NCBI RefSeq assembly: GCF_014773545.1
Contig: NZ_SDDV01000003.1
Coordinates: forward strand, 62,001 to 126,000
Direction of reading: 5' to 3'
DNA: 64,000 bases
From: Hydrogenophaga sp.
GTDB taxonomy: Bacteria; Pseudomonadota; Gammaproteobacteria; Burkholderiales; Burkholderiaceae_C
Part shown: piece by piece, positions 1 through 64,000 of the stretch
Layout of the letters: the number at the start of each line of letters is the position of its first letter
How positions within the stretch are numbered: position 1 is the stretch's first letter
Program-made: the position numbers and the translations under genes
Notes under the pieces: model-generated
Databases searched by the model: none
What the model was told of the DNA's origin: nothing
The model's input: only the letters and a program-made list of their open reading frames with translations

Positions 1-718
1 GCGGCTGCCGTTTCTGGACAGCGTGGACAAGGCGCACCAGGCGGTGCGCCAGATCAACCACGCCGTCGAGATCGATGGTGCGCGCTCACTGGTGTTCACC
101 ACCGTGGTCAATCCGGAGGTGCTGCAAGTCATCAAAACGCAGTGCAAAGGCATGATGCTCGACATGTTCGGCACTTTTGTCGAGCCGCTGGAGCTGGAGC
201 TGGGCCTGAAGTCGAACCACCGGGTCGGCCGCTTTTCCGACGTATCCAAGAGCCAGGCCTACCACGACCGTATTGAGGCAATCAACTTCTCACTCGAACA
301 CGACGACGGCCAGAGCCATCAGAATTTGGAGCATTCGGACGTCATTCTGGTGGGGGTCAGCCGCAGCGGCAAGACGCCAACCTCGCTCTATCTGGCGATG
401 CAGTACGGCCTGAAAGCGTCCAACTACCCGCTGATTCCAGAAGACTTCGAGCGCCGCCGCTTGCCACCGGCGCTGCTGAGTCGGCGCAAGAAAATCTTTG
501 GCCTGACCATTGCACCCGAGCGTCTGAGCGAAATCCGCAACGAACGCCGCCCCCATTCGCGCTACGCCAGCCTGGAGAACTGCCGCATGGAAGTCAGCGA
601 AGCCGAGGCCATGATGCGCCGCGAAGGCATACGCTGGCTCTCGACGACCACCAAGTCGATCGAGGAAATTGCCACCACCATCCTGCAGGAAATCCGACCG
701 GAGCGGCTGATCTACTGA
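1..718 (+). CDS. ppsR: Phosphoenolpyruvate synthase regulatory protein, 5' truncated by window edge
   Basis: Bifunctional kinase/pyrophosphorylase of the PSRP (DUF299) family, which inactivates and reactivates PEP synthase by ADP-dependent phosphorylation and Pi-dependent dephosphorylation. The frame is open from base 2, so the true start lies left of the window; about 238 residues are visible against roughly 270 for the family. The P-loop [12 protein letters not shown] and the C-terminal [14 protein letters not shown] segment typical of the family are present. The first in-frame GTG (23) is not the natural start. No ppsA is visible here; in relatives it is often the divergent neighbour. Confidence 0.93.
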
Positions 719-814
719 GAGCGCGAGAGTTTTTCTCCAAGCCGCGCCAACCGGGTAGCTGAGCGAGCCAGTTGCAAAAGTCTGCGCCCGCATCAAAGCG
801 CACTTTGTGCAGCT

Positions 815-1015
815 GTCAAGTTCCGCCTGTTTATAGACACGCTTGATGAAGAGTTCCGGTTTTTTCTCGCGCCAGGACTTGAGGGCATCGACCGGTGAAA
901 GATGTCCAAGCGAGCGCTGCGGGATGTGGTGGTTGTACGTAAACATGTAGTTGTTCAAAGTCGCATCGAGTTCGGCCACCGCCGCGGCAAGCCGGGCAGC
1001 CTGGCCCGGGCAGCC
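815..1015 (-). pseudogene. Transposase C-terminal remnant (IS3/IS481-type integrase core)
   Basis: On the minus strand the frame reads AELDATLNNYMFTYNHHIPQ and then a RSLGHLSP...KPELFIKRVY stretch, the familiar end of an integrase-core (rve) transposase. The N-terminal DDE part is missing and the frame runs on into unrelated sequence at both ends, so only about 65 residues of a formerly 300+ residue protein survive. It occupies the gap between ppsR and accD and marks a rearrangement there. The upstream limit is approximate. The rest of the 315-base gap shows nothing recognisable. Confidence 0.7.
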
Positions 1016-1033
1016 GCGGCCAGAGCGCAGAGA

Positions 1034-1912
1034 TCAATCGCCGAACACGGCGTCGGCGCTTTGGCGCTGCAGCATGGCCAGCAGGCTGGCCAGCGTGGCG
1101 CGCAGTTCGCGCCGATCGCAAATCAAGTCCACCGCGCCCTTGGTTTGCAAAAACTCGGCGCGCTGGAATCCTTCGGGCAGTTTGACGCGCACGGTGTTTT
1201 CGATCACGCGCGGGCCGGCAAAACCAATCAGCGCCTTGGGCTCGGCAATCACCACGTCGCCCACAAAGGCAAAGCCAGCGCTGACGCCGCCCATGGTCGG
1301 GTCGGTCAGCACGCTGATGTAGGGCAGGCCTTTTTTGGCCAACCGGGTCAGCGCGGCGTTGGTCTTGGCCATTTGCAGCAGCGACAGCAGGCCTTCTTGC
1401 ATGCGAGCGCCGCCGGTGGCGGTAAAGCAGATGAAGGGCACTTTTTGCGCCATGGCTTCATCGACGCCGCGAACAAAGCGCTCGCCCACCACCGAACCCA
1501 TGGAGCCGCCCATGAAGTCGAACTCGAAGCAAGCCGCCACCAGGCTGATGCCGCGCACCGAACCGCCCATGACGATCAGCGCGTCGGTCTCGCCGGTGGT
1601 CTCGAGCGCGTCTTGCAAGCGCTCGGTGTACTTGCGGCTGTCTTTGAATTTGAGCGCATCGACCGGCAGCACCTCCTGGCCTATTTCGTAGCGGCCTTCG
1701 GCGTCCAAAAAGGCATTGAGCCGGGCGCGCGCGCTGATGCGGTGGTGGTGGCTGCAGCGCGGACAGACGTTCTGGTTTTTCTCCAGATCGTTTTTGTACA
1801 GCACCGCTTCGCAGCTCGGGCATTTGATCCACACCCCTTCGGGCACGCTGCGGCGCTCGGCCGGGTCGGTGCGCGTGATCTTGGGCGGCAGCAGTTTTTC
1901 GAGCCAGGACAT
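1034..1912 (-). CDS. accD: Acetyl-CoA carboxylase carboxyltransferase subunit beta
   Basis: Beta half of the carboxyltransferase that moves the carboxyl group from biotin to acetyl-CoA to form malonyl-CoA, the first step of fatty acid synthesis; it works with AccA, not in this window. The protein is 292 residues, the usual length. The N-terminal zinc ribbon is visible as Cys31, Cys34, Cys50 and Cys53, followed by the crotonase-like fold with the glycine-rich GGSMGS and TGGARMQEG segments. A GAAGGA ribosome-binding site lies 8 nt before the ATG. It is the last gene of the trpFBA block, 54 nt after trpA, and the usual downstream folC is absent, replaced by a transposase scrap. Confidence 0.97.
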
Positions 1913-1966
1913 GGGGGTTTTCCTTCGTGAAACAAGACCAGAGCGCGGCGGACAGCCGCGCGAGCC

Positions 1967-2776
1967 TCAATCGTCGAGTGCGTGCCGTATGGTACGCAGA
2001 AAATCGACCGCCACCGCCAGCACCTTATCAGCCGGCGCGTGCTCGATCAGCTCGATCAGCCTGCTGCCGATCACCACCGCGTCAGCGCTGCGGCTGATGG
2101 CGCGCGCGGTCTGCGCGTCGCGGATGCCAAAACCAACGCCGACCGGAATGCTCAGGTGCGCCCGGATGCGCGGCAGCATGGCCTGGACCTGCGCAACATT
2201 GAGGTTGCCGGCGCCGGTGACGCCCTTGAGCGAGACGTAGTAGACGTAGCCACTGGCCAGCTTGGCAATCTGCGCCATGCGCTCGTCGGTCGAGGTGGGC
2301 GCCAGCAGAAAGATCAAGTCCATGTCGGCGGCGCGCAAGGCGGCGGCAAATTCCTCGCATTCCTGCGGCGGGTAGTCGACCACCAGCACACCGTCGACGC
2401 CGGCCGCGCTGGCGTCGCACACGAAGCGACCCGCGCCGTGCACCTGGTCGTAGCGTTCGATCGGGTTGGCGTAGCCCATCAACACCACCGGGGTGTGCGA
2501 GTCACGCGCCCGAAAGCAGCGCACCATCGCCAGCACCTGCGGCAGGCCGACGCCGCTGGCCAGCGCGCGCTCACCGGCGCGCTGGATCACCGCCCCGTCG
2601 GCCGACGGGTCGGAAAAAGGCACGCCGAGTTCAATCAAATCGGCCCCGGCCTGCACCATGGCGTGCATCAGCGCCGGGGTGATGTCGGCGCTGGGAAAAC
2701 CCGCGGTGACGAAAGGAATCAAGGCTTTTTTCCCCTGGGCCCGCAAGCCGCTCAAGGTGGCATCGATCCGGCTCAT
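1967..2776 (-). CDS. trpA: Tryptophan synthase alpha chain
   Basis: Cleaves indole-3-glycerol phosphate to indole and glyceraldehyde 3-phosphate, passing indole to TrpB through the alpha2beta2 tunnel. The protein has 269 residues, normal for the family. Catalytic Glu49 ([13 protein letters not shown]) and Asp60 (DPSADG) are both present. The ATG at 2776 overlaps the trpB stop by 4 nt (ATGA), which decides the start and implies translational coupling. A longer same-frame reading upstream of 2776 is only a shadow of trpB. Confidence 0.97.
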
Positions 2777-4062
2777 GGCTGCACGCCCACCCGCACGCTG
2801 GCCTCGTCGCCTTTGACGCTTTGGCCGCGGCAGCTCGGTCGGCAGTAAAACTCGGCCTGCGACAGATCGGCCACGGTGCCTATGTCCTTGTCGCCACGGC
2901 CCGAGAGGTTGACCAGAATCGACTGGTCGACACGCAGCGTCGGCGCCAGTTGCATGGCGTAGGCGACGGCGTGGCTCGATTCGAGCGCCGGGATGATGCC
3001 CTCGGTGCGGCAGAGGTGGTGAAAGGCGTGCAGCGCTTGCGCGTCGGTGCAGCCGACGTATTCGGCGCGTCCGATGTCTTTCAGGTAGGCGTGTTCCGGG
3101 CCGACGCCGGGGTAGTCGAGTCCGGCGCTGATGCTGTGCGTCTCGGTGATCTGGCCGTGCTGGTCTTGCAGCACGTAGGTGCGGTTGCCGTGCAGCACGC
3201 CGGGGCTGCCTTTTTGCAACGAGGCCGCGTGTCGGCCGCTGTCCAGGCCGGCTCCAGCGGCTTCGACGCCGATCAGCCGTGTGCCGGTGTGCTCTATGTA
3301 GGGGTAGAAAATGCCCATGGCGTTGCTGCCGCCGCCGACGCAGGCCAGCACCACGTCGGGTTGTTCGCCGTGGCAACCGGCGGCCCGCAGCAGTTCGGGC
3401 ATTTGCAGCACGCACTCCTGACCGATGACACTTTGGAAGTCGCGCACCATCATCGGGTAGGGGTGCGGCCCGGCCACGGTGCCGATGATGTAGAAGGTGT
3501 TGTCGACGTGGGCGACCCAGTCGCGCATGGCTTCGTTGAGCGCGTCTTTCAGTGTTTTGCTGCCGCTGTCTACCGGCACCACGCGCGCGCCCAGCAGCTT
3601 CATGCGGTAGACGTTGGGGCTTTGGCGCTTGACGTCCTCCGAACCCATGTAGACCACGCATTCCAGGCCGTAGCGGGCACAGATGGTGGCGGTGGCCACG
3701 CCGTGCTGGCCGGCTCCGGTCTCGGCAATGATGCGCGACTTGCCCATGCGCCGCGCCAGCATGGCCTGGCCGATCACGTTGTTGATCTTGTGCGCGCCGG
3801 TGTGGTTGAGGTCTTCGCGTTTGAGGAAAATCTGCGCTCCGCCCAGCTCGCGGCTCATGCGCTCGGCGTGGTAGACCGGACTGGGTCGGCCAACAAAATG
3901 TGCCAGCTCGCGTTTGAATTCGGCCAGAAATTCGGGCTCGTGCTGGAATTTGGCGTAGGCGGCCTTGAGCTCGTCGATGGCGTGCGTGAGCGTCTCGCCA
4001 ACGAAGCTGCCGCCGTAAATGCCAAAATGACCGCGGGCGTCGGGTTGTTGGTAGGTTTGCAT
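2773..4062 (-). CDS. trpB: Tryptophan synthase beta chain
   Basis: PLP enzyme that condenses indole with serine to make tryptophan. The 429-residue protein has the canonical [15 protein letters not shown] segment with PLP-binding Lys92, and the phosphate-binding loop GGGSNAMG. The start ATG (4062) lies 15 nt after trpF and the stop overlaps trpA. The extreme C-terminal residues after [11 protein letters not shown] are a short, variable tail. Confidence 0.97.
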
Positions 4063-4077
4063 GGTTTGAGGGTCTGT

Positions 4078-4782
4078 CTATGGCCCGCAAGCGCTGCCGC
4101 CGGCACGGCTTGAGTTGGGGCGCTGCAAGGAGGTGTCGGCGGCGCGCACGGCGGCGACGAAAGCGTGCATCAGCCCGGCGTCTTTGATGCCTTTGCTCGA
4201 CTCGACACCGGAGCTGACGTCAACGGCCCAGGGCCGCAGTTGTCGGATGCCGTCGGCCACGTTTGCAGGACCGAGTCCACCAGACAAAACGAGGCGAGCG
4301 CTGGCGTTTAGAAGCGGGTGTGACCAAGGGAATGCCGTCCAGTCGAAAGTTTGACCGCCGCCGCCGTAGCCTTCGACCAGGGCGTCCAGCACCAGCGCCT
4401 GCGCGCCGGCATAGTCTTGCGCGTATTTTAGAAGATCGAACGCCGCCGCCGCCGCCCCGCCGGGTATGCGAGCGGCGCGCAGGTAGGCACGGCCGGCGGC
4501 TGCACAATCGGCCACCGACTCGTCGCCATGAAATTGCAGCACGGCGTTGGGCACGGCGGCCAGGCCGCGGCCAATATGTTCCGGGCTGGCGTTGACAAAC
4601 AGCAGCACCGGGGTGACGAACGGCGGCAGAGCGCGCGCCAACTCACCCGCACGCTCGGGCGTGATGCCGCGCGGGCTGTGGGCGTAGAGCACAAAGCCGA
4701 TCGCGTCGGCACCGGCCTGCACGGCGGCGGCAACGTCGGCCTCGCGCGTGAGGCCACAAATTTTGACGCGGGTGCGGTACAT
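4078..4782 (-). CDS. trpF: Phosphoribosylanthranilate isomerase
   Basis: Third step of tryptophan synthesis, an Amadori rearrangement of phosphoribosylanthranilate to CdRP on a TIM barrel. The 234 residues include the N-terminal VKICGLT motif with catalytic Cys9, and the C-terminal phosphate-binding region [10 protein letters not shown] and [15 protein letters not shown] with the catalytic aspartate. The tail [20 protein letters not shown] is an unconserved extension. It is followed 15 nt later by trpB and preceded 39 nt earlier by truA. Confidence 0.96.
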
Positions 4783-4821
4783 GAACAGGCTGCTGCTGGG
4801 TTTGGTGCGGGGTTTAGGCTA

Positions 4822-5676
4822 CTAGGGCAGGCTGTCAAAAGCCGCCGTGCGTTCGGGCAGTCCGAAGCATGCATCGTACTGCGGCCCAAGAAAGTACAGA
4901 CCATCGGCGGCAAATGTGGGCGCGGCAAGCGCACGGCTGCGCGCTTGCCGCACATCGCTGATCCAGTGCGCAGGCCGTGCGCCGCTGCCAATCGCAATCA
5001 GGCAACCCATGATGTTGCGGATCATGTGGTGCAAAAAAGCGTTGGCTTCAAAGTCGAAGCGCCAGTAGGCGCCGCGACGGCTGATGTCGATGCGCCGCAT
5101 CTGCTTGATCGGCGTGTGCGCCTGACACTGCGAGGCGCGAAACGAGCTGAAATCGTGTTCGCCCAGCAGCATCTGTGCGGCTTCCAGCATGGGCTGAAGC
5201 TGCAGTGGGCGATACACCCAACCCACCCGACCCGCTTCCACGCTGGGGCGAACCGGCGATTGCAGCAACACGTAGGCGTAGCGGCGCGCACGCGCGCTGG
5301 CGCGGGCGTGAAAACTGGCCGGCACCTGGCGCGCCCATTGCACCGCAATGTCGGGGGGTAAAAAACGGTTGCTGCCGCGCACCCAGGCGTTTTCGGGTCG
5401 CTGCAGCGCGCTGTCGAAGTGCACCACCTGCATCAGGGCGTGCACGCCGGCGTCGGTGCGGCCAGCGCACAGGGTGTGCACGGCGTCGGTGGCGCAGAAC
5501 TGCGCCAGCGCCCGTTCAAGCCGGTCTTGCACCGTGCGAGCGCTGGGCTGGCTTTGCCAGCCCTCGTAGGCCGCACCGTGGTAGCTCACGCCAAGCGCGA
5601 TACGCCCACCCACGCCGGCACCGGCGTGGGTCGCATCGGTGGCGAGAGTCGACAAAGTCGGCGCGCGCTCGGGCAA
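4822..5676 (-). CDS. truA: tRNA pseudouridine(38-40) synthase
   Basis: Isomerises uridines 38-40 in the anticodon stem-loop of several tRNAs. The 284-residue protein contains the catalytic motif CAGRTDAGVHA with Asp75. The N-terminal 24 residues before GRIALGVSYHG are not typical and the true start could be slightly internal; the chosen ATG lies only 5 nt after the fimV stop. The fimV-truA-trpF order is conserved in Burkholderiales, which supports the assignment. Confidence 0.95.
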   Translation of the reverse strand: MPERAPTLSTLATDATHAGAGVGGRIALGVSYHGAAYEGWQSQPSARTVQDRLERALAQFCATDAVHTLCAGRTDAGVHALMQVVHFDSALQRPENAWVRGSNRFLPPDIAVQWARQVPASFHARASARARRYAYVLLQSPVRPSVEAGRVGWVYRPLQLQPMLEAAQMLLGEHDFSSFRASQCQAHTPIKQMRRIDISRRGAYWRFDFEANAFLHHMIRNIMGCLIAIGSGARPAHWISDVRQARSRALAAPTFAADGLYFLGPQYDACFGLPERTAAFDSLP

Positions 5677-5681
5677 AACGA

Positions 5682-8309
5682 TCAGGACAGCTCGGCCAGG
5701 AACACGCGCGCCTTGCTCTGCATCGCACCGGAAGCCTCGGCCAGCACCTCCTCGGCCAGCGAGCGCGCGCCTTCAAAGTCGCCAATGGCACGAAATTCTT
5801 GCGCCAGCGACAGCTTGGTGTCGAGCGGATTTTCTTCGTCAGAGCACTCATCGGGCTGAGCAAGGGACGCCTGCGGTCCGTCCAGGTCGAGCGTGATCTG
5901 ATTCAGGTCAAAGGCGGGAAAATCAAGCGGTGCGGCAACGGCGCCAGCGCTCTGGTCGTCGAGCCGGACGCTTGGCTCGGCCACGCGGCTCGGCTCGGCG
6001 GCTGCCGGCGCGTCAAAGTCGAAGTCGGGCTCGATGATCGGTTCACTCCGGGCTGGCAGCCGCGGATCGAAAGCTGCTTTGCCTTCGGTAGCGGCAATCG
6101 TATCGATCTGAACCGGATCGACCGGAAAGTCCAGTTCGAAATCTATCGTCAACGGGCCCGGCGCGGGCTCACGCTCGACGCTGCGGGTCAGTTCCTCGGT
6201 TTGACTGAGGTCGTCCAGACCGGATATCACAGCATCCGCTTGCGCTGCCGGGGCAAGCCTCTGTTGCAGCGGCGTCAGTTCGGAATCAAAGTCGAGATCA
6301 AGATCGAGCTCTGCAGGGGCCGACTGTGCGTCCCGGTTGCCGATCTCGGCTGGCTGGCTGGCCGCGAAGGGAACGGTATTCATGGCGCCGACCGGGGCAG
6401 CGGCAGCCGCTGTGGCCTTCACGGCCGGGCCGCCGCCCGGCTGGTACAGCGGATTTGCAGGGTCGAGTTCGCGACCGAGTTCACAAGCGCTCGCCCACTC
6501 CACGCCCTGTCCCTGGGTCAGGCCGAAGAGCTCGGACGCCACCACCTCAAAGGCCTTGACATCGCGACGCTTGGCGTAAATCTCCAACAGCTTGTGGTGA
6601 ATCGCCACCCGCGTGGGTGCGCTGCGCATGGCTTCCTTGAGAATTTCCTCGGCCTGCAAATCACGGCCGTAGGCCAGATAGACATCCGCCTCGGCCACCG
6701 GATCGACGTCACCCGCAGCGTCGAGCTGGCTTGGTGAATACACCATGGATGAGCCCGCCGTGCCGGTTTGCGCGGTGTCGATACGCTGCCCGCCGCTGGC
6801 GCCAAAAAACGAGTCGTGTTGCAACTGGCTGCCCAAAAAAGAGCTGTCGGCTTCCGATTTGCTTTTGCGCCTACGCAACCGGTACAGACCCAACCCCGCC
6901 AGCAAAGCCAGCAGGGCGGCGGCAGCGGGCAACATCAAGGGGTTGTGGCGCAGTTGTTCCATCAGGTTCGGCGCTGCGGGCGCGGGCACAGGAGCGGGCA
7001 GCGTCGCCTCGACGGTCGGCGCAGGCAAAGGCTCGGGCTGCGGCGCGGGTGCGGGTTCAGGAGCGGCGGGCCCTGCCAGCGCTGCTGGCGGCTCGACGGC
7101 GGGCACCGCAGCCAACTGCTCGGCTGCTGGCGGGGCAAGCGGCGCTGGCTGGGCCGGCACAGCAGCGCGCGCCGCCAGTTGGGCCAGTTGTTCGATGTTG
7201 CGCTGAACCTCGGCCTCGCGCGCTGCTGCTTGCTGCTGCTGCCGCTGCTGGGCAATGGCAGCCTCCTGGTTTGCGGGGCTGGGCGGTTCGGGTCTGGACA
7301 GCACCAGCTTGTCTTGCACCGGCGCAGCGGCGCGCTGATCCTGTATCTGCGCCTGTACGCGTCCGACCGCTTCGCGCTCGTCCTGCGCGGGCGCTGCCGC
7401 CGGTGCGGCAGCCGCCAGCCGATGGCGGAACTCAGCGAAGTCACGGCTTTGCGCGACGATGATCTGACGCGCCTGCGGCGCAGGCACGGCGCTGGCCTGC
7501 TCAGCATCTGGCAGATCGAGCACGGCGCCCGCCTTGATGCGGTTGACATTGCCGCCAATGAAAGCCTGCGGATTGGTACGCAGCATGGCCACCAGCATCT
7601 GGTCGAGCGAGACGGCGGCTGGCAGGTGTGCCGCGGCAATGCGACCAGCGGTGTCGCCCGTTTGGACGCGAACCTGACGCGGCGCGACCTGTGTGGCTGG
7701 CACCGGCGGCACCGCGCGGGCTGGTGCTGCCACCGGTGGCGCCAGCCGTGCTGGCGCCACCGGTGGCAGCACGGCGGGAGCTGTTGCCTGGGCTGCGGTG
7801 GCCGGCACAGCAGCCACAGGTGCCGCCGCCCGCAGAACGGGTGGATCAAACAGCAGCGTGTACTCGCGCACCACGCGCCCGGCAGCCCAGTTGGCCTCGA
7901 CGATCACATCGACAAAGGGTTCCATGACCGGGCGCGGCCCCCTCAGGCGCAGGTAGGCACGGCCATCCGGGCGTCGTTGCAGGCTGATTTGCAGATCGGC
8001 CAAAGCCGCACTGGGGTCGATGCCGGCGGCACGGAATACCTCGGCCGAAGCCAGCCCGACGCGCAGCGTGGCGGCTTCGTCGGCGCTGATGTCTGGCACG
8101 TCGATTTCGGCCCGCAAAGGCTCCCCCAGCGCAGACTGCACCACCAGACGCCCCAGCGCCAGCGCTTGCGCGTCGACCGGCTGCAACAGACCGATGCACA
8201 GCAGCAAGGCTGCCGCTGCCGTTTGCAGGCGAGCAAAGCGCTGTGAAGCCGACCCTGGAACAGCCGGGGTCAATGAATGAGAGCCGTGGTGAGGAGAGGA
8301 AAATGGCAC
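5682..8309 (-). CDS. fimV: FimV/HubP family polar pilus-assembly protein
   Basis: Large inner-membrane protein related to Pseudomonas FimV and Vibrio HubP, which organise the cell pole and type IV pilus assembly. Visible parts, in order: a signal peptide with hydrophobic core AAAALLLCIGLL; the FimV N-terminal domain starting at LALGRLVVQSALGEPLRAEI; a LysM-like segment (VQTGDTAGRIA...NRIKAGAVLDLPD); a long Ala/Pro/Gln-rich linker with coiled-coil propensity; one transmembrane helix (LPAAAALLALLAGLGLY) followed by RLRRRK; an acidic cytoplasmic part; and the C-terminal FimV motif around NPLDTKLSLAQEFRAIGDFE. The frame stays open to an ATG at 8375, giving an unusually long leader; I chose the GTG at 8309, preceded by GAGG, while TTG at 8273 is also possible. 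It lies between asd and truA. Confidence 0.88.
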   Translation of the reverse strand: MPFSSPHHGSHSLTPAVPGSASQRFARLQTAAAALLLCIGLLQPVDAQALALGRLVVQSALGEPLRAEIDVPDISADEAATLRVGLASAEVFRAAGIDPSAALADLQISLQRRPDGRAYLRLRGPRPVMEPFVDVIVEANWAAGRVVREYTLLFDPPVLRAAAPVAAVPATAAQATAPAVLPPVAPARLAPPVAAPARAVPPVPATQVAPRQVRVQTGDTAGRIAAAHLPAAVSLDQMLVAMLRTNPQAFIGGNVNRIKAGAVLDLPDAEQASAVPAPQARQIIVAQSRDFAEFRHRLAAAAPAAAPAQDEREAVGRVQAQIQDQRAAAPVQDKLVLSRPEPPSPANQEAAIAQQRQQQQAAAREAEVQRNIEQLAQLAARAAVPAQPAPLAPPAAEQLAAVPAVEPPAALAGPAAPEPAPAPQPEPLPAPTVEATLPAPVPAPAAPNLMEQLRHNPLMLPAAAALLALLAGLGLYRLRRRKSKSEADSSFLGSQLQHDSFFGASGGQRIDTAQTGTAGSSMVYSPSQLDAAGDVDPVAEADVYLAYGRDLQAEEILKEAMRSAPTRVAIHHKLLEIYAKRRDVKAFEVVASELFGLTQGQGVEWASACELGRELDPANPLYQPGGGPAVKATAAAAAPVGAMNTVPFAASQPAEIGNRDAQSAPAELDLDLDFDSELTPLQQRLAPAAQADAVISGLDDLSQTEELTRSVEREPAPGPLTIDFELDFPVDPVQIDTIAATEGKAAFDPRLPARSEPIIEPDFDFDAPAAAEPSRVAEPSVRLDDQSAGAVAAPLDFPAFDLNQITLDLDGPQASLAQPDECSDEENPLDTKLSLAQEFRAIGDFEGARSLAEEVLAEASGAMQSKARVFLAELS

Positions 8310-8485
8310 GAGGACCTCGACAAAAAACCGATTTTCGACCTTAACATCAAGGTGTTGCTGAGACAAGCTCAGCATTCACTTGAGTATCGAAGCAGGCCAG
8401 ATGCCACCGCGTGCGGCCGCATGGCGTTGCAAACCCACTACGTCGGGCGCACAGACCCGACGCCGATTCCCATCGGCACACGCAC

Positions 8486-9643
8486 TCAAGCCTGCAGCAG
8501 CAGGCGCAACATGCGGCGCAGCGGCTCGGCTGCACCCCAGAGTAACTGATCCCCGATAGTAAACGCACCCAGGTACTCGGGGCCCATCGCCAACTTGCGC
8601 ATGCGTCCGACCGGAATCGTCATGCTGCCGGTCACTGCCACCGGCGTCAAATCTTTGATGCTGGCTTGGCGCGTATTCGGCACCACTTTGACCCAGGCGT
8701 TGTCGGCGGCGATCATGGCCTCTATGTCGGCCAATGGAACGTCTTTCTTGAGCTTGAAGGTCAGCGCCTGGCTGTGGCAGCGCATGGCACCGATGCGCAC
8801 GCAAAAGCCGTCGACCGCAATCGGACTCGATCCAAAACCCTCGCCCAAGCCAAGGATTTTGTTGGTTTCGGCCATGCCCTTCCATTCCTCCTTGGACTGA
8901 CCCCAGCCGGGCTCGTCGCGGCTCTTGCCCAGGCCGAGGTCCTTGTCGATCCAGGGAATCAGGGAGCCGCCCAGCGGCACGCCGAAGTGGGCGGTTTCAG
9001 CCTCGGTCAGCGCACGCTGCTTGGCGATCACTTTGCGGTCGATCTCAAGAATGGCGCTGCCGGGATCGTCCAGCAGCTCTTTGACTTCGGCATACAGCGT
9101 TCCATACTGGGTCAGCAGCTCGCGCATGTGCTGGGCGCCACCGCCGCTGGCGGCCTGATAGGTCTGCGTGCTCATCCATTCCACCAGACCGGCCTTGTAC
9201 AGCGCCCCCACGCCCATCAGCATGCAACTGACGGTGCAGTTGCCGCCGATCCAGTTGTTGCCGCCGCGACTGAGTGCGTTTTTGATCACCGGCAGATTGA
9301 CCGGGTCGAGCACGATCACGGCGTCTGAATTCATGCGCAAGGTGGAGGCGGCGTCGATCCAATGGCCGCGCCAGCCGACGGCGCGCAGCTTGGGAAAAAC
9401 CGCGCTGGTGTAGTCGCCGCCTTGAGCCGTGACGATGATGTCGCAGCGCTGCAAGGCCTCGATACCGTACGCGTCTTGCAGCGTGGTTTCGTTCTTCGCC
9501 CACGCGGGGGCCTGAGCGCCAGCGTTGGAGGTGGAGAAAAACACCGGCTCGATCAGGTCGAAGTCATTTTCCGCGACCATGCGGCCCATCAACACCGAGC
9601 CGACCATGCCACGCCAGCCAACCAAACCAACCAACTTACTCAT
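8486..9643 (-). CDS. asd: Aspartate-semialdehyde dehydrogenase
   Basis: Reduces aspartyl phosphate to aspartate semialdehyde for lysine, threonine, methionine and diaminopimelate synthesis. The 385-residue protein begins [19 protein letters not shown], the proteobacterial (E. coli-like) branch, with the nucleotide-binding glycine pattern and catalytic Cys136 in [12 protein letters not shown] at 9658 extends the frame by five codons, but GAAGGGG overlapping it is a good ribosome-binding site for the ATG at 9643, so I used 9643. It heads the block asd-fimV-truA-trpFBA-accD; leuB, usually upstream, is missing. Confidence 0.96.
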
Positions 9644-9736
9644 TACAGACCCCTTCAAGCAGATAAAACAGGCCCAGACCCGACCGACTTGCCCGGCTCG
9701 TCTGGCCGGGAGGGCGCACGACGTGCCTAGACTGAA

Positions 9737-9838
9737 TCAGTCCTTGATGGTCGTGGTTTCAATGCTGATTGCACGCAAGACGACACCGGCCAAGGCGGCG
9801 GGTGCCGGGTTCAGAGCGAACAGTCGAGCGGCAAACAT
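9737..9838 (-). CDS. Possible 33-residue leader ORF upstream of asd
   Basis: A short frame on the asd strand begins MFAARLFALNPAPAALAGVV and ends ISIETTTIKD, 93 nt before the asd start. A TACAAT hexamer (9847-9852) sits 8 nt before the ATG, which would make a leaderless transcript. About 70% of its third positions are G or C, compatible with coding but not proof. I do not recognise the product. It could be a leader peptide, a small free-standing protein, or chance. Confidence 0.3.
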   Translation of the reverse strand: MFAARLFALNPAPAALAGVVLRAISIETTTIKD

Positions 9839-9922
9839 GAGGCGCGATTGTAGTGGATCGCCCTGGAGTCCCGTTTGCAGTGCCGCCTTCGGCACAGGAA
9901 CGTATTGCGCGACAATCGGGCC

Positions 9923-11314
9923 GTGACCCCACCAAAAGCCCCCGAACTCCTGTTGCCCGCCGGTACGCTGCAGCGCATGCGCGCCGCCTTTGATTTTGGC
10001 GCCGACGCCGTCTACGCCGGCCAGCCGCGCTACAGCCTGCGCGCGCGCAACAACGAATTTCGTGCCGAGCAAATCGCGCAAGGCATTGCCGAGGCACGGG
10101 CGCGCGGCAAAAAATTCTTTCTCACCAGCAACCTGATCGCGCACAACGACAAGCTGCGCAGCTACTTGCGCGACCTCGCGCCGCTGGTGGCCCTGCAGCC
10201 CGACGCCATCATCATGGCCGACGCCGGCCTGATCATGCTGGTGCGCGCCGAGATGCAAGCCGGCCGCTGGCCCGAAGTACCGATCCACCTCTCGGTGCAG
10301 GCCAACACCACCAACAGCGCGGCGGTCAAGTTCTGGCACAGGCAAGGCGTCAGTCGCATCATCCTCTCGCGCGAACTCAGCCTGGATGAAGTGGCTGCCA
10401 TTCGGCAAGACTGCCCCGACGTCGAGCTTGAAGTCTTTGTGCACGGTGCGCTGTGCATTGCCTACTCGGGCCGTTGCCTGCTGTCGGGCTACTTCAACCG
10501 GCGCGACCCAAACCAGGGCACGTGTACCAACGCCTGCCGCTGGGACTACAAAACCAGTGCCGCCGACACCGACACCGACAGCGGCGACGCCGCTGTGCCG
10601 CAGCGCCTGGGCGGCGACTTCGACTTTGCACAAGAAGACCAACAGACCGCCGACCAGTCCAGATCGACCTGCGGCGGCGGCCAGCGCCACCCGCTGGCCG
10701 ACCGGGTCTGGCTGCTGGAGGAAAAGCAACGTCCGGGCGAGCTGATGCCCATCATGGAAGACGAGCACGGCACCTACATCATGAACAGCAAGGACTTGCG
10801 CGCCGTCGAGCACGTAGCGCGGCTGGTGCAGATCGGCGTCGACTCGCTCAAGATCGAGGGCCGCACCAAAAGCCACTACTACGTGGCACGCACCGCGCAG
10901 GTGTACCGCCGCGCGATCGATGACGCGCTGGCCGGCCGGCCCTTCAACCCCGAGTTGCTGCGCGAACTCGAAGGCTTGTCCAACCGCGGCTATACCGGCG
11001 GCTTGCTCGAGCGCCGCCCCAGCCAGGACTATCAGAATTACCTCAGCGGCAGTTCGCAGAGCCAGCGCAGCCAGTTTGTCGGTGAAGTCTTGCGCGTGCG
11101 CGAAGACGGCTGGGCCGAGGTACTGACCAAGAACCGCTTTGCCGTTGGCGACTGGATCGAAGTCATCCACCCCAGCGGCAACCGCGTGCTGCAAGTCCAG
11201 ACCATGCACAACCCCGACGGTCAACCGATTGCGGTGGCGGCGGGCAGCCCGCTGCGGGTTTGGCTGCCGCTGCCCGGGCCAAGCGATGGGGCCTTGCTGG
11301 CACGCCTGCTTTAG
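9923..11314 (+). CDS. yegQ: U32 peptidase-family protein, YegQ/TrhP type
   Basis: YegQ/TrhP-type U32 proteins act in tRNA U34 hydroxylation (5-hydroxyuridine formation) rather than proteolysis. The start GTG (9923) gives MTPPKAPELLLPAGTLQRM, the usual YegQ N-terminus. The U32 signature EVFVHGALCIAYSGRCLLSG is intact, with further cysteines in GTCTNACRWDY. Between DYKT and VWLLEEKQRP there is an Asp/Gln-rich insertion of about 50 residues (SAADTDTDSGDAA onward) that looks like a flexible loop. GACAAT lies 6 nt before the GTG. Divergent from asd across about 280 bp. Confidence 0.9.
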   Translation: MTPPKAPELLLPAGTLQRMRAAFDFGADAVYAGQPRYSLRARNNEFRAEQIAQGIAEARARGKKFFLTSNLIAHNDKLRSYLRDLAPLVALQPDAIIMADAGLIMLVRAEMQAGRWPEVPIHLSVQANTTNSAAVKFWHRQGVSRIILSRELSLDEVAAIRQDCPDVELEVFVHGALCIAYSGRCLLSGYFNRRDPNQGTCTNACRWDYKTSAADTDTDSGDAAVPQRLGGDFDFAQEDQQTADQSRSTCGGGQRHPLADRVWLLEEKQRPGELMPIMEDEHGTYIMNSKDLRAVEHVARLVQIGVDSLKIEGRTKSHYYVARTAQVYRRAIDDALAGRPFNPELLRELEGLSNRGYTGGLLERRPSQDYQNYLSGSSQSQRSQFVGEVLRVREDGWAEVLTKNRFAVGDWIEVIHPSGNRVLQVQTMHNPDGQPIAVAAGSPLRVWLPLPGPSDGALLARLL

Positions 11315-11437
11315 CCCGCGGGCTCAAGAGCGCCCTTGATTGGAATGGCATTTACTTTGCTTCCCAGTCGTGACCCTGCTGCTTGACTTGGCTGCGAGCG
11401 TGCACCCTGGGCGTCTTCAGCCAAGGATAGGTGTCGA

Positions 11438-11650
11438 GTTCCACTTGATCAGAAGATCGACTTGGCGACCCAGCCGGGCCGCTTGCTCCAGCGTGCGCGC
11501 GATCAGGTGCTGCGAGCAAAAGCCCGAATCGGCGCGCAGCAGCAAGGGCGCCGCGCTGACCGCGCAGGCCGTGCCGAGTGCGCGCTCGATGTGGTATTCG
11601 CTCTCGCAGGCGCTGTGCTGGCTGCCCGCGCGCAGGCCCAGCGCCTGGTG
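11438..11650 (-). pseudogene. Transposase remnant, IS1380-like
   Basis: On the minus strand a frame reads HQALGLRAGSQHSACESEYH, then LLLRADSGFCSQHLIARTLE and VDLLIKWNS. This matches the central catalytic part of IS1380-type DDE transposases (RADSGF with the catalytic Asp, then DFLIKWN). Neither end of the gene survives, and the frames on both sides change. The surrounding interval 11315-11969 (655 bases) holds no other gene I can support, only short GC-rich open frames. Confidence 0.55.
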
Positions 11651-11969
11651 CACCAAGCGCCGGGAGCGAAAGTATGGAGCCCGCAGGATCGAGATTTTGC
11701 GAGATCTCTGGCATTTTCTCAGCAGCCTGCTCAGGTTTTTGGCTGGAAAACGCAGGCAGCCGTGTCTCCCCAGAGCCAGTGGTCGAAACACTTTGGCGGC
11801 AGCGGTATTGCTGCAGCGCAACAATTCGGTCGGACTGCACACGGCGGCGGAGTCGTACTATTGAAAAGGTGCGATGCCAGCCGATTGCGGCCTTGATCGA
11901 CGACGCTTCCTTGACTACCGGGACCGATGCATCCGCGTGATCCCAGTCCAGTAACCGGCACCGATCAAT

Positions 11970-12686
11970 TCAGCGATAGCGGTCAGCCAGCGAGGATGCC
12001 GGTTCTCCGCGCCAGTAGCGCCAGCGCAAGAACCACATGAGAAAAATGGTGCGCCACACACCTCTCTTCTCCCAGCGCCGGCCCGAGGTGATCACGCGCT
12101 CCCGTAGGCAGGCTGGTTTTCCAATCTGCTGGCGCAGCGACATCAGCCGTGCGCTCAGCTCGACATCTTCCATCAGCGGCTGATCAGGGTATCCACCCAC
12201 GAGGTCGAATACGTCGCGCCGCACAAAAATCGCTTGGTCCCCGGTGGCGATGCCGCTCCACCGCGATCGAAGGTTCATCATGGCGGAGACCAGGCGCAGC
12301 ACAGGACTCACGCCATCGATGGCGACGTCGAATCTGCCCCATGCACGTCCCGCACGGGCCGCAGCCTGGATCTGTGCAAGGGCACGCGGAGGAAGCACGG
12401 TATCGGCGTGCAGGAAGAGGAGCCAACTCCCTTGTGCAGCATGCGCGCCCATGTTCATCTGTCTGGCCCGTCCGCGAGGGGCCAGGAGCACGCGGTGGGC
12501 ATGGAGTGCGGCCAGGTCCCCGGTCCCGTCAGTGCTTGCGCCATCGACAACGACGACTTCGATACCGTCGTTTCCCTTCAACGAAGGCTGCTGCAAAAAC
12601 GCGGAGATGCCGGCTGCTTCGTTCAGGGTCGGAACGATCACGCTCAGCCAGGGAGACTCAACACCACTCACAGGAGACCTTGGCAA
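11970..12686 (-). CDS. TIGR04283-type family 2 glycosyltransferase (rSAM/selenodomain-associated)
   Basis: GT-A glycosyltransferase of the kind repeatedly found next to ArsS-type radical SAM genes. The 238 residues include LSVIVPTLNEAAGI, VVDGASTDGT and the DXD-like LFLHADTVLPP, with a basic, aromatic C-terminus (WFLRWRYWRGEPA) typical of this subfamily. It starts 9 nt after the MTA-phosphorylase-type gene and ends the operon. The natural acceptor is not established; in the arsenosugar proposal it would act on an As-containing nucleoside derivative, which is inference here. Confidence 0.85.
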   Translation of the reverse strand: MPRSPVSGVESPWLSVIVPTLNEAAGISAFLQQPSLKGNDGIEVVVVDGASTDGTGDLAALHAHRVLLAPRGRARQMNMGAHAAQGSWLLFLHADTVLPPRALAQIQAAARAGRAWGRFDVAIDGVSPVLRLVSAMMNLRSRWSGIATGDQAIFVRRDVFDLVGGYPDQPLMEDVELSARLMSLRQQIGKPACLRERVITSGRRWEKRGVWRTIFLMWFLRWRYWRGEPASSLADRYR

Positions 12687-12695
12687 GTCGTTTCC

Positions 12696-13541
12696 TCATG
12701 AACGCAGTTGGGACACCCACGCCTGCTGGGCCTCGGTCATCGCCTCGTCAGGCGTGAGCAATGCACCCGTCAGGGCTGTGCGGGTCGAAGCCTCGGGGAC
12801 CACAGCCTCGCCGGACAACAGCGCGTCCAGCAGCCGACGCGCCTTGGCCAGGCTCTGCCCGTAGAGCTCGAACACGGCCGACACGCTGACGTGTTGTGCG
12901 GGGTCGTCGAGCCAGCAGTCGTAGTCGGTCACCAGGCCCACGGTGGCGTACGCCATCTGGGCTTCGCGCGCCAGGAACACCTCGGGCGCGTTGGTCATTC
13001 CCACCAGGTGGCAGCCCATCTGGCGCAGCAAGTGGCTCTCGGCCTGCGTGCCCAGACGGGGACCGTCCACGCAGGCGTAGGTCAGTCCCCGGTGCACCGA
13101 CAGGCCGGCCCGATCAGCGGCGGCCATGACCGCATCGACCAGCGCGCTGCTCACCGGCTTGGCGGTGGAAACGTGTGCGGCGACACCGCCACCGAAGAAG
13201 GTCCGCTCGCGCGCACCCCGGGTCCAGTCGATGTATTGCTCGGGCATCGCAAGATCACCGGGGGCGACCTCCATCGCCAGGCTGCCCACGGCCGAAAACC
13301 CCAGCATCAGGGTGGCGCCGGCGCGCTTGAGCGCATACACGTTGGCGCGGTAGTTCACCTCGTGCGGCAACAGGCGGTGGCCAGCTCCGTGGCGCGCCAA
13401 GAACAGCACCGATTGACCGTGCAGCGTGCCGCGCAACACCTCACCCGAAGGCGTTCCAAACGGCGTGTCGCCGCCCAGGCGTTCGTGGATGTCCAGACCG
13501 TCGAGTTCGTAGAGGCCGGTGCCTCCGATGATGGCGAGCAT
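12696..13541 (-). CDS. S-methyl-5'-thioadenosine/thioinosine phosphorylase-type enzyme
   Basis: Nucleoside phosphorylase of the MTAP/MTIP branch, cleaving 5'-modified nucleosides to base and 5'-modified ribose 1-phosphate. The 281 residues show LAIIGGTGLYELDG, the phosphate-binding HGAGHRLLPHEVNYRANVYA, the MTNAPEVFLAREA segment and VTDYDCW with the base-contacting aspartate. In this operon it could remove adenine from a 5'-deoxy-5'-modified adenosine product of the radical SAM enzyme. That role is inferred from context. A standalone methionine-salvage enzyme is the alternative. Confidence 0.87.
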   Translation of the reverse strand: MLAIIGGTGLYELDGLDIHERLGGDTPFGTPSGEVLRGTLHGQSVLFLARHGAGHRLLPHEVNYRANVYALKRAGATLMLGFSAVGSLAMEVAPGDLAMPEQYIDWTRGARERTFFGGGVAAHVSTAKPVSSALVDAVMAAADRAGLSVHRGLTYACVDGPRLGTQAESHLLRQMGCHLVGMTNAPEVFLAREAQMAYATVGLVTDYDCWLDDPAQHVSVSAVFELYGQSLAKARRLLDALLSGEAVVPEASTRTALTGALLTPDEAMTEAQQAWVSQLRS

Positions 13542-13618
13542 GGTTCAGTTCTCCTGTGGGCGCACGGCGTCTTGAAGCCGCAGCAAGGTTCGCGCGCAGC
13601 ACATCGAGCAGCCCTTTA

Positions 13619-13741
13619 CTGGCCCAGCAAGGCGCCCAGCAGCGAACCCGGGGTGGCGATCTGGAACGTGACCCAGGTGGCGTGCCCCAGCGCCGCCAGC
13701 TCGCCCGCGACCCACAGGCTGCCCAGACAGACACCGCACGG
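13619..13741 (-). other. 41-codon coding-like extension beyond the TGA of the FAD oxidoreductase
   Basis: In the same frame as the preceding flavoprotein gene, directly after its TGA (13742-13744), 41 sense codons run to a TAA at 13616-13618. They encode a hydrophobic segment containing CLGSLWVAGELAALGH and GSLLGALLGQ, with strong G/C third-position bias. There is no start codon in that frame. An ATG in another frame overlaps the TGA as ATGA (13745) and opens a 66-codon frame with poor coding character. It may be the tail of a small membrane protein gene that suffered a frameshift after a coupled start. Confidence 0.35.
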
Positions 13742-14893
13742 TCATGGGGTGTTTCCAGATGAAACGGGTTGGACAAGGCCGCAGTGCGCGGCGGGGGACT
13801 GGAACCGGGCCAGAAAGCCACGGTCGATGCGATCCTTCAGGCGCCAGAGCCAGCGGCCCTCGGCATGCAGTCGGCCGCGTGAGCCGATGGCGCGTCCGTC
13901 GGCCGTGGCCAGCAAGGCCAGGAAATTGTGCTGAGGCTTGAACGAAGCGGGCGCTGCGTCACCCAAAGCCGCGCGCAGGTTTCGGCTCAACACCGGTCCC
14001 ATGCGAACCGCGTACACGCCCGCCTTGGGCAGCGGGAAGGTCCAGTGCGCACAGTCCCCCGCGGCGTACACGTTGGGGTGGGAGACACTGCGCAGCTCAG
14101 GGTTGACGCGCACGAAGCCCTGCTCGCTGACAGCAAGACCCCCGCGGCGAGCCGCATCGGTCTGCCACGCATGTGCTTGCGCGCCCGTGCCCCACAGCAA
14201 GAGGTCCGTGTGTTCGGCCATCGCAGGCGTCCAGGGGGTTGCGACGCGCAGTCGAACGCCCGCTTTGGTCAGCGCCTGTTCAGCCGATCGAACCGCGCCC
14301 CGCGCCAGACCTGGCAGCAACTGCCCCCCTCGGGTCACCAGCTCGGCCTGCACCGGCCGCTGGGGCTGAAGTGCGCGCAGCCGTGCAAGCACAGCCAGCA
14401 GCGACTCGAAGCCTGCGGCCCCACCGCCCACGGCAGTCACGCGAATGGCATTGCCGGCGGCCATCTCGCCGCTGCAGACATCCTGTAGCACACGGTCCCA
14501 TCGGGTTTTGAGCTCTCCCAGCGGGCGCAGCGCAAGCACCTGTGGGCCGTCGACAGAGGGGGGACGCAGCGTGGAGCCCACGTTGAGCGACGCCACATCG
14601 AAGTCGACGACAACCCCGCTGGCCAATCGCGCGCTGTTGCTGCCCGGGTCCAGGGCGTGCAGCTCGTCCGTCAGAAACGTGGCGCCAGCGCGGCGTGCCA
14701 ACTGGTCGAAATCGATACAGATCTCTTCAAAGCCGTAGCTGCCCCCCAGCCAGCCTGGGACCATGCCCGAATAGGGCGCCAGCGCGTGGGGCGAAACCAC
14801 GCAAAGCTCGGCGCCAGGAACCGGGCGATGCGCCCAATCCAGCAAGACCTGTGCGTGGGCATGGCCCGCTCCGATCAGCAGCAGGCGCCTCAC
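13742..14893 (-). CDS. TIGR03169-type pyridine nucleotide-disulfide oxidoreductase (SelD-associated)
   Basis: FAD/NAD(P)H oxidoreductase resembling the N-terminal domain fused to selenide-water dikinase in some bacteria. The start GTG (14893) overlaps the upstream stop (GTGA) and gives RRLLLIGAGHAHAQVL, a FAD-binding Rossmann motif. A second nucleotide-binding site VTAVGGGAAGFESL and the FAD-binding ATG-like GDCAHW region (VYAAGDCAHW) follow. The protein has 383 residues. No CxxxxC redox disulfide is present, so it is closer to type II NADH dehydrogenase-like proteins. Its substrate in this operon is unknown. Confidence 0.83.
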   Translation of the reverse strand: MRRLLLIGAGHAHAQVLLDWAHRPVPGAELCVVSPHALAPYSGMVPGWLGGSYGFEEICIDFDQLARRAGATFLTDELHALDPGSNSARLASGVVVDFDVASLNVGSTLRPPSVDGPQVLALRPLGELKTRWDRVLQDVCSGEMAAGNAIRVTAVGGGAAGFESLLAVLARLRALQPQRPVQAELVTRGGQLLPGLARGAVRSAEQALTKAGVRLRVATPWTPAMAEHTDLLLWGTGAQAHAWQTDAARRGGLAVSEQGFVRVNPELRSVSHPNVYAAGDCAHWTFPLPKAGVYAVRMGPVLSRNLRAALGDAAPASFKPQHNFLALLATADGRAIGSRGRLHAEGRWLWRLKDRIDRGFLARFQSPAAHCGLVQPVSSGNTP

Positions 14894-15561
14894 GAGCTGG
14901 CCTCGCACCCGGTCCAGCCGGCAGGCAGATGCACAAGATCTTGCGGCTCGTCGATGTCGGCCACCGCAGGCAGCTCGGTGAATCGAAGCCCGGCCTCCCG
15001 GGCGCGCTGTCGTGTGAGGGCCATCACCTGGGGCGTGCTCCACGGCATGTCATGAAACAGAGCGGGACATTCGCGCCGCAGTCCCACCAGCGCGTAGCCG
15101 CCATCGAGCGCAGGGACAAACACCGCATCGATGGCCTCGCAGCCGCGCTCCGTGCTCGAAGCCGGATGGGACGGGGGGGCTTCAAGACGTTGCAACGCCG
15201 CGCGCAGCACGCTGCTGCTCAGCGCAGGCGCATCTGTACCCATCAACAGCACACGGCCGTGCAGCACGAAGGCTTGCTGGAATGCCCGGTGCATGCGCGC
15301 ACCCAGATCGCCGCTGCCCTGTTCGCTCAGTTGCACGTTCTGTTGCTGCTGCAGGCGCTGGAAAGCAAGGTGATGGCGGTCGGGCGCTGCGCACAGGACC
15401 ACCGCATCCGCGCCGGCACCGGCCGCCTGGCTCACGGCATGGCTCAGCAACTGGTCGGCGAGCCTGGCAGCACCGTGGGGCCCCAGGGCTGGAATCAACC
15501 GCGTCTTGGCGTACCCTGCCAGCGGCGCCTTCGCCAGCACCACGATGCAGCTCCTGCTCAC
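14890..15561 (-). CDS. TIGR04282-type glycosyltransferase/nucleotidyltransferase-like (rSAM/selenodomain-associated)
   Basis: GT-A fold transferase of the DUF2064 group that accompanies ArsS-type radical SAM proteins. GTG at 15561 overlaps the arsS stop (GTGA, 15558-15561) and begins VSRSCIVVLAKAPLAGYAKT, the family's hallmark (KxPxxGxxKTRL). RVLLMGTDAPALS and FVPALDGGYALVGL are the two other conserved blocks. 223 residues. Overlapping stops and starts on both sides imply a tightly coupled operon. Confidence 0.86.
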   Translation of the reverse strand: MSRSCIVVLAKAPLAGYAKTRLIPALGPHGAARLADQLLSHAVSQAAGAGADAVVLCAAPDRHHLAFQRLQQQQNVQLSEQGSGDLGARMHRAFQQAFVLHGRVLLMGTDAPALSSSVLRAALQRLEAPPSHPASSTERGCEAIDAVFVPALDGGYALVGLRRECPALFHDMPWSTPQVMALTRQRAREAGLRFTELPAVADIDEPQDLVHLPAGWTGCEASS

Positions 15562-16547
15562 GGCGTGCCTTGCAACACCCCACCCGACTCCAGCGCACCG
15601 CCACAACTGCTGCCCTGTCCCGCTGTGCAGCCGTAGCAGTGGTCGGCGATCCGTATGGACTCGCCCTCGGGGTCGACCTGCAACAGATCCCGCAGGTGCG
15701 GGCGGAAGGTCTTGCCCAGACGCGCTGGCAGACCCAGCATCTGGTTGAAATCGCAGTCGTACAGATCCCCCTGCCAATCCACGCTGATCATGGAGCGGCA
15801 CATCACGGTGTCGAGGTTGTCGGCCTGGTAAGCCCCGCGCAACATCTGCATGTAGGCGCCAAACGTTCCCTTGGACACCAGCGTGCTGCCGAATCGCTGC
15901 ACCGGCATGTTGGTCAGCGCAAACAGGTGGTTGAAGCGGATGCCGAAATGCTGCAGCAGTTCGCGCTTGTAGTCGGCTTCCAGCGCACCCTGCGGCGGCG
16001 GCAGCGACGGTCCTTGCGGGTTGTAGACGAGGTTCAGCGTGAGGCCGCTGCCCTCGACCCCGTAGCCCAGGGCGTTGAGTTGCCGCAGCCCGGCGATGCT
16101 GAGGTCGAACACGCCATCGCCTCGCTGGCGGTCCACGTTGGCCGGGGAATAACACGGCAGGGAAGCCACCACCTGCACGCCCTGCGCAGCCAGGAAAGCG
16201 GCGAGGTCGTCCTGACCTGGCTCGCTGAGGATGGTCAGATTGCAGCGGTCGATCACCTCGACGCCGAGCGATCGAGCCGCCGCCACGAGGCGCCTGAAAT
16301 GCACGCTGAGCTCCGGTGCACCGCCGGTGAGGTCCAGCGTGGCAATGCGCCGCGCTTGCAGCACCTCGATGACCAAGTCCGCCGTGTCGCTGTCCATCAT
16401 CTCCGTGCGCTTGGGGCCGGCATTGACGTGGCAGTGCAGGCAAGACTGGTTGCAGCGGTAGCCCAGATTGACCTGCAGGGTGCTCAGGTGTTGGCGACGC
16501 ATGGCGGGAAAGTCGGTGGCGATGAGCAGCGGCAGGGTGGCGTGCAT
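15558..16547 (-). CDS. arsS: ArsS-like radical SAM/Cys-rich protein (TIGR04167)
   Basis: Radical SAM enzyme of the family assigned to arsenosugar biosynthesis, where it joins a 5'-deoxyadenosyl group to dimethylarsinite. The cluster motif is RCNQSCLHCH with Cys32, Cys36 and Cys39 ligating the [4Fe-4S] cluster, followed by LTGGAPEL. The C-terminal part carries DLYDCDFNQML and the Cys-rich HCYGCTAGQGSSCGG. 329 residues, normal length. No arsM methyltransferase or other ars gene is visible nearby, so an arsenic role is a family-level inference. An ECF-type promoter (16582-16610) lies in front. Confidence 0.88.
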   Translation of the reverse strand: MHATLPLLIATDFPAMRRQHLSTLQVNLGYRCNQSCLHCHVNAGPKRTEMMDSDTADLVIEVLQARRIATLDLTGGAPELSVHFRRLVAAARSLGVEVIDRCNLTILSEPGQDDLAAFLAAQGVQVVASLPCYSPANVDRQRGDGVFDLSIAGLRQLNALGYGVEGSGLTLNLVYNPQGPSLPPPQGALEADYKRELLQHFGIRFNHLFALTNMPVQRFGSTLVSKGTFGAYMQMLRGAYQADNLDTVMCRSMISVDWQGDLYDCDFNQMLGLPARLGKTFRPHLRDLLQVDPEGESIRIADHCYGCTAGQGSSCGGALESGGVLQGTP

Positions 16548-16581
16548 GGGGCGTTCGGATGTTTTGAGGGTTGAGACTCGC

Positions 16582-16610
16582 CTGTCGTGCGCCGCCGCGT
16601 ACCGGTTACA
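16582..16610 (-). promoter_or_regulatory. Predicted ECF-sigma promoter of the arsS operon
   Basis: TGTAACC (16604-16610), exactly 16 nt, then CGACAG, reading on the minus strand toward arsS, whose ATG lies 35 nt beyond the CGACAG. The same TGTAACC-N16-CG pattern precedes the sigma factor gene and the divergent TVP38-flavoprotein gene. Confidence 0.6.
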
Positions 16611-16649
16611 GCTCGGCAGAGAAATGCCGTCGGCAGCCTTGGCGCTGCC

Positions 16650-17285
16650 TCACCAGCGCAGCAAGCGTGGCCCGAGAACGGCGCCCAGCAGACCGGTGAG
16701 CAAGATGCCCAGTGAGTACCAGACCGCCACGAACGTGGCCGAGACTTCGGAGCACACCAGAGAATAACCCATGGCGCCCAATGCGCCAGCCATCAATCCG
16801 GCGTTGAAGCCGGCCGCCCGCAGTTGGGTGGGCGCCAGCCCGCGCAAGGCCCAGAGCGCACCGGCCAGCGCCGGCAGCGACAGCAGCAGCACGTTTCTGG
16901 GGCAGACGAGCCACATTTCACCGAGCAATGCCGCCATGCGTTGATCCGGCGCACTGCTCAGCAGGGTCAGCGCACCCCAGGCCAACATGCTTGCGAAGAC
17001 GGCTAGAATGGCCCGCAGGGGCCATTGCGTGCGCGCCACTGGCCGAGCGAGTCGGGCGGTCAGCCAGCCTGCCGCCAGCGCCAGACTGGCGCCGTAGATC
17101 AGCTTCATCCACGGTGCCGGCGTCGTGTACATGGCCGCAGGAATGGGTTCCATGCTCAACAGCGCGAACAGGGCGCTGGCGAACAGGCCGACAGCCATCG
17201 CCGGAGCCAGGCGACGCAACACCGGCGCCTGCGGAGCAGGCCCGGCGCCCTTGGCCAACATGTCGATAAGCGATTGCGTTTTCAT
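16650..17285 (-). CDS. nrsF: DUF1109/NrsF-type membrane anti-sigma factor
   Basis: Integral membrane protein of 211 residues with about six hydrophobic helices, beginning MKTQSLIDMLAKGAGPAP. The family (DUF1109) includes Caulobacter NrsF, the negative regulator of ECF factor SigF, in which conserved cysteines are involved in metal sensing; here cysteines occur in MWLVCPRN and YSLVCSEVS. The ATG overlaps the sigma factor stop (ATGA, 17282-17285), so the two are translationally coupled. A longer same-frame reading upstream only runs through the sigma gene. Confidence 0.87.
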   Translation of the reverse strand: MKTQSLIDMLAKGAGPAPQAPVLRRLAPAMAVGLFASALFALLSMEPIPAAMYTTPAPWMKLIYGASLALAAGWLTARLARPVARTQWPLRAILAVFASMLAWGALTLLSSAPDQRMAALLGEMWLVCPRNVLLLSLPALAGALWALRGLAPTQLRAAGFNAGLMAGALGAMGYSLVCSEVSATFVAVWYSLGILLTGLLGAVLGPRLLRW

Positions 17286-17848
17286 GATCCTGTGTCTTTC
17301 ACCCATTGCGCCAGCCGCTTCAACCCCCTGTGCACCTGAACCTTGATGGCCGACTCCGAGATGCCGGTGCGCAGCGAGGCTTCGGAGACCGACAAACCTT
17401 CGATCTTTGTCAGCACGATGGCCTGTCGCTGCACATCGGGCAGTTCCTGGAGCAGCCGCTCCAGATCGCGCCGCGCACCATCTTCGGTCGGCTCGGCGGC
17501 CAGCAAGGCCTCGTCCACATCGTCCAGCGCGTCGTGGAGGCTCTCTCTGCGTCCACGGCGCCTCCACAGATCGACCAGCTTGTGGCGGGCGATCGCCGTG
17601 ACCCAGGCACTGACCGGCAAAGTCGGATCAAACGTTGCGCGTTGCAGGTGCAGCGCCAGCAAAGTCTCTTGCACCAGGTCCTCGATTTCATCTGGCGTCG
17701 ATTGCATGCGCCGCCGCAGAAACCCCCGGATGCGCAACGCAATCTTCTCCAACGCCTCGCGGTAAGCCACTTCGTCACCCTGCTGCGCACGCAGCCACAG
17801 CGGTTTCAGGCTCGCCTCGAAGTCATTGGGACCTGTCTCTGAGGGCAT
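17282..17848 (-). CDS. ECF RNA polymerase sigma factor (SigF-like, paired with DUF1109)
   Basis: 188-residue sigma-70-family factor from the ATG at 17848. Region 2 spans IRGFLRRRMQ...EIEDLVQETLLALH...VSAWVTAIARHKLVDLWRRR, and region 4 spans LPDVQRQAIVLTKIEGLSVSEA...SESAIKVQVHRGLKRL. It forms an operon with the membrane anti-sigma gene. The assigned ATG falls on the CGAAAT of a TGTAACC-N16-CG promoter match, so a transcript from that promoter would be essentially leaderless or begin just inside the gene. Either the start is misplaced or a second promoter is used. Confidence 0.92.
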   Translation of the reverse strand: MPSETGPNDFEASLKPLWLRAQQGDEVAYREALEKIALRIRGFLRRRMQSTPDEIEDLVQETLLALHLQRATFDPTLPVSAWVTAIARHKLVDLWRRRGRRESLHDALDDVDEALLAAEPTEDGARRDLERLLQELPDVQRQAIVLTKIEGLSVSEASLRTGISESAIKVQVHRGLKRLAQWVKDTGS

Positions 17849-17875
17849 TTCGTTGAAGCGGCTGCTTTGGTTACA
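17846..17875 (-). promoter_or_regulatory. Predicted ECF-sigma autoregulatory promoter
   Basis: TGTAACC (17869-17875), 16 nt beginning AAAGC, then CGAAAT running into the annotated start codon of the sigma factor gene on the minus strand. The motif matches the other two copies in spacing. Its overlap with the ATG makes its use for full-length sigma uncertain. Confidence 0.5.
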
Positions 17876-17941
17876 AGGGTCGGTGAAGGTGAGATCAAAT
17901 GCCGCCCAGGCACAGGGTCGACCCGGGAATTCTGCACTGCC

Positions 17942-17970
17942 TGTAACCAAAGGCGCTTGGGATTCGTAAA
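17942..17970 (+). promoter_or_regulatory. Predicted ECF-sigma promoter of the TVP38-flavoprotein operon
   Basis: TGTAACC (17942-17948), 16 nt beginning AAAGG, then CGTAAA (17965-17970) on the plus strand. The predicted start of transcription falls around 17975, about 10 nt before the ATG at 17984. It faces away from the sigma-gene copy across about 70 bp. Confidence 0.6.
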
Positions 17971-17983
17971 GAAGGGGCGCTCC

Positions 17984-20236
17984 ATGCCCTTTCAATTTTT
18001 CAAGGCGTCCCCGATGCAAGCCTCTCCCGCAAACAGCACCAGCGTGCCTCAGCCGGCCCCGGCGTCAGGGTCGCGATTCCCGCAACGGGCGTGGCTCTGG
18101 GCCGGTCTTGCTCTCGCCGCCGTGCTCGGCGTGGCGCTGTACCAGCACTTCGGGCTCGGTGAGCTTTTGACACTGGAGCGCCTCAAGCTCAGCCGTGACA
18201 GCTTGATTTCCGCCTACCAGGCGAATCCCGCCTTGGCGATCCTGGCATTCTTCGGCCTCTATGTGGTGGCCACCGCGCTGTCCATCCCTGGCGCCTTGAT
18301 CCTCACACTGGCGGGCGGCGCAATCTTCGGGTTCTGGGTTGGCCTGCTGATCGTGTCGTTTGCCTCCAGCGTGGGCGCGCTGCTGGCCTTTCTCGCGTCG
18401 CGCTACCTGCTGCGTGGCTGGTTGCAGGCGAAATACGCCCGCGCCCTGGCACCCATCAACGAAGGTTTGCAGCGCGACGGCACCGCTTACCTGCTGACCC
18501 TGCGGCTGGTGCCCGTTTTCCCCTTCTGGCTGGTCAATCTCTTGATGGGCTTGACCAGCATCACAGCCACGCGTTTCTACATCGTCAGCCAGATCGGCAT
18601 GTTGGCAGGAACGGCCGTGTTCGTGAACGCCGGCACCCGCGTTGCTGCCCTTGAGTCAGCCGGGGATGTGTTCTCTCCCGCGATGCTGGGCAGTTTCGCC
18701 TTGCTCGGCATCTTTCCGTTGATTTCCAAGGCGCTTGTCGGCTGGTCGCAGCGCCGCAAGGTATACGCGCGCTGGCCCAAACCCGCATCTTTTGACCGCA
18801 ACCTTGTCGTGATCGGCGCGGGTGCAGGTGGTCTCGTGTCGTCGTACATCGCGGCTGCCGTGAAGGCCAAAGTCAGCTTGATCGAAGGCCACAAGATGGG
18901 TGGCGATTGCCTGAACTACGGCTGCGTGCCCAGCAAGGCCCTGATCCGGTCGGCCAAGATGGCCAAACAGTTTCAAAAGGCCGAAGCGTTCGGCTTCAAG
19001 GGCGCCGCTGCCAGTCTCGACTTCGCATCCGTGATGCAACGCATTCATGGCGTCATTCGTGACATCGAGCCGCACGACTCGGTGGAGCGCTACACCCGAC
19101 TGGGCGTCGACGTGGTGCAAGGGCATGCGCGCATCACCTCGCCGTGGAGTGTCGAGATCACGCAGGCAGATGGGCGACAGCGCACGCTCACGACCCGCAA
19201 CATCGTGATTGCAACCGGTGCCAGCCCTTTTGTGCCGCCGATACCCGGACTCCAGGACGCTGGTTTTCTCACCAGCGACACCGTATGGAAGCTCACTGCT
19301 CTGCCCAAGCGCCTGCTCGTGCTGGGTGGCGGACCGATTGGTTGCGAACTCGCGCAAAGCTTTGCCCGGCTGGGCTCCGAAGTCACGCAGGTGGAAATGG
19401 CCCCGCGCGTCATGGTGCGCGAGGACCCGGAGGTATCCGAGATCGTTGCGCAATCGCTGCAAGCCGATGGTGTGCGCCTGTTGACGCAACACCAGGCGGT
19501 TCGCGTGGAGATGGTGGCCGGTGAAAAGCGGCTCATCGCCCGGCACGGCGACCAAGAGGTGGTGATTGCGTTTGACGAGCTGCTGTGTGCGGTGGGCCGC
19601 GCGCCCCGGGTTACCGGGTTCGGCCTGGAGGAACTGGGCATTCCCCTGACATCGCGAAAGACCGTCGAAACCAACGCCTATCTGCAGACGCTGTATCCGA
19701 ACATCTACGCCGTCGGTGACGTCGCTGGCCCCTTCCAGTTCACCCACACGGCGGCCCATCAGGCCTGGTACGCCGCAGTGAACGCCTTGTTTGGGCGCTT
19801 CAAAAAATTCAAGGCCGACTACCGCGTGATCCCATGGGCGACGTTCACCGATCCCGAGGTGGCCCGGGTCGGGCTGTCGGAGACCGAAGCCACGGATCAG
19901 GGCGTCCCCTTTGAAGTCACCCGCTACGGCATCGACGATCTGGACCGGGCAATTGCCGACGGATCGGCCCACGGCTTCGTCAAGGTTCTCACGGTTCCTG
20001 GCAAGGACAAAATCCTAGGCGTCACCATCGTGGGCGAGCACGCGGGCGACCTGTTGGCCGAGTACGTGCTGGCGATGAAGCACGGCCTGGGTCTGAACAA
20101 GATTCTGGGCACGATTCACACCTATCCCACGCTGGCCGAGGCCAACAAATACGTGGCCGGCGAATGGAAACGGGCCCATGCACCGAAGAAACTGTTGCAG
20201 TGGATTGCCAGGTACCACAACTGGGAGCGCGCATGA
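17984..20236 (+). CDS. TVP38/TMEM64 (DedA-like) membrane domain fused to a flavoprotein disulfide oxidoreductase
   Basis: 750-residue fusion. Residues ~35-255 form a TVP38/TMEM64 membrane domain ([19 protein letters not shown], then the [18 protein letters not shown] and [17 protein letters not shown] segments). Residues ~270-750 form a mercuric-reductase/lipoamide-dehydrogenase-like protein: FAD site VVIGAGAGG (278-283), redox disulfide Cys309/Cys314 in [16 protein letters not shown](P)H site [13 protein letters not shown], and the dimer-interface His712/Glu719 in HTYPTLAE. All catalytic parts are present. It probably oxidises NAD(P)H and reduces a disulfide or metal ion near the membrane; the substrate is unknown. 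An ECF-sigma promoter precedes it and GAAGGGG lies before the ATG. A longer reading to 17867 lacks support. Confidence 0.9.
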
Positions 20237-20532
20237 CCCCCACCCGACGCCAGTTTCTCAAGCTCGCCGGGGCTTTCCTTCCAGTAGCACGGTCTGTGGG
20301 TGCGAGCCATGCTGCGGCGTTCGATCATTCCCAGGCTGTCTGGAGCGGCCTGTCCACCCGTTTCTCGGCGCTGGCGCTGCTGGGCATGACTGCCGTCATC
20401 CAGGTGTTCGTGTACCCCGACGCCTACCCCACACACGGGGTCTGGGCCGCCGTGCTGCTCTACCTGATGGCGCACGGCCCGGGAAAGATTTCCGTCGATG
20501 CCCTCATCTGTAGAAACCCCGGGCGCAACTGA
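20233..20532 (+). CDS. DoxX-family protein, shortened
   Basis: 99 residues starting [20 protein letters not shown]; the ATG overlaps the preceding stop (ATGA). The second half, [20 protein letters not shown] and [17 protein letters not shown], is the conserved C-terminal half of DoxX membrane proteins, usually 130-150 residues. The usual first helices are missing or altered between residues 25 and 40, suggesting an internal deletion. It could be a functional short form or a decaying gene. It is co-transcribed with the flavoprotein fusion. Confidence 0.6.
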
Positions 20533-20608
20533 GCGCTGTGCTGCGGCGCCAGTTGCGCCAGCACGCCGCCTCGCCATCGGCGCGCGTTCTGTCAGACCAT
20601 CCGGATTC

Positions 20609-20700
20609 AACCTAGAAACCGCAGTTGACCGCGCAGTTTCCGCTGGAAACGCCCAGGAACACACACTCATTTGACCACGAAGGCCGTCACCTGCTGGGTG
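20609..20700. repeat. Degenerate copy of the 98-bp inverted-repeat element
   Basis: Bases from AACCTAGAAACCGCAG to about 20700 closely match the left end and interior of the intact element at 50237-50334 (shared core includes CACACACTCATTTGACCACG). The left repeat carries several mismatches and the right repeat is lost after CACCTGC. It lies between the DoxX gene and glmS; the rest of that 260-bp gap holds nothing recognisable. Confidence 0.7.
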
Positions 20701-20792
20701 AGAGCGCTACGCACCCATCAGATGGCTGCAATCAATCGAGCGGCCATGGCGCTGGCCATCGCCCGGCCTGGCACGGGGGAGGCATCTTGGGC

Positions 20793-22664
20793 TCACTCGA
20801 CCGTCACGCTCTTGGCCAGGTTGCGCGGCTTGTCGACGTCGGTGCCCTTGGCCAGGGCGGTGTGGTAGGCCAGCAATTGCAGCGGCACCACGTGCAGCAG
20901 CGGGCTCAGCGGCCCGTAGTGTTCCGGCATGCGAATGACGTGTATGCCTTCACCGCTTTGAATCCGGGTTCCGGCGTCGGCCAGTACGTAGAGCACGCCA
21001 CCGCGCGCGCGCACCTCCTGCATATTGCTCTTGAGTTTTTCGAGCAGCGCGTCGTTCGGCGCCACCGTCACCACCGGCATGGCACCCGTGACCAGGGCCA
21101 GCGGGCCGTGCTTGAGCTCGCCGGCCGGATAGGCTTCGGCGTGGATGTAGCTGATCTCCTTCAGCTTCAAAGCCCCCTCCAGGGCGATCGGGTAATGCAG
21201 GCCACGCCCGAGGAACAGCGCATTGTCCATGCGGGCGAAATCCTGCGACCAGCTAATGATCTGCGGCTCCAGCGCCAGCACCGCGCGCAAGGCCTGCGGC
21301 AGGTGCCGCAGCGCCTTCAGGTGCTCCACCTCTTGCGCCGGACTCAGGCGCCCGCGCAATTGCGCCAGCACCAGGGTGAGCAAGAACAAGCCGGCCAACT
21401 GGGTGGTGAACGCCTTGGTAGACGCCACGCCTATCTCCACCCCAGCGTGGGTGAGGTAGGCCAGCGCGCATTCGCGCACCATGGCCGATGTCGCCACGTT
21501 GCAAATGGTCAGCGTGTGCTTCATGCCCAGGCTTTGCGCGTGGCGCAAGGCGGCCAGGGTGTCGGCGGTCTCGCCGCTTTGCGAAATGGTCACCACCAGG
21601 GTGCGCGGATCGGGCACGCTGGCACGGTAGCGGTATTCGCTCGCCACCTCGACCTGGGTCGGAATTTTGGCAATCTCCTCCAGCCAATACTTGGCCGTGC
21701 AGCCGCTGTAATAGCTGGTTCCACAGGCCAATATGAGTACCTTGTCGATCTCTTTGAACACCCGGTGGGCGCCGTCGCCAAACAGCTCGGCCGTCACGCT
21801 GGCGACCCCGGCAAGCGTGTCGCTCAGGGCGCGCGGCTGCTCGAAAATCTCCTTTTGCATGTAATGCCGGTAAGGGCCTAGATCGGCCGCACCACTGTGC
21901 GCCTGCACGGTCTGGAGCGGGCGCTGACTGGCTTGCAGCGCGCGCCCGCTGGCGTCGCAGATCCAATAGCGCCCCAACTGCAAGTCCACCAAGTCACCCT
22001 CCTCCAGATAGACGATTTGATCCGTCACGCCGACCAGCGCCATGGCATCGCTGGCCAGGAAATGCTCTGGCCCCAGGCCACCCTGGGACGCCCCCACACC
22101 CAGCACCAGCGGCGAACCCGCGCGCGCACCAAGCACGCGGTGCGGCTCGTCGCGGTGAAACACCGCCAGCGCATAGGCGCCGCGCAAATGCGCCAGCGCC
22201 GCTTGCAGGGCGGCGAACAAGTCGCCGTCGTAGAGCGAATCAATCAGATGCGCAATCACCTCGGTATCGGTCTGGCTCTCGAACACATAGCCCTTGGCCT
22301 GCAGGGCGGCGCGCAACTCGTCGTGGTTTTCGATGATGCCGTTGTGAACCAGCGCCAAGCGGCCCGGCGTGTTTGCGGCTGCGTTGGGGCCGCTGCTGAA
22401 ATGCGGGTGCGCGTTGTGCTCCAGCGGTGCGCCGTGCGTGGCCCAACGGGTATGGGCAATGGCGGTACCGCTGGCAATCGCCTCCCGCTGCACCTGCTGC
22501 GCCAGCTCAGCCACGCGCGCCGTGCTGCGCGCGCGCTGCAAAGCCGCGCCGGTATGCACCGCCACGCCACACGAGTCATAGCCGCGGTACTCCAGCCGCT
22601 GCAAGCCCTGTACCAGCACCGGCACGATGTCGCGCCCACTCACCCCCGCCACGATTCCGCACAT
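20793..22664 (-). CDS. glmS: Glutamine-fructose-6-phosphate aminotransferase (isomerising)
   Basis: Makes glucosamine 6-phosphate for peptidoglycan and LPS. 623 residues: N-terminal class II glutaminase with nucleophile Cys2 ([10 protein letters not shown]) and RWATHGAP, two SIS sugar-isomerase domains ([22 protein letters not shown]), and the conserved C-terminal NLAKSVTVE. The ATG is preceded by AAGGAG. It is divergent from an Lrp/AsnC-type gene across a strikingly AT-rich gap. It is not adjacent to glmU here. Confidence 0.97.
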
Positions 22665-22689
22665 AAGCCACTCCTTGAATGCCCTGAAT

Positions 22690-22793
22690 GCTAGTTCATC
22701 AAGAATGAAATAATCAATTTAATTTTTTATGTTTTTGACTGAAAATTTTGAATAAAATCATAAAATCAGAAAACTTTCAATAATTGACTTGCA
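22690..22793. promoter_or_regulatory. AT-rich divergent control region between glmS and the Lrp/AsnC gene
   Basis: This roughly 100-bp stretch is far richer in A/T than its surroundings. It contains the inverted pair TTTTATG (22725-22731) and CATAAAA (22759-22765) and the near-palindrome TGAAAATTTTGA. TTGACT (22735-22740) with CATAAA 18 bp on is a plausible promoter for the regulator. A-tract-rich inverted repeats are usual Lrp-family binding sites, so autoregulation and control of glmS are possible. Confidence 0.5.
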
Positions 22794-23306
22794 GTGAAAG
22801 ACTATTTCATAGACAAGATCGACCTGCGGCTGCTGGATTTGCTGCAAACAGACGCCTCGCGCAGCAACCAGGCGCTGGCCGAACAAGCGCATCTGTCGCC
22901 AGCGACCAGCCTGCGCCGCGTCAAGCGGCTGCGTCGGCTGGGCCTGATCGAGCGCCAGGTGGCACTGCTCGACGCCGACCGGCTGGCTCCACTGATCGGT
23001 CACGGCCTGACGGCGCTGGTGGAAATCACGCTCGAGCGCCAGGGCGCCGAAGAATTGCAGGCGTTTGAGACACACGTGCTGCAGCACCCGGCGGTGCAGC
23101 AGTGCTACCGCGTCAGCCCTGGGCCCGACTTCATGCTGGTGCTGCACTGCGCGCACATGCAAGCCCACCTGGAGCTGGCGCAGGAACTGTTCACCAGCCA
23201 GGCCAATGTGCGCAACGTGAAGACTTTTTTCAGCCTCAAGCGCGCCAAGTTTGATCCGCGTCTGCCGCTTCAGGCCTGCGGCGTGCTGGACCAAGCGCCT
23301 GCCTGA
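22794..23306 (+). CDS. Lrp/AsnC family transcriptional regulator
   Basis: 170 residues from a GTG start: N-terminal winged helix-turn-helix (IDKIDLRLLDLLQTDASRSN...LSPATSLRRVKRLRRLGLIE) followed by the ligand-binding RAM/ASNC domain (ALVEITLERQ...YRVSPGPDFMLVLHC). Members sense amino acids and bind as dimers/octamers. The ligand cannot be deduced. It is divergent from glmS. No strong ribosome-binding site is seen before the GTG. Confidence 0.92.
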   Translation: MKDYFIDKIDLRLLDLLQTDASRSNQALAEQAHLSPATSLRRVKRLRRLGLIERQVALLDADRLAPLIGHGLTALVEITLERQGAEELQAFETHVLQHPAVQQCYRVSPGPDFMLVLHCAHMQAHLELAQELFTSQANVRNVKTFFSLKRAKFDPRLPLQACGVLDQAPA

Positions 23307-23334
23307 GGGCCTTTGTCTGGCGTATTCAGCGGCC

Positions 23335-23370
23335 ACCCCTTCGACCCCTTCGACCCCTTCGACCCCTTCG
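23335..23370. repeat. Tandem 9-bp repeat (ACCCCTTCG x4)
   Basis: Four perfect head-to-tail copies of ACCCCTTCG run directly into a CTTCGACAGGCTCAGG core, a dispersed repeat common in Burkholderiales genomes. The interval 23307-23632 (326 bases) contains only this, the 16-bp tandem array beside it, and the 5' region of the TPR gene. Confidence 0.85.
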
Positions 23371-23424
23371 ACAGGCTCAGGACGAACGGATCTCAGGACG
23401 AACGGATCTCAGGACGAACGCGGG
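23364..23424. repeat. REP-like core plus 16-bp tandem repeat x3
   Basis: CCCCTTCGACAGGCTCAGG at 23364-23382 is followed by three head-to-tail copies of TCAGGACGAACGGATC (23377-23392, 23393-23408 and a diverged third). The CCCTTCGACAGGCTCAGG core recurs in reverse orientation inside the restriction-modification gene at 41605-41623. It is not CRISPR: there are no spacers. Confidence 0.8.
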
Positions 23425-23632
23425 GATCAAACTCGGAGCGATTGAAATGAGCAGGTCGAGATTGAGGGGCTTTGCCCGTCGTGCACGAACAAACACCACC
23501 TGCCCGGGCCCGGCTGCGGCAGAGCAAGCGCACCAGATGGAAAACCTTCGGCCCGCATGGGAACCCAAACCCCGCGACCGACACCAAAGAAGCCTGCCCG
23601 CACTTGTCGGCAGCCGGGCTATAGTAGCTGCC

Positions 23633-25480
23633 ATGCGCTTGTTTCGTGACGTTTTACCCCATGCCGCTGCTGCGGCCCTGCCTCGCTGGCGCCATCTTTT
23701 GCGGCCGTGCGCGGCGCTGGCCAGCACGCGCCGCCGGGCGCTGGCCAGCGGCCTGCTGGTCTTGAGTCTGGCCGCAGGGGCGCAAACCACGGCCACCACG
23801 CCGCCGTCGATCAGCGCCAGCGCAGCGCCACAGTCGGCGCTCGACGCCGCGCTGTTTTACCAACTGCTGCTGGCTGAAATCAGTGTGCGCACCAGCGACG
23901 CAGGCACCGGCTATTCGCTGCTCCTGGACGCGGCACGCCGGCAACGCAGCGCGCAGCTCTATCGGCGCGCGGTCGACATCGCGCTGCAAGCGCAATCGGG
24001 CGATGCCGCCCTGGCGGCCGCGCGCGCCTGGTCGCAAGACCTGCCACAAGATGCCGAAGCCGACCGCTTTGTGCTGCAACTGCTGCTGGCGCTCAACCGC
24101 GTGGACGAAACCGCTCCGGTGCTGCGCGCCATTCTCGCGCGCACTCCTCCAGCCCAGCGCAACGAAGTCATCAGCGCCATACCGCAGACCTTTGCCCGCG
24201 TCAACGAGCCCGCGCGAGCGCTGGCGGCGGTGCGTTCGGCGCTGGCAGGCGCGCTGCGTCAGCCCATGCACGCGGCCGCCGCCTGGACCACGCTGGGCCG
24301 CATGGAACTGGCACAAAACCACTTGCCGCAAGCGCTGGCGGCAGCGCGCCGGGGCCACGCGGCCGAACCCACATCCCCGCTACCTGCGCTGCTGGCACTG
24401 GAACTGTTGCAACGCGGGCAGGTTCAGGCTGAGACCCTGGTTCGCCAGCACCTGCTGGTCCAGACGCCAACGCCTGCCCAGCCGCACGCGCACGCGGTGC
24501 AACTGGCCTACGCGCAAACGCTGCTGCAATTGCAGCGCACCGCCGAAGCCAAGCATGAATTGGAACAACTGACTGCGCGCCAGCCTGAGCTGGCGTCGGC
24601 CTGGTTGTTGCTGGCCTCGCTGCAGGTTCAGACCCAGGCCTGGGCGCAGGCCGGCCAAGCGCTGCAAACTTTTCTGTCGCTGGCCGACCGGTCGAACGAC
24701 CAGCGTGTGCTGGAAAGCCGCATGCACGCCTATTTGCTGCAGGCCCAGGTGGCCGAAGGACAAAACGAGCTGGAGGCGGCGCGGGCCTGGCTGGACAGAA
24801 TCGAGGGCGCCGACACCTTGCTGGCGGTGCAGCTGCGCCGCGCATCGCTGCTGGCTCGGCAGGGCGACATGACAGCAGCGCGCGCCCTGCTGCGCGGACA
24901 GCCCCAGCGCAGCCCGGAGGATGCGCGTCTCTTGCTGCTGGCCGAGGCCCAATTGCTGCGCGACTTCCAGGCTTGGCAGTCCGCCTTTGAAGTCTACGCC
25001 GAGGCCGTGCAGCGCTTCCCGGCCGATACCGACTTGCTCTACAACCAAGCCATGATGGCCGAAAAAACAGGCGCCTACGAGACCATGGAGCGCCTGCTGC
25101 GCCAGCTCATCGCCGCCCAGCCACAGCATTACCACGCGCACAACGCGCTGGGCTATTCGCTGGCCGACCGCAACACCAGGCTGCCAGAAGCCAAGGCGCT
25201 AATTGAGCGTGCGCTGCAACTCGCGCCCACCAACCCCTATATTCTGGACAGCATGGGCTGGGTCGAATTCCGGCTTGGCAACCTGCAGCGCGCACTGAGC
25301 TATCTGCAAACCGCACACCGCAAAGACCCCAGCGCCGAAATCGCCGCGCACCTGGGTGAGGTGCTCTGGAGCCTGAGCCGGCGTGACGAAGCGCTGCAGG
25401 TCTGGCGCGCCGCCTGGACGCGCGCAAGCGACAACGAAACCCTGCAAGAAACCCTCCAGCGCTTGCAGGTGCAGCCATGA
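23633..25480 (+). CDS. Tetratricopeptide-repeat protein, exported
   Basis: 615 residues with an N-terminal signal-like segment (ALASGLLVLSLAAGA) and then helical TPR-type repeats through the whole length, clearest near the C-terminus (HYHAHNALGYSLADRNTRLP, LAPTNPYILDSMGWVEFRLG). It precedes lolB with a 4-nt overlap, an arrangement conserved in Burkholderiales, suggesting a job at the outer membrane such as lipoprotein handling. ATG 23633 is preceded by TATAGT 7 nt upstream; the frame is open further 5' to 23447, but that part is repeat-derived. Confidence 0.85.
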   Translation: MRLFRDVLPHAAAAALPRWRHLLRPCAALASTRRRALASGLLVLSLAAGAQTTATTPPSISASAAPQSALDAALFYQLLLAEISVRTSDAGTGYSLLLDAARRQRSAQLYRRAVDIALQAQSGDAALAAARAWSQDLPQDAEADRFVLQLLLALNRVDETAPVLRAILARTPPAQRNEVISAIPQTFARVNEPARALAAVRSALAGALRQPMHAAAAWTTLGRMELAQNHLPQALAAARRGHAAEPTSPLPALLALELLQRGQVQAETLVRQHLLVQTPTPAQPHAHAVQLAYAQTLLQLQRTAEAKHELEQLTARQPELASAWLLLASLQVQTQAWAQAGQALQTFLSLADRSNDQRVLESRMHAYLLQAQVAEGQNELEAARAWLDRIEGADTLLAVQLRRASLLARQGDMTAARALLRGQPQRSPEDARLLLLAEAQLLRDFQAWQSAFEVYAEAVQRFPADTDLLYNQAMMAEKTGAYETMERLLRQLIAAQPQHYHAHNALGYSLADRNTRLPEAKALIERALQLAPTNPYILDSMGWVEFRLGNLQRALSYLQTAHRKDPSAEIAAHLGEVLWSLSRRDEALQVWRAAWTRASDNETLQETLQRLQVQP

Positions 25481-25977
25481 AACGGCTGTGCTGGCTGGCG
25501 CTGCTGTGCCTGCCACTGCTGCTGCTGGTCGGTTGTGCCACGCCGCAGCGCACCAGCGAGCCGCACAGCAGCTTGCCAGCGGCCCCGTACTGGAGCGGGC
25601 GGCTGGCGCTGCAGGTCCACAGCGATCCGCCGCAGTCGTTCAGCGCCGCCTTTGATTTGAGCGGCTCGGCGCAAAACGGCGAACTCTTGCTCAGCTCTGC
25701 GCTGGGGCAGACCTTGGCCAGCGTGCGCTGGAGCGAGCACGGCGTCGAGTTGCGCCAGGGTGATCGGCTCACGCTCTACCCCAACCTGGAAGATCTGGCT
25801 ACCGGGCTCGGTGCCAGCGGCTTGCCGCTGGCGGCCCTGTTCGAGTGGCTGCAAGGACGCGCCCAGCAAAGCCTGGACTGGCAAGTCGATCTGACGCGGC
25901 ACGCCGAAGGCCGCCTGGTCGCCCGACGCAGCAGCCCGCTGCCGACGGCTGAACTGCGCATCGTTTTTCAACCATGA
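25477..25977 (+). CDS. lolB: Outer-membrane lipoprotein LolB
   Basis: Receives lipoproteins from LolA and inserts them into the outer membrane. 166 residues, shorter than the E. coli protein (~207) but normal for this lineage. A lipoprotein signal ends LLLLVGC with Cys20 as the acylated residue. Conserved stretches include YWSGRLALQVHSDPPQSFSA and [19 protein letters not shown]. It overlaps the TPR gene and ispE by 4 nt each (ATGA), so the three are coupled. Confidence 0.9.
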   Translation: MKRLCWLALLCLPLLLLVGCATPQRTSEPHSSLPAAPYWSGRLALQVHSDPPQSFSAAFDLSGSAQNGELLLSSALGQTLASVRWSEHGVELRQGDRLTLYPNLEDLATGLGASGLPLAALFEWLQGRAQQSLDWQVDLTRHAEGRLVARRSSPLPTAELRIVFQP

Positions 25978-26879
25978 GTCTGCCTGCCCACTCAGCGCCG
26001 CTCAAAGGCCTGTACGACCTGCCCGCCCCAGCCAAGCTCAACTTGTTTTTGCACGTGGTCGGACGGCGCAGCGACGGCTACCACCAACTGCAATCGGTGT
26101 TCATGCTGCTCGACTGGTGCGACCGGCTGCACCTGGAGCTGCGCCGCGACGGCGGCATCAGCCGCGAAGACCTCAGCCCGGGCGAACTGCCCGCCCAAGA
26201 CCTGACGGTGCGCGCCGCCCACGCCCTGCGCCAAGCCAGCGGCTGCTCGCTGGGGGTACACATCGGGCTGGAAAAACACCTGCCGGCCCAGGCCGGCCTG
26301 GGCGGCGGATCGTCGGACGCGGCCACCTGCCTGCTGGCGCTCAACCGGCTCTGGGGCTTGGGCTGGACGCGCCAGCAACTCGCTGCGCTGGGCTTGCAAC
26401 TCGGCGCCGATCTGCCCTTTTTCATTGGCGGGAACAATGCCTGGGTGGAAGGCGTGGGCGAACGACTGACCCCGCTCCAACTGGCCTGCGCGCGCTTTCT
26501 GGTCGTCAAGCCGCCGACGGGCGCGTCCACCAAAGACATTTTCAGCGCGCCCGACCTAAAGCGCGACACAAAGCCTGCTAGAATCCAAGGCTTTGCTGCA
26601 ATCGACGAACAACCCGAGTCGCCCAGCCAAATTCAGAGCATTCTGAACTTTGGACAGAACGACTTGCAAGCGGTGGTACAACATTTGTGCCCCGATATGG
26701 CTCAGTGCCTGAACTGGCTGCAAAGCCACGGCCTGCAAGGGCGGATGACCGGCTCGGGAACGGCGGTGTTTGCGCTGGCTCAATCGGCGCCGCTGCCAAC
26801 GGATGCACCGGCGAATTGGACGGTTCACGAATGCAGCAATATGGATGCGCATCCTTTGCGCGACTGGTGTTGCGGGTAA
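25974..26879 (+). CDS. ispE: 4-(cytidine 5'-diphospho)-2-C-methyl-D-erythritol kinase
   Basis: GHMP kinase of the MEP isoprenoid pathway. 301 residues with LPAPAKLNLFLHV (catalytic Lys21 region), the ATP-binding loop AGLGGGSSDAA (107-117), and the C-terminal RMTGSGTAVFALA. It overlaps lolB by 4 nt. The order lolB-ispE-tRNA-Gln-prs is characteristic of betaproteobacteria. Confidence 0.96.
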   Translation: MSLPAHSAPLKGLYDLPAPAKLNLFLHVVGRRSDGYHQLQSVFMLLDWCDRLHLELRRDGGISREDLSPGELPAQDLTVRAAHALRQASGCSLGVHIGLEKHLPAQAGLGGGSSDAATCLLALNRLWGLGWTRQQLAALGLQLGADLPFFIGGNNAWVEGVGERLTPLQLACARFLVVKPPTGASTKDIFSAPDLKRDTKPARIQGFAAIDEQPESPSQIQSILNFGQNDLQAVVQHLCPDMAQCLNWLQSHGLQGRMTGSGTAVFALAQSAPLPTDAPANWTVHECSNMDAHPLRDWCCG

Positions 26880-26940
26880 AATACCCGCTGCACGCGGTTT
26901 AGCAAAACGATGTGCGCTATGCGGTTATCACGGGTTGCCA

Positions 26941-26960
26941 GCCAGACGCTTTCGTCTGGC
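26941..26960 (+). other. Perfect hairpin between ispE and tRNA-Gln
   Basis: GCCAGACG, loop CTTT, CGTCTGGC: an 8-bp perfect stem ending 13 nt before the tRNA. No T-run follows, so it is not a classical terminator. It may be a processing site in an ispE-tRNA-prs transcript. Confidence 0.5.
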
Positions 26961-26973
26961 CAGCGCCCTGCGT

Positions 26974-27050
26974 AGGGGAGTCGCCAAGTTGGTAAAGGCA
27001 CTGGATTTTGATTCCAGCATGCGAGGGTTCGAATCCTTCCTCCCCTGCCA
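26974..27050 (+). tRNA. trnQ: tRNA-Gln (UUG)
   Basis: Cloverleaf folds by eye: acceptor AGGGGAG pairs with CTCCCCT, D arm GCC...GGC, anticodon stem CTGGA/TCCAG with loop TTTTGAT giving anticodon TTG, T arm with TTCGAAT, and encoded CCA at 27048-27050. Same position as in other betaproteobacteria, between ispE and prs. Confidence 0.95.
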
Positions 27051-27138
27051 CTCTTTCTGAATCATCCCCGGCCCCTGCTTGTTCGCGCGCGCCCGTGTGG
27101 CGGCCCTGAGTCGCGCCGTTGCTGCAGATCGGAAACAC

Positions 27139-28113
27139 ATGCAAGCTCACGCCCCCGATTTCATGCTTTTTACCGGCAACGCCAACCCCTTGCTGGCAGC
27201 CGAAATCGCCCGCCATCTGGGCACGCAACTCGGCTCTGCCAACGTTGGACGATTCTCTGACGGTGAGGTCTCGGTCGAGATCACCCAGAACGTGCGCGCG
27301 CGCCAGGTGTTCGTGATCCAGTCGACCTGCGCGCCGACGAACGAGAACCTGATGGAGCTCATCATCATGGTCGACGCGCTCAAGCGCGCCTCGGCGGTGA
27401 ATATTTCGGCCGTCATTCCCTACTTCGGCTACGCGCGCCAAGACCGCCGCCCGCGCTCGACCCGTGTCCCGATTGCCGCCAAGGTGGTGGCCAATATGTT
27501 ACAGGCGGTGGGCGTCAACCGCGTGCTGACCATGGACCTGCACGCCGACCAGATTCAGGGCTTTTTTGACATTCCGGTCGACAACATCTACGCCTCGCCG
27601 GTGTTGCTGGGCGACCTGCGCACCAAGAACTATCCGGACCTGCTGGTGGTCTCGCCCGACGTCGGTGGCGTGGTGCGCGCGCGCGCACTGGCCAAGCAGC
27701 TCGACTGCGACATGGCCATCATCGACAAGCGTCGCCCCAGAGCCAACGTCTCCGAGGTGATGCACGTGATCGGTGACATCGACGGACGCAATTGCGTCAT
27801 CATGGACGACATGATTGACACCGCCGGCACCTTGCTCAAGGCAGCAGAAGTGCTCAAAGAGCGCGGCGCCAAAAACGTCTACGCTTACTGCACGCACGCC
27901 ATTTTTTCTGGCCCGGCGATCGAGCGCATTGCCCAGGGCAGCGCACTCGACGAGGTGGTCGTGACCAACACCATTGCGCTGTCGCAGACCGCCCAGGCCT
28001 GCACCAAGATTCGTCAACTCAGCGTGGCGCCGCTGATGGCCGAAACCATTGCGCGCATTGCCTCGGGCGAATCGGTCATGAGTTTGTTTGCCGATCAGGA
28101 CCATCTTTTCTGA
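27139..28113 (+). CDS. prs: Ribose-phosphate pyrophosphokinase (PRPP synthase)
   Basis: Makes PRPP from ribose 5-phosphate and ATP for nucleotide, histidine and tryptophan synthesis. 324 residues from the ATG at 27139 ([17 protein letters not shown]), matching the usual betaproteobacterial start. It contains [15 protein letters not shown], the divalent-cation-binding [18 protein letters not shown] and the PRPP loop [11 protein letters not shown]. An in-frame upstream start (27079) would overlap the tRNA flank and is not supported. Confidence 0.96.
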
Positions 28114-28216
28114 GCAGGTCTTGGCAGCAACAAAAAGCGGGTCACCCCACCTATGGGGCTGGCTCTTTTAAAACCGGGGCGTTCTGGTCGCGGAATCCCC
28201 CACAATGGAGAAAATC

Positions 28217-28843
28217 ATGCAATTTGTCGCTTTTGAGCGCGCCAAGCAGGGTACGGGTGCGAGCCGCCGTCTGCGCAACACCGGTCGCGCGCCCGGTATC
28301 GTTTTTGGTGGCCAGACCCCGGCGGCGATGATCGAGGTCGATCACAACGCCCTGTGGCACGCGCTGAAAAAGGAGGGCTTCCACGCCAGCATCCTAGACA
28401 TGGAGCTGGCCGGCACGCTGGAAAAAGTGCTGCTGCGCGACGTGCAGTACCACCCCTACAAGCCGCAGGTGCTGCACGTGGACTTCCAGCGCGTGGACGA
28501 AAAGACCCGCCTGCACAAGAAAGTGCCGCTGCACTTCGTCAACGCCGAGCATTCACCGGCGGTAAAAATCGACCGCTGCACCATCAACCACGTGCTGACC
28601 GAGGTCGAAATCGAGTGTCTGGCAATCCAGTTGCCCGAGCACATCACGGTTGACCTGGGCGCCGTCACCAAGGGCTCGTCCGTCCACACCAGCGACATCG
28701 TCCTGGACAAGGACATCAAGCTGGTGCTGCACGGGCGCTCCAAACTGACCGTGGCCAGCGTGATCGAGCCGGTGGCCGAAGTGGTGGTGGCCCCGGTGGC
28801 TGCGCCCGCCGCCGGCGACAAAAAGGCCAAGAAGAAAAAGTAA
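28217..28843 (+). CDS. rplY: 50S ribosomal protein L25/general stress protein Ctc
   Basis: Binds 5S rRNA in the large subunit. 208 residues, the long Ctc type with the C-terminal TL5-like domain and a lysine-rich end (GDKKAKKKK). ATG 28217 is preceded by GGAG at 7 nt; an earlier ATG at 28205 lacks that. Usual neighbour of prs and pth. Confidence 0.95.
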
Positions 28844-28867
28844 GACCACTGCGGTTTTGCTGTCTGC

Positions 28868-28893
28868 AACGGCCCGCCCTGGCGGGCCGTTTG
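28868..28893 (+). terminator. Hairpin terminator after rplY
   Basis: AACGGCCCGCC and GGCGGGCCGTT form a strong GC-rich stem with a very small loop, followed by only a short T-rich tail (TTGCATT). It probably ends the prs-rplY transcript in front of pth. Confidence 0.6.
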
Positions 28894-28940
28894 CATTAAG
28901 GTCAGGCACGACCCACCGTTCGACCAGGATAATCCCGCGC

Positions 28941-30491
<1,551 letters not shown>

Positions 30492-30588
30492 GCGCGGATT
30501 ATGGCGGCTTGCCAGCAAGCTGTTGCACTTGGCTTGCCCCACCCATTTTGCTGGACAATACAAGCCAATCCCGATCACCGGTCACAGC

Positions 30589-31065
30589 ATGCAAAGACGA
30601 TCCCTTTTTCTTGTTGCCGGCGCCAAGCTGGCGCTGGCCATTGCTCCCGTGTGGGCAGCCAGCGCGTCGGCGAGCCCCTTGTTGCCGGTGCTGCAAGTCT
30701 GGAAAGACCCGCAGTGCGGCTGTTGCAAAGATTGGATCGAGTACCTGCAGCGCGACGGTTTTCGGCTCCATGTGTTCGACAGCGGCAACGCCGCCGTGCG
30801 CAAGCGCCTGGGCCTGCCGCAGCAGTACGCCTCGTGCCACACCGGGCTGATTGCCGGCTACGTGATCGAAGGCCATGTGAACGCGCGCGAAATCCGCCGC
30901 CTGCTGCAAGAGCGACCGCGGGCGCTAGGTCTGGCGGTGCCTGGCATGCCGCTGGGCAGCCCGGGCATGGACGGCCCTGAATACGCCGGCCGGCGCGACC
31001 CCTACGATGTGCTGCTGGTGCTTGCCGACGGCAGCAGCCGCGTCTACCAGTCGTATTTTCGCTGA
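30589..31065 (+). CDS. DUF411 family putative metal-binding exported protein
   Basis: 158 residues; signal peptide (FLVAGAKLALAIAPVWAASA) followed by the DUF411 domain with WKDPQCGCCKDWIEYL and YASCHTGLIAGYVIEGHV. Cysteines at CGCC and SCH suggest metal (copper) binding, and DUF411 genes often lie near copper-resistance genes; none is seen here. Divergent from coaD. Confidence 0.85.
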   Translation: MQRRSLFLVAGAKLALAIAPVWAASASASPLLPVLQVWKDPQCGCCKDWIEYLQRDGFRLHVFDSGNAAVRKRLGLPQQYASCHTGLIAGYVIEGHVNAREIRRLLQERPRALGLAVPGMPLGSPGMDGPEYAGRRDPYDVLLVLADGSSRVYQSYFR

Positions 31066-31083
31066 ACTGGCGCGCAGCCGAAA

Positions 31084-33198
31084 TCAGCCCGGGTCACCGG
31101 GTTGCTGCACCGCTGCGCTGTTGATCCAGGCCTGGCGCGCCACCGCGTCCAGTGCCTCGTCCACCACGCCTTGCTCGGCCACCACGCGCAGCCGGTCTTG
31201 CGCCAGCAAGCGTTTGAGTCCACGCCGGGTCATCGACAACGAACGCCCGCCGGAGCCGGTGAATAAATACATGGTGCCGTGCGGGCTGGCCCAACTGATC
31301 TGGCAGCGCAGGGCCTGACCTTGCTGCCAGATGTCGACCCAGGTTCCCACCTTCAGGTCTCGCGTCACATCTGTGGCGCTGTCGGGCGTCGGGTCGACCT
31401 TTATGTCCACCCAGTCGCCCTGCATCGGCAGGGTATCGGCAAAGACCGGCTGCACGGGGGCGGGCGCATCTTCCATGAAGCCGGTGTCGCGCGCTTCTGC
31501 ACGCTGCATCCAGGGCTCTTCTTCGGGCTGGAGACTGGGATATTCCTCTGCCGGCGCGCGCTCGATGCGCTGGGTCTTGTAGGCCGCTTCGTGCAGGCCC
31601 AGCAGCGCCTGAAAAAAGATTTCGGTCTGCTTGCGCGGGTAGTCGATGCCGTCGAGTCCTTCGCGCAGGGTGCGCAGCAGGCCGGGGATGATCTTGACCA
31701 GGCGCGGACGGTTCTGACTGGCCTGCTGGAGCTGAGCCGACCACAGCAGATCGCTCAGTAGGCCGCTGTAGCGCAGCGCGGTGGATGTTGCCAGCAACGG
31801 CGCCCCCGGCTTTGCCGCCGGATCGTTTTCATTCATGCGCGCCTGCGCCACCACCTGCGCCCAGGGCCCGGTCAGAAAGCGTCGCACCACGCCGGGCGCA
31901 CGCGCATAGTCGCTGCGGGCGCGAAATTCGGCCGCCACCCGTTCGGCCAGCAGATTGCGCTGCTCCACGCGCAGCAGCGTTTGCACTGCCAGCCCGCGTG
32001 CTTGCAACTGGGCCGGTTCGACCGATTCGGCCAGCGAGCGCTTGAACTCAGCCAGCAAGACGGGAAAGCACTGTTGCAAATCGACCCCCGGCTGCTGCAG
32101 TGTGCGCAAGATGTGCTGCACCTGTGAGGCGAACTGGGAGAAACCTGGTTTATCCTCGCTCGGGAACGCCAGGCTTTGTGCCGTAATGGCATCGAGCAAC
32201 TGGCGCGCCGGGTTGTCCCGGTCGGCAAAAAATCGCGGCTCGCTGCGGGCCAATTGCAGCAGGGCGGGCTTCATCTGCAGCAACAGGTCGCGCAGCGGCG
32301 CCAGCAAACGGGTGTCGTCGGCAATGCGCTGCAGCATCAGTGTGACCACCTCAGCCGCCAGCACGCGCACCATGGTGCTGCTGGCATCGGTTTGATCCGC
32401 TGCGCCGGCTGGGCCGACGGCTGGCTGCAAATTACCCACCAGCAATTGATGCAAGTGATCCAGCGTCAGCAAGGCCTCGTTGCCCGGCAAGGACGGTTTG
32501 GGCACCGCTTGGGCAACAGGACCCAGGCCCGCCAATGAGGCATGGGCAGCGCGGTTCTGGACATGCTGGGTCACGACGAAGCCCGCCGGTGCCACACCCC
32601 AGCCATCGAGCAGCGCGCTCAAACGCGCATACATGGCTTGCAACTCCTTGCCCAGCGCCAGCGCACCGGTTTGCAGCCAGCGCGAACGCAGCACCGGGTC
32701 GACATGCACGCCATTGAGCGCGCGCATCAGGGCCGCGATCACCAGCTCCGGGCGCAGCGGATTGGCTTGCAAACGCACCCCCTGCAGCCCGCGGGCGCTG
32801 CTGATGCGAGCGTTCAAGGCCACCAGTTCAAGGTCAACCGCCATCATGATGAGCTGCTGCACCCGAGCGAACTCAACCGTTTCTTGCACCTGCTCGTGCC
32901 CCATCAGCTCGAGCTCATCGAGGCTGAGCGCATCCAGAGGGCGCACCGGACGGCCTTGCTGCGGCAAAGCGCCCTCGATCGATTCTGAAAAAGCCGCCAG
33001 AAAACGGCTGGCGATCAGTTCGCGGTGGCTCTCCAGCGTCACGCGAGCCTGCAACAGTATCTGCCGTTCGTGCAGATGACCGACCGCCCGTTCGCGTTCG
33101 AGCAAGGTGGCGTGCAATTGGTCCAGCCAACGCGGCACCCACTGGCGCGTTTGCACCAAGGCTTCCTTCAGGCAGGCATCAAAAGAATCGGTCTGCAT
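31084..33198 (-). CDS. DUF1631 family protein
   Basis: 704 residues, the length of the family, all-helical and rich in Ala, Leu, Gln and Arg with no signal peptide or membrane helix. The N-terminus MQTDSFDACLKEALVQTRQW and the C-terminal GDWVDIKV...LRCQISWASPHGTMYLFTG (a PilZ-like beta barrel region) are recognisable. Some DUF1631 proteins are linked to c-di-GMP/thymidine phosphorylase-like annotations, but no function is established. A GTG two codons earlier is the only alternative start. Confidence 0.85.
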   Translation of the reverse strand: MQTDSFDACLKEALVQTRQWVPRWLDQLHATLLERERAVGHLHERQILLQARVTLESHRELIASRFLAAFSESIEGALPQQGRPVRPLDALSLDELELMGHEQVQETVEFARVQQLIMMAVDLELVALNARISSARGLQGVRLQANPLRPELVIAALMRALNGVHVDPVLRSRWLQTGALALGKELQAMYARLSALLDGWGVAPAGFVVTQHVQNRAAHASLAGLGPVAQAVPKPSLPGNEALLTLDHLHQLLVGNLQPAVGPAGAADQTDASSTMVRVLAAEVVTLMLQRIADDTRLLAPLRDLLLQMKPALLQLARSEPRFFADRDNPARQLLDAITAQSLAFPSEDKPGFSQFASQVQHILRTLQQPGVDLQQCFPVLLAEFKRSLAESVEPAQLQARGLAVQTLLRVEQRNLLAERVAAEFRARSDYARAPGVVRRFLTGPWAQVVAQARMNENDPAAKPGAPLLATSTALRYSGLLSDLLWSAQLQQASQNRPRLVKIIPGLLRTLREGLDGIDYPRKQTEIFFQALLGLHEAAYKTQRIERAPAEEYPSLQPEEEPWMQRAEARDTGFMEDAPAPVQPVFADTLPMQGDWVDIKVDPTPDSATDVTRDLKVGTWVDIWQQGQALRCQISWASPHGTMYLFTGSGGRSLSMTRRGLKRLLAQDRLRVVAEQGVVDEALDAVARQAWINSAAVQQPGDPG

Positions 33199-33316
33199 GC
33201 GCACGCTCGCTTCGCTCTTTTTGGGGCCGCCAACGGGGTGGATGCAGGCATTATCCGAGATAATCTGTGCGCAAAGACGGCAGGAAAAGCGCCAAAGCCA
33301 GCAAAAACCCGCACTT

Positions 33317-33868
33317 TCAGTCGTTTTTCAGCAGCGACTGCCAGCCGGCTGCGCCCAGGCGGCGCAGGGTCTCGATATTGCGCTCGACGATTGCCTGCGC
33401 GTCGCCGCCTTCACTGGCGACGGCGCGCGCCACGCTGGCTTCGCGCAGCAGGTGCAGCGTGGGGTAGGGGGCGCGGTTGGTCGCATGGCTGATATCGTCA
33501 GCAGCCACGCCTTCAAACACGAATTGCGGGTGAAAACTGGCCACTTGCAGATCGCCTTCGAGTCCGTGCTCGACCAGAACTTCGTCGACCAGGTCCAGCA
33601 AGTCGTTGAAGTCCAGGAAGTCAGGAAACAGGCTGGGGTGAACCAGCAGCGTGGTGTCGATCTCCTCGGCCGGCGTGCGCGCCAACAACAGCAGTTCGCG
33701 GTCCAGATCGTCCAAAAAGGCATCCAAGTGCCGCGCCCGGCTGAGTACGATGCGGACCTGGTTCTTCGCGTACACCGAACGCGCAAACGGACACAGATTG
33801 AGGCCGATGACGGCCTTCTCGATCCAGCGCCGGGTGTCGTTCAAAACGATTTCGTCAGTCAATTCCAT
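33317..33868 (-). CDS. DUF1415 family protein
   Basis: 183 residues, full length for DUF1415, starting MELTDEIVLNDTRRWIEKAV with the conserved GLNLCPFA motif and PYPTLHLLREASV near the C-terminus. Good ribosome-binding site (GGAG) before the ATG. Function unknown; widely conserved in beta- and gammaproteobacteria. Lies between ettA and the DUF1631 gene. Confidence 0.88.
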   Translation of the reverse strand: MELTDEIVLNDTRRWIEKAVIGLNLCPFARSVYAKNQVRIVLSRARHLDAFLDDLDRELLLLARTPAEEIDTTLLVHPSLFPDFLDFNDLLDLVDEVLVEHGLEGDLQVASFHPQFVFEGVAADDISHATNRAPYPTLHLLREASVARAVASEGGDAQAIVERNIETLRRLGAAGWQSLLKND

Positions 33869-33944
33869 GTCGGTCTCCAGGGCCCCAGCAGCCCAATGGG
33901 TGCCCCGGGGGAAAGCCCCGCAGGCGTGCGGGCCGATTGTTGTT

Positions 33945-35606
<1,662 letters not shown>

Positions 35607-35820
35607 AGCAAAAAAATGTGAGTCTTAAAAAACCGCCGCGCGCCTCAGAGCGGGCATCAAAATGCCCAGCAACACCCGAAGACGTGCAAAAAGCGCACGC
35701 CTTGGTCGAGCTTGTGCGGCCGCACTGCCTGCGATTATCCGAGATTGTCCCCGCATCAGCGCACGAACTTTGGCTGCCAGTCGAAGATCAAAGTTGGTTG
35801 ACCTCAGATAATTCAGCCCC

Positions 35821-38184
35821 ATGCTCCTGTCCTTGTTGCGCCCGGCCATGCTGGTGCTGGCCTTGACCCCCGCTGCCACCTGGGCCAATCCGCCCGGCGC
35901 CAGCTCGGCGTTCGACCTGCCCTCGATCGATCCGATCGTCAACTACCAACCCAAGCTGCCGCTGACGGTGCTGACGGCCGACGGGGTGGAGATTGCCCAG
36001 TTTGGCACCGAGCGGCGCGAATTCGTGCCACTCGCACGCACGCCGCGCCTGCTGCAACAAGCCGTACTGGCGGTGGAAGACACGCGCTTTCACGCGCACC
36101 CGGGCATAGACCCCAAAGGCATGGCCAGGGCTGCGGTAGCCATGCTGACTGGCGGGCGCAGACAGGGTGCCTCCACCATCACGCAGCAACTGGTGCGCAC
36201 CATGCTGCTGACGCCCGCCTTCAGCGCCGAGCGCAAGGCAAAGGAAATCGTGCTGGCGCTGCAAGTCGAACAGGTGCTGTCGAAAGAGCGCATTCTGGAA
36301 ATTTATCTGAACGAGATTTTTCTCGGCCAGCGCGCCTACGGCTTCGCCATGGCGGCGCAGACCTACTTTGGCAAACCGATGGACCAGCTCAGCCTGGCCG
36401 AGATCGCCATGCTCGCGGGTCTGCCGCAAAACCCGAGTTTTGCCAACCCGGTGGCCAACTTTGAGCGCGCCGTGCAGCGCCAGCGCGTGGTGCTCGAACG
36501 CATGCGCGTGACTGGCGTCATCAGCGCCGCGCAGCACGCCGGCGCGCGCGCCGAGCCGCTGCGCATTCGCCCCCCAGGCCAGCGCAGCGTACACGCGCCG
36601 CACGTGGCTGAGATGGCGCGCCGCCTGGTGGTGGAGCGCTTTGGCACCGAAGCGTATTCGCGCGGCCTGCGGGTGCTGACCTCGCTGCGCGCCGCCGAGC
36701 AGCAAGCGGCACACCAAGCGCTGCGCCGCGGCGTGCTGGCGTTTGACCGCCGTGGCCCCTGGCGCGGCCCGCACGACCATGCCGCGCTGCCGTCTGCCGA
36801 GGGCACGCACCTGCAATACGCAGCCGCGCAAGCGCTGCGCGAGCAACGCGACGACGAACTGCTGCGCGTGGCCATTGTGCTGGCGGCCAGCCCGCAAGAG
36901 CTGCGGCTGCAACTGGCCAGCGGCGAGCAGGTGCGCGTGCGCGGTGAAAGTCTGCGCTGGGCCCGTCGCGGTCTGGGCCCAAACGCCCCGGCGGCGCTGC
37001 GCATCACGCGCGGCTCTATCGTGCGCTTGCTGCAAACCGGCACCGACTGGCAGTTGGCGCAATGGCCAGAGGTCGAGGCCGCGCTGGTGGCGCTGGATAC
37101 GCACAGCGGGCGCGTGCGCGCGCTGGTGGGTGGCTTTGACTTCACACGCCAGCCCTTCAACCACGCCACCCAGGCCTGGCGGCAGCCGGGCTCGGTGATC
37201 AAGCCGCTGCTGTACTCGGCCGCGCTGGAGCAGCGCGTCATGCCCGCCACCTTGATCGACGACCTGCCCTGGCGCGCCGCCAACGGCTGGAGCCCAGACA
37301 ACAGCGACGGTCTGCACCGCGGCCCGATCACCTTGCGCAGCGCGCTGGAACACTCGAGCAACCTGGTCAGCGTGCGCGTGCTGCAACACGTGGGCATGCC
37401 GCGCATGCGCGACTGGAGCAGCCGTTTTGGCCTGGACGCAGCGCGCCAGCCGGACAATCTGACGCTGGCGCTGGGCAGCGGCAGCAGCACGCCCTTGCAA
37501 ATGGCGCGCGCCTACGCCACCTTGGCCAACGGGGGCTGGCCGGTCAATCCGGTGGTGATCGAACGCATCACCGACGCGCAAGGCCGGGTCTTGTTTGAAG
37601 CAGCGCCGCCGAGCCCGGCCAGCGAAGAACGGCGCGTGATCTCCGAGCGCAACGCCTTCGTCATGTCCAGCCTGCTCAATGACGTCACGCGCAGCGGCAC
37701 CGCCGCGCGGGCCCAGGCCCAACTCGGGCGCCGCGACATTTACGGCAAAACGGGCACCACCGACAACGCGGTGGATGCCTGGTTCGTCGGCTACCACCCG
37801 ACGCTGGCAGCCGCCGTCTGGGTCGGCCACAGCCAGCCGCGCAGCCTGGGCGCGGGCGAGTCGGGCGGGCGCCTGGCGCTGCCGATCTGGATCGACTTCA
37901 TGGCCGCTGCCTTGCGGCAAACGCCTGTCAGCCCAGCGCCGACGCCGCCGGCCGGCCTGGTACACGCCGACGGTGACTGGCGCTACAGCGAATGGTTGAG
38001 CGGGGGCTGGGTCAGCCACCTATCAGACCAGGAAACGCGCCTAGCGACGGTGGCTGCAGCGCCGCTGCCGCCGGGTGCCGAGGTCGAACCCGGCCCCGGC
38101 CCGCAAGCCACGCCCGAGAGCCTGCAAGAACTGGTGGAAGGTCTGGCCAGACCTGCGCCCATGCCTGCGCAAAGCCACCCATAA
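35821..38184 (+). CDS. Class A penicillin-binding protein (PBP1A-like)
   Basis: Bifunctional peptidoglycan glycosyltransferase/transpeptidase. Glycosyltransferase motifs: EDTRFHAHPGID with catalytic Glu86, and GASTITQQLVR. Transpeptidase motifs: SVIK with Ser458, SSN at 512-514, and KTG at 643-645. An OB-like segment lies between the domains. At 787 residues it has a short N-terminal membrane anchor (MLLSLLRPAMLVLALTPAAT) and a Pro-rich tail. GATAAT (35807-35812) sits 8 nt before the ATG. The Ser-Val-Ile-Lys form of the SxxK box differs from the commoner SSFK/STLK, so it may be a second paralogue. Confidence 0.9.
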   Translation: MLLSLLRPAMLVLALTPAATWANPPGASSAFDLPSIDPIVNYQPKLPLTVLTADGVEIAQFGTERREFVPLARTPRLLQQAVLAVEDTRFHAHPGIDPKGMARAAVAMLTGGRRQGASTITQQLVRTMLLTPAFSAERKAKEIVLALQVEQVLSKERILEIYLNEIFLGQRAYGFAMAAQTYFGKPMDQLSLAEIAMLAGLPQNPSFANPVANFERAVQRQRVVLERMRVTGVISAAQHAGARAEPLRIRPPGQRSVHAPHVAEMARRLVVERFGTEAYSRGLRVLTSLRAAEQQAAHQALRRGVLAFDRRGPWRGPHDHAALPSAEGTHLQYAAAQALREQRDDELLRVAIVLAASPQELRLQLASGEQVRVRGESLRWARRGLGPNAPAALRITRGSIVRLLQTGTDWQLAQWPEVEAALVALDTHSGRVRALVGGFDFTRQPFNHATQAWRQPGSVIKPLLYSAALEQRVMPATLIDDLPWRAANGWSPDNSDGLHRGPITLRSALEHSSNLVSVRVLQHVGMPRMRDWSSRFGLDAARQPDNLTLALGSGSSTPLQMARAYATLANGGWPVNPVVIERITDAQGRVLFEAAPPSPASEERRVISERNAFVMSSLLNDVTRSGTAARAQAQLGRRDIYGKTGTTDNAVDAWFVGYHPTLAAAVWVGHSQPRSLGAGESGGRLALPIWIDFMAAALRQTPVSPAPTPPAGLVHADGDWRYSEWLSGGWVSHLSDQETRLATVAAAPLPPGAEVEPGPGPQATPESLQELVEGLARPAPMPAQSHP

Positions 38185-38571
38185 ACCGCGAGCTGCTTCA
38201 TTCAAGCGGATTTGGTCACCTTCGCAGCAAAAAAGGCCGCATCAGCCTCACCTTGCAGCGCCGCGATGGCCGTACCGTGCACGTGCGCCAGGCCACGCGC
38301 CCCAAGCCGGGGCCTCAAAGGCTGGCCGTGCCGTGTCGCTGGGCAATATGGTGGTCACGGCCATCAATCCGCCGACCATCCAGATGATGCGCCACGCATG
38401 GGGCATCACGCGCAACCCGACATGTATGCAATCAAGAATGAAATTTCAGGTGCCAATTTGAGAACAGCCATGCCTTGATTTCCCGTGCCGCGTCGGCTGC
38501 CTCGGCCTCTGGCGCAGCAACGCCAAAATCGGCACAGGCAAGTTCAAAACGCCACGGCCGCTGCCATCAGC
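38185..38571. other. 387-bp interval without a supported gene
   Basis: Lies between convergent genes. On the minus strand the frame just past the methylase contains coding-looking segments (EAEAADAAREIKAWLFSNW and MPHAWRIIWMVGGLMAV) broken by stops, perhaps the debris of one or two genes. I recognise no family. Confidence 0.3.
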
Positions 38572-41500
38572 TTAGCGTACAGTTTTTACGTTTTCTGAGA
38601 CGACCCCCAGTTGGCCGTCCGCTATGTTTTTCAGCTTCGCCAGGATGTTGTCCTGGGTGCGGAAGCGGCCAGACAGCTTCATGTCCTGCTCGCGCACGAT
38701 GGGGAAGCTGTCCAGCATGTAGGCCGCGTCTTGGGCGTCGATGCCGTAGAGGTGGAAGAACAGCGCGTCCAGCCAAGCCATGCGCTCGCGCCGGTCTTCC
38801 TCAATCCACACGAAGGGCGGCAGCACCTGGCCCTGCGCGTCCACGTGCCCCAGGTCGCGCGCGAACGGCGCCATGTCGTGGGCGGTGTAGGTCAGGGCCA
38901 GGACGTGTTGGCGGATGAAGGTGGCGATGTGCTGGCCGCCGATGCTGGCCTCGAAGCGCTCCGGGGCGATGACGGGCAGTTGTTCGAGGATGAACAAATT
39001 GATGGTTTGCCCTTGCAATTTCTGGCGCAAGACAAAATCGAACGCGAAGGCATTCAAATTGGCCGCCAGCAATGCCGCCATTTGGGCAGCGGCAGAAGCG
39101 CTGTCTGCTTGCGGGACCAACAACGGCAGCTTGTTCCCAAACCCAACGCCGGGCATCAGGGTGGCAATCATGCTGCGCGCATTGGTCGGCGCGGAAATTT
39201 CCTTGAAAGCCAGAGCCCAGGCCCACGGATGGGCCGCTGTTTCCTCGGATTTCACGAAAAACTGAGGCTGGGGATACCGGTCTGGGCTGGCCTTCTCCAC
39301 CTGAGAAATGGCTTCCTGCTGCGCGGCGCGGTGCAGGTTGCTCGCGTTCACCACCACATCGGCCGCCCGGTGGTCAAACATCTGCACCATCTTGCCTTCG
39401 TAGAGCGGCACGGCTTCTGCGCCGTCTTTGGTCCAGCGGTTCAGCGGTGCGCTCACCCAGCCCTGCTTCTTCAGCTCGACGGGTTTCAGGAACAAGGCCG
39501 AGTCGTTGGTCATGTGGAACATGGTCACGTACTTCACCGGCCAGACCTTGTGGTCGGGTTGTTGCCCCAGGCTCTCGCTCACGCCTCCGTGACGAACCAG
39601 CACCGGGTGGCGCGCGTACAGCGCCAGCGTGATGTCGGCGTCGCGCCGGCTGCGGAAAATGGGCGCAGCGCCGGTGTTGGGGTTCACGCGCACAAAGTCG
39701 TCGGCGCTGAGGGTCAGCGTGCGCGCCGGGTCGTCCAGCTCATCGACGCGGTGCAGGTAAAAGGCGCAGCGGCTGCTGGAGAACACGCGCTGCGCACCAC
39801 CGAAGACCAGGGTGCAGAACTTGAAGCGCGAGTCCACATCGGGAAAGAATCCCTTGCGGTTCTCAAAGTCGAACAGGGCACCGAGGCGCCCGCTGCCACT
39901 GAGGGAGCGGAAGAAGGCGGACGCGCCTTTGTCGGCCGCGATGCCGCTGGGCGTGAGCAGAGCCACCACGCCCTGCGGCGCGCACAGGGCTTGCGCGCGC
40001 TCCACGAACAGGCTGTAGAGGTTCACGTCGCCACCACCGAGCAGCGGGTAGTCGCCACTGCCCAACTTGCCATTGCCCAAAACGCGGGCATTGGCCTCGG
40101 CGCGCTCGGTGGCCTGTGCGTACTGCGCCCACAGCGGCGAGCTTTTCTGCTGCAACTCGGCCACCAAACGCTTGCGGTCGGCGGCGCGCGGCTGCGCCGC
40201 GATGGCGGGCAGGCGCTCGGCAAACCACTCCACCTCTTGCAGCTTGATGCGGTCCCAGGGCGGGTTGCCAATGATCGCGTCAAAACCCGCAGCGCTACCG
40301 CCAAACACGGTGGGAAAGCTGGTCCACCAGTGGAAAAAGGTTTCTCGCTGGGCCAGCGCGCGGGCGCGGTCCATCAGGGTGTTGGCCGCCGCGGTGGCCG
40401 GGTCGTTGCCATCGAGTCGCCCAGCGGCCAGCACCGTGACCAGGTTGTGGTTCGGGTCCAGCAGCCGCATGAGACCGGCGTATTCCGGGTGCTTGCCCGC
40501 AGCGATTTCCGCCTTGGCTTGCTCGGCGTCTTGGGGCAGCTTGAGCAAACGCGGAAGCTGGCTGATCTTCTCCACCGGCCAGCCCGGCACCAGCCAGCGC
40601 AGGGCGCGCCAGAAATCGAGCACGGCGTGCAGCGGCGCGAGCTGGGCCTGCGCCTCGGTGGCGAGCTGCTTGGAGAGTTCGGCTTCGCCGATGTCCACGT
40701 CGGTGAGGTCGGCCACCTGGGCCATGGCTATGGAGGCCAGGGCGAGGCGGTCGAACTCGGTTTGCAGCAGCAGCGCGCCGAGCTGTTGCAGGCCGCGCTG
40801 CACGGTGGGCAGTTGCTCGCCGTGCAGGCTGTCGCCGATCTTGAGGTGGTGGTCCAGAAAGCTCAGCGGTGCGCCCACGGTGAAGGTGTGCAGCCAGAGC
40901 GCGGTCTTGGCCAGCTCCACCGCCATGGGGTTCTTGTCCACCCCGAAGATGCACTTCTTCAGGATCATGCGGCGCACGATGTGGCGGTCGTCGAGCTGTG
41001 CGTCGGTGACGGCCCAGCCGTGGTGCTTGGCGGTTTTCTTGATGCTGCTGCGAATGGCCGCGATGCGTTGCAGCACCGGACTTTGCCAGGGCCGACCAGC
41101 TTCGGCCAGGTGCGCTGCCCAGCGTTGTTCGTTCACCCGCAGGGTGGCGCTGGTGATGGCTTCCAGAATGCGGTCAGCCAGGTCGTCCACCAGGGCCACC
41201 AGAAAGTGGCCGCTGCCCATGGCGGGGTCGCAGATTTTCAGCTCCAGGATCTGGCTCGCGGGGTCGCTGGCGTCCAGCGCATCCCAGTCGCCGGGGTTCA
41301 TCGCGGTTTTCTTGGCGAGTTTCTTGATCTGCGCCTCGAAGGCAGCGGCTTTTTCGCCCGCGAGCAGGCCCACCGATTCGCGCAGGATCAGGCGCACCAG
41401 ATCGTCGTGCGTGTAGTAGCTGCCTGAGAGCTTGCGCGCAAAGCTGGCGGGTGTGGCGATCAGGCGGTTGATCTCGGGCTTGTCTTTGTAGTCGTCCCGC

Positions 41501-42870
41501 GCCTGGACTTCGTGCACCAGGCTGTATTCCAGCAAGCGTTCGTAGATGCCGCCGAGGTGCGAGACAGACAAATCGCGGTAGTTGATCCAGGTGGACTCCG
41601 AGTACCCTGAGCCTGTCGAAGGGCGGCGGCGCGAGAGCGCGTCGATGATGGGCGCCATCACTTTGTCGGGCACGTTGGTGCGCTCCAGCAGCGGCGCGCG
41701 TGCGCGGTCGAACAGGCCGCCGTTGTAGGCGGGCATGCCCACCTCGTCATCTCCCTTATCAATCAGCAAAAAAGCGCCTTTGAGCGACAACCAAATGTGG
41801 CCGATCGTGCTGGAAAACGACGCCCCTTGATCGACTTTGTCGCGCACCTCTTCGCGGATGCGGCGCACGCTGTAGGGCGCGTAACGCTCGTCGCGCACGG
41901 GCAGCAGGTTGCGGTCTTCGGCGTAGAAGAGAAACAGCAGGCGGTAGAGCAGCACCAGCGCGGCTTCGCGCACCTCGTCGAGGTATTCGCTGTTGAACTG
42001 GGGGCGCTTGAACTGGCCGTAGCCGACCTCGTGGCTGGTGGCGTGCAGGTCGCCGCGCGCCAGCGCATCGGCCAGGCGGGGAAACACATCGCCAAAGACG
42101 CGCTCGCCCAGGTCATGCGACACCTTTTCTTCGTACAGGCGCGCTTCGTTGAGCGCATAGGCATGGAAGCTGCGCCCGCTGTCGTCCCAGCTTTGGGGCA
42201 GGAACGCGACCCGGTGGAAGAACAGGAAAAAGAGCCTGAGCGCGTGCTCGGGGGCGATTTCGTCCAGCTCGTGCTGTATGCCGGGTACGCCCAGCGCGGC
42301 CGACAGATCGACTTCAAAGAACTCTTCTGCGCGGGAACGGGCGTCTTGCCAGTAGAGGCGCCAGACAGCGCCGTTGCTCAGCATGCCCCACTTCACGGCG
42401 CGGTCCGACACCACGTCGGCGCGGCTCAGGTAACGCAGCATCTGGGATGAAGGTGCGTCGGGGTCGTGGGCTTCGCTGGCGTCGCCCCGGTCCAGCGGGC
42501 GCAGCCAGCGCTTGGCCTCCAGAATGGCCAGGCCGTGCCGGTAACGCTGGTCGTCCTTGAGCGGCAAGGCCGTGGCCTTGGCCGCAGCGTTGGCGAACAG
42601 CAGCACGTCGGGCACGTCTTCGCGGCGTTTGCCGGACAGGTTGACTTGCGGCAGGAAGTCCTCAGCCCAGCCCAGTTCGACCAGCACCTTGTTGATGACC
42701 AGGGCCTCGGTTTGCGCTTCGTTGATGGTGGAGGCGCTGTCGAGTCCGCTGAATATGCGGTGCAGTGCCGCTGTGAACGCCGCAAACGCCGCGTCGGTCA
42801 GTTCCTGGTAAGGCGGTGTTTCCAAGACCCCGCGGGTCAGGAAATCTTGTGTGAATAGCTGTCCCTGCAT
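38572..42870 (-). CDS. Type IIG-like restriction-modification protein (Eco57I-type N6-adenine methyltransferase)
   Basis: 1432 residues in one chain. The N-terminus carries a PD-ExK-like nuclease pattern: VPD88V and AILE118AK120. The central part is a gamma-type adenine methyltransferase with SAM motif DPAMGSGHF (548-556) and catalytic GNPPW (868-872). The C-terminal ~400 residues would be the target-recognition region (NLFILEQLPV motif). Such proteins cut and methylate from one polypeptide, for phage defence. No separate restriction, specificity or BREX/DISARM partner genes are adjacent. A REP-like core inserted in frame encodes PSTGSGYSE at residues 417-425. Confidence 0.85.
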   Translation of the reverse strand: MQGQLFTQDFLTRGVLETPPYQELTDAAFAAFTAALHRIFSGLDSASTINEAQTEALVINKVLVELGWAEDFLPQVNLSGKRREDVPDVLLFANAAAKATALPLKDDQRYRHGLAILEAKRWLRPLDRGDASEAHDPDAPSSQMLRYLSRADVVSDRAVKWGMLSNGAVWRLYWQDARSRAEEFFEVDLSAALGVPGIQHELDEIAPEHALRLFFLFFHRVAFLPQSWDDSGRSFHAYALNEARLYEEKVSHDLGERVFGDVFPRLADALARGDLHATSHEVGYGQFKRPQFNSEYLDEVREAALVLLYRLLFLFYAEDRNLLPVRDERYAPYSVRRIREEVRDKVDQGASFSSTIGHIWLSLKGAFLLIDKGDDEVGMPAYNGGLFDRARAPLLERTNVPDKVMAPIIDALSRRRPSTGSGYSESTWINYRDLSVSHLGGIYERLLEYSLVHEVQARDDYKDKPEINRLIATPASFARKLSGSYYTHDDLVRLILRESVGLLAGEKAAAFEAQIKKLAKKTAMNPGDWDALDASDPASQILELKICDPAMGSGHFLVALVDDLADRILEAITSATLRVNEQRWAAHLAEAGRPWQSPVLQRIAAIRSSIKKTAKHHGWAVTDAQLDDRHIVRRMILKKCIFGVDKNPMAVELAKTALWLHTFTVGAPLSFLDHHLKIGDSLHGEQLPTVQRGLQQLGALLLQTEFDRLALASIAMAQVADLTDVDIGEAELSKQLATEAQAQLAPLHAVLDFWRALRWLVPGWPVEKISQLPRLLKLPQDAEQAKAEIAAGKHPEYAGLMRLLDPNHNLVTVLAAGRLDGNDPATAAANTLMDRARALAQRETFFHWWTSFPTVFGGSAAGFDAIIGNPPWDRIKLQEVEWFAERLPAIAAQPRAADRKRLVAELQQKSSPLWAQYAQATERAEANARVLGNGKLGSGDYPLLGGGDVNLYSLFVERAQALCAPQGVVALLTPSGIAADKGASAFFRSLSGSGRLGALFDFENRKGFFPDVDSRFKFCTLVFGGAQRVFSSSRCAFYLHRVDELDDPARTLTLSADDFVRVNPNTGAAPIFRSRRDADITLALYARHPVLVRHGGVSESLGQQPDHKVWPVKYVTMFHMTNDSALFLKPVELKKQGWVSAPLNRWTKDGAEAVPLYEGKMVQMFDHRAADVVVNASNLHRAAQQEAISQVEKASPDRYPQPQFFVKSEETAAHPWAWALAFKEISAPTNARSMIATLMPGVGFGNKLPLLVPQADSASAAAQMAALLAANLNAFAFDFVLRQKLQGQTINLFILEQLPVIAPERFEASIGGQHIATFIRQHVLALTYTAHDMAPFARDLGHVDAQGQVLPPFVWIEEDRRERMAWLDALFFHLYGIDAQDAAYMLDSFPIVREQDMKLSGRFRTQDNILAKLKNIADGQLGVVSENVKTVR
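41605..41623. repeat. REP-like core inside the restriction-modification gene
   Basis: CCCTGAGCCTGTCGAAGGG, the reverse of the CCCTTCGACAGGCTCAGG core at 23365-23382. It is maintained in frame and adds a Ser/Gly-rich stretch between the nuclease/helical part and the methyltransferase domain. Confidence 0.75.
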
Positions 42871-43063
42871 GATCGCGTCTTCGTCCGTGTGCTGGCCGTG
42901 TGGGAGGAGCAGTTTAAGCGGGGCGGCTGGCGCAGGCCCGTCAGATCGTCCACCGCTGCGTTCGCACGGAGCCGGTCGAAAGTCTCACCAGGGTGATCAC
43001 GGGCCGGGGTGTTCACCCCGGGTGTTCAGCAGGAAGAAAAGGCGGCGCACGCACGAACACCGC

Positions 43064-44044
43064 TCAGCCCGCGCACAGCCGCGCCCTGGCCTGCGCGTAT
43101 TCGCGCTGCAAGCGCGCGATCAAATCGGCCGCGGGCAGCACCTCATGGATCGCGCCAATGCCCTGGCCGCAGCCCCAGATGTCTTTCCAGGCCCGGGCGG
43201 TGCTGGCGTCTGCGCCGCCTGCGAAATTCATTTTGCTCGGGTCGCTCTGCGGCAGATGGTCCGGGTCCATGCCGGCGTTTCGGATGCTGCCCTTGAGGTA
43301 GTTGCCGTGAATGCCGGTGTAGAAATTGCTGTAGACGATGTCGTCTGAGTCGCTTTGCACGATCATTTGCTTGTAAGCGTCGGCTGCGCGCGCCTCGGGG
43401 GTGGCAATGAAGGGCGAGCCGATGTAGGCAAAATCGGCCCCCATGGCCTGCGCTGCCAAAATGGCGCCGCCCGAGGCGATCGAGCCCGACAGCGCCAGCG
43501 GACCGTCAAACCAGGCGCGAATTTCCTGCACCATGGCAAACGGGCTTTTCACGCTGGCGTGGCCACCCGCTCCGGCGGCAACCGCTATCAGGCCGTCGGC
43601 GCCTTTGTCGATCGCTTTGTGGGCAAACACGTTGCTGATCACGTCATGCAGCACCACCCCGCCCCAACCGTGCACCGCCTGGTTCACGTCTTCGCGCGCG
43701 CCCAGGCTGGTGATGACAATAGGCACCCGGTAGCGCGCGCAAACCTGCAGGTCTTGCTCGAGCCGGTCGTTGCTTTTGTGCACGATCTGGTTGATGGCAA
43801 ACGGCGCGGCCGGCTGCTGCGGGTGGGCGCGGTCGTGCGCCGCCAGGGTTTCGGTGATTTCGGCCAGCCAGTCGTCCAACTGCGCCGCCGGTCGCGCATT
43901 GAGCGCCGGCATGGCACCCACCACGCCGGCCTTGCATTGGGCAATCAGCAAGGCCGGTGTGCTGATGATGAACAGCGGCGCACCAACGACGGGAAACTTG
44001 ACCTGGGCCAGCGCGGCTGGCAAAAAGCGACCGGGTGCGCTCAT
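43064..44044 (-). CDS. Nitronate monooxygenase (2-nitropropane dioxygenase family)
   Basis: FMN enzyme oxidising alkyl nitronates such as propionate 3-nitronate. 326 residues from ATG 44044, with LPAALAQVKFPVVGAPLFII at the N-terminus, GAGGHASVKSPFAMV, and the FMN-phosphate loop GSIASGGAILAAQAMGAD. A TTG at 44068 overlaps the preceding stop (TTGA) and could serve as an alternative coupled start. Last gene of an operon with acyl-CoA dehydrogenase. Confidence 0.9.
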   Translation of the reverse strand: MSAPGRFLPAALAQVKFPVVGAPLFIISTPALLIAQCKAGVVGAMPALNARPAAQLDDWLAEITETLAAHDRAHPQQPAAPFAINQIVHKSNDRLEQDLQVCARYRVPIVITSLGAREDVNQAVHGWGGVVLHDVISNVFAHKAIDKGADGLIAVAAGAGGHASVKSPFAMVQEIRAWFDGPLALSGSIASGGAILAAQAMGADFAYIGSPFIATPEARAADAYKQMIVQSDSDDIVYSNFYTGIHGNYLKGSIRNAGMDPDHLPQSDPSKMNFAGGADASTARAWKDIWGCGQGIGAIHEVLPAADLIARLQREYAQARARLCAG

Positions 44045-44064
44045 GGCCTGCTGCAGATTTTCAT

Positions 44065-45885
44065 TCAAAACGATTCCACTGCCAGCGCCATCACCGATGG
44101 CGCGCCATCGACGACCGCATCGCGCAAACCCGGCGCCCGGCTCAGAATGTGGTCGGCGTAAAAACGCGCCGTGACTATTTTTGCCTGCATGAAGTCGCTC
44201 TCACGCGCGGCCGCCAGCTCTTTTTGCGCCACCAGCAGCGCGCGCGCCAACTGCCAGCCCGCCACCAGATTGCCGGCCAGCATCAGGTAGGGCACGCTGC
44301 CGGCGTAGGCGGCGTTGGGGTCGCTGCGGGCCTTGTCGGCAACGAAATGCGCCACCTCGACAAAGGCCAGGCGCGCCGCTGCCAGACGCTGGCGCACCGC
44401 CAGCGCATCGGCACCGCCTTGTTGTTGCAGTTCGGCTTCGGTGCGCTCGATTTGCGCCGCTATCGACTGCGCCAGCGCGGCGCCGTCGCGCGCGGTCTTG
44501 CGGCCCACCAGGTCGTTCGCCTGAATGGCGGTGGTGCCTTCGTAAATGGTCAAGATCCGGGCGTCGCGGTAATACTGGGCGGCACCGGTTTCCTCGATGA
44601 ATCCCATGCCGCCGTGCACCTGCACGCCCAGGTTGGTGACTTCCTGGCTCATCTCGGTGCTGTAGCCTTTGACCAGCGGCACCAAAAACTCGTAAAAAGC
44701 GGCGTTTTGCTGGCGCGCGTCGGCATCCGGGTGGTGGTGCGCGGCGTCGTAAGCAGCAGCGGCCACACTGGCCATGGCGCGGCAGCCCTCGATCAAGGCG
44801 CGCATGGTCATCAACATGCGCCGCACGTCGGGGTGTTCGATGATGGACACGGCCGTCTTGGCGCTGCCGTCGACCGGGCGGCTTTGCACGCGGTCACGCG
44901 CGTATTGCACCGCCTTTTGGTAGGCGCGATCAGCCACCGCAATGCCTTGCACCCCGACGGCGTAGCGCGCCGCGTTCATCATGATGAACATGTACTCGAG
45001 GCCGCGGTTTTCCTGCCCCACCAGGTAGCCGAGCGCGCCCGGGCCGGCGCCGCCGCCGCAGACCGCAGCCACGCCGTCGCCGAACTGCAGCACCGCTGTC
45101 GGGGAGGCCTTGATGCCCAGCTTGTGCTCGATGCTCACGCACTGCACGTCGTTGCGCAAGCCCAGCGATCCGTCCGGATTGGGCAAAAACTTGGGTACCA
45201 CGAACAGGCTGATGCCCTTGACGCCTTCGGGCGCGCCGCTGACACGCGCCAGCACCAGATGGACGATGTTGTCGGCCATGTCGTGCTCACCGTAGGTGAT
45301 GAAAATTTTGCTGCCAAACAGCTTGTAGCTGCCATCGGGCTGCGGCTCGGCGCGGCAGCGCACGGCGGCCAAGTCCGAGCCGGCCTGCGGCTCGGTCAGG
45401 TTCATGGTGCCACTCCATTCACCACTGACCAGTTTTTCCAGGTAGCGCGCCTTCAGCTCGTCGCTGCCGGCGGTCAGCAGGGCTTCGATCGCGCCGTCGG
45501 TCAGCAGCGGGCACAGCGCAAAACTCAGGTTGGCTGCGTTGAGGATTTCACCGCAGGCCGCGCCAATCGTCTTGGGCAAACCCTGGCCGCCAAATGCGCT
45601 CGGGTGCTGCAAGCCTTGCCAGCCGCCTTCGGTGTACTGCCGGTACGCCTCTTTGAAGCCGGGCGTGGTCGTGACCTGCCCGTCTTTGAAGCTGGAGGGG
45701 TTTTTGTCACCCTCGAAATTGAGCGGCGCGACCACGTTTTCATTGAAGCGGGCGCACTCTTGCAGCACGGCCTGCGCGGTTTCGAGCCCGGCATCTTCAA
45801 AACCCGGCAGGCGGCTGACCTGGTCGATGCGCGCCAGATGCTCGATGTTGAACAACATGTCTTTGACAGGTGCGGTGTAGCTCAT
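44065..45885 (-). CDS. Acyl-CoA dehydrogenase, long form (DmdC/AcdB-like)
   Basis: FAD-dependent alpha,beta-dehydrogenation of an acyl-CoA, passing electrons to ETF. 606 residues, larger than classic acyl-CoA dehydrogenases because of the C-terminal extension of the DmdC-like group. Motifs: GTMNLTEPQAGSDL, HKLGIKASPT, and VQVHGGMGFIEETGAAQYYR with IYEGTTAIQANDLVGRK. It lies 72 bp after etfA, consistent with co-transcription with its electron acceptor. Substrate cannot be read from sequence. Confidence 0.92.
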   Translation of the reverse strand: MSYTAPVKDMLFNIEHLARIDQVSRLPGFEDAGLETAQAVLQECARFNENVVAPLNFEGDKNPSSFKDGQVTTTPGFKEAYRQYTEGGWQGLQHPSAFGGQGLPKTIGAACGEILNAANLSFALCPLLTDGAIEALLTAGSDELKARYLEKLVSGEWSGTMNLTEPQAGSDLAAVRCRAEPQPDGSYKLFGSKIFITYGEHDMADNIVHLVLARVSGAPEGVKGISLFVVPKFLPNPDGSLGLRNDVQCVSIEHKLGIKASPTAVLQFGDGVAAVCGGGAGPGALGYLVGQENRGLEYMFIMMNAARYAVGVQGIAVADRAYQKAVQYARDRVQSRPVDGSAKTAVSIIEHPDVRRMLMTMRALIEGCRAMASVAAAAYDAAHHHPDADARQQNAAFYEFLVPLVKGYSTEMSQEVTNLGVQVHGGMGFIEETGAAQYYRDARILTIYEGTTAIQANDLVGRKTARDGAALAQSIAAQIERTEAELQQQGGADALAVRQRLAAARLAFVEVAHFVADKARSDPNAAYAGSVPYLMLAGNLVAGWQLARALLVAQKELAAARESDFMQAKIVTARFYADHILSRAPGLRDAVVDGAPSVMALAVESF

Positions 45886-45957
45886 GATGGGTTCGGCTCC
45901 GTGAAAACTTGCAGATGTGGCCCGGGCATGGCGAACGATGCCCAGGCTGGCGATGAC

Positions 45958-46890
45958 TCACAAGGTGCGGATCAACTCGGGCACAGCGCTGAACAAATCG
46001 GCCTCCAGACCGTAGTCGGCGACCGAGAAAATCGGCGCCTCCGGGTCTTTGTTGATGGCCACGATGACTTTGCTGTCTTTCATTCCGGCCAAATGCTGAA
46101 TGGCGCCGCTGATGCCAACCGCCACATACAACTGCGGCGCGACGATTTTGCCGGTCTGCCCGACCTGCCAGTCGTTGGGCGCGTAGCCGGCGTCCACCGC
46201 AGCACGGCTGGCGCCCAGGGCCGCGCCCAGCTTGTCGGCCAGCGGCGCGATGATTTCGTTGAATTTTTCTGCACTGCCAAGCGCCCGACCACCGGAGACG
46301 ATGACCTTGGCCGCGGTCAGTTCGGGGCGGTCGTTTTGCGCGATCTCACTGCCGACGAAACGGCTTTGGCCAGCGTCGGCCACGGCCGGCGTTGTTTGCA
46401 CTGCCGCAGCGCCGCCGCTGGCGGCCGTCGGGTCGAAACCGGTGCTGCGCACGGTGATGACTTTGACCGCGTCTTGCGCCTGCACGGTGGCAACGGCGTT
46501 GCCGGCGTAGATTGGGCGCTCGAAGGTGTCGGCGCTCAACACCTTGGTGACGTCGCTGACCTGAGCGACATCGAGCCGTGCCGCCACCCGCGGCGCGACG
46601 TTTTTGCCGCTGGCGGTGGCGGCAAACAAAATGTGGCTGTAGTTCGCGGCCAAGGCCAGCACCTGCTCGGCCAGCGGCTCGGCCAGACCGTGCGCGAACT
46701 GCTCGGCGTCGACGTGAATGACCTGGCTGATGCCGGCGATCTGGGCTGCTGCGGCCGCTGCGGCGCCCGCGTTGTGTCCCGCCACCAACACGTGCACCAC
46801 GCCATCGCACTGGGCGGCGGCGGTGACGGTGTTGAGCGTGGCAGGCCGGATGGAGTTGTTGTCGTGTTCGGCAATGACGAGTGCGGTCAT
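45958..46890 (-). CDS. etfA: Electron transfer flavoprotein subunit alpha
   Basis: 310 residues; carries FAD with EtfB and delivers electrons from acyl-CoA dehydrogenases to ETF-quinone oxidoreductase. The C-terminal FAD-binding domain is clear: VIVSGGRALGSAEKF, VDAGYAPNDWQVGQTGK, PQLYVAVGISGAIQHLAGM. Start MTALVIAEHDNNS at 46890. 77 bp downstream of etfB. Confidence 0.97.
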   Translation of the reverse strand: MTALVIAEHDNNSIRPATLNTVTAAAQCDGVVHVLVAGHNAGAAAAAAAQIAGISQVIHVDAEQFAHGLAEPLAEQVLALAANYSHILFAATASGKNVAPRVAARLDVAQVSDVTKVLSADTFERPIYAGNAVATVQAQDAVKVITVRSTGFDPTAASGGAAAVQTTPAVADAGQSRFVGSEIAQNDRPELTAAKVIVSGGRALGSAEKFNEIIAPLADKLGAALGASRAAVDAGYAPNDWQVGQTGKIVAPQLYVAVGISGAIQHLAGMKDSKVIVAINKDPEAPIFSVADYGLEADLFSAVPELIRTL

Positions 46891-46967
46891 GAGGGCGTTC
46901 CTGAGTTGAGCTTTGTTTGACGCTTGTGCGGCGGCGCGCAGCGCCACCGGCCAGACGCTGGTGGCTG

Positions 46968-47717
46968 TCAAATCACCTTGGCTTCGTTCCTGAGTTTTTC
47001 GACCAGCGTGGCCACGTCGGCCACTTTCACGCCGGCGCCGCGCTTGGGCGGCTCGGCCACCCGCAAGGTCTTGATGCGCGGCGCCACGTCCACGCCCAGG
47101 GCGGCCGGACTCAGGGTGTCGAGCGGTTTTTTCTTTGCCTTCATGATGTTGGGCAGCGTGACGTAGCGCGGCTCGTTCAGGCGCAGGTCGGCGGTAACGA
47201 CGGCGGGCAGGCTCAGGCTCAGGGTTTCGAGCCCGCCGTCGACCTCGCGCGTGACGCTGACGCGGCCGTCTGCGACTTCGACTTTGGAGGCAAACGTGCC
47301 CTGCGGCAGCCCGGCCAGCGCGGCCAGCATCTGGCCGGTCTGGTTGCAGTCGTCGTCAATTGCCTGCTTGCCCAGAATCACCAGGCCCGGCTGCTCGCGC
47401 TCGACCAGCGCCTTGAGCAGCTTGGCCACCGCCAGCGGCTGCAAGTCTTCGCTGCTTTCGACCAGAATGGCCCGGTCGGCGCCAATCGCCATCGCGGTGC
47501 GCAAGATCTCGGCGCACTGCGCCACCCCGCAAGAGACGGCAATCACCTCGGTCGCCACGCCCTTTTCACGCAGCCGCACCGCCTCCTCGACCGCAATCTC
47601 GTCAAACGGGTTCATGCTCATTTTGACGTTGGCGAGCTCCACGCCGCTGCCGTCGCTCTTGACGCGCACCTTGACGTTGTAGTCCACCACGCGCTTGACG
47701 GGGACGATGACCTTCAT
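46968..47717 (-). CDS. etfB: Electron transfer flavoprotein subunit beta
   Basis: 249 residues from [20 protein letters not shown], normal length; includes [19 protein letters not shown], the AMP-binding region [17 protein letters not shown] and the helix-docking [13 protein letters not shown] recognition loop. First gene of the etfB-etfA-acd-nmo unit. Upstream lie a TATAAT box and a GAACG-GT-CGTTC operator-like sequence. Confidence 0.97.
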
Positions 47718-47840
47718 GTTGGCTGACTCCTGCTGGTTGCTGAGGGTGAAGCGAAGTGACGCATTCGATTGACGCAAACGTCAAAAGGGGAAGTGTATGC
47801 TCGAGCGCAACCGGCTTGCTTTCGGTCGCAGACCCGATAA

Positions 47841-47871
47841 AACGAACGGTCGTTCTATTTTTGCGATTATA
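47841..47871 (-). promoter_or_regulatory. Promoter and TetR-type operator upstream of etfB
   Basis: A minus-strand TATAAT (47866-47871) is followed by the inverted repeat GAACG-GT-CGTTC (47844-47855), which would straddle about +5 to +16. Such repeats are typical of TetR-family repressors of fatty-acid degradation genes. No TetR gene is nearby. Confidence 0.5.
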
Positions 47872-47953
47872 GACCGGCTCCAGATCGCGCTCGAAGCCCG
47901 CGTTCAGCGGGCAAAGCCGCAACGCCGGGTGCGGCAAAACCAGGCGGCGGCCT

Positions 47954-48562
47954 TCATCGCAAAAAATGCGTGCGGTAGTGTTCGAGCTCGTCGATCGACT
48001 CGTGCACGTCGGCCAGCGCGGTGTGTTTTTGCTGCTTCTTGAAGGCGTCATAGACCTGCGGTCGCCAGCGCTTGGCCAGCTCCTTGAGCGTGCTCACGTC
48101 CAGGCAGCGGTAGTGGAAATAGGCTTCCAGCTCGGGCATGTATTTGAGCAAAAAACGGCGATCCTGACTGATCGTGTTGCCGCACATGGGGCTGCTGTTT
48201 TTGGGCACGTAGCGGGCCATGAATGCCAGCAACTCGGCCTGCGCCTGCGCCGCGGTGGTGCGACTGGCGCGCACCTTGTCGATCAGGCCGCTGCGGCCGT
48301 GCGTGCCCTTGTTCCAGTTGTCCATGGCATCGAGAACGGCCTCGCTCTGGTGGATCACCAGCACCGGGCCTTCGACGCGCGGCGTCAGTTGCGGGCCGGT
48401 GATGACGATTGCGATTTCCAGCAAAAATTCTTTGTCTGGATCGAGCCCGCTCATTTCACAGTCGATCCAGACCAGGTTCTGATCGCTTTTGCCCAGCACG
48501 GGCGCGTCTGCAATTTTTGACGCCTCAGGGAGCATCAAGGAGGGTGTTTGGGTGTCGTTCAT
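47954..48562 (-). CDS. orn: Oligoribonuclease
   Basis: 3'-5' exonuclease of the DEDDh family that destroys 2-5 nt RNAs, including pGpG. 202 residues; [20 protein letters not shown] carries the DxE, and [20 protein letters not shown] and [14 protein letters not shown] complete DEDDh. The N-terminus is about 20 residues longer than E. coli Orn. GAAAAT lies 6 nt before the ATG. Confidence 0.96.
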
Positions 48563-48629
48563 GCGTCGATTTTCACCGATGCCCGCACCGCATGCGCACG
48601 CCAGCACGGTGTTGGATAGACTCACCCAC

Positions 48630-49901
48630 ATGGACAACCCCGCAATGCTTTTTTCCGTCTTCATTTGCGCCCTGCTGGCGCTTGGCTTGGTCGTGCGCAC
48701 CGCGCTGGCGAGCCGCCAGATCCGCCACGTTGCGCGCCACCGCCACGCCGTGCCGGCCGCGTTTGCCGACACCATCACACTCGGCGCGCACCAAAAGGCG
48801 GCCGACTACACCATCGTCAAAACCCGCTTTGGCCTGCTCGAGCTCTTGCTCTCGAGCGCCTTGCTGCTGGGCTGGACATTGCTCGGCGGCCTGAACTGGC
48901 TCAACCAGACGCTGCTGGCGGCGCTGGGTGCGGGCATGCTGCAGCAGCTCGCGTTGCTGGCGGCGTTCGCCCTGATCGGCGGCCTGCTCTCGCTGCCACT
49001 GGCTTGGTGGGCGACGTTTCGCATCGAAGAGCGCTTTGGCTTTAACAGAATGACGCTGGGGCTGTGGCTGAGTGATTTACTCAAAGGCAGCCTGGTGGGC
49101 GCGCTGCTCGGGCTGCCGATTGCCGCGCTGGTGCTGTGGCTGATGGACGCGGCCGGCCCGGCCTGGTGGCTGTGGGCCTGGGGCGTGTGGATGGCGTTCA
49201 ACCTGCTGGCGCTGCTGATCTACCCGAGCCTGATTGCGCCGCTGTTCAACAAATTCGAGCCCCTGCCCGATGCAACACTCAAAGCCCGAGTCAGTGCGCT
49301 GATGCAGCGCTGCGGCTTTGCCGCCAAGGGCTTGTTCGTGATGGACGGCAGCAAGCGCAGCGCACACGCCAACGCCTATTTCACCGGCTTGGGCGCCGCC
49401 AAGCGGGTGGTGTTTTTCGACACCTTGTTGCGCCAACTCAGCGCGGCCGAAGTGGAAGCCGTGCTGGCGCACGAACTGGGCCACCACAAGCGCCACCACA
49501 TCGTCAAACGCATCGCGCTGCTGTTTGGCCTGAGCCTGCTGGGCTTTGCCCTGCTGGGCTGGCTCTCGGCTCAAGCCTGGTTCTACATCGGGTTGGGGGT
49601 CACGCCGTCCATGGACGCGCCCAACGACGCGCTGGCGCTGCTGCTGTTTTTGCTGACGCTGCCGCTGCTGACGTTTTTCTTCTCGCCGCTGCTGGCGCAG
49701 CTCTCGCGTCAGCACGAATTTGAGGCCGACGCCTACGCCGCCACCCAGACGCAGGCCGCCGACCTGGCCAGCGCGCTGCTCAAGCTCTACCAGGACAACG
49801 CCAGCACGCTCACGCCCGACCCGCTGTATGCGCGTTTTTACTATTCGCACCCGAGCGCCAGCGAGCGGCTGGCCCGCCTGCGGGCCGCGCCGGCCTGCTG
49901 A
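48630..49901 (+). CDS. M48 family (Ste24/CAAX-prenyl-protease-like) membrane metallopeptidase
   Basis: Seven-or-so membrane helices with the zinc motif HELGHH in [18 protein letters not shown] and the downstream glutamate in [11 protein letters not shown], as in Ste24/YhfN-type proteases. 423 residues from [11 protein letters not shown] (48630); in-frame ATGs at 48561 and 48579 would overlap the orn start region. Also typical is [13 protein letters not shown] before the loop. Substrates unknown; perhaps membrane protein quality control. Confidence 0.9.
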
Positions 49902-49916
49902 ACCGCCCCACCCGCC

Positions 49917-50237
49917 ATGCACCCCAGCCCTGCACCGCTGCGCGCGCTCACCCCGACCGAGATCGTGACCCGGCTGACCCAGCTCAACGGCGCCGTCGCG
50001 CACGGCTGGCGGCTGATCGACGGCGCGCTGGAAAAAGGCTTTGCCTGCGCCAGCTTCGAGCACGGCATGGCCTTGGCCAACGCCGTGGCCTGGATCGCCC
50101 AGCGCCGAGACCACCACCCGACGCTGCACCTGAGCCCGCAGCGGTGCACGGTGCGCTGGGTCACGCACGAACCGGCTGGCATCACGGTGCGCGACTTTGC
50201 GTGCGCGGCTGCGGTGGACGCGCTGTTCAAGGACTGA
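49917..50237 (+). CDS. phhB: Pterin-4a-carbinolamine dehydratase
   Basis: Recycles 4a-hydroxytetrahydrobiopterin. 106 residues with the signature WIAQRRDHHPTLHLSP...VRWVTHEPAGITVRDF. Starts 15 nt after the M48 gene. Its TGA (50235-50237) touches the first base of the 98-bp inverted-repeat element, suggesting the C-terminus was set or trimmed by the insertion. Confidence 0.92.
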   Translation: MHPSPAPLRALTPTEIVTRLTQLNGAVAHGWRLIDGALEKGFACASFEHGMALANAVAWIAQRRDHHPTLHLSPQRCTVRWVTHEPAGITVRDFACAAAVDALFKD

Positions 50238-50334
50238 ACCTAAATCCGGCAGTTGACCGCGCCGTTCCCGCTGGAAACACCCATGAACACACACTCATTT
50301 GACCACGAAGGCGCTCACCTGCCGGATTTAGGTT
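50237..50334. mobile_element. 98-bp terminal-inverted-repeat (MITE-like) element
   Basis: Perfect 16-bp terminal inverted repeats AACCTAAATCCGGCAG (50237-50252) and CTGCCGGATTTAGGTT (50319-50334) enclose 66 bp with no coding capacity. A degenerate copy is at 20609-20700. It forms the entire intergenic region between the pterin dehydratase and rsgA, and its right end lies 7 bp before the rsgA ATG. Confidence 0.8.
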
Positions 50335-50341
50335 AGGTTGA

Positions 50342-51319
50342 ATGCCGCGCCCCGGCCCAACCCCTGCCCTGCCCAGCGCGCTCACCCCGCCCAGCAACGG
50401 CCTGGTGGTGGCCGCCCACGGTCGCCACTGCCTGGTTGAGAGCCCCGACGGGCAGCGCCGCATCTGCCACCCGCGCGGCAAGAAAAATCAGGTGGTGGTA
50501 GGCGACTTGGTGCGCTGGCAGGCCAGCGGCGACGAAGGCAGCATCGAACAAGTGCTGCCTCGGCGCAACCTGCTGTACCGGCAAGACGAGTTGCGCACCA
50601 AGTCGTTTGCCGCCAACCTCGACCTGGTGCTGGTGCTGCTGGCGGCCGAACCCGAGTTTTCCGAGAGCCAACTCGCGCGTGCGCTGATCGCAGCCGAAGC
50701 CGAGCGCATCGACGTGCTGATCGTGCTCAACAAAAGCGATCTGCAAGCCGATTTTTCCCGCGCCTGGGAGCGGCTCGACGCCTACCGCCGCATGGGTTGC
50801 GCCGTGCTGCCGCTGCAACTCCAAGGCGACACCGCCGCCCCCAGCGACGCCGGGCTGGTGCCGCTGCAACATCTGCTGGACGGCAAAACCAGCCTGGTGC
50901 TCGGCCCTTCGGGCGTGGGCAAGAGCACGCTGGTGAACCGCCTGGTGCCGCACGCGCGCGCGCTCACGGGCGAAATATCGCGCGCCCTCAACGCCGGCAA
51001 GCACACCACCACCAGCACCACCTGGTACTGGAGCGACGCGCAGCACCGCACGGCCCTGATCGACTCGCCCGGGTTCCAGGAATTCGGCCTGAACCAGATC
51101 GAGCCGATGCAACTGGCGCACCTGATGCCCGACCTGCGCGCCGCGCTGGGCCAATGCCGTTTCTACAACTGCAGCCACCTGCACGAACCCGGCTGCGCGG
51201 TGCGCGAGCGCGTGCAAGGCGTGGGCCAGGCGGTCGATGCGGCGGCCCAGATCAGCGCATGCCGCTACCGCATTTACCGCGAGCTGTTCGAAGAACTCTC
51301 TGCCAAACGCCGCTATTGA
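50342..51319 (+). CDS. rsgA: Ribosome small subunit-dependent GTPase A
   Basis: Circularly permuted GTPase in 30S maturation. 325 residues: OB domain, G4 LNKSD, G1 GPSGVGKST (188-196), G3 DSPGF, and a C-terminal zinc site with Cys272, Cys277, His279 and Cys285. The permuted motif order G4-G1-G3 identifies RsgA. ATG 50342 is immediately after the inverted-repeat element, which supplies its start context (AGGTTGA). Confidence 0.95.
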   Translation: MPRPGPTPALPSALTPPSNGLVVAAHGRHCLVESPDGQRRICHPRGKKNQVVVGDLVRWQASGDEGSIEQVLPRRNLLYRQDELRTKSFAANLDLVLVLLAAEPEFSESQLARALIAAEAERIDVLIVLNKSDLQADFSRAWERLDAYRRMGCAVLPLQLQGDTAAPSDAGLVPLQHLLDGKTSLVLGPSGVGKSTLVNRLVPHARALTGEISRALNAGKHTTTSTTWYWSDAQHRTALIDSPGFQEFGLNQIEPMQLAHLMPDLRAALGQCRFYNCSHLHEPGCAVRERVQGVGQAVDAAAQISACRYRIYRELFEELSAKRRY

Positions 51320-51346
51320 GAGCGGCCACCCGCGCACGGATCCCCC

Positions 51347-53230
51347 TTGGATAAGCGCAAAACCTTGCTGCTGCTGGCCATGCTGCTGGGCCTGAGCGCC
51401 ATTTTCGCGTTCGATCTGGACCGCTATCTGAGTCTGGCTTATTTCCAGCAACAGCAGGCCACGTTCACCGCTTTGTACGCCGAACAGCCGCTGACGGTGG
51501 CGCTGGGTTTTTTCGTCATCTATGCGCTGGGGGCAGCGCTGTCGGTGCCCGGAGTGGGTTTTCTCGCCCTGGCCGCCGGCGCCATTTTTGGCCTGCTCTG
51601 GGGTGTGGTGCTGGTTTCGTTCGCCTCCAGCGTCGGCGCCACGCTGGCTTTTCTGAGCGCCCGTTTCGTGCTGCGCGACCTGATCGAGGCCCGTTTTGGC
51701 AAGCGCTTGCTCCACATCAACCGTGGCATCGCCAAGGACGGTGCGTTCTATCTGTTTAGCCTGCGCATCATTCCGGTGCTGCCTTTTTTCATCATCAACT
51801 TGGCGATGGGACTGACGCAGATCAAAACCCGCACCTATTACTGGGTCAGTCAAATCGGCATGCTGGGCGCCACCGTGGTCTACGTCAACGTCGGCACGCA
51901 ACTCGCCCGCATCGATACAGCGCAGGATATTTTCAGTCCCACCTTGCTCGGCTCGTTGCTGCTGCTGGGCCTGTTTCCCCTGCTGGCGCGCCGAGCTCTT
52001 TCGAGGTTGCGCAAAAGCCTGCGCTGGCTGGGCCGACGCAGCGCGCGGCCGACTGCGTTTGACCGTGAGTTGGTCGTCATCGGTGCTGGCTTGACCGGCC
52101 TGGAGAGCGCCTGCGTCGAAGCCGGCGTTCGCCTGACACGGGTTGTGCCGGCGCCCACCGCAGGCGGTGCGTGCCTGCAGCCAATGCCGCAGCGCACAGG
52201 CCCGGACGTGGAGCTGTTGCAGGGTGCGGCAAAGCTGCTCAATCCCTGGACGCTGCACGTCGCTCTGCGTGCTGGCGGCAGCCGGCGCTTGACTGCGCGC
52301 AGCATTGTCTTTGCCACCGGCACGCAGCCGGTGCTGCCAGACCTGCCCGGGCTGGAGGACGTTGGCTGCACCGACAGCGACGCGCTCTGGCAAAGCCTTG
52401 CCGTGCCCGCGCCCGAGCACGTGCCGCAGCGCCTGCTGGTGCTGGGCGGCAGCCCGACCGGCTGCGAGCTGGCGCAGGCCTTCGCCCGCCGGGGCGCGCA
52501 GGTCACGCTGGTCGAGCAGGCCACGCGCCTGCTGGCGCACGAAGACGAGGACGTGGCCGCACGGGTGTTTTCGTCTTTGCTGGCCGACGGCGTGCAGGTG
52601 CTGCTGCAGCACCAGGCCTTGCGCTGCGCGCGCCAGGGCGAAGAAAAAACCTTGCAGCTCGAACACGCCGGGGGGCAGCGTCGCATCGTTTTCGACCAGC
52701 TCGTCTGCGCCCTGGGCCGGCTGGCGCTGCTTCCAGACCACGGACTGCAAGCGCTCGGCATGGCGACTTCACTGCGTTTGCCGAGCAACACCTGTCTGCA
52801 AGCCCTTTGCCCGCATGTCTACGTGGCCAGCGAAGCGGCCGCTGGCACACCCTTGGGCGGCACTGCGGCGCAGCGGAGCTGGGGCGCGCTGCTGCAGGTG
52901 CTATTGGATGAGAACCATCCGCTGCGGGCCGACGAACACCTGTTTGCCTGCCGCATCGGAACCGACCCCGAACTGGCACGCGCCGGCCTGACCGAGCAAG
53001 CAGCCAAGGAACAAGGGGTTTCGGTGGCGCTGCGCGAGTTTGTGCTGGACGCGCCGGATGCGCCTGCTGGCCCGCAGGCGCAGACCTGGGTCAAAGTACT
53101 CAGCGTCCCGGATGGCAAGCGTGTGCTGGGCCTGAGCGTGCTGGGCCCGCACGCGACCGACGTGTTGCGCAGCCGCCTGCTGACCTTGGACCCGAATCCG
53201 GCCCTTGAGGGCGCGGCCTGCACCGAATGA
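51347..53230 (+). CDS. TVP38/TMEM64-flavoprotein fusion, redox centre lost
   Basis: Paralogue of the fusion at 17984. Residues 1-215 are a TVP38 membrane domain (SVPGVGFLALAAGAIFGLLW, FASSVGATLAFLSARFVLRD, IIPVLPFFIINLAMGL). From ~240 the flavoprotein part begins VVIGAGLTGLESA, but about 60-70 residues following GGAC (276) are missing, removing the second cysteine and the VPSK region; the C-terminal HTYP...E pair is also gone. The NAD(P)H site LVLGGSPTGCELAQAF survives. It probably cannot do disulfide chemistry. Start is TTG 51347 or ATG 51380. Follows rsgA by 27 nt; no ECF-type promoter is seen. Confidence 0.82.
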   Translation: MDKRKTLLLLAMLLGLSAIFAFDLDRYLSLAYFQQQQATFTALYAEQPLTVALGFFVIYALGAALSVPGVGFLALAAGAIFGLLWGVVLVSFASSVGATLAFLSARFVLRDLIEARFGKRLLHINRGIAKDGAFYLFSLRIIPVLPFFIINLAMGLTQIKTRTYYWVSQIGMLGATVVYVNVGTQLARIDTAQDIFSPTLLGSLLLLGLFPLLARRALSRLRKSLRWLGRRSARPTAFDRELVVIGAGLTGLESACVEAGVRLTRVVPAPTAGGACLQPMPQRTGPDVELLQGAAKLLNPWTLHVALRAGGSRRLTARSIVFATGTQPVLPDLPGLEDVGCTDSDALWQSLAVPAPEHVPQRLLVLGGSPTGCELAQAFARRGAQVTLVEQATRLLAHEDEDVAARVFSSLLADGVQVLLQHQALRCARQGEEKTLQLEHAGGQRRIVFDQLVCALGRLALLPDHGLQALGMATSLRLPSNTCLQALCPHVYVASEAAAGTPLGGTAAQRSWGALLQVLLDENHPLRADEHLFACRIGTDPELARAGLTEQAAKEQGVSVALREFVLDAPDAPAGPQAQTWVKVLSVPDGKRVLGLSVLGPHATDVLRSRLLTLDPNPALEGAACTE

Positions 53231-53333
53231 AATGCAGCCCAGGGGCCGGCCTTGCAGCCGTGTCCGGAAACATCCAACGCCGCATGGGCGCTCAAACACC
53301 GCAAATTCCTGAGCCGGATTTTTCAGCGCCTCC

Positions 53334-54560
53334 TCAGCGCGCTGGCGCGCGCGTGCGCACCCGCTGGCCGTCTTGAATGTCACCCGGAAACAGCAGCACA
53401 GCCTGACCAGGCTCCAGGTCAGCAGCAATCCACGCCTGCTCGGCGTTGCGGTCTTGCACCTGCACCACCCGGGCGCGCGCACGGCCTTGTTCGAGCAGCA
53501 GCACCTGCCACTGCGCCGCACCGCGCTGCAAGGCAGCGGTAGGCACCAGCAGCACGCCTGGCTGCGCGGCCACGGTGATGCGGGCGTCGACGCGGAAACC
53601 GTCGCCCAGGCTGGCGGTGCTTGGCGCGGCTGCGTCCAGACCGACGATGACGTTGACGCGCTGCTCCGCTATCCCCAGCGCCGAGACCCGGGTCACGGCG
53701 ACTGGTTCGATGCGCAGCACCCGACCCGGCACGTCCGCAGCGGTGCGACCGAATGACAGCCGCACCGGCGCGCCGACCTGGATTTGACCCACCTCTTGCG
53801 ACAGCACCTCGATCACGGCCTCCAGGGCGCGCAAGTCGGCCAGTTCGAGCAAGGGCTGCGCGGCAGCGACCACGGCAGCGCTTTGCAGATGCAGCTTGAT
53901 CACCTGGCCGTCGACCGGGCTGCGCAAGGTCCAGCCCGGTGCAGGCGGCGCTGCTGCGGCCGTATCGTCGCCGCGCAGGGCGGCGCGCGCCTCGGCCAGC
54001 GCGTGTTCGGCCATGGCCTGTTCGGCCTGCGCGGCTGCCAGCGCCTGCTGCGCTGCCTGCTGCGCCAGCCGCGCCTGCTCCAGCGCGGCGGCGGCAATGA
54101 AGTGGCCCTGCGCCAGGCGCTGCGCACGTTCGGCGTCCGCGCTGGCCTGCGCCAGCGCCGCTTGCAGCCGCTGCACCTGCGCGGCAGCGGCACGGCGGGC
54201 GGCGTCGGCGCTGCCCACGCGCTGCTGCAACATCAGCCGCGTGCGCGCGTCGAGCAAGGGCGCGGCCAGCGGCGTCAGGCGGGCCACCACGTCGCCCCTG
54301 CGCACCGGATCGCCCACGCGCAGCACGGGGCGCTGCAACTGGGCCGCGCTGGGTGCCGTGATGAGGTAGCGCTGCTGCGGCCGCAAGCTGCCGTCTTCTT
54401 CGATGCTGCGCTCGAAGTCACCCCGGCTCACGCTGGCGACTTCAACCACCAGCGCGCGCGGCCAGTACGCCGCCAGCACCAGCAGCAAGACCAGCGCGCC
54501 CAACAGCGCCAGCAGCAACCAGCGCCGGCGCCGGCTCAGGCTTGTTTTTCCGTCGTTCAT
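53334..54560 (-). CDS. HlyD/MacA-like periplasmic adaptor of an ABC exporter
   Basis: 408 residues; one N-terminal membrane helix (RRRWLLLALLGALVLLLVLA), then lipoyl/hairpin segments with a long Ala/Gln-rich coiled coil (residues ~115-200) and the beta-barrel domain (VGAPVRLSFGRTAADVPGRV). ATG 54560 overlaps the permease stop (ATGA). Forms a tripartite-type unit with the two genes upstream; no outer-membrane factor is encoded next to it. Confidence 0.9.
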   Translation of the reverse strand: MNDGKTSLSRRRRWLLLALLGALVLLLVLAAYWPRALVVEVASVSRGDFERSIEEDGSLRPQQRYLITAPSAAQLQRPVLRVGDPVRRGDVVARLTPLAAPLLDARTRLMLQQRVGSADAARRAAAAQVQRLQAALAQASADAERAQRLAQGHFIAAAALEQARLAQQAAQQALAAAQAEQAMAEHALAEARAALRGDDTAAAAPPAPGWTLRSPVDGQVIKLHLQSAAVVAAAQPLLELADLRALEAVIEVLSQEVGQIQVGAPVRLSFGRTAADVPGRVLRIEPVAVTRVSALGIAEQRVNVIVGLDAAAPSTASLGDGFRVDARITVAAQPGVLLVPTAALQRGAAQWQVLLLEQGRARARVVQVQDRNAEQAWIAADLEPGQAVLLFPGDIQDGQRVRTRAPAR

Positions 54561-56926
54561 TCGCGTACCTTCAAAACAGCAACCAGATCCAGCCGATCGA
54601 TCTGGCGGCGCACCAGCAAGGCGCTGATGGCGCCTGCGGCCAGCACGATCAGCAGCGCCGAGGCGTAGGTGGACGGCTCGATCACGACCGGAAAGTCGAT
54701 GTGCTCGACCGCCATCAGCCCCATCAGCAGCCAAGCCAAGCCCCAGCCGGCCAGCGCCCCCAGCGGCAGCGCCGCCAGCAACTCGGCACCGAGCTCGCCC
54801 AGCAGCAGTTGCGAGACTTCGGCGCGCGTCATTCCCAGCACGCGCAGACTGGCCAGTTCCCAGGCGCGCTCGGAGAGCGAAATGCGCGCCGCGTTGTAGG
54901 TGATGCCGACCGCCAGCGCGATTGCAAACAGCGTAAGAATGCCACTGAAGACCGCCATGCTGCGCGCAGTGACTTGCTCAAAGGCGGCGCGTGCGCCGGC
55001 TTTGTCGAACACCGCATTGATGACCGGGGAGGTTTTGACCGCGGCCCAGAACGCGCTCATGGCCTGCGGATCGACAAGCAGCGCCGCATCGCTGATGCCC
55101 TCGCCGTCCCGCGCGAGCCGGTTCATCGCCTCCAGATTCATGTAGAGCTGCTGGCCGAGCAGGGTCTGTGCGACGTCGACCACCACCACTTCGGTGCGCA
55201 CCTGCGACCAGAGCCGAAATTCCAGCTCAAGCCGGTCGCCCACGCGCGCCCCGAGCGCGCGCGCCAGCAAGCTGCTGAGCACCACGCCGTCGGGCGGCAG
55301 CGCCAGCGGGCCGCGCTGCTCGTCCACCAGCCGCAGCAGTTGCGCGTCGCTGCGCAGCCCCAGCAGGACGCTGTCTTCGCTGCGCTGGCGCAGGCGCAGG
55401 CGCACCGGTTCGACGCGGTAGGGTTCGGCGTCGAGTACGCCGGGCAGTTGCTTGAGCTCGCGCACCGCGCCAGGATGCAGCGGGCGGTCAAAATTGACCA
55501 GCACATCACCTTGCTGCACCTGGCGAAACTGCATGTCCATGATGTGCGCTATGGTGTCGAGCCAGAACGCGCCCGAAATTTGCAGCGCCACCGCCAGCGC
55601 CAGACCGGCGACGGTGAAGGTGGCGCGCAGCGGGCGCTGCTCGAACTGGCGAATCACCATCAGCGCGCGCGTGCCGATCCGGCGGCCCCAACCCAGGCGC
55701 TCGATCAGCGTGGGCCGGTAGACCGGCGGCGTGGCAGGCTGCATCGCCTGTGCCGGCCTGAGTCGCAGCACGGCGCGAACGGCGCTCCAGGCCCCGAGCG
55801 TGGCGGCACCCAAAACGATCAGACTGGCCGCCGCCAGCAGCCCGCCGCTGCTGACGTAGGTCAAGGCGTGGAAGCGAAACACCTCGTCGTACAAACCGAG
55901 CATCAAGCGCCCAACCACGACACTGAGCGCCAGCCCGGCGGCCAGCCCGAGACCGGCGATCACCCAGGCCAGTTGCATGTAGTGCCAGGCAATGGCGGTA
56001 TCAGGATAGCCCAGCGCTTTGAGCGCGGCGATCTGGCTGCGCTGCGTGCTCACCTGGCGGCTGAGCACGACGTTGAGGACAAACATCGAGACCAGCAGAA
56101 AAATCGACGGCAACACCGTTCCCATCACCCGCAGCGCCGCCATCTCGTCTTCGACGAAGCGGGCCGAGAGCTGGTCGGTGCGCCCGATCGCCCCGACCGA
56201 CCCGTAGGGCCGCAACAGGCGGTCAACCCGCTGCAACACGTCGGCCAGCGCAGCGTCGGGCGTCAGCCGCAACGCGACCTGATTGAACGCGCCCTGCATG
56301 CCAAAGGCGCTGGCCATGACCTCGTCGTCGATCCACCAGATGCCAAAGGTCTGATCGTCGGGCAGCGCACCGCGCGCGGCAAACACATACTCGGGCGAGA
56401 CCACCGTGCCCACCACGTGCACGCGCTCGCGGCGCCCGCCCAGCATGGCGTAGACCGTGTCACCCGGGTTCAGTTCGCGCACCGTCGCAAAACGGTCGCT
56501 GACCACGGCCTCCAGCGCCGCACCGCGCTCGGGCCAGCGCCCGCTCTTGAGGGTGAGTGCGTTGAGCCCTTGGCGATCGGCGTGCGCCCGATCGAGCGCC
56601 AGACCAATGAAGCGGCCCGTCAGCACCGACTCTACACCCGGCAGGTCGAGTTGTGCGTCAAACACCACTTCGAGCTTGACCTGGGCCACGCCGTCCTGCG
56701 CCGCCAAGCGCTGACCCAGCGGCAGCGGCGCACGCCGCACGCTGGCGAACACGTCGGCCAGGCTGTTTTCGCGGTAGAAGGCGTCGCGCGACTGGTGCAG
56801 CGACTGATGAACCGAAAACATGCCGACGAAACCGGCCACGCCAATCGCCACCACCAGCCCTATCGTTGCCACCTGAGCGCGCAAGCTGTTCAGGTCGCGC
56901 CAGAGTTTGGTCTGCAAGGCCGTCAT
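54557..56926 (-). CDS. FtsX-like ABC transporter permease (duplicated, 789 aa)
   Basis: Two FtsX/MacB_PCD repeats in one chain: N-terminal helix after [20 protein letters not shown], periplasmic domain, helices around [18 protein letters not shown] and [18 protein letters not shown], then a second copy ending [20 protein letters not shown]. This layout fits type VII exporters for lipids, lipoproteins or peptides rather than importers. 6 nt after the ATPase gene. Substrate unknown. Confidence 0.92.
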
Positions 56927-56932
56927 GACGAA

Positions 56933-57703
<771 letters not shown>

Positions 57704-58306
57704 TTACTTGATGAGTGCCTGAACAGCGCGAAAGGCCGGGTGTTCGGCGCTGCGCAGCCACTCAAAAGCCACCATCTCGGTCGTCACCAACTCGGCACCG
57801 GCACCAGCCAGGCGGTCAAAGGCGGCGTCGCGGTTGCGCTCGGTGCGCGAGCCGCAGGCGTCGGTCACCACCCAGACGTCGAATTCTTGTTCGATCAACT
57901 CGAGCGCGGTCTGCAGCAGGCAGACATGGGCCTCGCAGCCGGCCAGCACCAGGGTTGATCGCTCGGGCGCGGCCACGGCCGGTTTTTGCAAGTGCTTGGG
58001 CAGGCTGCGTGCGTTGCCCGCCGGCGCGCGCGCTGGCGGGCGCAAAAGATCGATCAGGCCGTCGGCGGCGGCACTGAAGTGCATTTTGGCCAAGGTGTGC
58101 TGGCACAGCTCGCGCAAAACGGGATCGTTGGGGCCGAGCTTGTCCGGGTTTTGCTCGGTGCCCCAGATCGGCACCTGCATCAGCTTGGCCACCTGAGCCA
58201 GTCGCTGCGCCTGCGCCAGCACCTGCGGCCCGTCAGAAATGGCTGGCAACAAGCGGCTTTGGTAATCGACCAGCACCAGTTGGGAGTCAGAGGCGTCGAG
58301 CAGCAT
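57704..58306 (-). CDS. Isochorismatase-family cysteine hydrolase
   Basis: 200 residues with the catalytic triad visible: Asp in LVLVDYQSRLLP, Lys in LAKMHFSA and Cys in LVLAGCEAHVCLLQTA. The insertion LRPPARAPAGNARSLPKHLQ between Lys and Cys is longer than usual. Related to YcaC-type hydrolases; substrate unknown. Abuts the ABC operon directly (stop at 57704, ATPase start at 57703). Confidence 0.9.
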   Translation of the reverse strand: MLLDASDSQLVLVDYQSRLLPAISDGPQVLAQAQRLAQVAKLMQVPIWGTEQNPDKLGPNDPVLRELCQHTLAKMHFSAAADGLIDLLRPPARAPAGNARSLPKHLQKPAVAAPERSTLVLAGCEAHVCLLQTALELIEQEFDVWVVTDACGSRTERNRDAAFDRLAGAGAELVTTEMVAFEWLRSAEHPAFRAVQALIK

Positions 58307-58501
58307 GGCAGGCTTTCGGCAAAAGAAGTCAAAACAGGTTTATTCTCGCAGACCGGTTGCCGCCCGGCCAGTCTTTTGGCGGCGTCCACCCAGGGCTTCA
58401 GAGATCGAGCACCAACTGCGGCGTCTTGCTGCGCGAGCAGCAGGGGGTGAGCAGCGCCCGGCAGCGCGCCAGCGCTCGCCAAACTGGTGTAGTGTTGTCA
58501 C

Positions 58502-58819
58502 ATGAACCAAACCGATGTTTTTTTCACGCACACCATTGTCGGTGCGCCTTTATCTGTGCCGCTGGGACGCCGACTTGGCCCAGCTCAGGCGCAGGCACAG
58601 GGGCTGCACGTTGATCTGGGCCGCGCCACACAGCATTTTTGCCAAGACTGGCAGGGCTGGCTGCTACTGAACCACGCCGACAACTGTCCCGGCCTGCCGC
58701 GCCGGCGCCCGGGACGCTGGCGGCGCCGGCTGGAGCGCCACGCGCTGTGGCTGGCCGTGCTGGCGCTGCTCGGCCTGCTGGCCAGCGGGGTATTCTGGGG
58801 GGCGGTGGCATGGCGCTGA
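58502..58819 (+). CDS. Small single-pass membrane protein preceding bactofilin
   Basis: 105 residues, no recognised family. The N-terminal 60 residues are soluble; an arginine-rich patch (PRRRPGRWRRRLERH) then precedes one membrane helix (LAVLALLGLLASGVFWGAVA), so the N-terminus is probably cytoplasmic. It overlaps the bactofilin start by 10 nt. The layout (Arg cluster then C-terminal helix) recurs in the protein at 59886, suggesting both anchor bactofilin to the membrane. Confidence 0.7.
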   Translation: MNQTDVFFTHTIVGAPLSVPLGRRLGPAQAQAQGLHVDLGRATQHFCQDWQGWLLLNHADNCPGLPRRRPGRWRRRLERHALWLAVLALLGLLASGVFWGAVAWR

Positions 58820-59262
58820 ACCTGGTGCAGGACACACTCACGCTGGATCCGGTCGCCATGAACGTGGTCAACCGGGTGGCTGCGGGCAGCCGGCTCAGCG
58901 GCGAGCTTGAGTTCGAGGGGGGCCTGCTGGTGCAGGGCGAGATTTCAGGACGCCTTCGCGTCAACGGCAGTCTGATCGTCTGGGGCACCGGCGTGGTGCG
59001 GGGCCGGGTGCGGGTGCTGGGCGACCTCTATCTGTTTGGCCGCCTGGGCGCACCCGGCGCCGCAGCGCACGACAGCAGCCTGGAGTGCCTGGGCACGGCC
59101 TACGTCTGCAACACCGCCGTGTCCACCGGCACCTTGCTGGCGCGGCGACTACAGGTCTACGAGGGAGCCGACTTGCAAGGCCCGTTCAAAACCCTCAAAG
59201 GGAGCGACGAACTGCCGGTACTGCATGATGTGCAGGCCAGTCCAGGCTCAAGCCCCAGTTGA
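58810..59262 (+). CDS. Bactofilin (polymer-forming cytoskeletal protein) 1
   Basis: 150 residues; central right-handed beta-helix repeat region seen as regular hydrophobic/glycine spacing (SGELEFEGGLLVQGEISGRL, VNGSLIVWGTGVVRGRV). Bactofilins polymerise without nucleotide and scaffold cell-wall or polar proteins. Overlaps the preceding small membrane protein gene. Confidence 0.8.
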   Translation: MALNLVQDTLTLDPVAMNVVNRVAAGSRLSGELEFEGGLLVQGEISGRLRVNGSLIVWGTGVVRGRVRVLGDLYLFGRLGAPGAAAHDSSLECLGTAYVCNTAVSTGTLLARRLQVYEGADLQGPFKTLKGSDELPVLHDVQASPGSSPS

Positions 59263-59315
59263 CACACATGAAAGCCAGACGCCACATCCTCCCCAACCGC
59301 CACCTGGAGCCGGAC

Positions 59316-59861
59316 ATGAACGAGCACGACTCAAGCACGCACGCACGAGCAGCCGATGCGCCCACCCCTACACCCGATTTCAACGAGGAAAACCCAGGCC
59401 CGACCGACGCTGCCAGCCGCCTGGAGGTGGACGCAGGCAAGGCCATGCCGCCGACACAGTCGGCCTATCTGCCGCTGCTGCACGTGCCGGCCAGCGCATC
59501 CGACCCCATGCCGCCCCGCACACCGGCTTGCAGCCTGCTGGCCGAGGGCATGCAGTTCGTCGGCAACGCCGTGCTGCGCGGCCCGTGCAGCGTGGCTGGC
59601 CAGTTCGAGGGCAATCTGAGCCAGGCGCCCGGCACACTGGCAGCGGTGGTGGTGGCACCCAGTGGCCGCGTCAAGGGCGACATCACGGCGCACAAGATCG
59701 CCGTCATGGGTCAGACCGACGGTCTGCTCGACTCGGGCCAGGGCGAAGTGACCTTGCACGACAGCGCCAGTGTGTCGGGTCGGGTGCGCTACGGGCGCAT
59801 CCAGGTCAACGGCGCCGACCTCAACGCCACACTCGAGCGCGTACCGACGGCGCGGCATTGA
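59316..59861 (+). CDS. Bactofilin-like protein 2, with N-terminal extension
   Basis: 181 residues from ATG 59316, chosen because GGAG lies 6 nt upstream; TTG 59259 and ATG 59268 in the same frame are alternatives. An acidic/Pro-rich N-terminal ~65 residues is followed by beta-helix repeats (VGNAVLRGPCSVAGQFEGNL, VVAPSGRVKGDITAHKIAVM, DSASVSGRVRYGRIQVNGAD). More diverged than the other two bactofilins. Confidence 0.72.
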   Translation: MNEHDSSTHARAADAPTPTPDFNEENPGPTDAASRLEVDAGKAMPPTQSAYLPLLHVPASASDPMPPRTPACSLLAEGMQFVGNAVLRGPCSVAGQFEGNLSQAPGTLAAVVVAPSGRVKGDITAHKIAVMGQTDGLLDSGQGEVTLHDSASVSGRVRYGRIQVNGADLNATLERVPTARH

Positions 59862-59885
59862 GCCGGCCTTGCACGCTGCCCAGCC

Positions 59886-60113
59886 ATGGCCAAACCGCGT
59901 CCGGCCCACCCTGTTGCGTCATCGTCCAGCCATGCCCTGCCAGACCCTGAAACCCTGCGCCGTTCAGCGCTGCAAGCGAGCTGGCGGCGCGACCGCTGGG
60001 TACGCGCGCGCCGTCTGGCCTGGCGCTGGCTGCTGTGGGCTTGCTGGCGCTACGGCCCAGCGGCGTTGCTGCTGCTGGCCGCGCTCGGCGCGCTGGGCCG
60101 CTGGCTGCTTTGA
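59886..60113 (+). CDS. Small arginine-rich single-pass membrane protein
   Basis: 75 residues: soluble N-terminus, Arg-rich stretch (WRRDRWVRARRLAWRW) and a C-terminal helix (YGPAALLLLAALGALGRWLL). Same plan as the 58502 protein though shorter. Lies between bactofilins 2 and 3. No family recognised. Confidence 0.6.
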   Translation: MAKPRPAHPVASSSSHALPDPETLRRSALQASWRRDRWVRARRLAWRWLLWACWRYGPAALLLLAALGALGRWLL

Positions 60114-60204
60114 ACCGCAATGGTGTTGCTGCCCGCGTGCAAAAATCTCATGCACCCATTCCTCAAACCCACAGACGGATTGCACCGTCAGGAGCCCTGA
60201 CCCG

Positions 60205-60621
60205 ATGAGCCAAAACCACGCCAGCACCCGCCTCGTTCCGGTCGAACGCCTCGCGGCCATCGACAGCCTGATCGCCGAAGGCGCGGTGTTCGAGGGCAAC
60301 TTCCACACCACGCGCGACCAAGGCATCAAGATCGACGGCCACCTCAAGGGCAACGTGAGCTTCGATACCGGTGGCACGCTGCACGTGGGTCCGCGCGGCG
60401 TGATCGAAAACACCCGACTCGAGGCCGATCACGTATTCATCGAAGGCAAGGTGATAGGCAGCGTGGTCGCGCGCAAGGCGCTGGAGATCACAGGCACCGC
60501 CACGCTGCTGGGAGACGCCAGCTATGACGAACTGATCGATGTACACCCACGCGCGCGGGTGCGGGGCAAGATCGAGTTTCGCGGCGATATCGACGCCGCC
60601 GCACCCCCGGACGAAACCTGA
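60205..60621 (+). CDS. Bactofilin 3
   Basis: 138 residues, a compact classical bactofilin: IDSLIAEGAVFEGNFHTTRD, IKIDGHLKGNVSFDTGGTLH, VIGSVVARKALEITGTATLL. GGAG precedes the ATG. Third bactofilin within 1.9 kb; converges on ppa with a 46-bp gap. Confidence 0.88.
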   Translation: MSQNHASTRLVPVERLAAIDSLIAEGAVFEGNFHTTRDQGIKIDGHLKGNVSFDTGGTLHVGPRGVIENTRLEADHVFIEGKVIGSVVARKALEITGTATLLGDASYDELIDVHPRARVRGKIEFRGDIDAAAPPDET

Positions 60622-60667
60622 CGAGACGCCTGCGCGAAGCCGTCGCGCAGGCCCTGGGGCATGTTCT

Positions 60668-61204
60668 TCAGTCCTGGGCCTTGGCGTAATTGGCGATGCC
60701 GTCCATGATCTCCTGGTGAGCGGCGTCTTTGCCCTCCCAGCCGATGATCTTGACCCACTTGCCGGGCTCGAGGTCTTTGTAGTGCTCGAAGAAGTGCTGA
60801 ATGGTCTTCAGGCGCATCGGGTTCAGATCTTCCGGCTTTTCCCAGCGGCTGTAGAGCGAGAGCAGCTTGTTGGTCGGCACCGCCAGCACCTTGCCGTCTT
60901 CGCCGGCCTCGTCCTGCATCTTCAGAATGCCGATGGCGCGGCAGGTCACCACCACACCCGGAAACAGCGGCACCGGGGTGATCACCAGCACGTCGACCGG
61001 GTCGCCGTCGCCGGAAATGGTCCTGGGCACGTAGCCGTAGTTGGTCGGGTAGTGCATCGCCGTGTTCATGAATCGGTCCACGAAGATGGCTCCGGTAGCT
61101 TTGTCCACTTCGTACTTGATCGGGTCGGCGTTCATCGGGATCTCGATGATGACGTTGAACGCTTCAGGAACATTGTTGCCAGGGGTGACGTTGTCGAACG
61201 ACAT
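60668..61204 (-). CDS. ppa: Inorganic pyrophosphatase, soluble
   Basis: Family I pyrophosphatase, 178 residues from [20 protein letters not shown]. Active-site block [19 protein letters not shown] is complete, with KYEVDK and WEGKDAA. Divergent from hppA, a membrane pyrophosphatase with overlapping activity that is interrupted here. Confidence 0.96.
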
Positions 61205-61459
61205 AGAGTGGGGTGCAGATGGGTTGATAGTGAAAAAACCAGACTTCAGGCCAGTATCCACCCCGATTTTACTGGTCTGAAGCTGACTTTTTGAGTCGGA
61301 TCATTTTCTGTTTGACACGTTTGCGGCCAAATTCCAGCAGTTGGCCAATCGCCCTGCCCCGCCGCACACAAGCGCAGCGGCCGCACGCGAGGAAGCAACG
61401 CCGCCGGGGCCACCCTTGGAAGCGTTGTCCCTTTCCGTCGTAACAAGCGGGGGAAACCT

Positions 61460-61958
61460 ATGGTTGGACAATCTGCGCTGATCTTTGCGTTGGTTTGCGG
61501 GCTGCTGGCAGTCGCTTATGGCTTCTGGTCGCGCCGCTGGATTCTTTCTCAAGACCCGGGCAACGCCCGCATGCAGGAAATCGCGGGCGCCATCCAGACC
61601 GGCGCCGCGGCTTACCTGGCGCGTCAGTACAAGACGATTGCCATCGTCGGCGTGGCGATCACGCTTTTGATGCTGATTTTTCTCGAACCCTTGAGCGCCC
61701 TGGGCTTCGTGCTCGGCGCCGTGCTCTCGGGGCTGTGCGGCTACATCGGCATGAACATCTCGGTGCGCGCCAACGTGCGTACCGCGCAGGCCGCCAGCCG
61801 TGGCATCGGGCCCGCACTCGACGTGGCGTTTCGCGGCGGCGCCATCACCGGCATGCTGGTGGTTGGCTTGGGGCTGCTGGGCGTGGCCGGCTTCTTCTGG
61901 CTGCTGGTGGGCAACAGCAATTTCACCCCGGTCGCCAACCTGAGCCAGTTGCTCAACC
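61460..61958 (+). pseudogene. hppA: Membrane pyrophosphatase HppA, N-terminal part (split by IS607-type element)
   Basis: First 166 codons of the proton/sodium-pumping pyrophosphatase, starting [20 protein letters not shown] with GGGGG before the ATG. Membrane helices and the [18 protein letters not shown] motif are intact. The frame runs LSQLLN into the element and soon stops. The remainder resumes at 63892 as [20 protein letters not shown] after removal of the element. hppA proteins are ~680 residues, so most lies beyond the window. Confidence 0.9.
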
Positions 61959-62120
61959 GTTCGTCCATACCTACGCAAAGCTAACCATAGGTAGCTTTGC
62001 TGCTGGATTCCTGCTTCACCGAGGCTGGTTTCGTCTTGAGCTTGCGCCCAAGGCCAGAGCCAACTTCTCCACAGGCTGACACGGTGGAACTCACCGCCAG
62101 ATTTCTTAAATTGATTGCTG
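61959..62120 (-). ncRNA. Predicted omega-RNA region of the TnpB element
   Basis: TnpB proteins use an RNA covering the tnpB 3' end and the element's right end, with the guide taken from flanking DNA. The 3' end of tnpB here includes the CAAAGCTA/TAGCTTTG hairpin and the element ends at 61959, so the guide would start GGTTGAGCAACTGGCTCA, hppA sequence. Boundaries are inferred, not seen. Confidence 0.35.
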
Positions 62121-63183
62121 CGTTCACATCGCGGTCGTGATCCGCGCCACAGGCAGGACAAGCCCACTCGCGCAGCGCCAGCGGCAAGGTTTCCAACTTA
62201 TGTCCGCAGTCCGAGCACGTCTTGCTGCTCGGATACCAGCGCTCAGCCAAGACGATCACGCCACCGCGCTGTGCCGCCTTGTACTCCAGTTGCCGGCGGA
62301 ACTCGAAGAAGCCCATGTCGGAAACAGCCCGCGACAAGCGCCGGTTCTTGACCATGCCGCGCACGTTCAAATCCTCGATGCCGATGGTGTGAAACCGGCG
62401 CGTCAGATCAGTCGTGAGTTGGTGCAGCCCATCCTTCCTGACATTGCCGATTCTGGCGTGCAGCCTGGACAACCTGGCCTTGGCCTTCTTGCGGTTCGCC
62501 GAGCCTTTGACCTTGCGCGACAAGCCGCGTGAGAGTCGTCTCAACCGGCACAGCAAAGCCTGGTGCGCCTTTGGCCCCGTGATGATTTCTCCCGTTGAGA
62601 GTGTCGCCAGTGCCGATACGCCCAAATCCACACCCACCGCGCCTTGGTTTTTGGCTTCTGGCACGCGTGAATCGTCCGGGGTATCGACGGTGATGCTGAC
62701 AAACCAGCGGTCGGCCACACGGGAGACCGTGGCCGACATGATCTTGCCAGTGAAGCGCAAGGTCTCACGCATCCGCACCCAGCCCAGATGGGGGATGCGG
62801 ATGCGGGAGCCGTCGATGTCGAATTGGTCGTTGCTCAGGCTGAAACGGTCATGCAGACCTTTCTTTCTGAACTTCGGGAATTTGGCGCGGCCAGCGAAGA
62901 AGTTCTTGAAGGCCGCGCCCAACTGGATGATCGCCATCTGCGGCGCGTTCTTGGTGACTTCCAGCATCCACGGGAACTGCTCGGCCTTGATGCTGTTGAG
63001 GTGGCGGCGCAGCGCCATTTGTGACGGCTTGGGCAGGATGCTGTCGTGTTTCCATGCTTCGTACTGCCGCTGCCATTCGGCCAGCGCCCAGTTGTAGGCA
63101 AAGCGCGCCGTCCCCGCGGCACGGGCAAAGTAAGTCGCCTGCACGTTGTTCGGATCGAGCGCTATTCGGTGGGCAATCAGCAT
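61981..63183 (-). CDS. tnpB: TnpB RNA-guided nuclease (IS607-associated)
   Basis: 400 residues. RuvC residues Asp186 (GVDLGVS), Glu270 (IGIEDLN) and Asp352 (HDRDVNAA) are all present, as is the zinc site Cys323, Cys326, Cys342 and Cys345. It is therefore likely active. ATG 63183 overlaps tnpA by 7 nt. TnpB cleaves the empty donor site and favours element retention. Confidence 0.93.
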
Positions 63184-63839
63184 GAGGCTGCCTCCACGGC
63201 TTGCTTCACGCCATCGAGCAGCTTCTGGTTCTTGCGCGAGCGGCTGCCGTACAGGCGGGCGCTGAACACAGTGATGATCTCCAGCACGTCTTTCGCCAAA
63301 TCTTCCTCCGCGTCTGTACCCTGCTGCGCAGGGCTGGCGTCGCTCCGCGAGTTCGTATCCACACCTTTGTTGATGATGAGCACCTCCACGTCTTTCGCTT
63401 CGCAGATTGCAAAAACCAGTTCCGCGCCAAAGCGCAACAGACGGTCTTTGTGGGCGATGACCAGGCGACCGACACGCCCCTCGATGATTTCGTCGAGCAG
63501 CCGTTTCAAGCCTTTCTTGTTGTAGTTCATGCCGGAGCCCAGATCGGCAATCACCTCGAACGTCCAGCCCTGCTTGGCGCAGTAGAGTTCGAGCACCTGC
63601 TTCTGCCGTTCCAGATCATCTTTCTGGTCATGACTGCTAACACGGGCGTAGGCGATGGTTTTACGGTCTTCCTGCGCGGCATGGAACCATTCCGGCTTGA
63701 GCTTGGCCAGATCATACCGGCGCTGCCGCCCCGCCGTGCGCTCCGGGATCAGCTTACCCTCGACCTCCCAGCGCCGCAGGGTTGTGATCGACACACCCAA
63801 CGCTTCAGAGGCTTCGCCTATCGCTACATATCTGTCCAT
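63177..63839 (-). CDS. tnpA: IS607-family serine recombinase TnpA
   Basis: 220 residues from [21 protein letters not shown]-terminal MerR-like helix-turn-helix, then the small serine-recombinase catalytic domain with [16 protein letters not shown] (nucleophile Ser68) and [12 protein letters not shown]. The frame is open 12 codons further upstream (63875). TTGACA lies upstream within the element as a possible -35. Confidence 0.92.
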
Positions 63840-63891
63840 ATTGCGCAGTGTTGCATAGATATAGATAGATGTCAAGCGAACTGTTTAAACC

Positions 63892-64000
63892 CCTTGATCG
63901 GCTTTGCCTTTGGCGCTTCGCTGATCTCGATCTTCGCGCGTCTGGGCGGCGGCATCTTCACCAAGGGCGCCGACGTCGGCGCTGACCTGGTCGGCAAGAT
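63892..64000 (+). pseudogene. hppA: Membrane pyrophosphatase HppA, continuation after the IS element (partial)
   Basis: Reads on from the interrupted first part: [20 protein letters not shown] and then the conserved [14 protein letters not shown] region, which in intact hppA precedes the substrate-binding EDDPRNP motif. Runs off the window. No start codon of its own is evident, so the protein is not made unless the element is excised. Confidence 0.9.

Follow-up and report, generated by a model that had tools for sequence, protein, structure and literature searches.

An extracytoplasmic function (ECF) sigma factor gene of the ECF16 type, sigF, and the gene of its NrsF-family anti-sigma factor, nrsF, were found in a 64,000-nt stretch of Hydrogenophaga sp. 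DNA (the window), and SigF is predicted, with a probability of about 0.86, to drive its own unit, an ArsS-type radical SAM operon and a TVP38-flavoprotein gene through sites of the form TGTAACC-N16-CG(A/T). A known type of regulator is joined here to a conserved and apparently undescribed target, and the predicted regulation of the ArsS-type operon by SigF is strongly supported by comparison among genomes. NrsF would keep SigF bound in the resting cell until its Cys128 and Cys178 meet a thiol-reactive or metal/oxidant signal that releases the sigma factor, as proposed for Caulobacter. Free SigF would then read the promoters before all three units.

An earlier note on this DNA had placed TGTAACC sites with exact 16-nt spacing before the three units, and all three were found to be exact. 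The predicted promoter of the ArsS operon (16586..16610, minus strand, TGTAACC-N16-CGAC) has a gap of 38 nt between its CG and the ATG at 16547, that of sigF-nrsF (17851..17875, minus strand, TGTAACC-N16-CGAA) a gap of 2 nt to the ATG at 17848, and that of the TVP38-flavoprotein gene (17942..17966, plus strand, TGTAACC-N16-CGTA) a gap of 17 nt to the ATG at 17984. The -10 ends of the three are unlike, and only that of sigF is the consensus.

The sigF-nrsF pair and known ECF16 systems

The SigF/ECF16-like sigma factor (17282..17848, minus strand) matches PF04542 and PF08281, and its best NCBIfam model, NF009188, gave 219 bits, under the cut-off of 250. The NrsF/DUF1109 anti-sigma factor beside it (16650..17285, minus strand) matched PF06532 with 194 bits (cut-off 26.8), as the earlier note had read it, and scored 128.6 against the cut-off of 300 of the narrower NrsF equivalog NF042994. 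Its Cys128 and Cys178 correspond to C131 and C181 of Caulobacter NrsF, which are important there, and both were present in 51 of 51 aligned NrsF sequences, the window's included. The predicted promoter of sigF fits the autoregulatory ECF16 consensus tGTAACc-N16-CGAA (PMC3420878, available part) exactly. The likeness to Caulobacter SigF (GTAACC...CGAA) pointed out in the earlier note therefore holds for the promoter consensus and for an NrsF-family anti-sigma factor with both cysteines, and the putative pair is filed as ECF16 on the anti-sigma family, the cysteines and the promoter sequence.

Characterized ECF16 systems resemble this pair in regulator and promoter and differ in their targets or signals, as far as the available parts of the cited papers go. 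SigF/NrsF of Caulobacter crescentus shares the adjacent sigma and NrsF genes, the two conserved cysteines, GTAACC-N16-CGAA promoters and a small regulon; that regulon differs in holding a sulfite-oxidase-type gene and the operons CC2907-CC2905 and CC3254-CC3257, and the available part of the paper mentions no ArsS cluster (PMC3511200). Brucella BcrS/AbcS shares an ECF16 sigma factor with a DUF1109 anti-sigma factor, autoregulation and TGTAAC promoters with a near-identical site, but is HOCl-responsive and drives methionine-rich peptide and MsrPQ-type genes (PMC8315932). Bradyrhizobium EcfF/OsrA likewise shares the ECF16 sigma factor, the DUF1109 anti-sigma factor and a related promoter, but responds to H2O2 and has its own sites, GTAAC(g,a)-N14-15-(c,t)CG(t,a) (PMC3420878). 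Sinorhizobium meliloti RpoE7/EcfR7, also ECF16, has TGTAAC sites at a divergent target operon and at its own operon; the target operon differs in carrying DUF692 and DUF2063 genes, and RpoE7 reporters gave no response to H2O2, Cd or chromate (PMC6180224). The inducers reported in the material available thus vary by species, being chromate/cadmium, HOCl or H2O2. The open-licence literature yielded no paper that connects ECF16 to ArsS, TVP38 or arsenosugar, in keeping with the earlier remark that a radical SAM operon under such control was not known to be described.

NrsF over the cut-off was found in 39 of 250 genomes of the order and 47 of 250 of the family. All 38 NrsF genomes of the order besides the window's were taken, as 40 regions, together with 40 of the 47 from the family; those left out were G000 (the window genome), G234, which was already in the set, and G252, G321, G369, G424 and G460, of which G424 was represented through its ArsS locus and not as an NrsF region. 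A SigF-like match was present in 76 of the 80 regions, and 49 of these 76 had GTAAC-N17-CG within 400 bp upstream of sigF. GTAAC and CG were fixed by the search and only the flanking T, C and AA are informative, with the preceding T in 47/49, the following C in 41/49 and each A after CG in 47/49. The 27 SigF regions without a site include diverged sigma factors (around 30 % identity) and sigma genes that end bufferin operons, with the site some 3 kb upstream. Genes adjacent to sites clustered as sigma factors (40 genomes), DUF2282 bufferins (18), ArsS (9, window included) and others, the names having been given by eye except for one bufferin member checked against Pfam.

The ArsS-type operon and arsenic chemistry

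The earlier description of the radical SAM operon as ArsS-like was borne out by its first gene (15558..16547, minus strand), which matched TIGR04167 with 456 bits (cut-off 300) and PF12345 (DUF3641), and whose translation holds the radical SAM motif CxxxCxxC as CNQSCLHC. On the same strand follow a TIGR04282 glycosyltransferase-like protein (DUF2064; 14890..15561; 184.7 bits, cut-off 134) and a TIGR03169 (Nterm_to_SelD) FAD oxidoreductase (13742..14893; 321 bits, cut-off 310). A methylthioadenosine/methylthioinosine phosphorylase family protein (12696..13541, minus strand) scored 226.7 bits with NF006599 (cut-off 223) and 273.4 with TIGR01694 (cut-off 274.85) and is probably a member of the operon, in which a TIGR04283 glycosyltransferase (11970..12686, minus strand; 263 bits, cut-off 182) is also placed by inference. 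The operon would then comprise arsS, two glycosyltransferase genes, the oxidoreductase gene and probably the phosphorylase gene, and the chemistry is predicted from these families.

The same enzyme families (TIGR04167, TIGR04282, TIGR04283) make up ArsS arsenosugar clusters, and in oxo-arsenosugar synthesis a radical SAM enzyme adenosylates arsenic (PMC12159101, available part). The operon could accordingly encode a true arsenosugar pathway that arsenic switches on via SigF, and with all three families over their NCBIfam cut-offs this is possible, though doubtful. Unlike those clusters, the window's lies under a predicted ECF16-type promoter and has no detectable ArsM in its genome, where NF008823 was searched at E 1e-20 and the ArsM encoded near ArsS of G115 was used as a query at E 1e-25. 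ArsM gave no match in any of the 12 genomes searched that carry the site, exact or relaxed (G000, G005, G131, G181, G240, G260, G301, G415, G424, G439, G443 and G492, of which G415 is 83 % and G492 79 % complete), whereas it was found in 7 of 18 ArsS genomes without NrsF (p 0.024, uncorrected and with shared ancestry) and in 4 of 12 with NrsF but no site. Arsenic is also not among the ECF16 inducers reported in the available parts of the literature. Given the 12 site-bearing genomes in which no ArsM was found, true arsenosugar synthesis is uncertain, and the arsenosugar label rests on family models.

Conservation of the sites

Of the ArsS genes in NrsF genomes, 11 of 28 have the exact site upstream, against 0 of 88 in genomes without NrsF (p 3e-8), in a test of 116 places over the TIGR04167 cut-off at which 300 bp upstream plus 60 bp were inspected; the comparisons share ancestry and their p values are optimistic. 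The sites lie 56-74 bp before the ArsS start, and the background is at most about 0.011 matches per 360 bases. Seventeen of the 28 ArsS genes in NrsF genomes have no exact site, so many ArsS operons would be controlled otherwise. Where ArsS lies within 5 kb of sigF, the exact site was present in 8 of 9 cases, and the ninth (G131) has TGTAACT-N16-CGAA at -245; in G301 a close variant, GGTAACC with CGTA, stands at -60. Two ArsS genes are present in each of four NrsF genomes, and in three of these (G240, G439, G443) the site is on the sigF-linked copy only; in G415 both copies have it, and the -10 of the unlinked copy, CGCA, is poor. ArsS and NrsF occur together in 11 family genomes, with ArsS in 31/250 and NrsF in 47/250 (p 0.024), and lie within 5 kb of each other in 7 of the 11. 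In a second collection, 4 of 80 ArsS loci had an exact site (L263, L264, L267 and L268, from Burkholderiales, Rubrivivax, Roseateles and proteobacterial bins), three of them with sigF-nrsF alongside. L306 and L308 had weak matches only, at -230, L308 with sigF nearby.

A tree was made of 116 ArsS proteins, namely 84 of the 116 tested genes, selected to cover nearly all NrsF genomes, and 32 second-collection loci (36 of 80 entered, four dropped as duplicates), with G131 and G301 counted among the site rows by a relaxed match. The site label required 7 changes, of which at least 5 are forced; after shuffling the mean was 15.2, and none of 500 shuffles gave so low a number. One supported 24-row clade holds 15 of the 16 site rows. 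Within the 84-gene subset the exact site was present in 10/27 genes with NrsF and 0/57 without, and the 32 tested genes absent from the tree add one site, that of the second copy of G415, an NrsF genome. In the 24-row clade plus its sister row, a site was found for 11 of 12 ArsS genes from NrsF genomes (G301 relaxed) and for none of five from genomes without NrsF (p 0.001). This looks like one old association of the site with ArsS, lost along with the sigma factor, plus G131 apart. The ECF control of a radical SAM operon proposed in the earlier note is thus backed, as a prediction, by the upstream sites of ArsS across genomes.

It might be supposed that only the sigF-nrsF promoter is real and that the ArsS and TVP38 sites are functionless inherited neighbours, since the three crowd into less than 1.4 kb and the -10 ends of the window's ArsS and TVP38 sites deviate from the CGAA that predominates in the sigF promoters of relatives. 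Exact sites nevertheless persist at a fixed distance before ArsS genes on contigs other than that of sigF-nrsF (G005, G181, G415), CGAAT is present in 6 of 10 exact ArsS sites other than the window's and in more from the second collection, and the same-clade ArsS genes of the five genomes without NrsF have no site, all of which makes this supposition very improbable.

Sixty windows were simulated at each of the Markov orders 1, 3 and 5; among these 180, matches averaged 0.12-0.15 with a maximum of 2, and three were never reached. When one mismatch was allowed, 8 matches were found in the window against 8.39 expected; the excess is gone, so the signal resides in the exact motif only. A chance origin of the 9-base pattern in a GC-rich genome, with which the one-mismatch count agrees, is refuted by the simulation and by the strong conservation in relatives, and its probability is negligible.

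The full 2.21-Mb genome, a scan of which the earlier note had proposed, held 5 exact matches, and the reversed control pattern gave 18. Three of the five are at the locus and two inside open reading frames (ORFs), one DEAD-helicase-like and one LpxC-like (named by eye). The looser patterns GTAACC-N16-CG (15 matches, control 116) and TGTAAC-N17-CGW (13, control 23) gave no TGTAACC site genome-wide beyond these five. All ten TGTAAC-N17-CGW matches outside the locus lack the seventh base C, and five of them have no covering ORF in a rough test. A large scattered regulon in the window genome is unsupported by the exact matches, and weak further targets elsewhere in it may exist. An identical TGTAAC-N17-CGA string at G000:C6:27064 and G000:C14:98849 suggests a repeated element.

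The TVP38-flavoprotein gene, bufferins and the start of sigF

The third unit (17984..20236, plus strand) encodes a TVP38/VTT membrane domain fused to a MerA/LpdA-like flavoprotein (PF09335, PF07992, PF02852). In 38 of 80 second-collection loci, some of which are incomplete, such proteins (>55 % identical) are encoded downstream of ArsS, in the same orientation and no more than 5 kb away, and the gene directly follows ArsS in this orientation in most relatives with an ArsS site and a long enough stretch. The window's copy is divergent, with a site of its own. L101 (G003) also has a divergent sigF/TVP38-flavoprotein pair with a site, and the G003 ArsS lies elsewhere in that genome without one. 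A second membrane/flavoprotein fusion is encoded at window positions 51347-53230, with MerA-type profile matches that mostly start near residue 287 and no exact motif site nearby. At 61981-63875, two ORFs resemble by eye an IS607-type transposase pair (MerR-like resolvase, TnpB).

An ORF behind the TVP38-flavoprotein gene (20233..20532, plus strand) is chimeric by similarity to L213, L264 and L222, with the start of a DUF547 protein and the end of a DoxX protein. Together with the preceding codons it resembles the DUF547 proteins that follow the TVP38-flavoprotein in L213 and L264 (40-41 % over 67-68 aa); its end matches positions 58-84 of the 85 of the DoxX profile (E 0.019, below the curated cut-off) and shares 72 % identity across 57 aa with the DoxX of L222, which sits between a bufferin and sigF. 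On the simplest reading, the ORF is probably the scar of a deletion that removed a bufferin operon. No DUF2282 bufferin was found in the window genome, and a bufferin operon was rejected as a further target there. The missing DUF2282 and the DoxX scar bring the recognised regulon of this genome down to three units.

Relatives often have copper-buffering bufferin operons under the same sites. The Caulobacter operons CC2907-CC2905 and CC3254-CC3257 are presumably also of the bufferin type. Among 120 ArsS-centred loci, 8 have a bufferin or DoxX match, which in two cases is weak (38 % identity); the genomes of L140, L152, L153 and L154 have no NrsF. The gene order in L334 is ArsS, DUF2282, MNIO, then DoxX and TVP38-flavoprotein. 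The bufferin operons of L334 (7152-13231), L152 and L140 lie within or beside ArsS/TVP38-flavoprotein clusters, with no sigF-nrsF match in the stretches covered. Buf1 clusters carry sigma and NrsF genes, and the available part of the account mentions neither TVP38 nor arsenic (PMC12452194).

The ATG of sigF directly follows the -10 of its own predicted promoter (CGAAATG, window 17846-17852), and the next in-frame ATG, GTG or TTG is codon 27. Nine sigF genes of this clade (window, L097, L212, L213, L219, L221, L223, L228, L263) have an ATG right after C-G-A-(A/C); L099 has an in-frame ATG inside the promoter spacer, and L216 and L225 differ. An induced transcript would be expected to lack this ATG, and either sigF has an unusual start codon, or it would be translated from an upstream transcript only, or transcription would start unusually close. 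For ecfF of Bradyrhizobium, the transcript was mapped to begin 6 bp downstream of the -10, which overlaps the annotated ATG, and a later start codon was preferred by the authors (PMC3420878, available part). The operon-embedded sigF genes of L220, L222, L224 and L226 lack a promoter at this position and carry an ATG there or no more than two codons away, from which the sigF ATG appears on balance to be real; that of L264 has no ATG at the corresponding place.

A joint reading of these observations, tentative and rather unlikely as a whole, would place the ArsS cluster and bufferins in an ECF16 stress response, with the cluster dealing with a stress from an element or thiols that is distinct from classical arsenic methylation, as suggested by the ArsM that was not found and by bufferin operons beside ArsS in genomes without NrsF. 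Its second part is that, with the ATG of the sigF clade at or inside its own promoter, the induced transcript would encode NrsF without a normal SigF start, which would turn positive feedback into a shut-off loop.

If SigF does control the ArsS-type operon as predicted, this would be the first regulatory handle, within the literature searched, on ArsS-type radical SAM clusters in proteobacteria. It would place these clusters in a metal/oxidant stress regulon together with copper-buffering peptides, and their physiological trigger would become directly testable.
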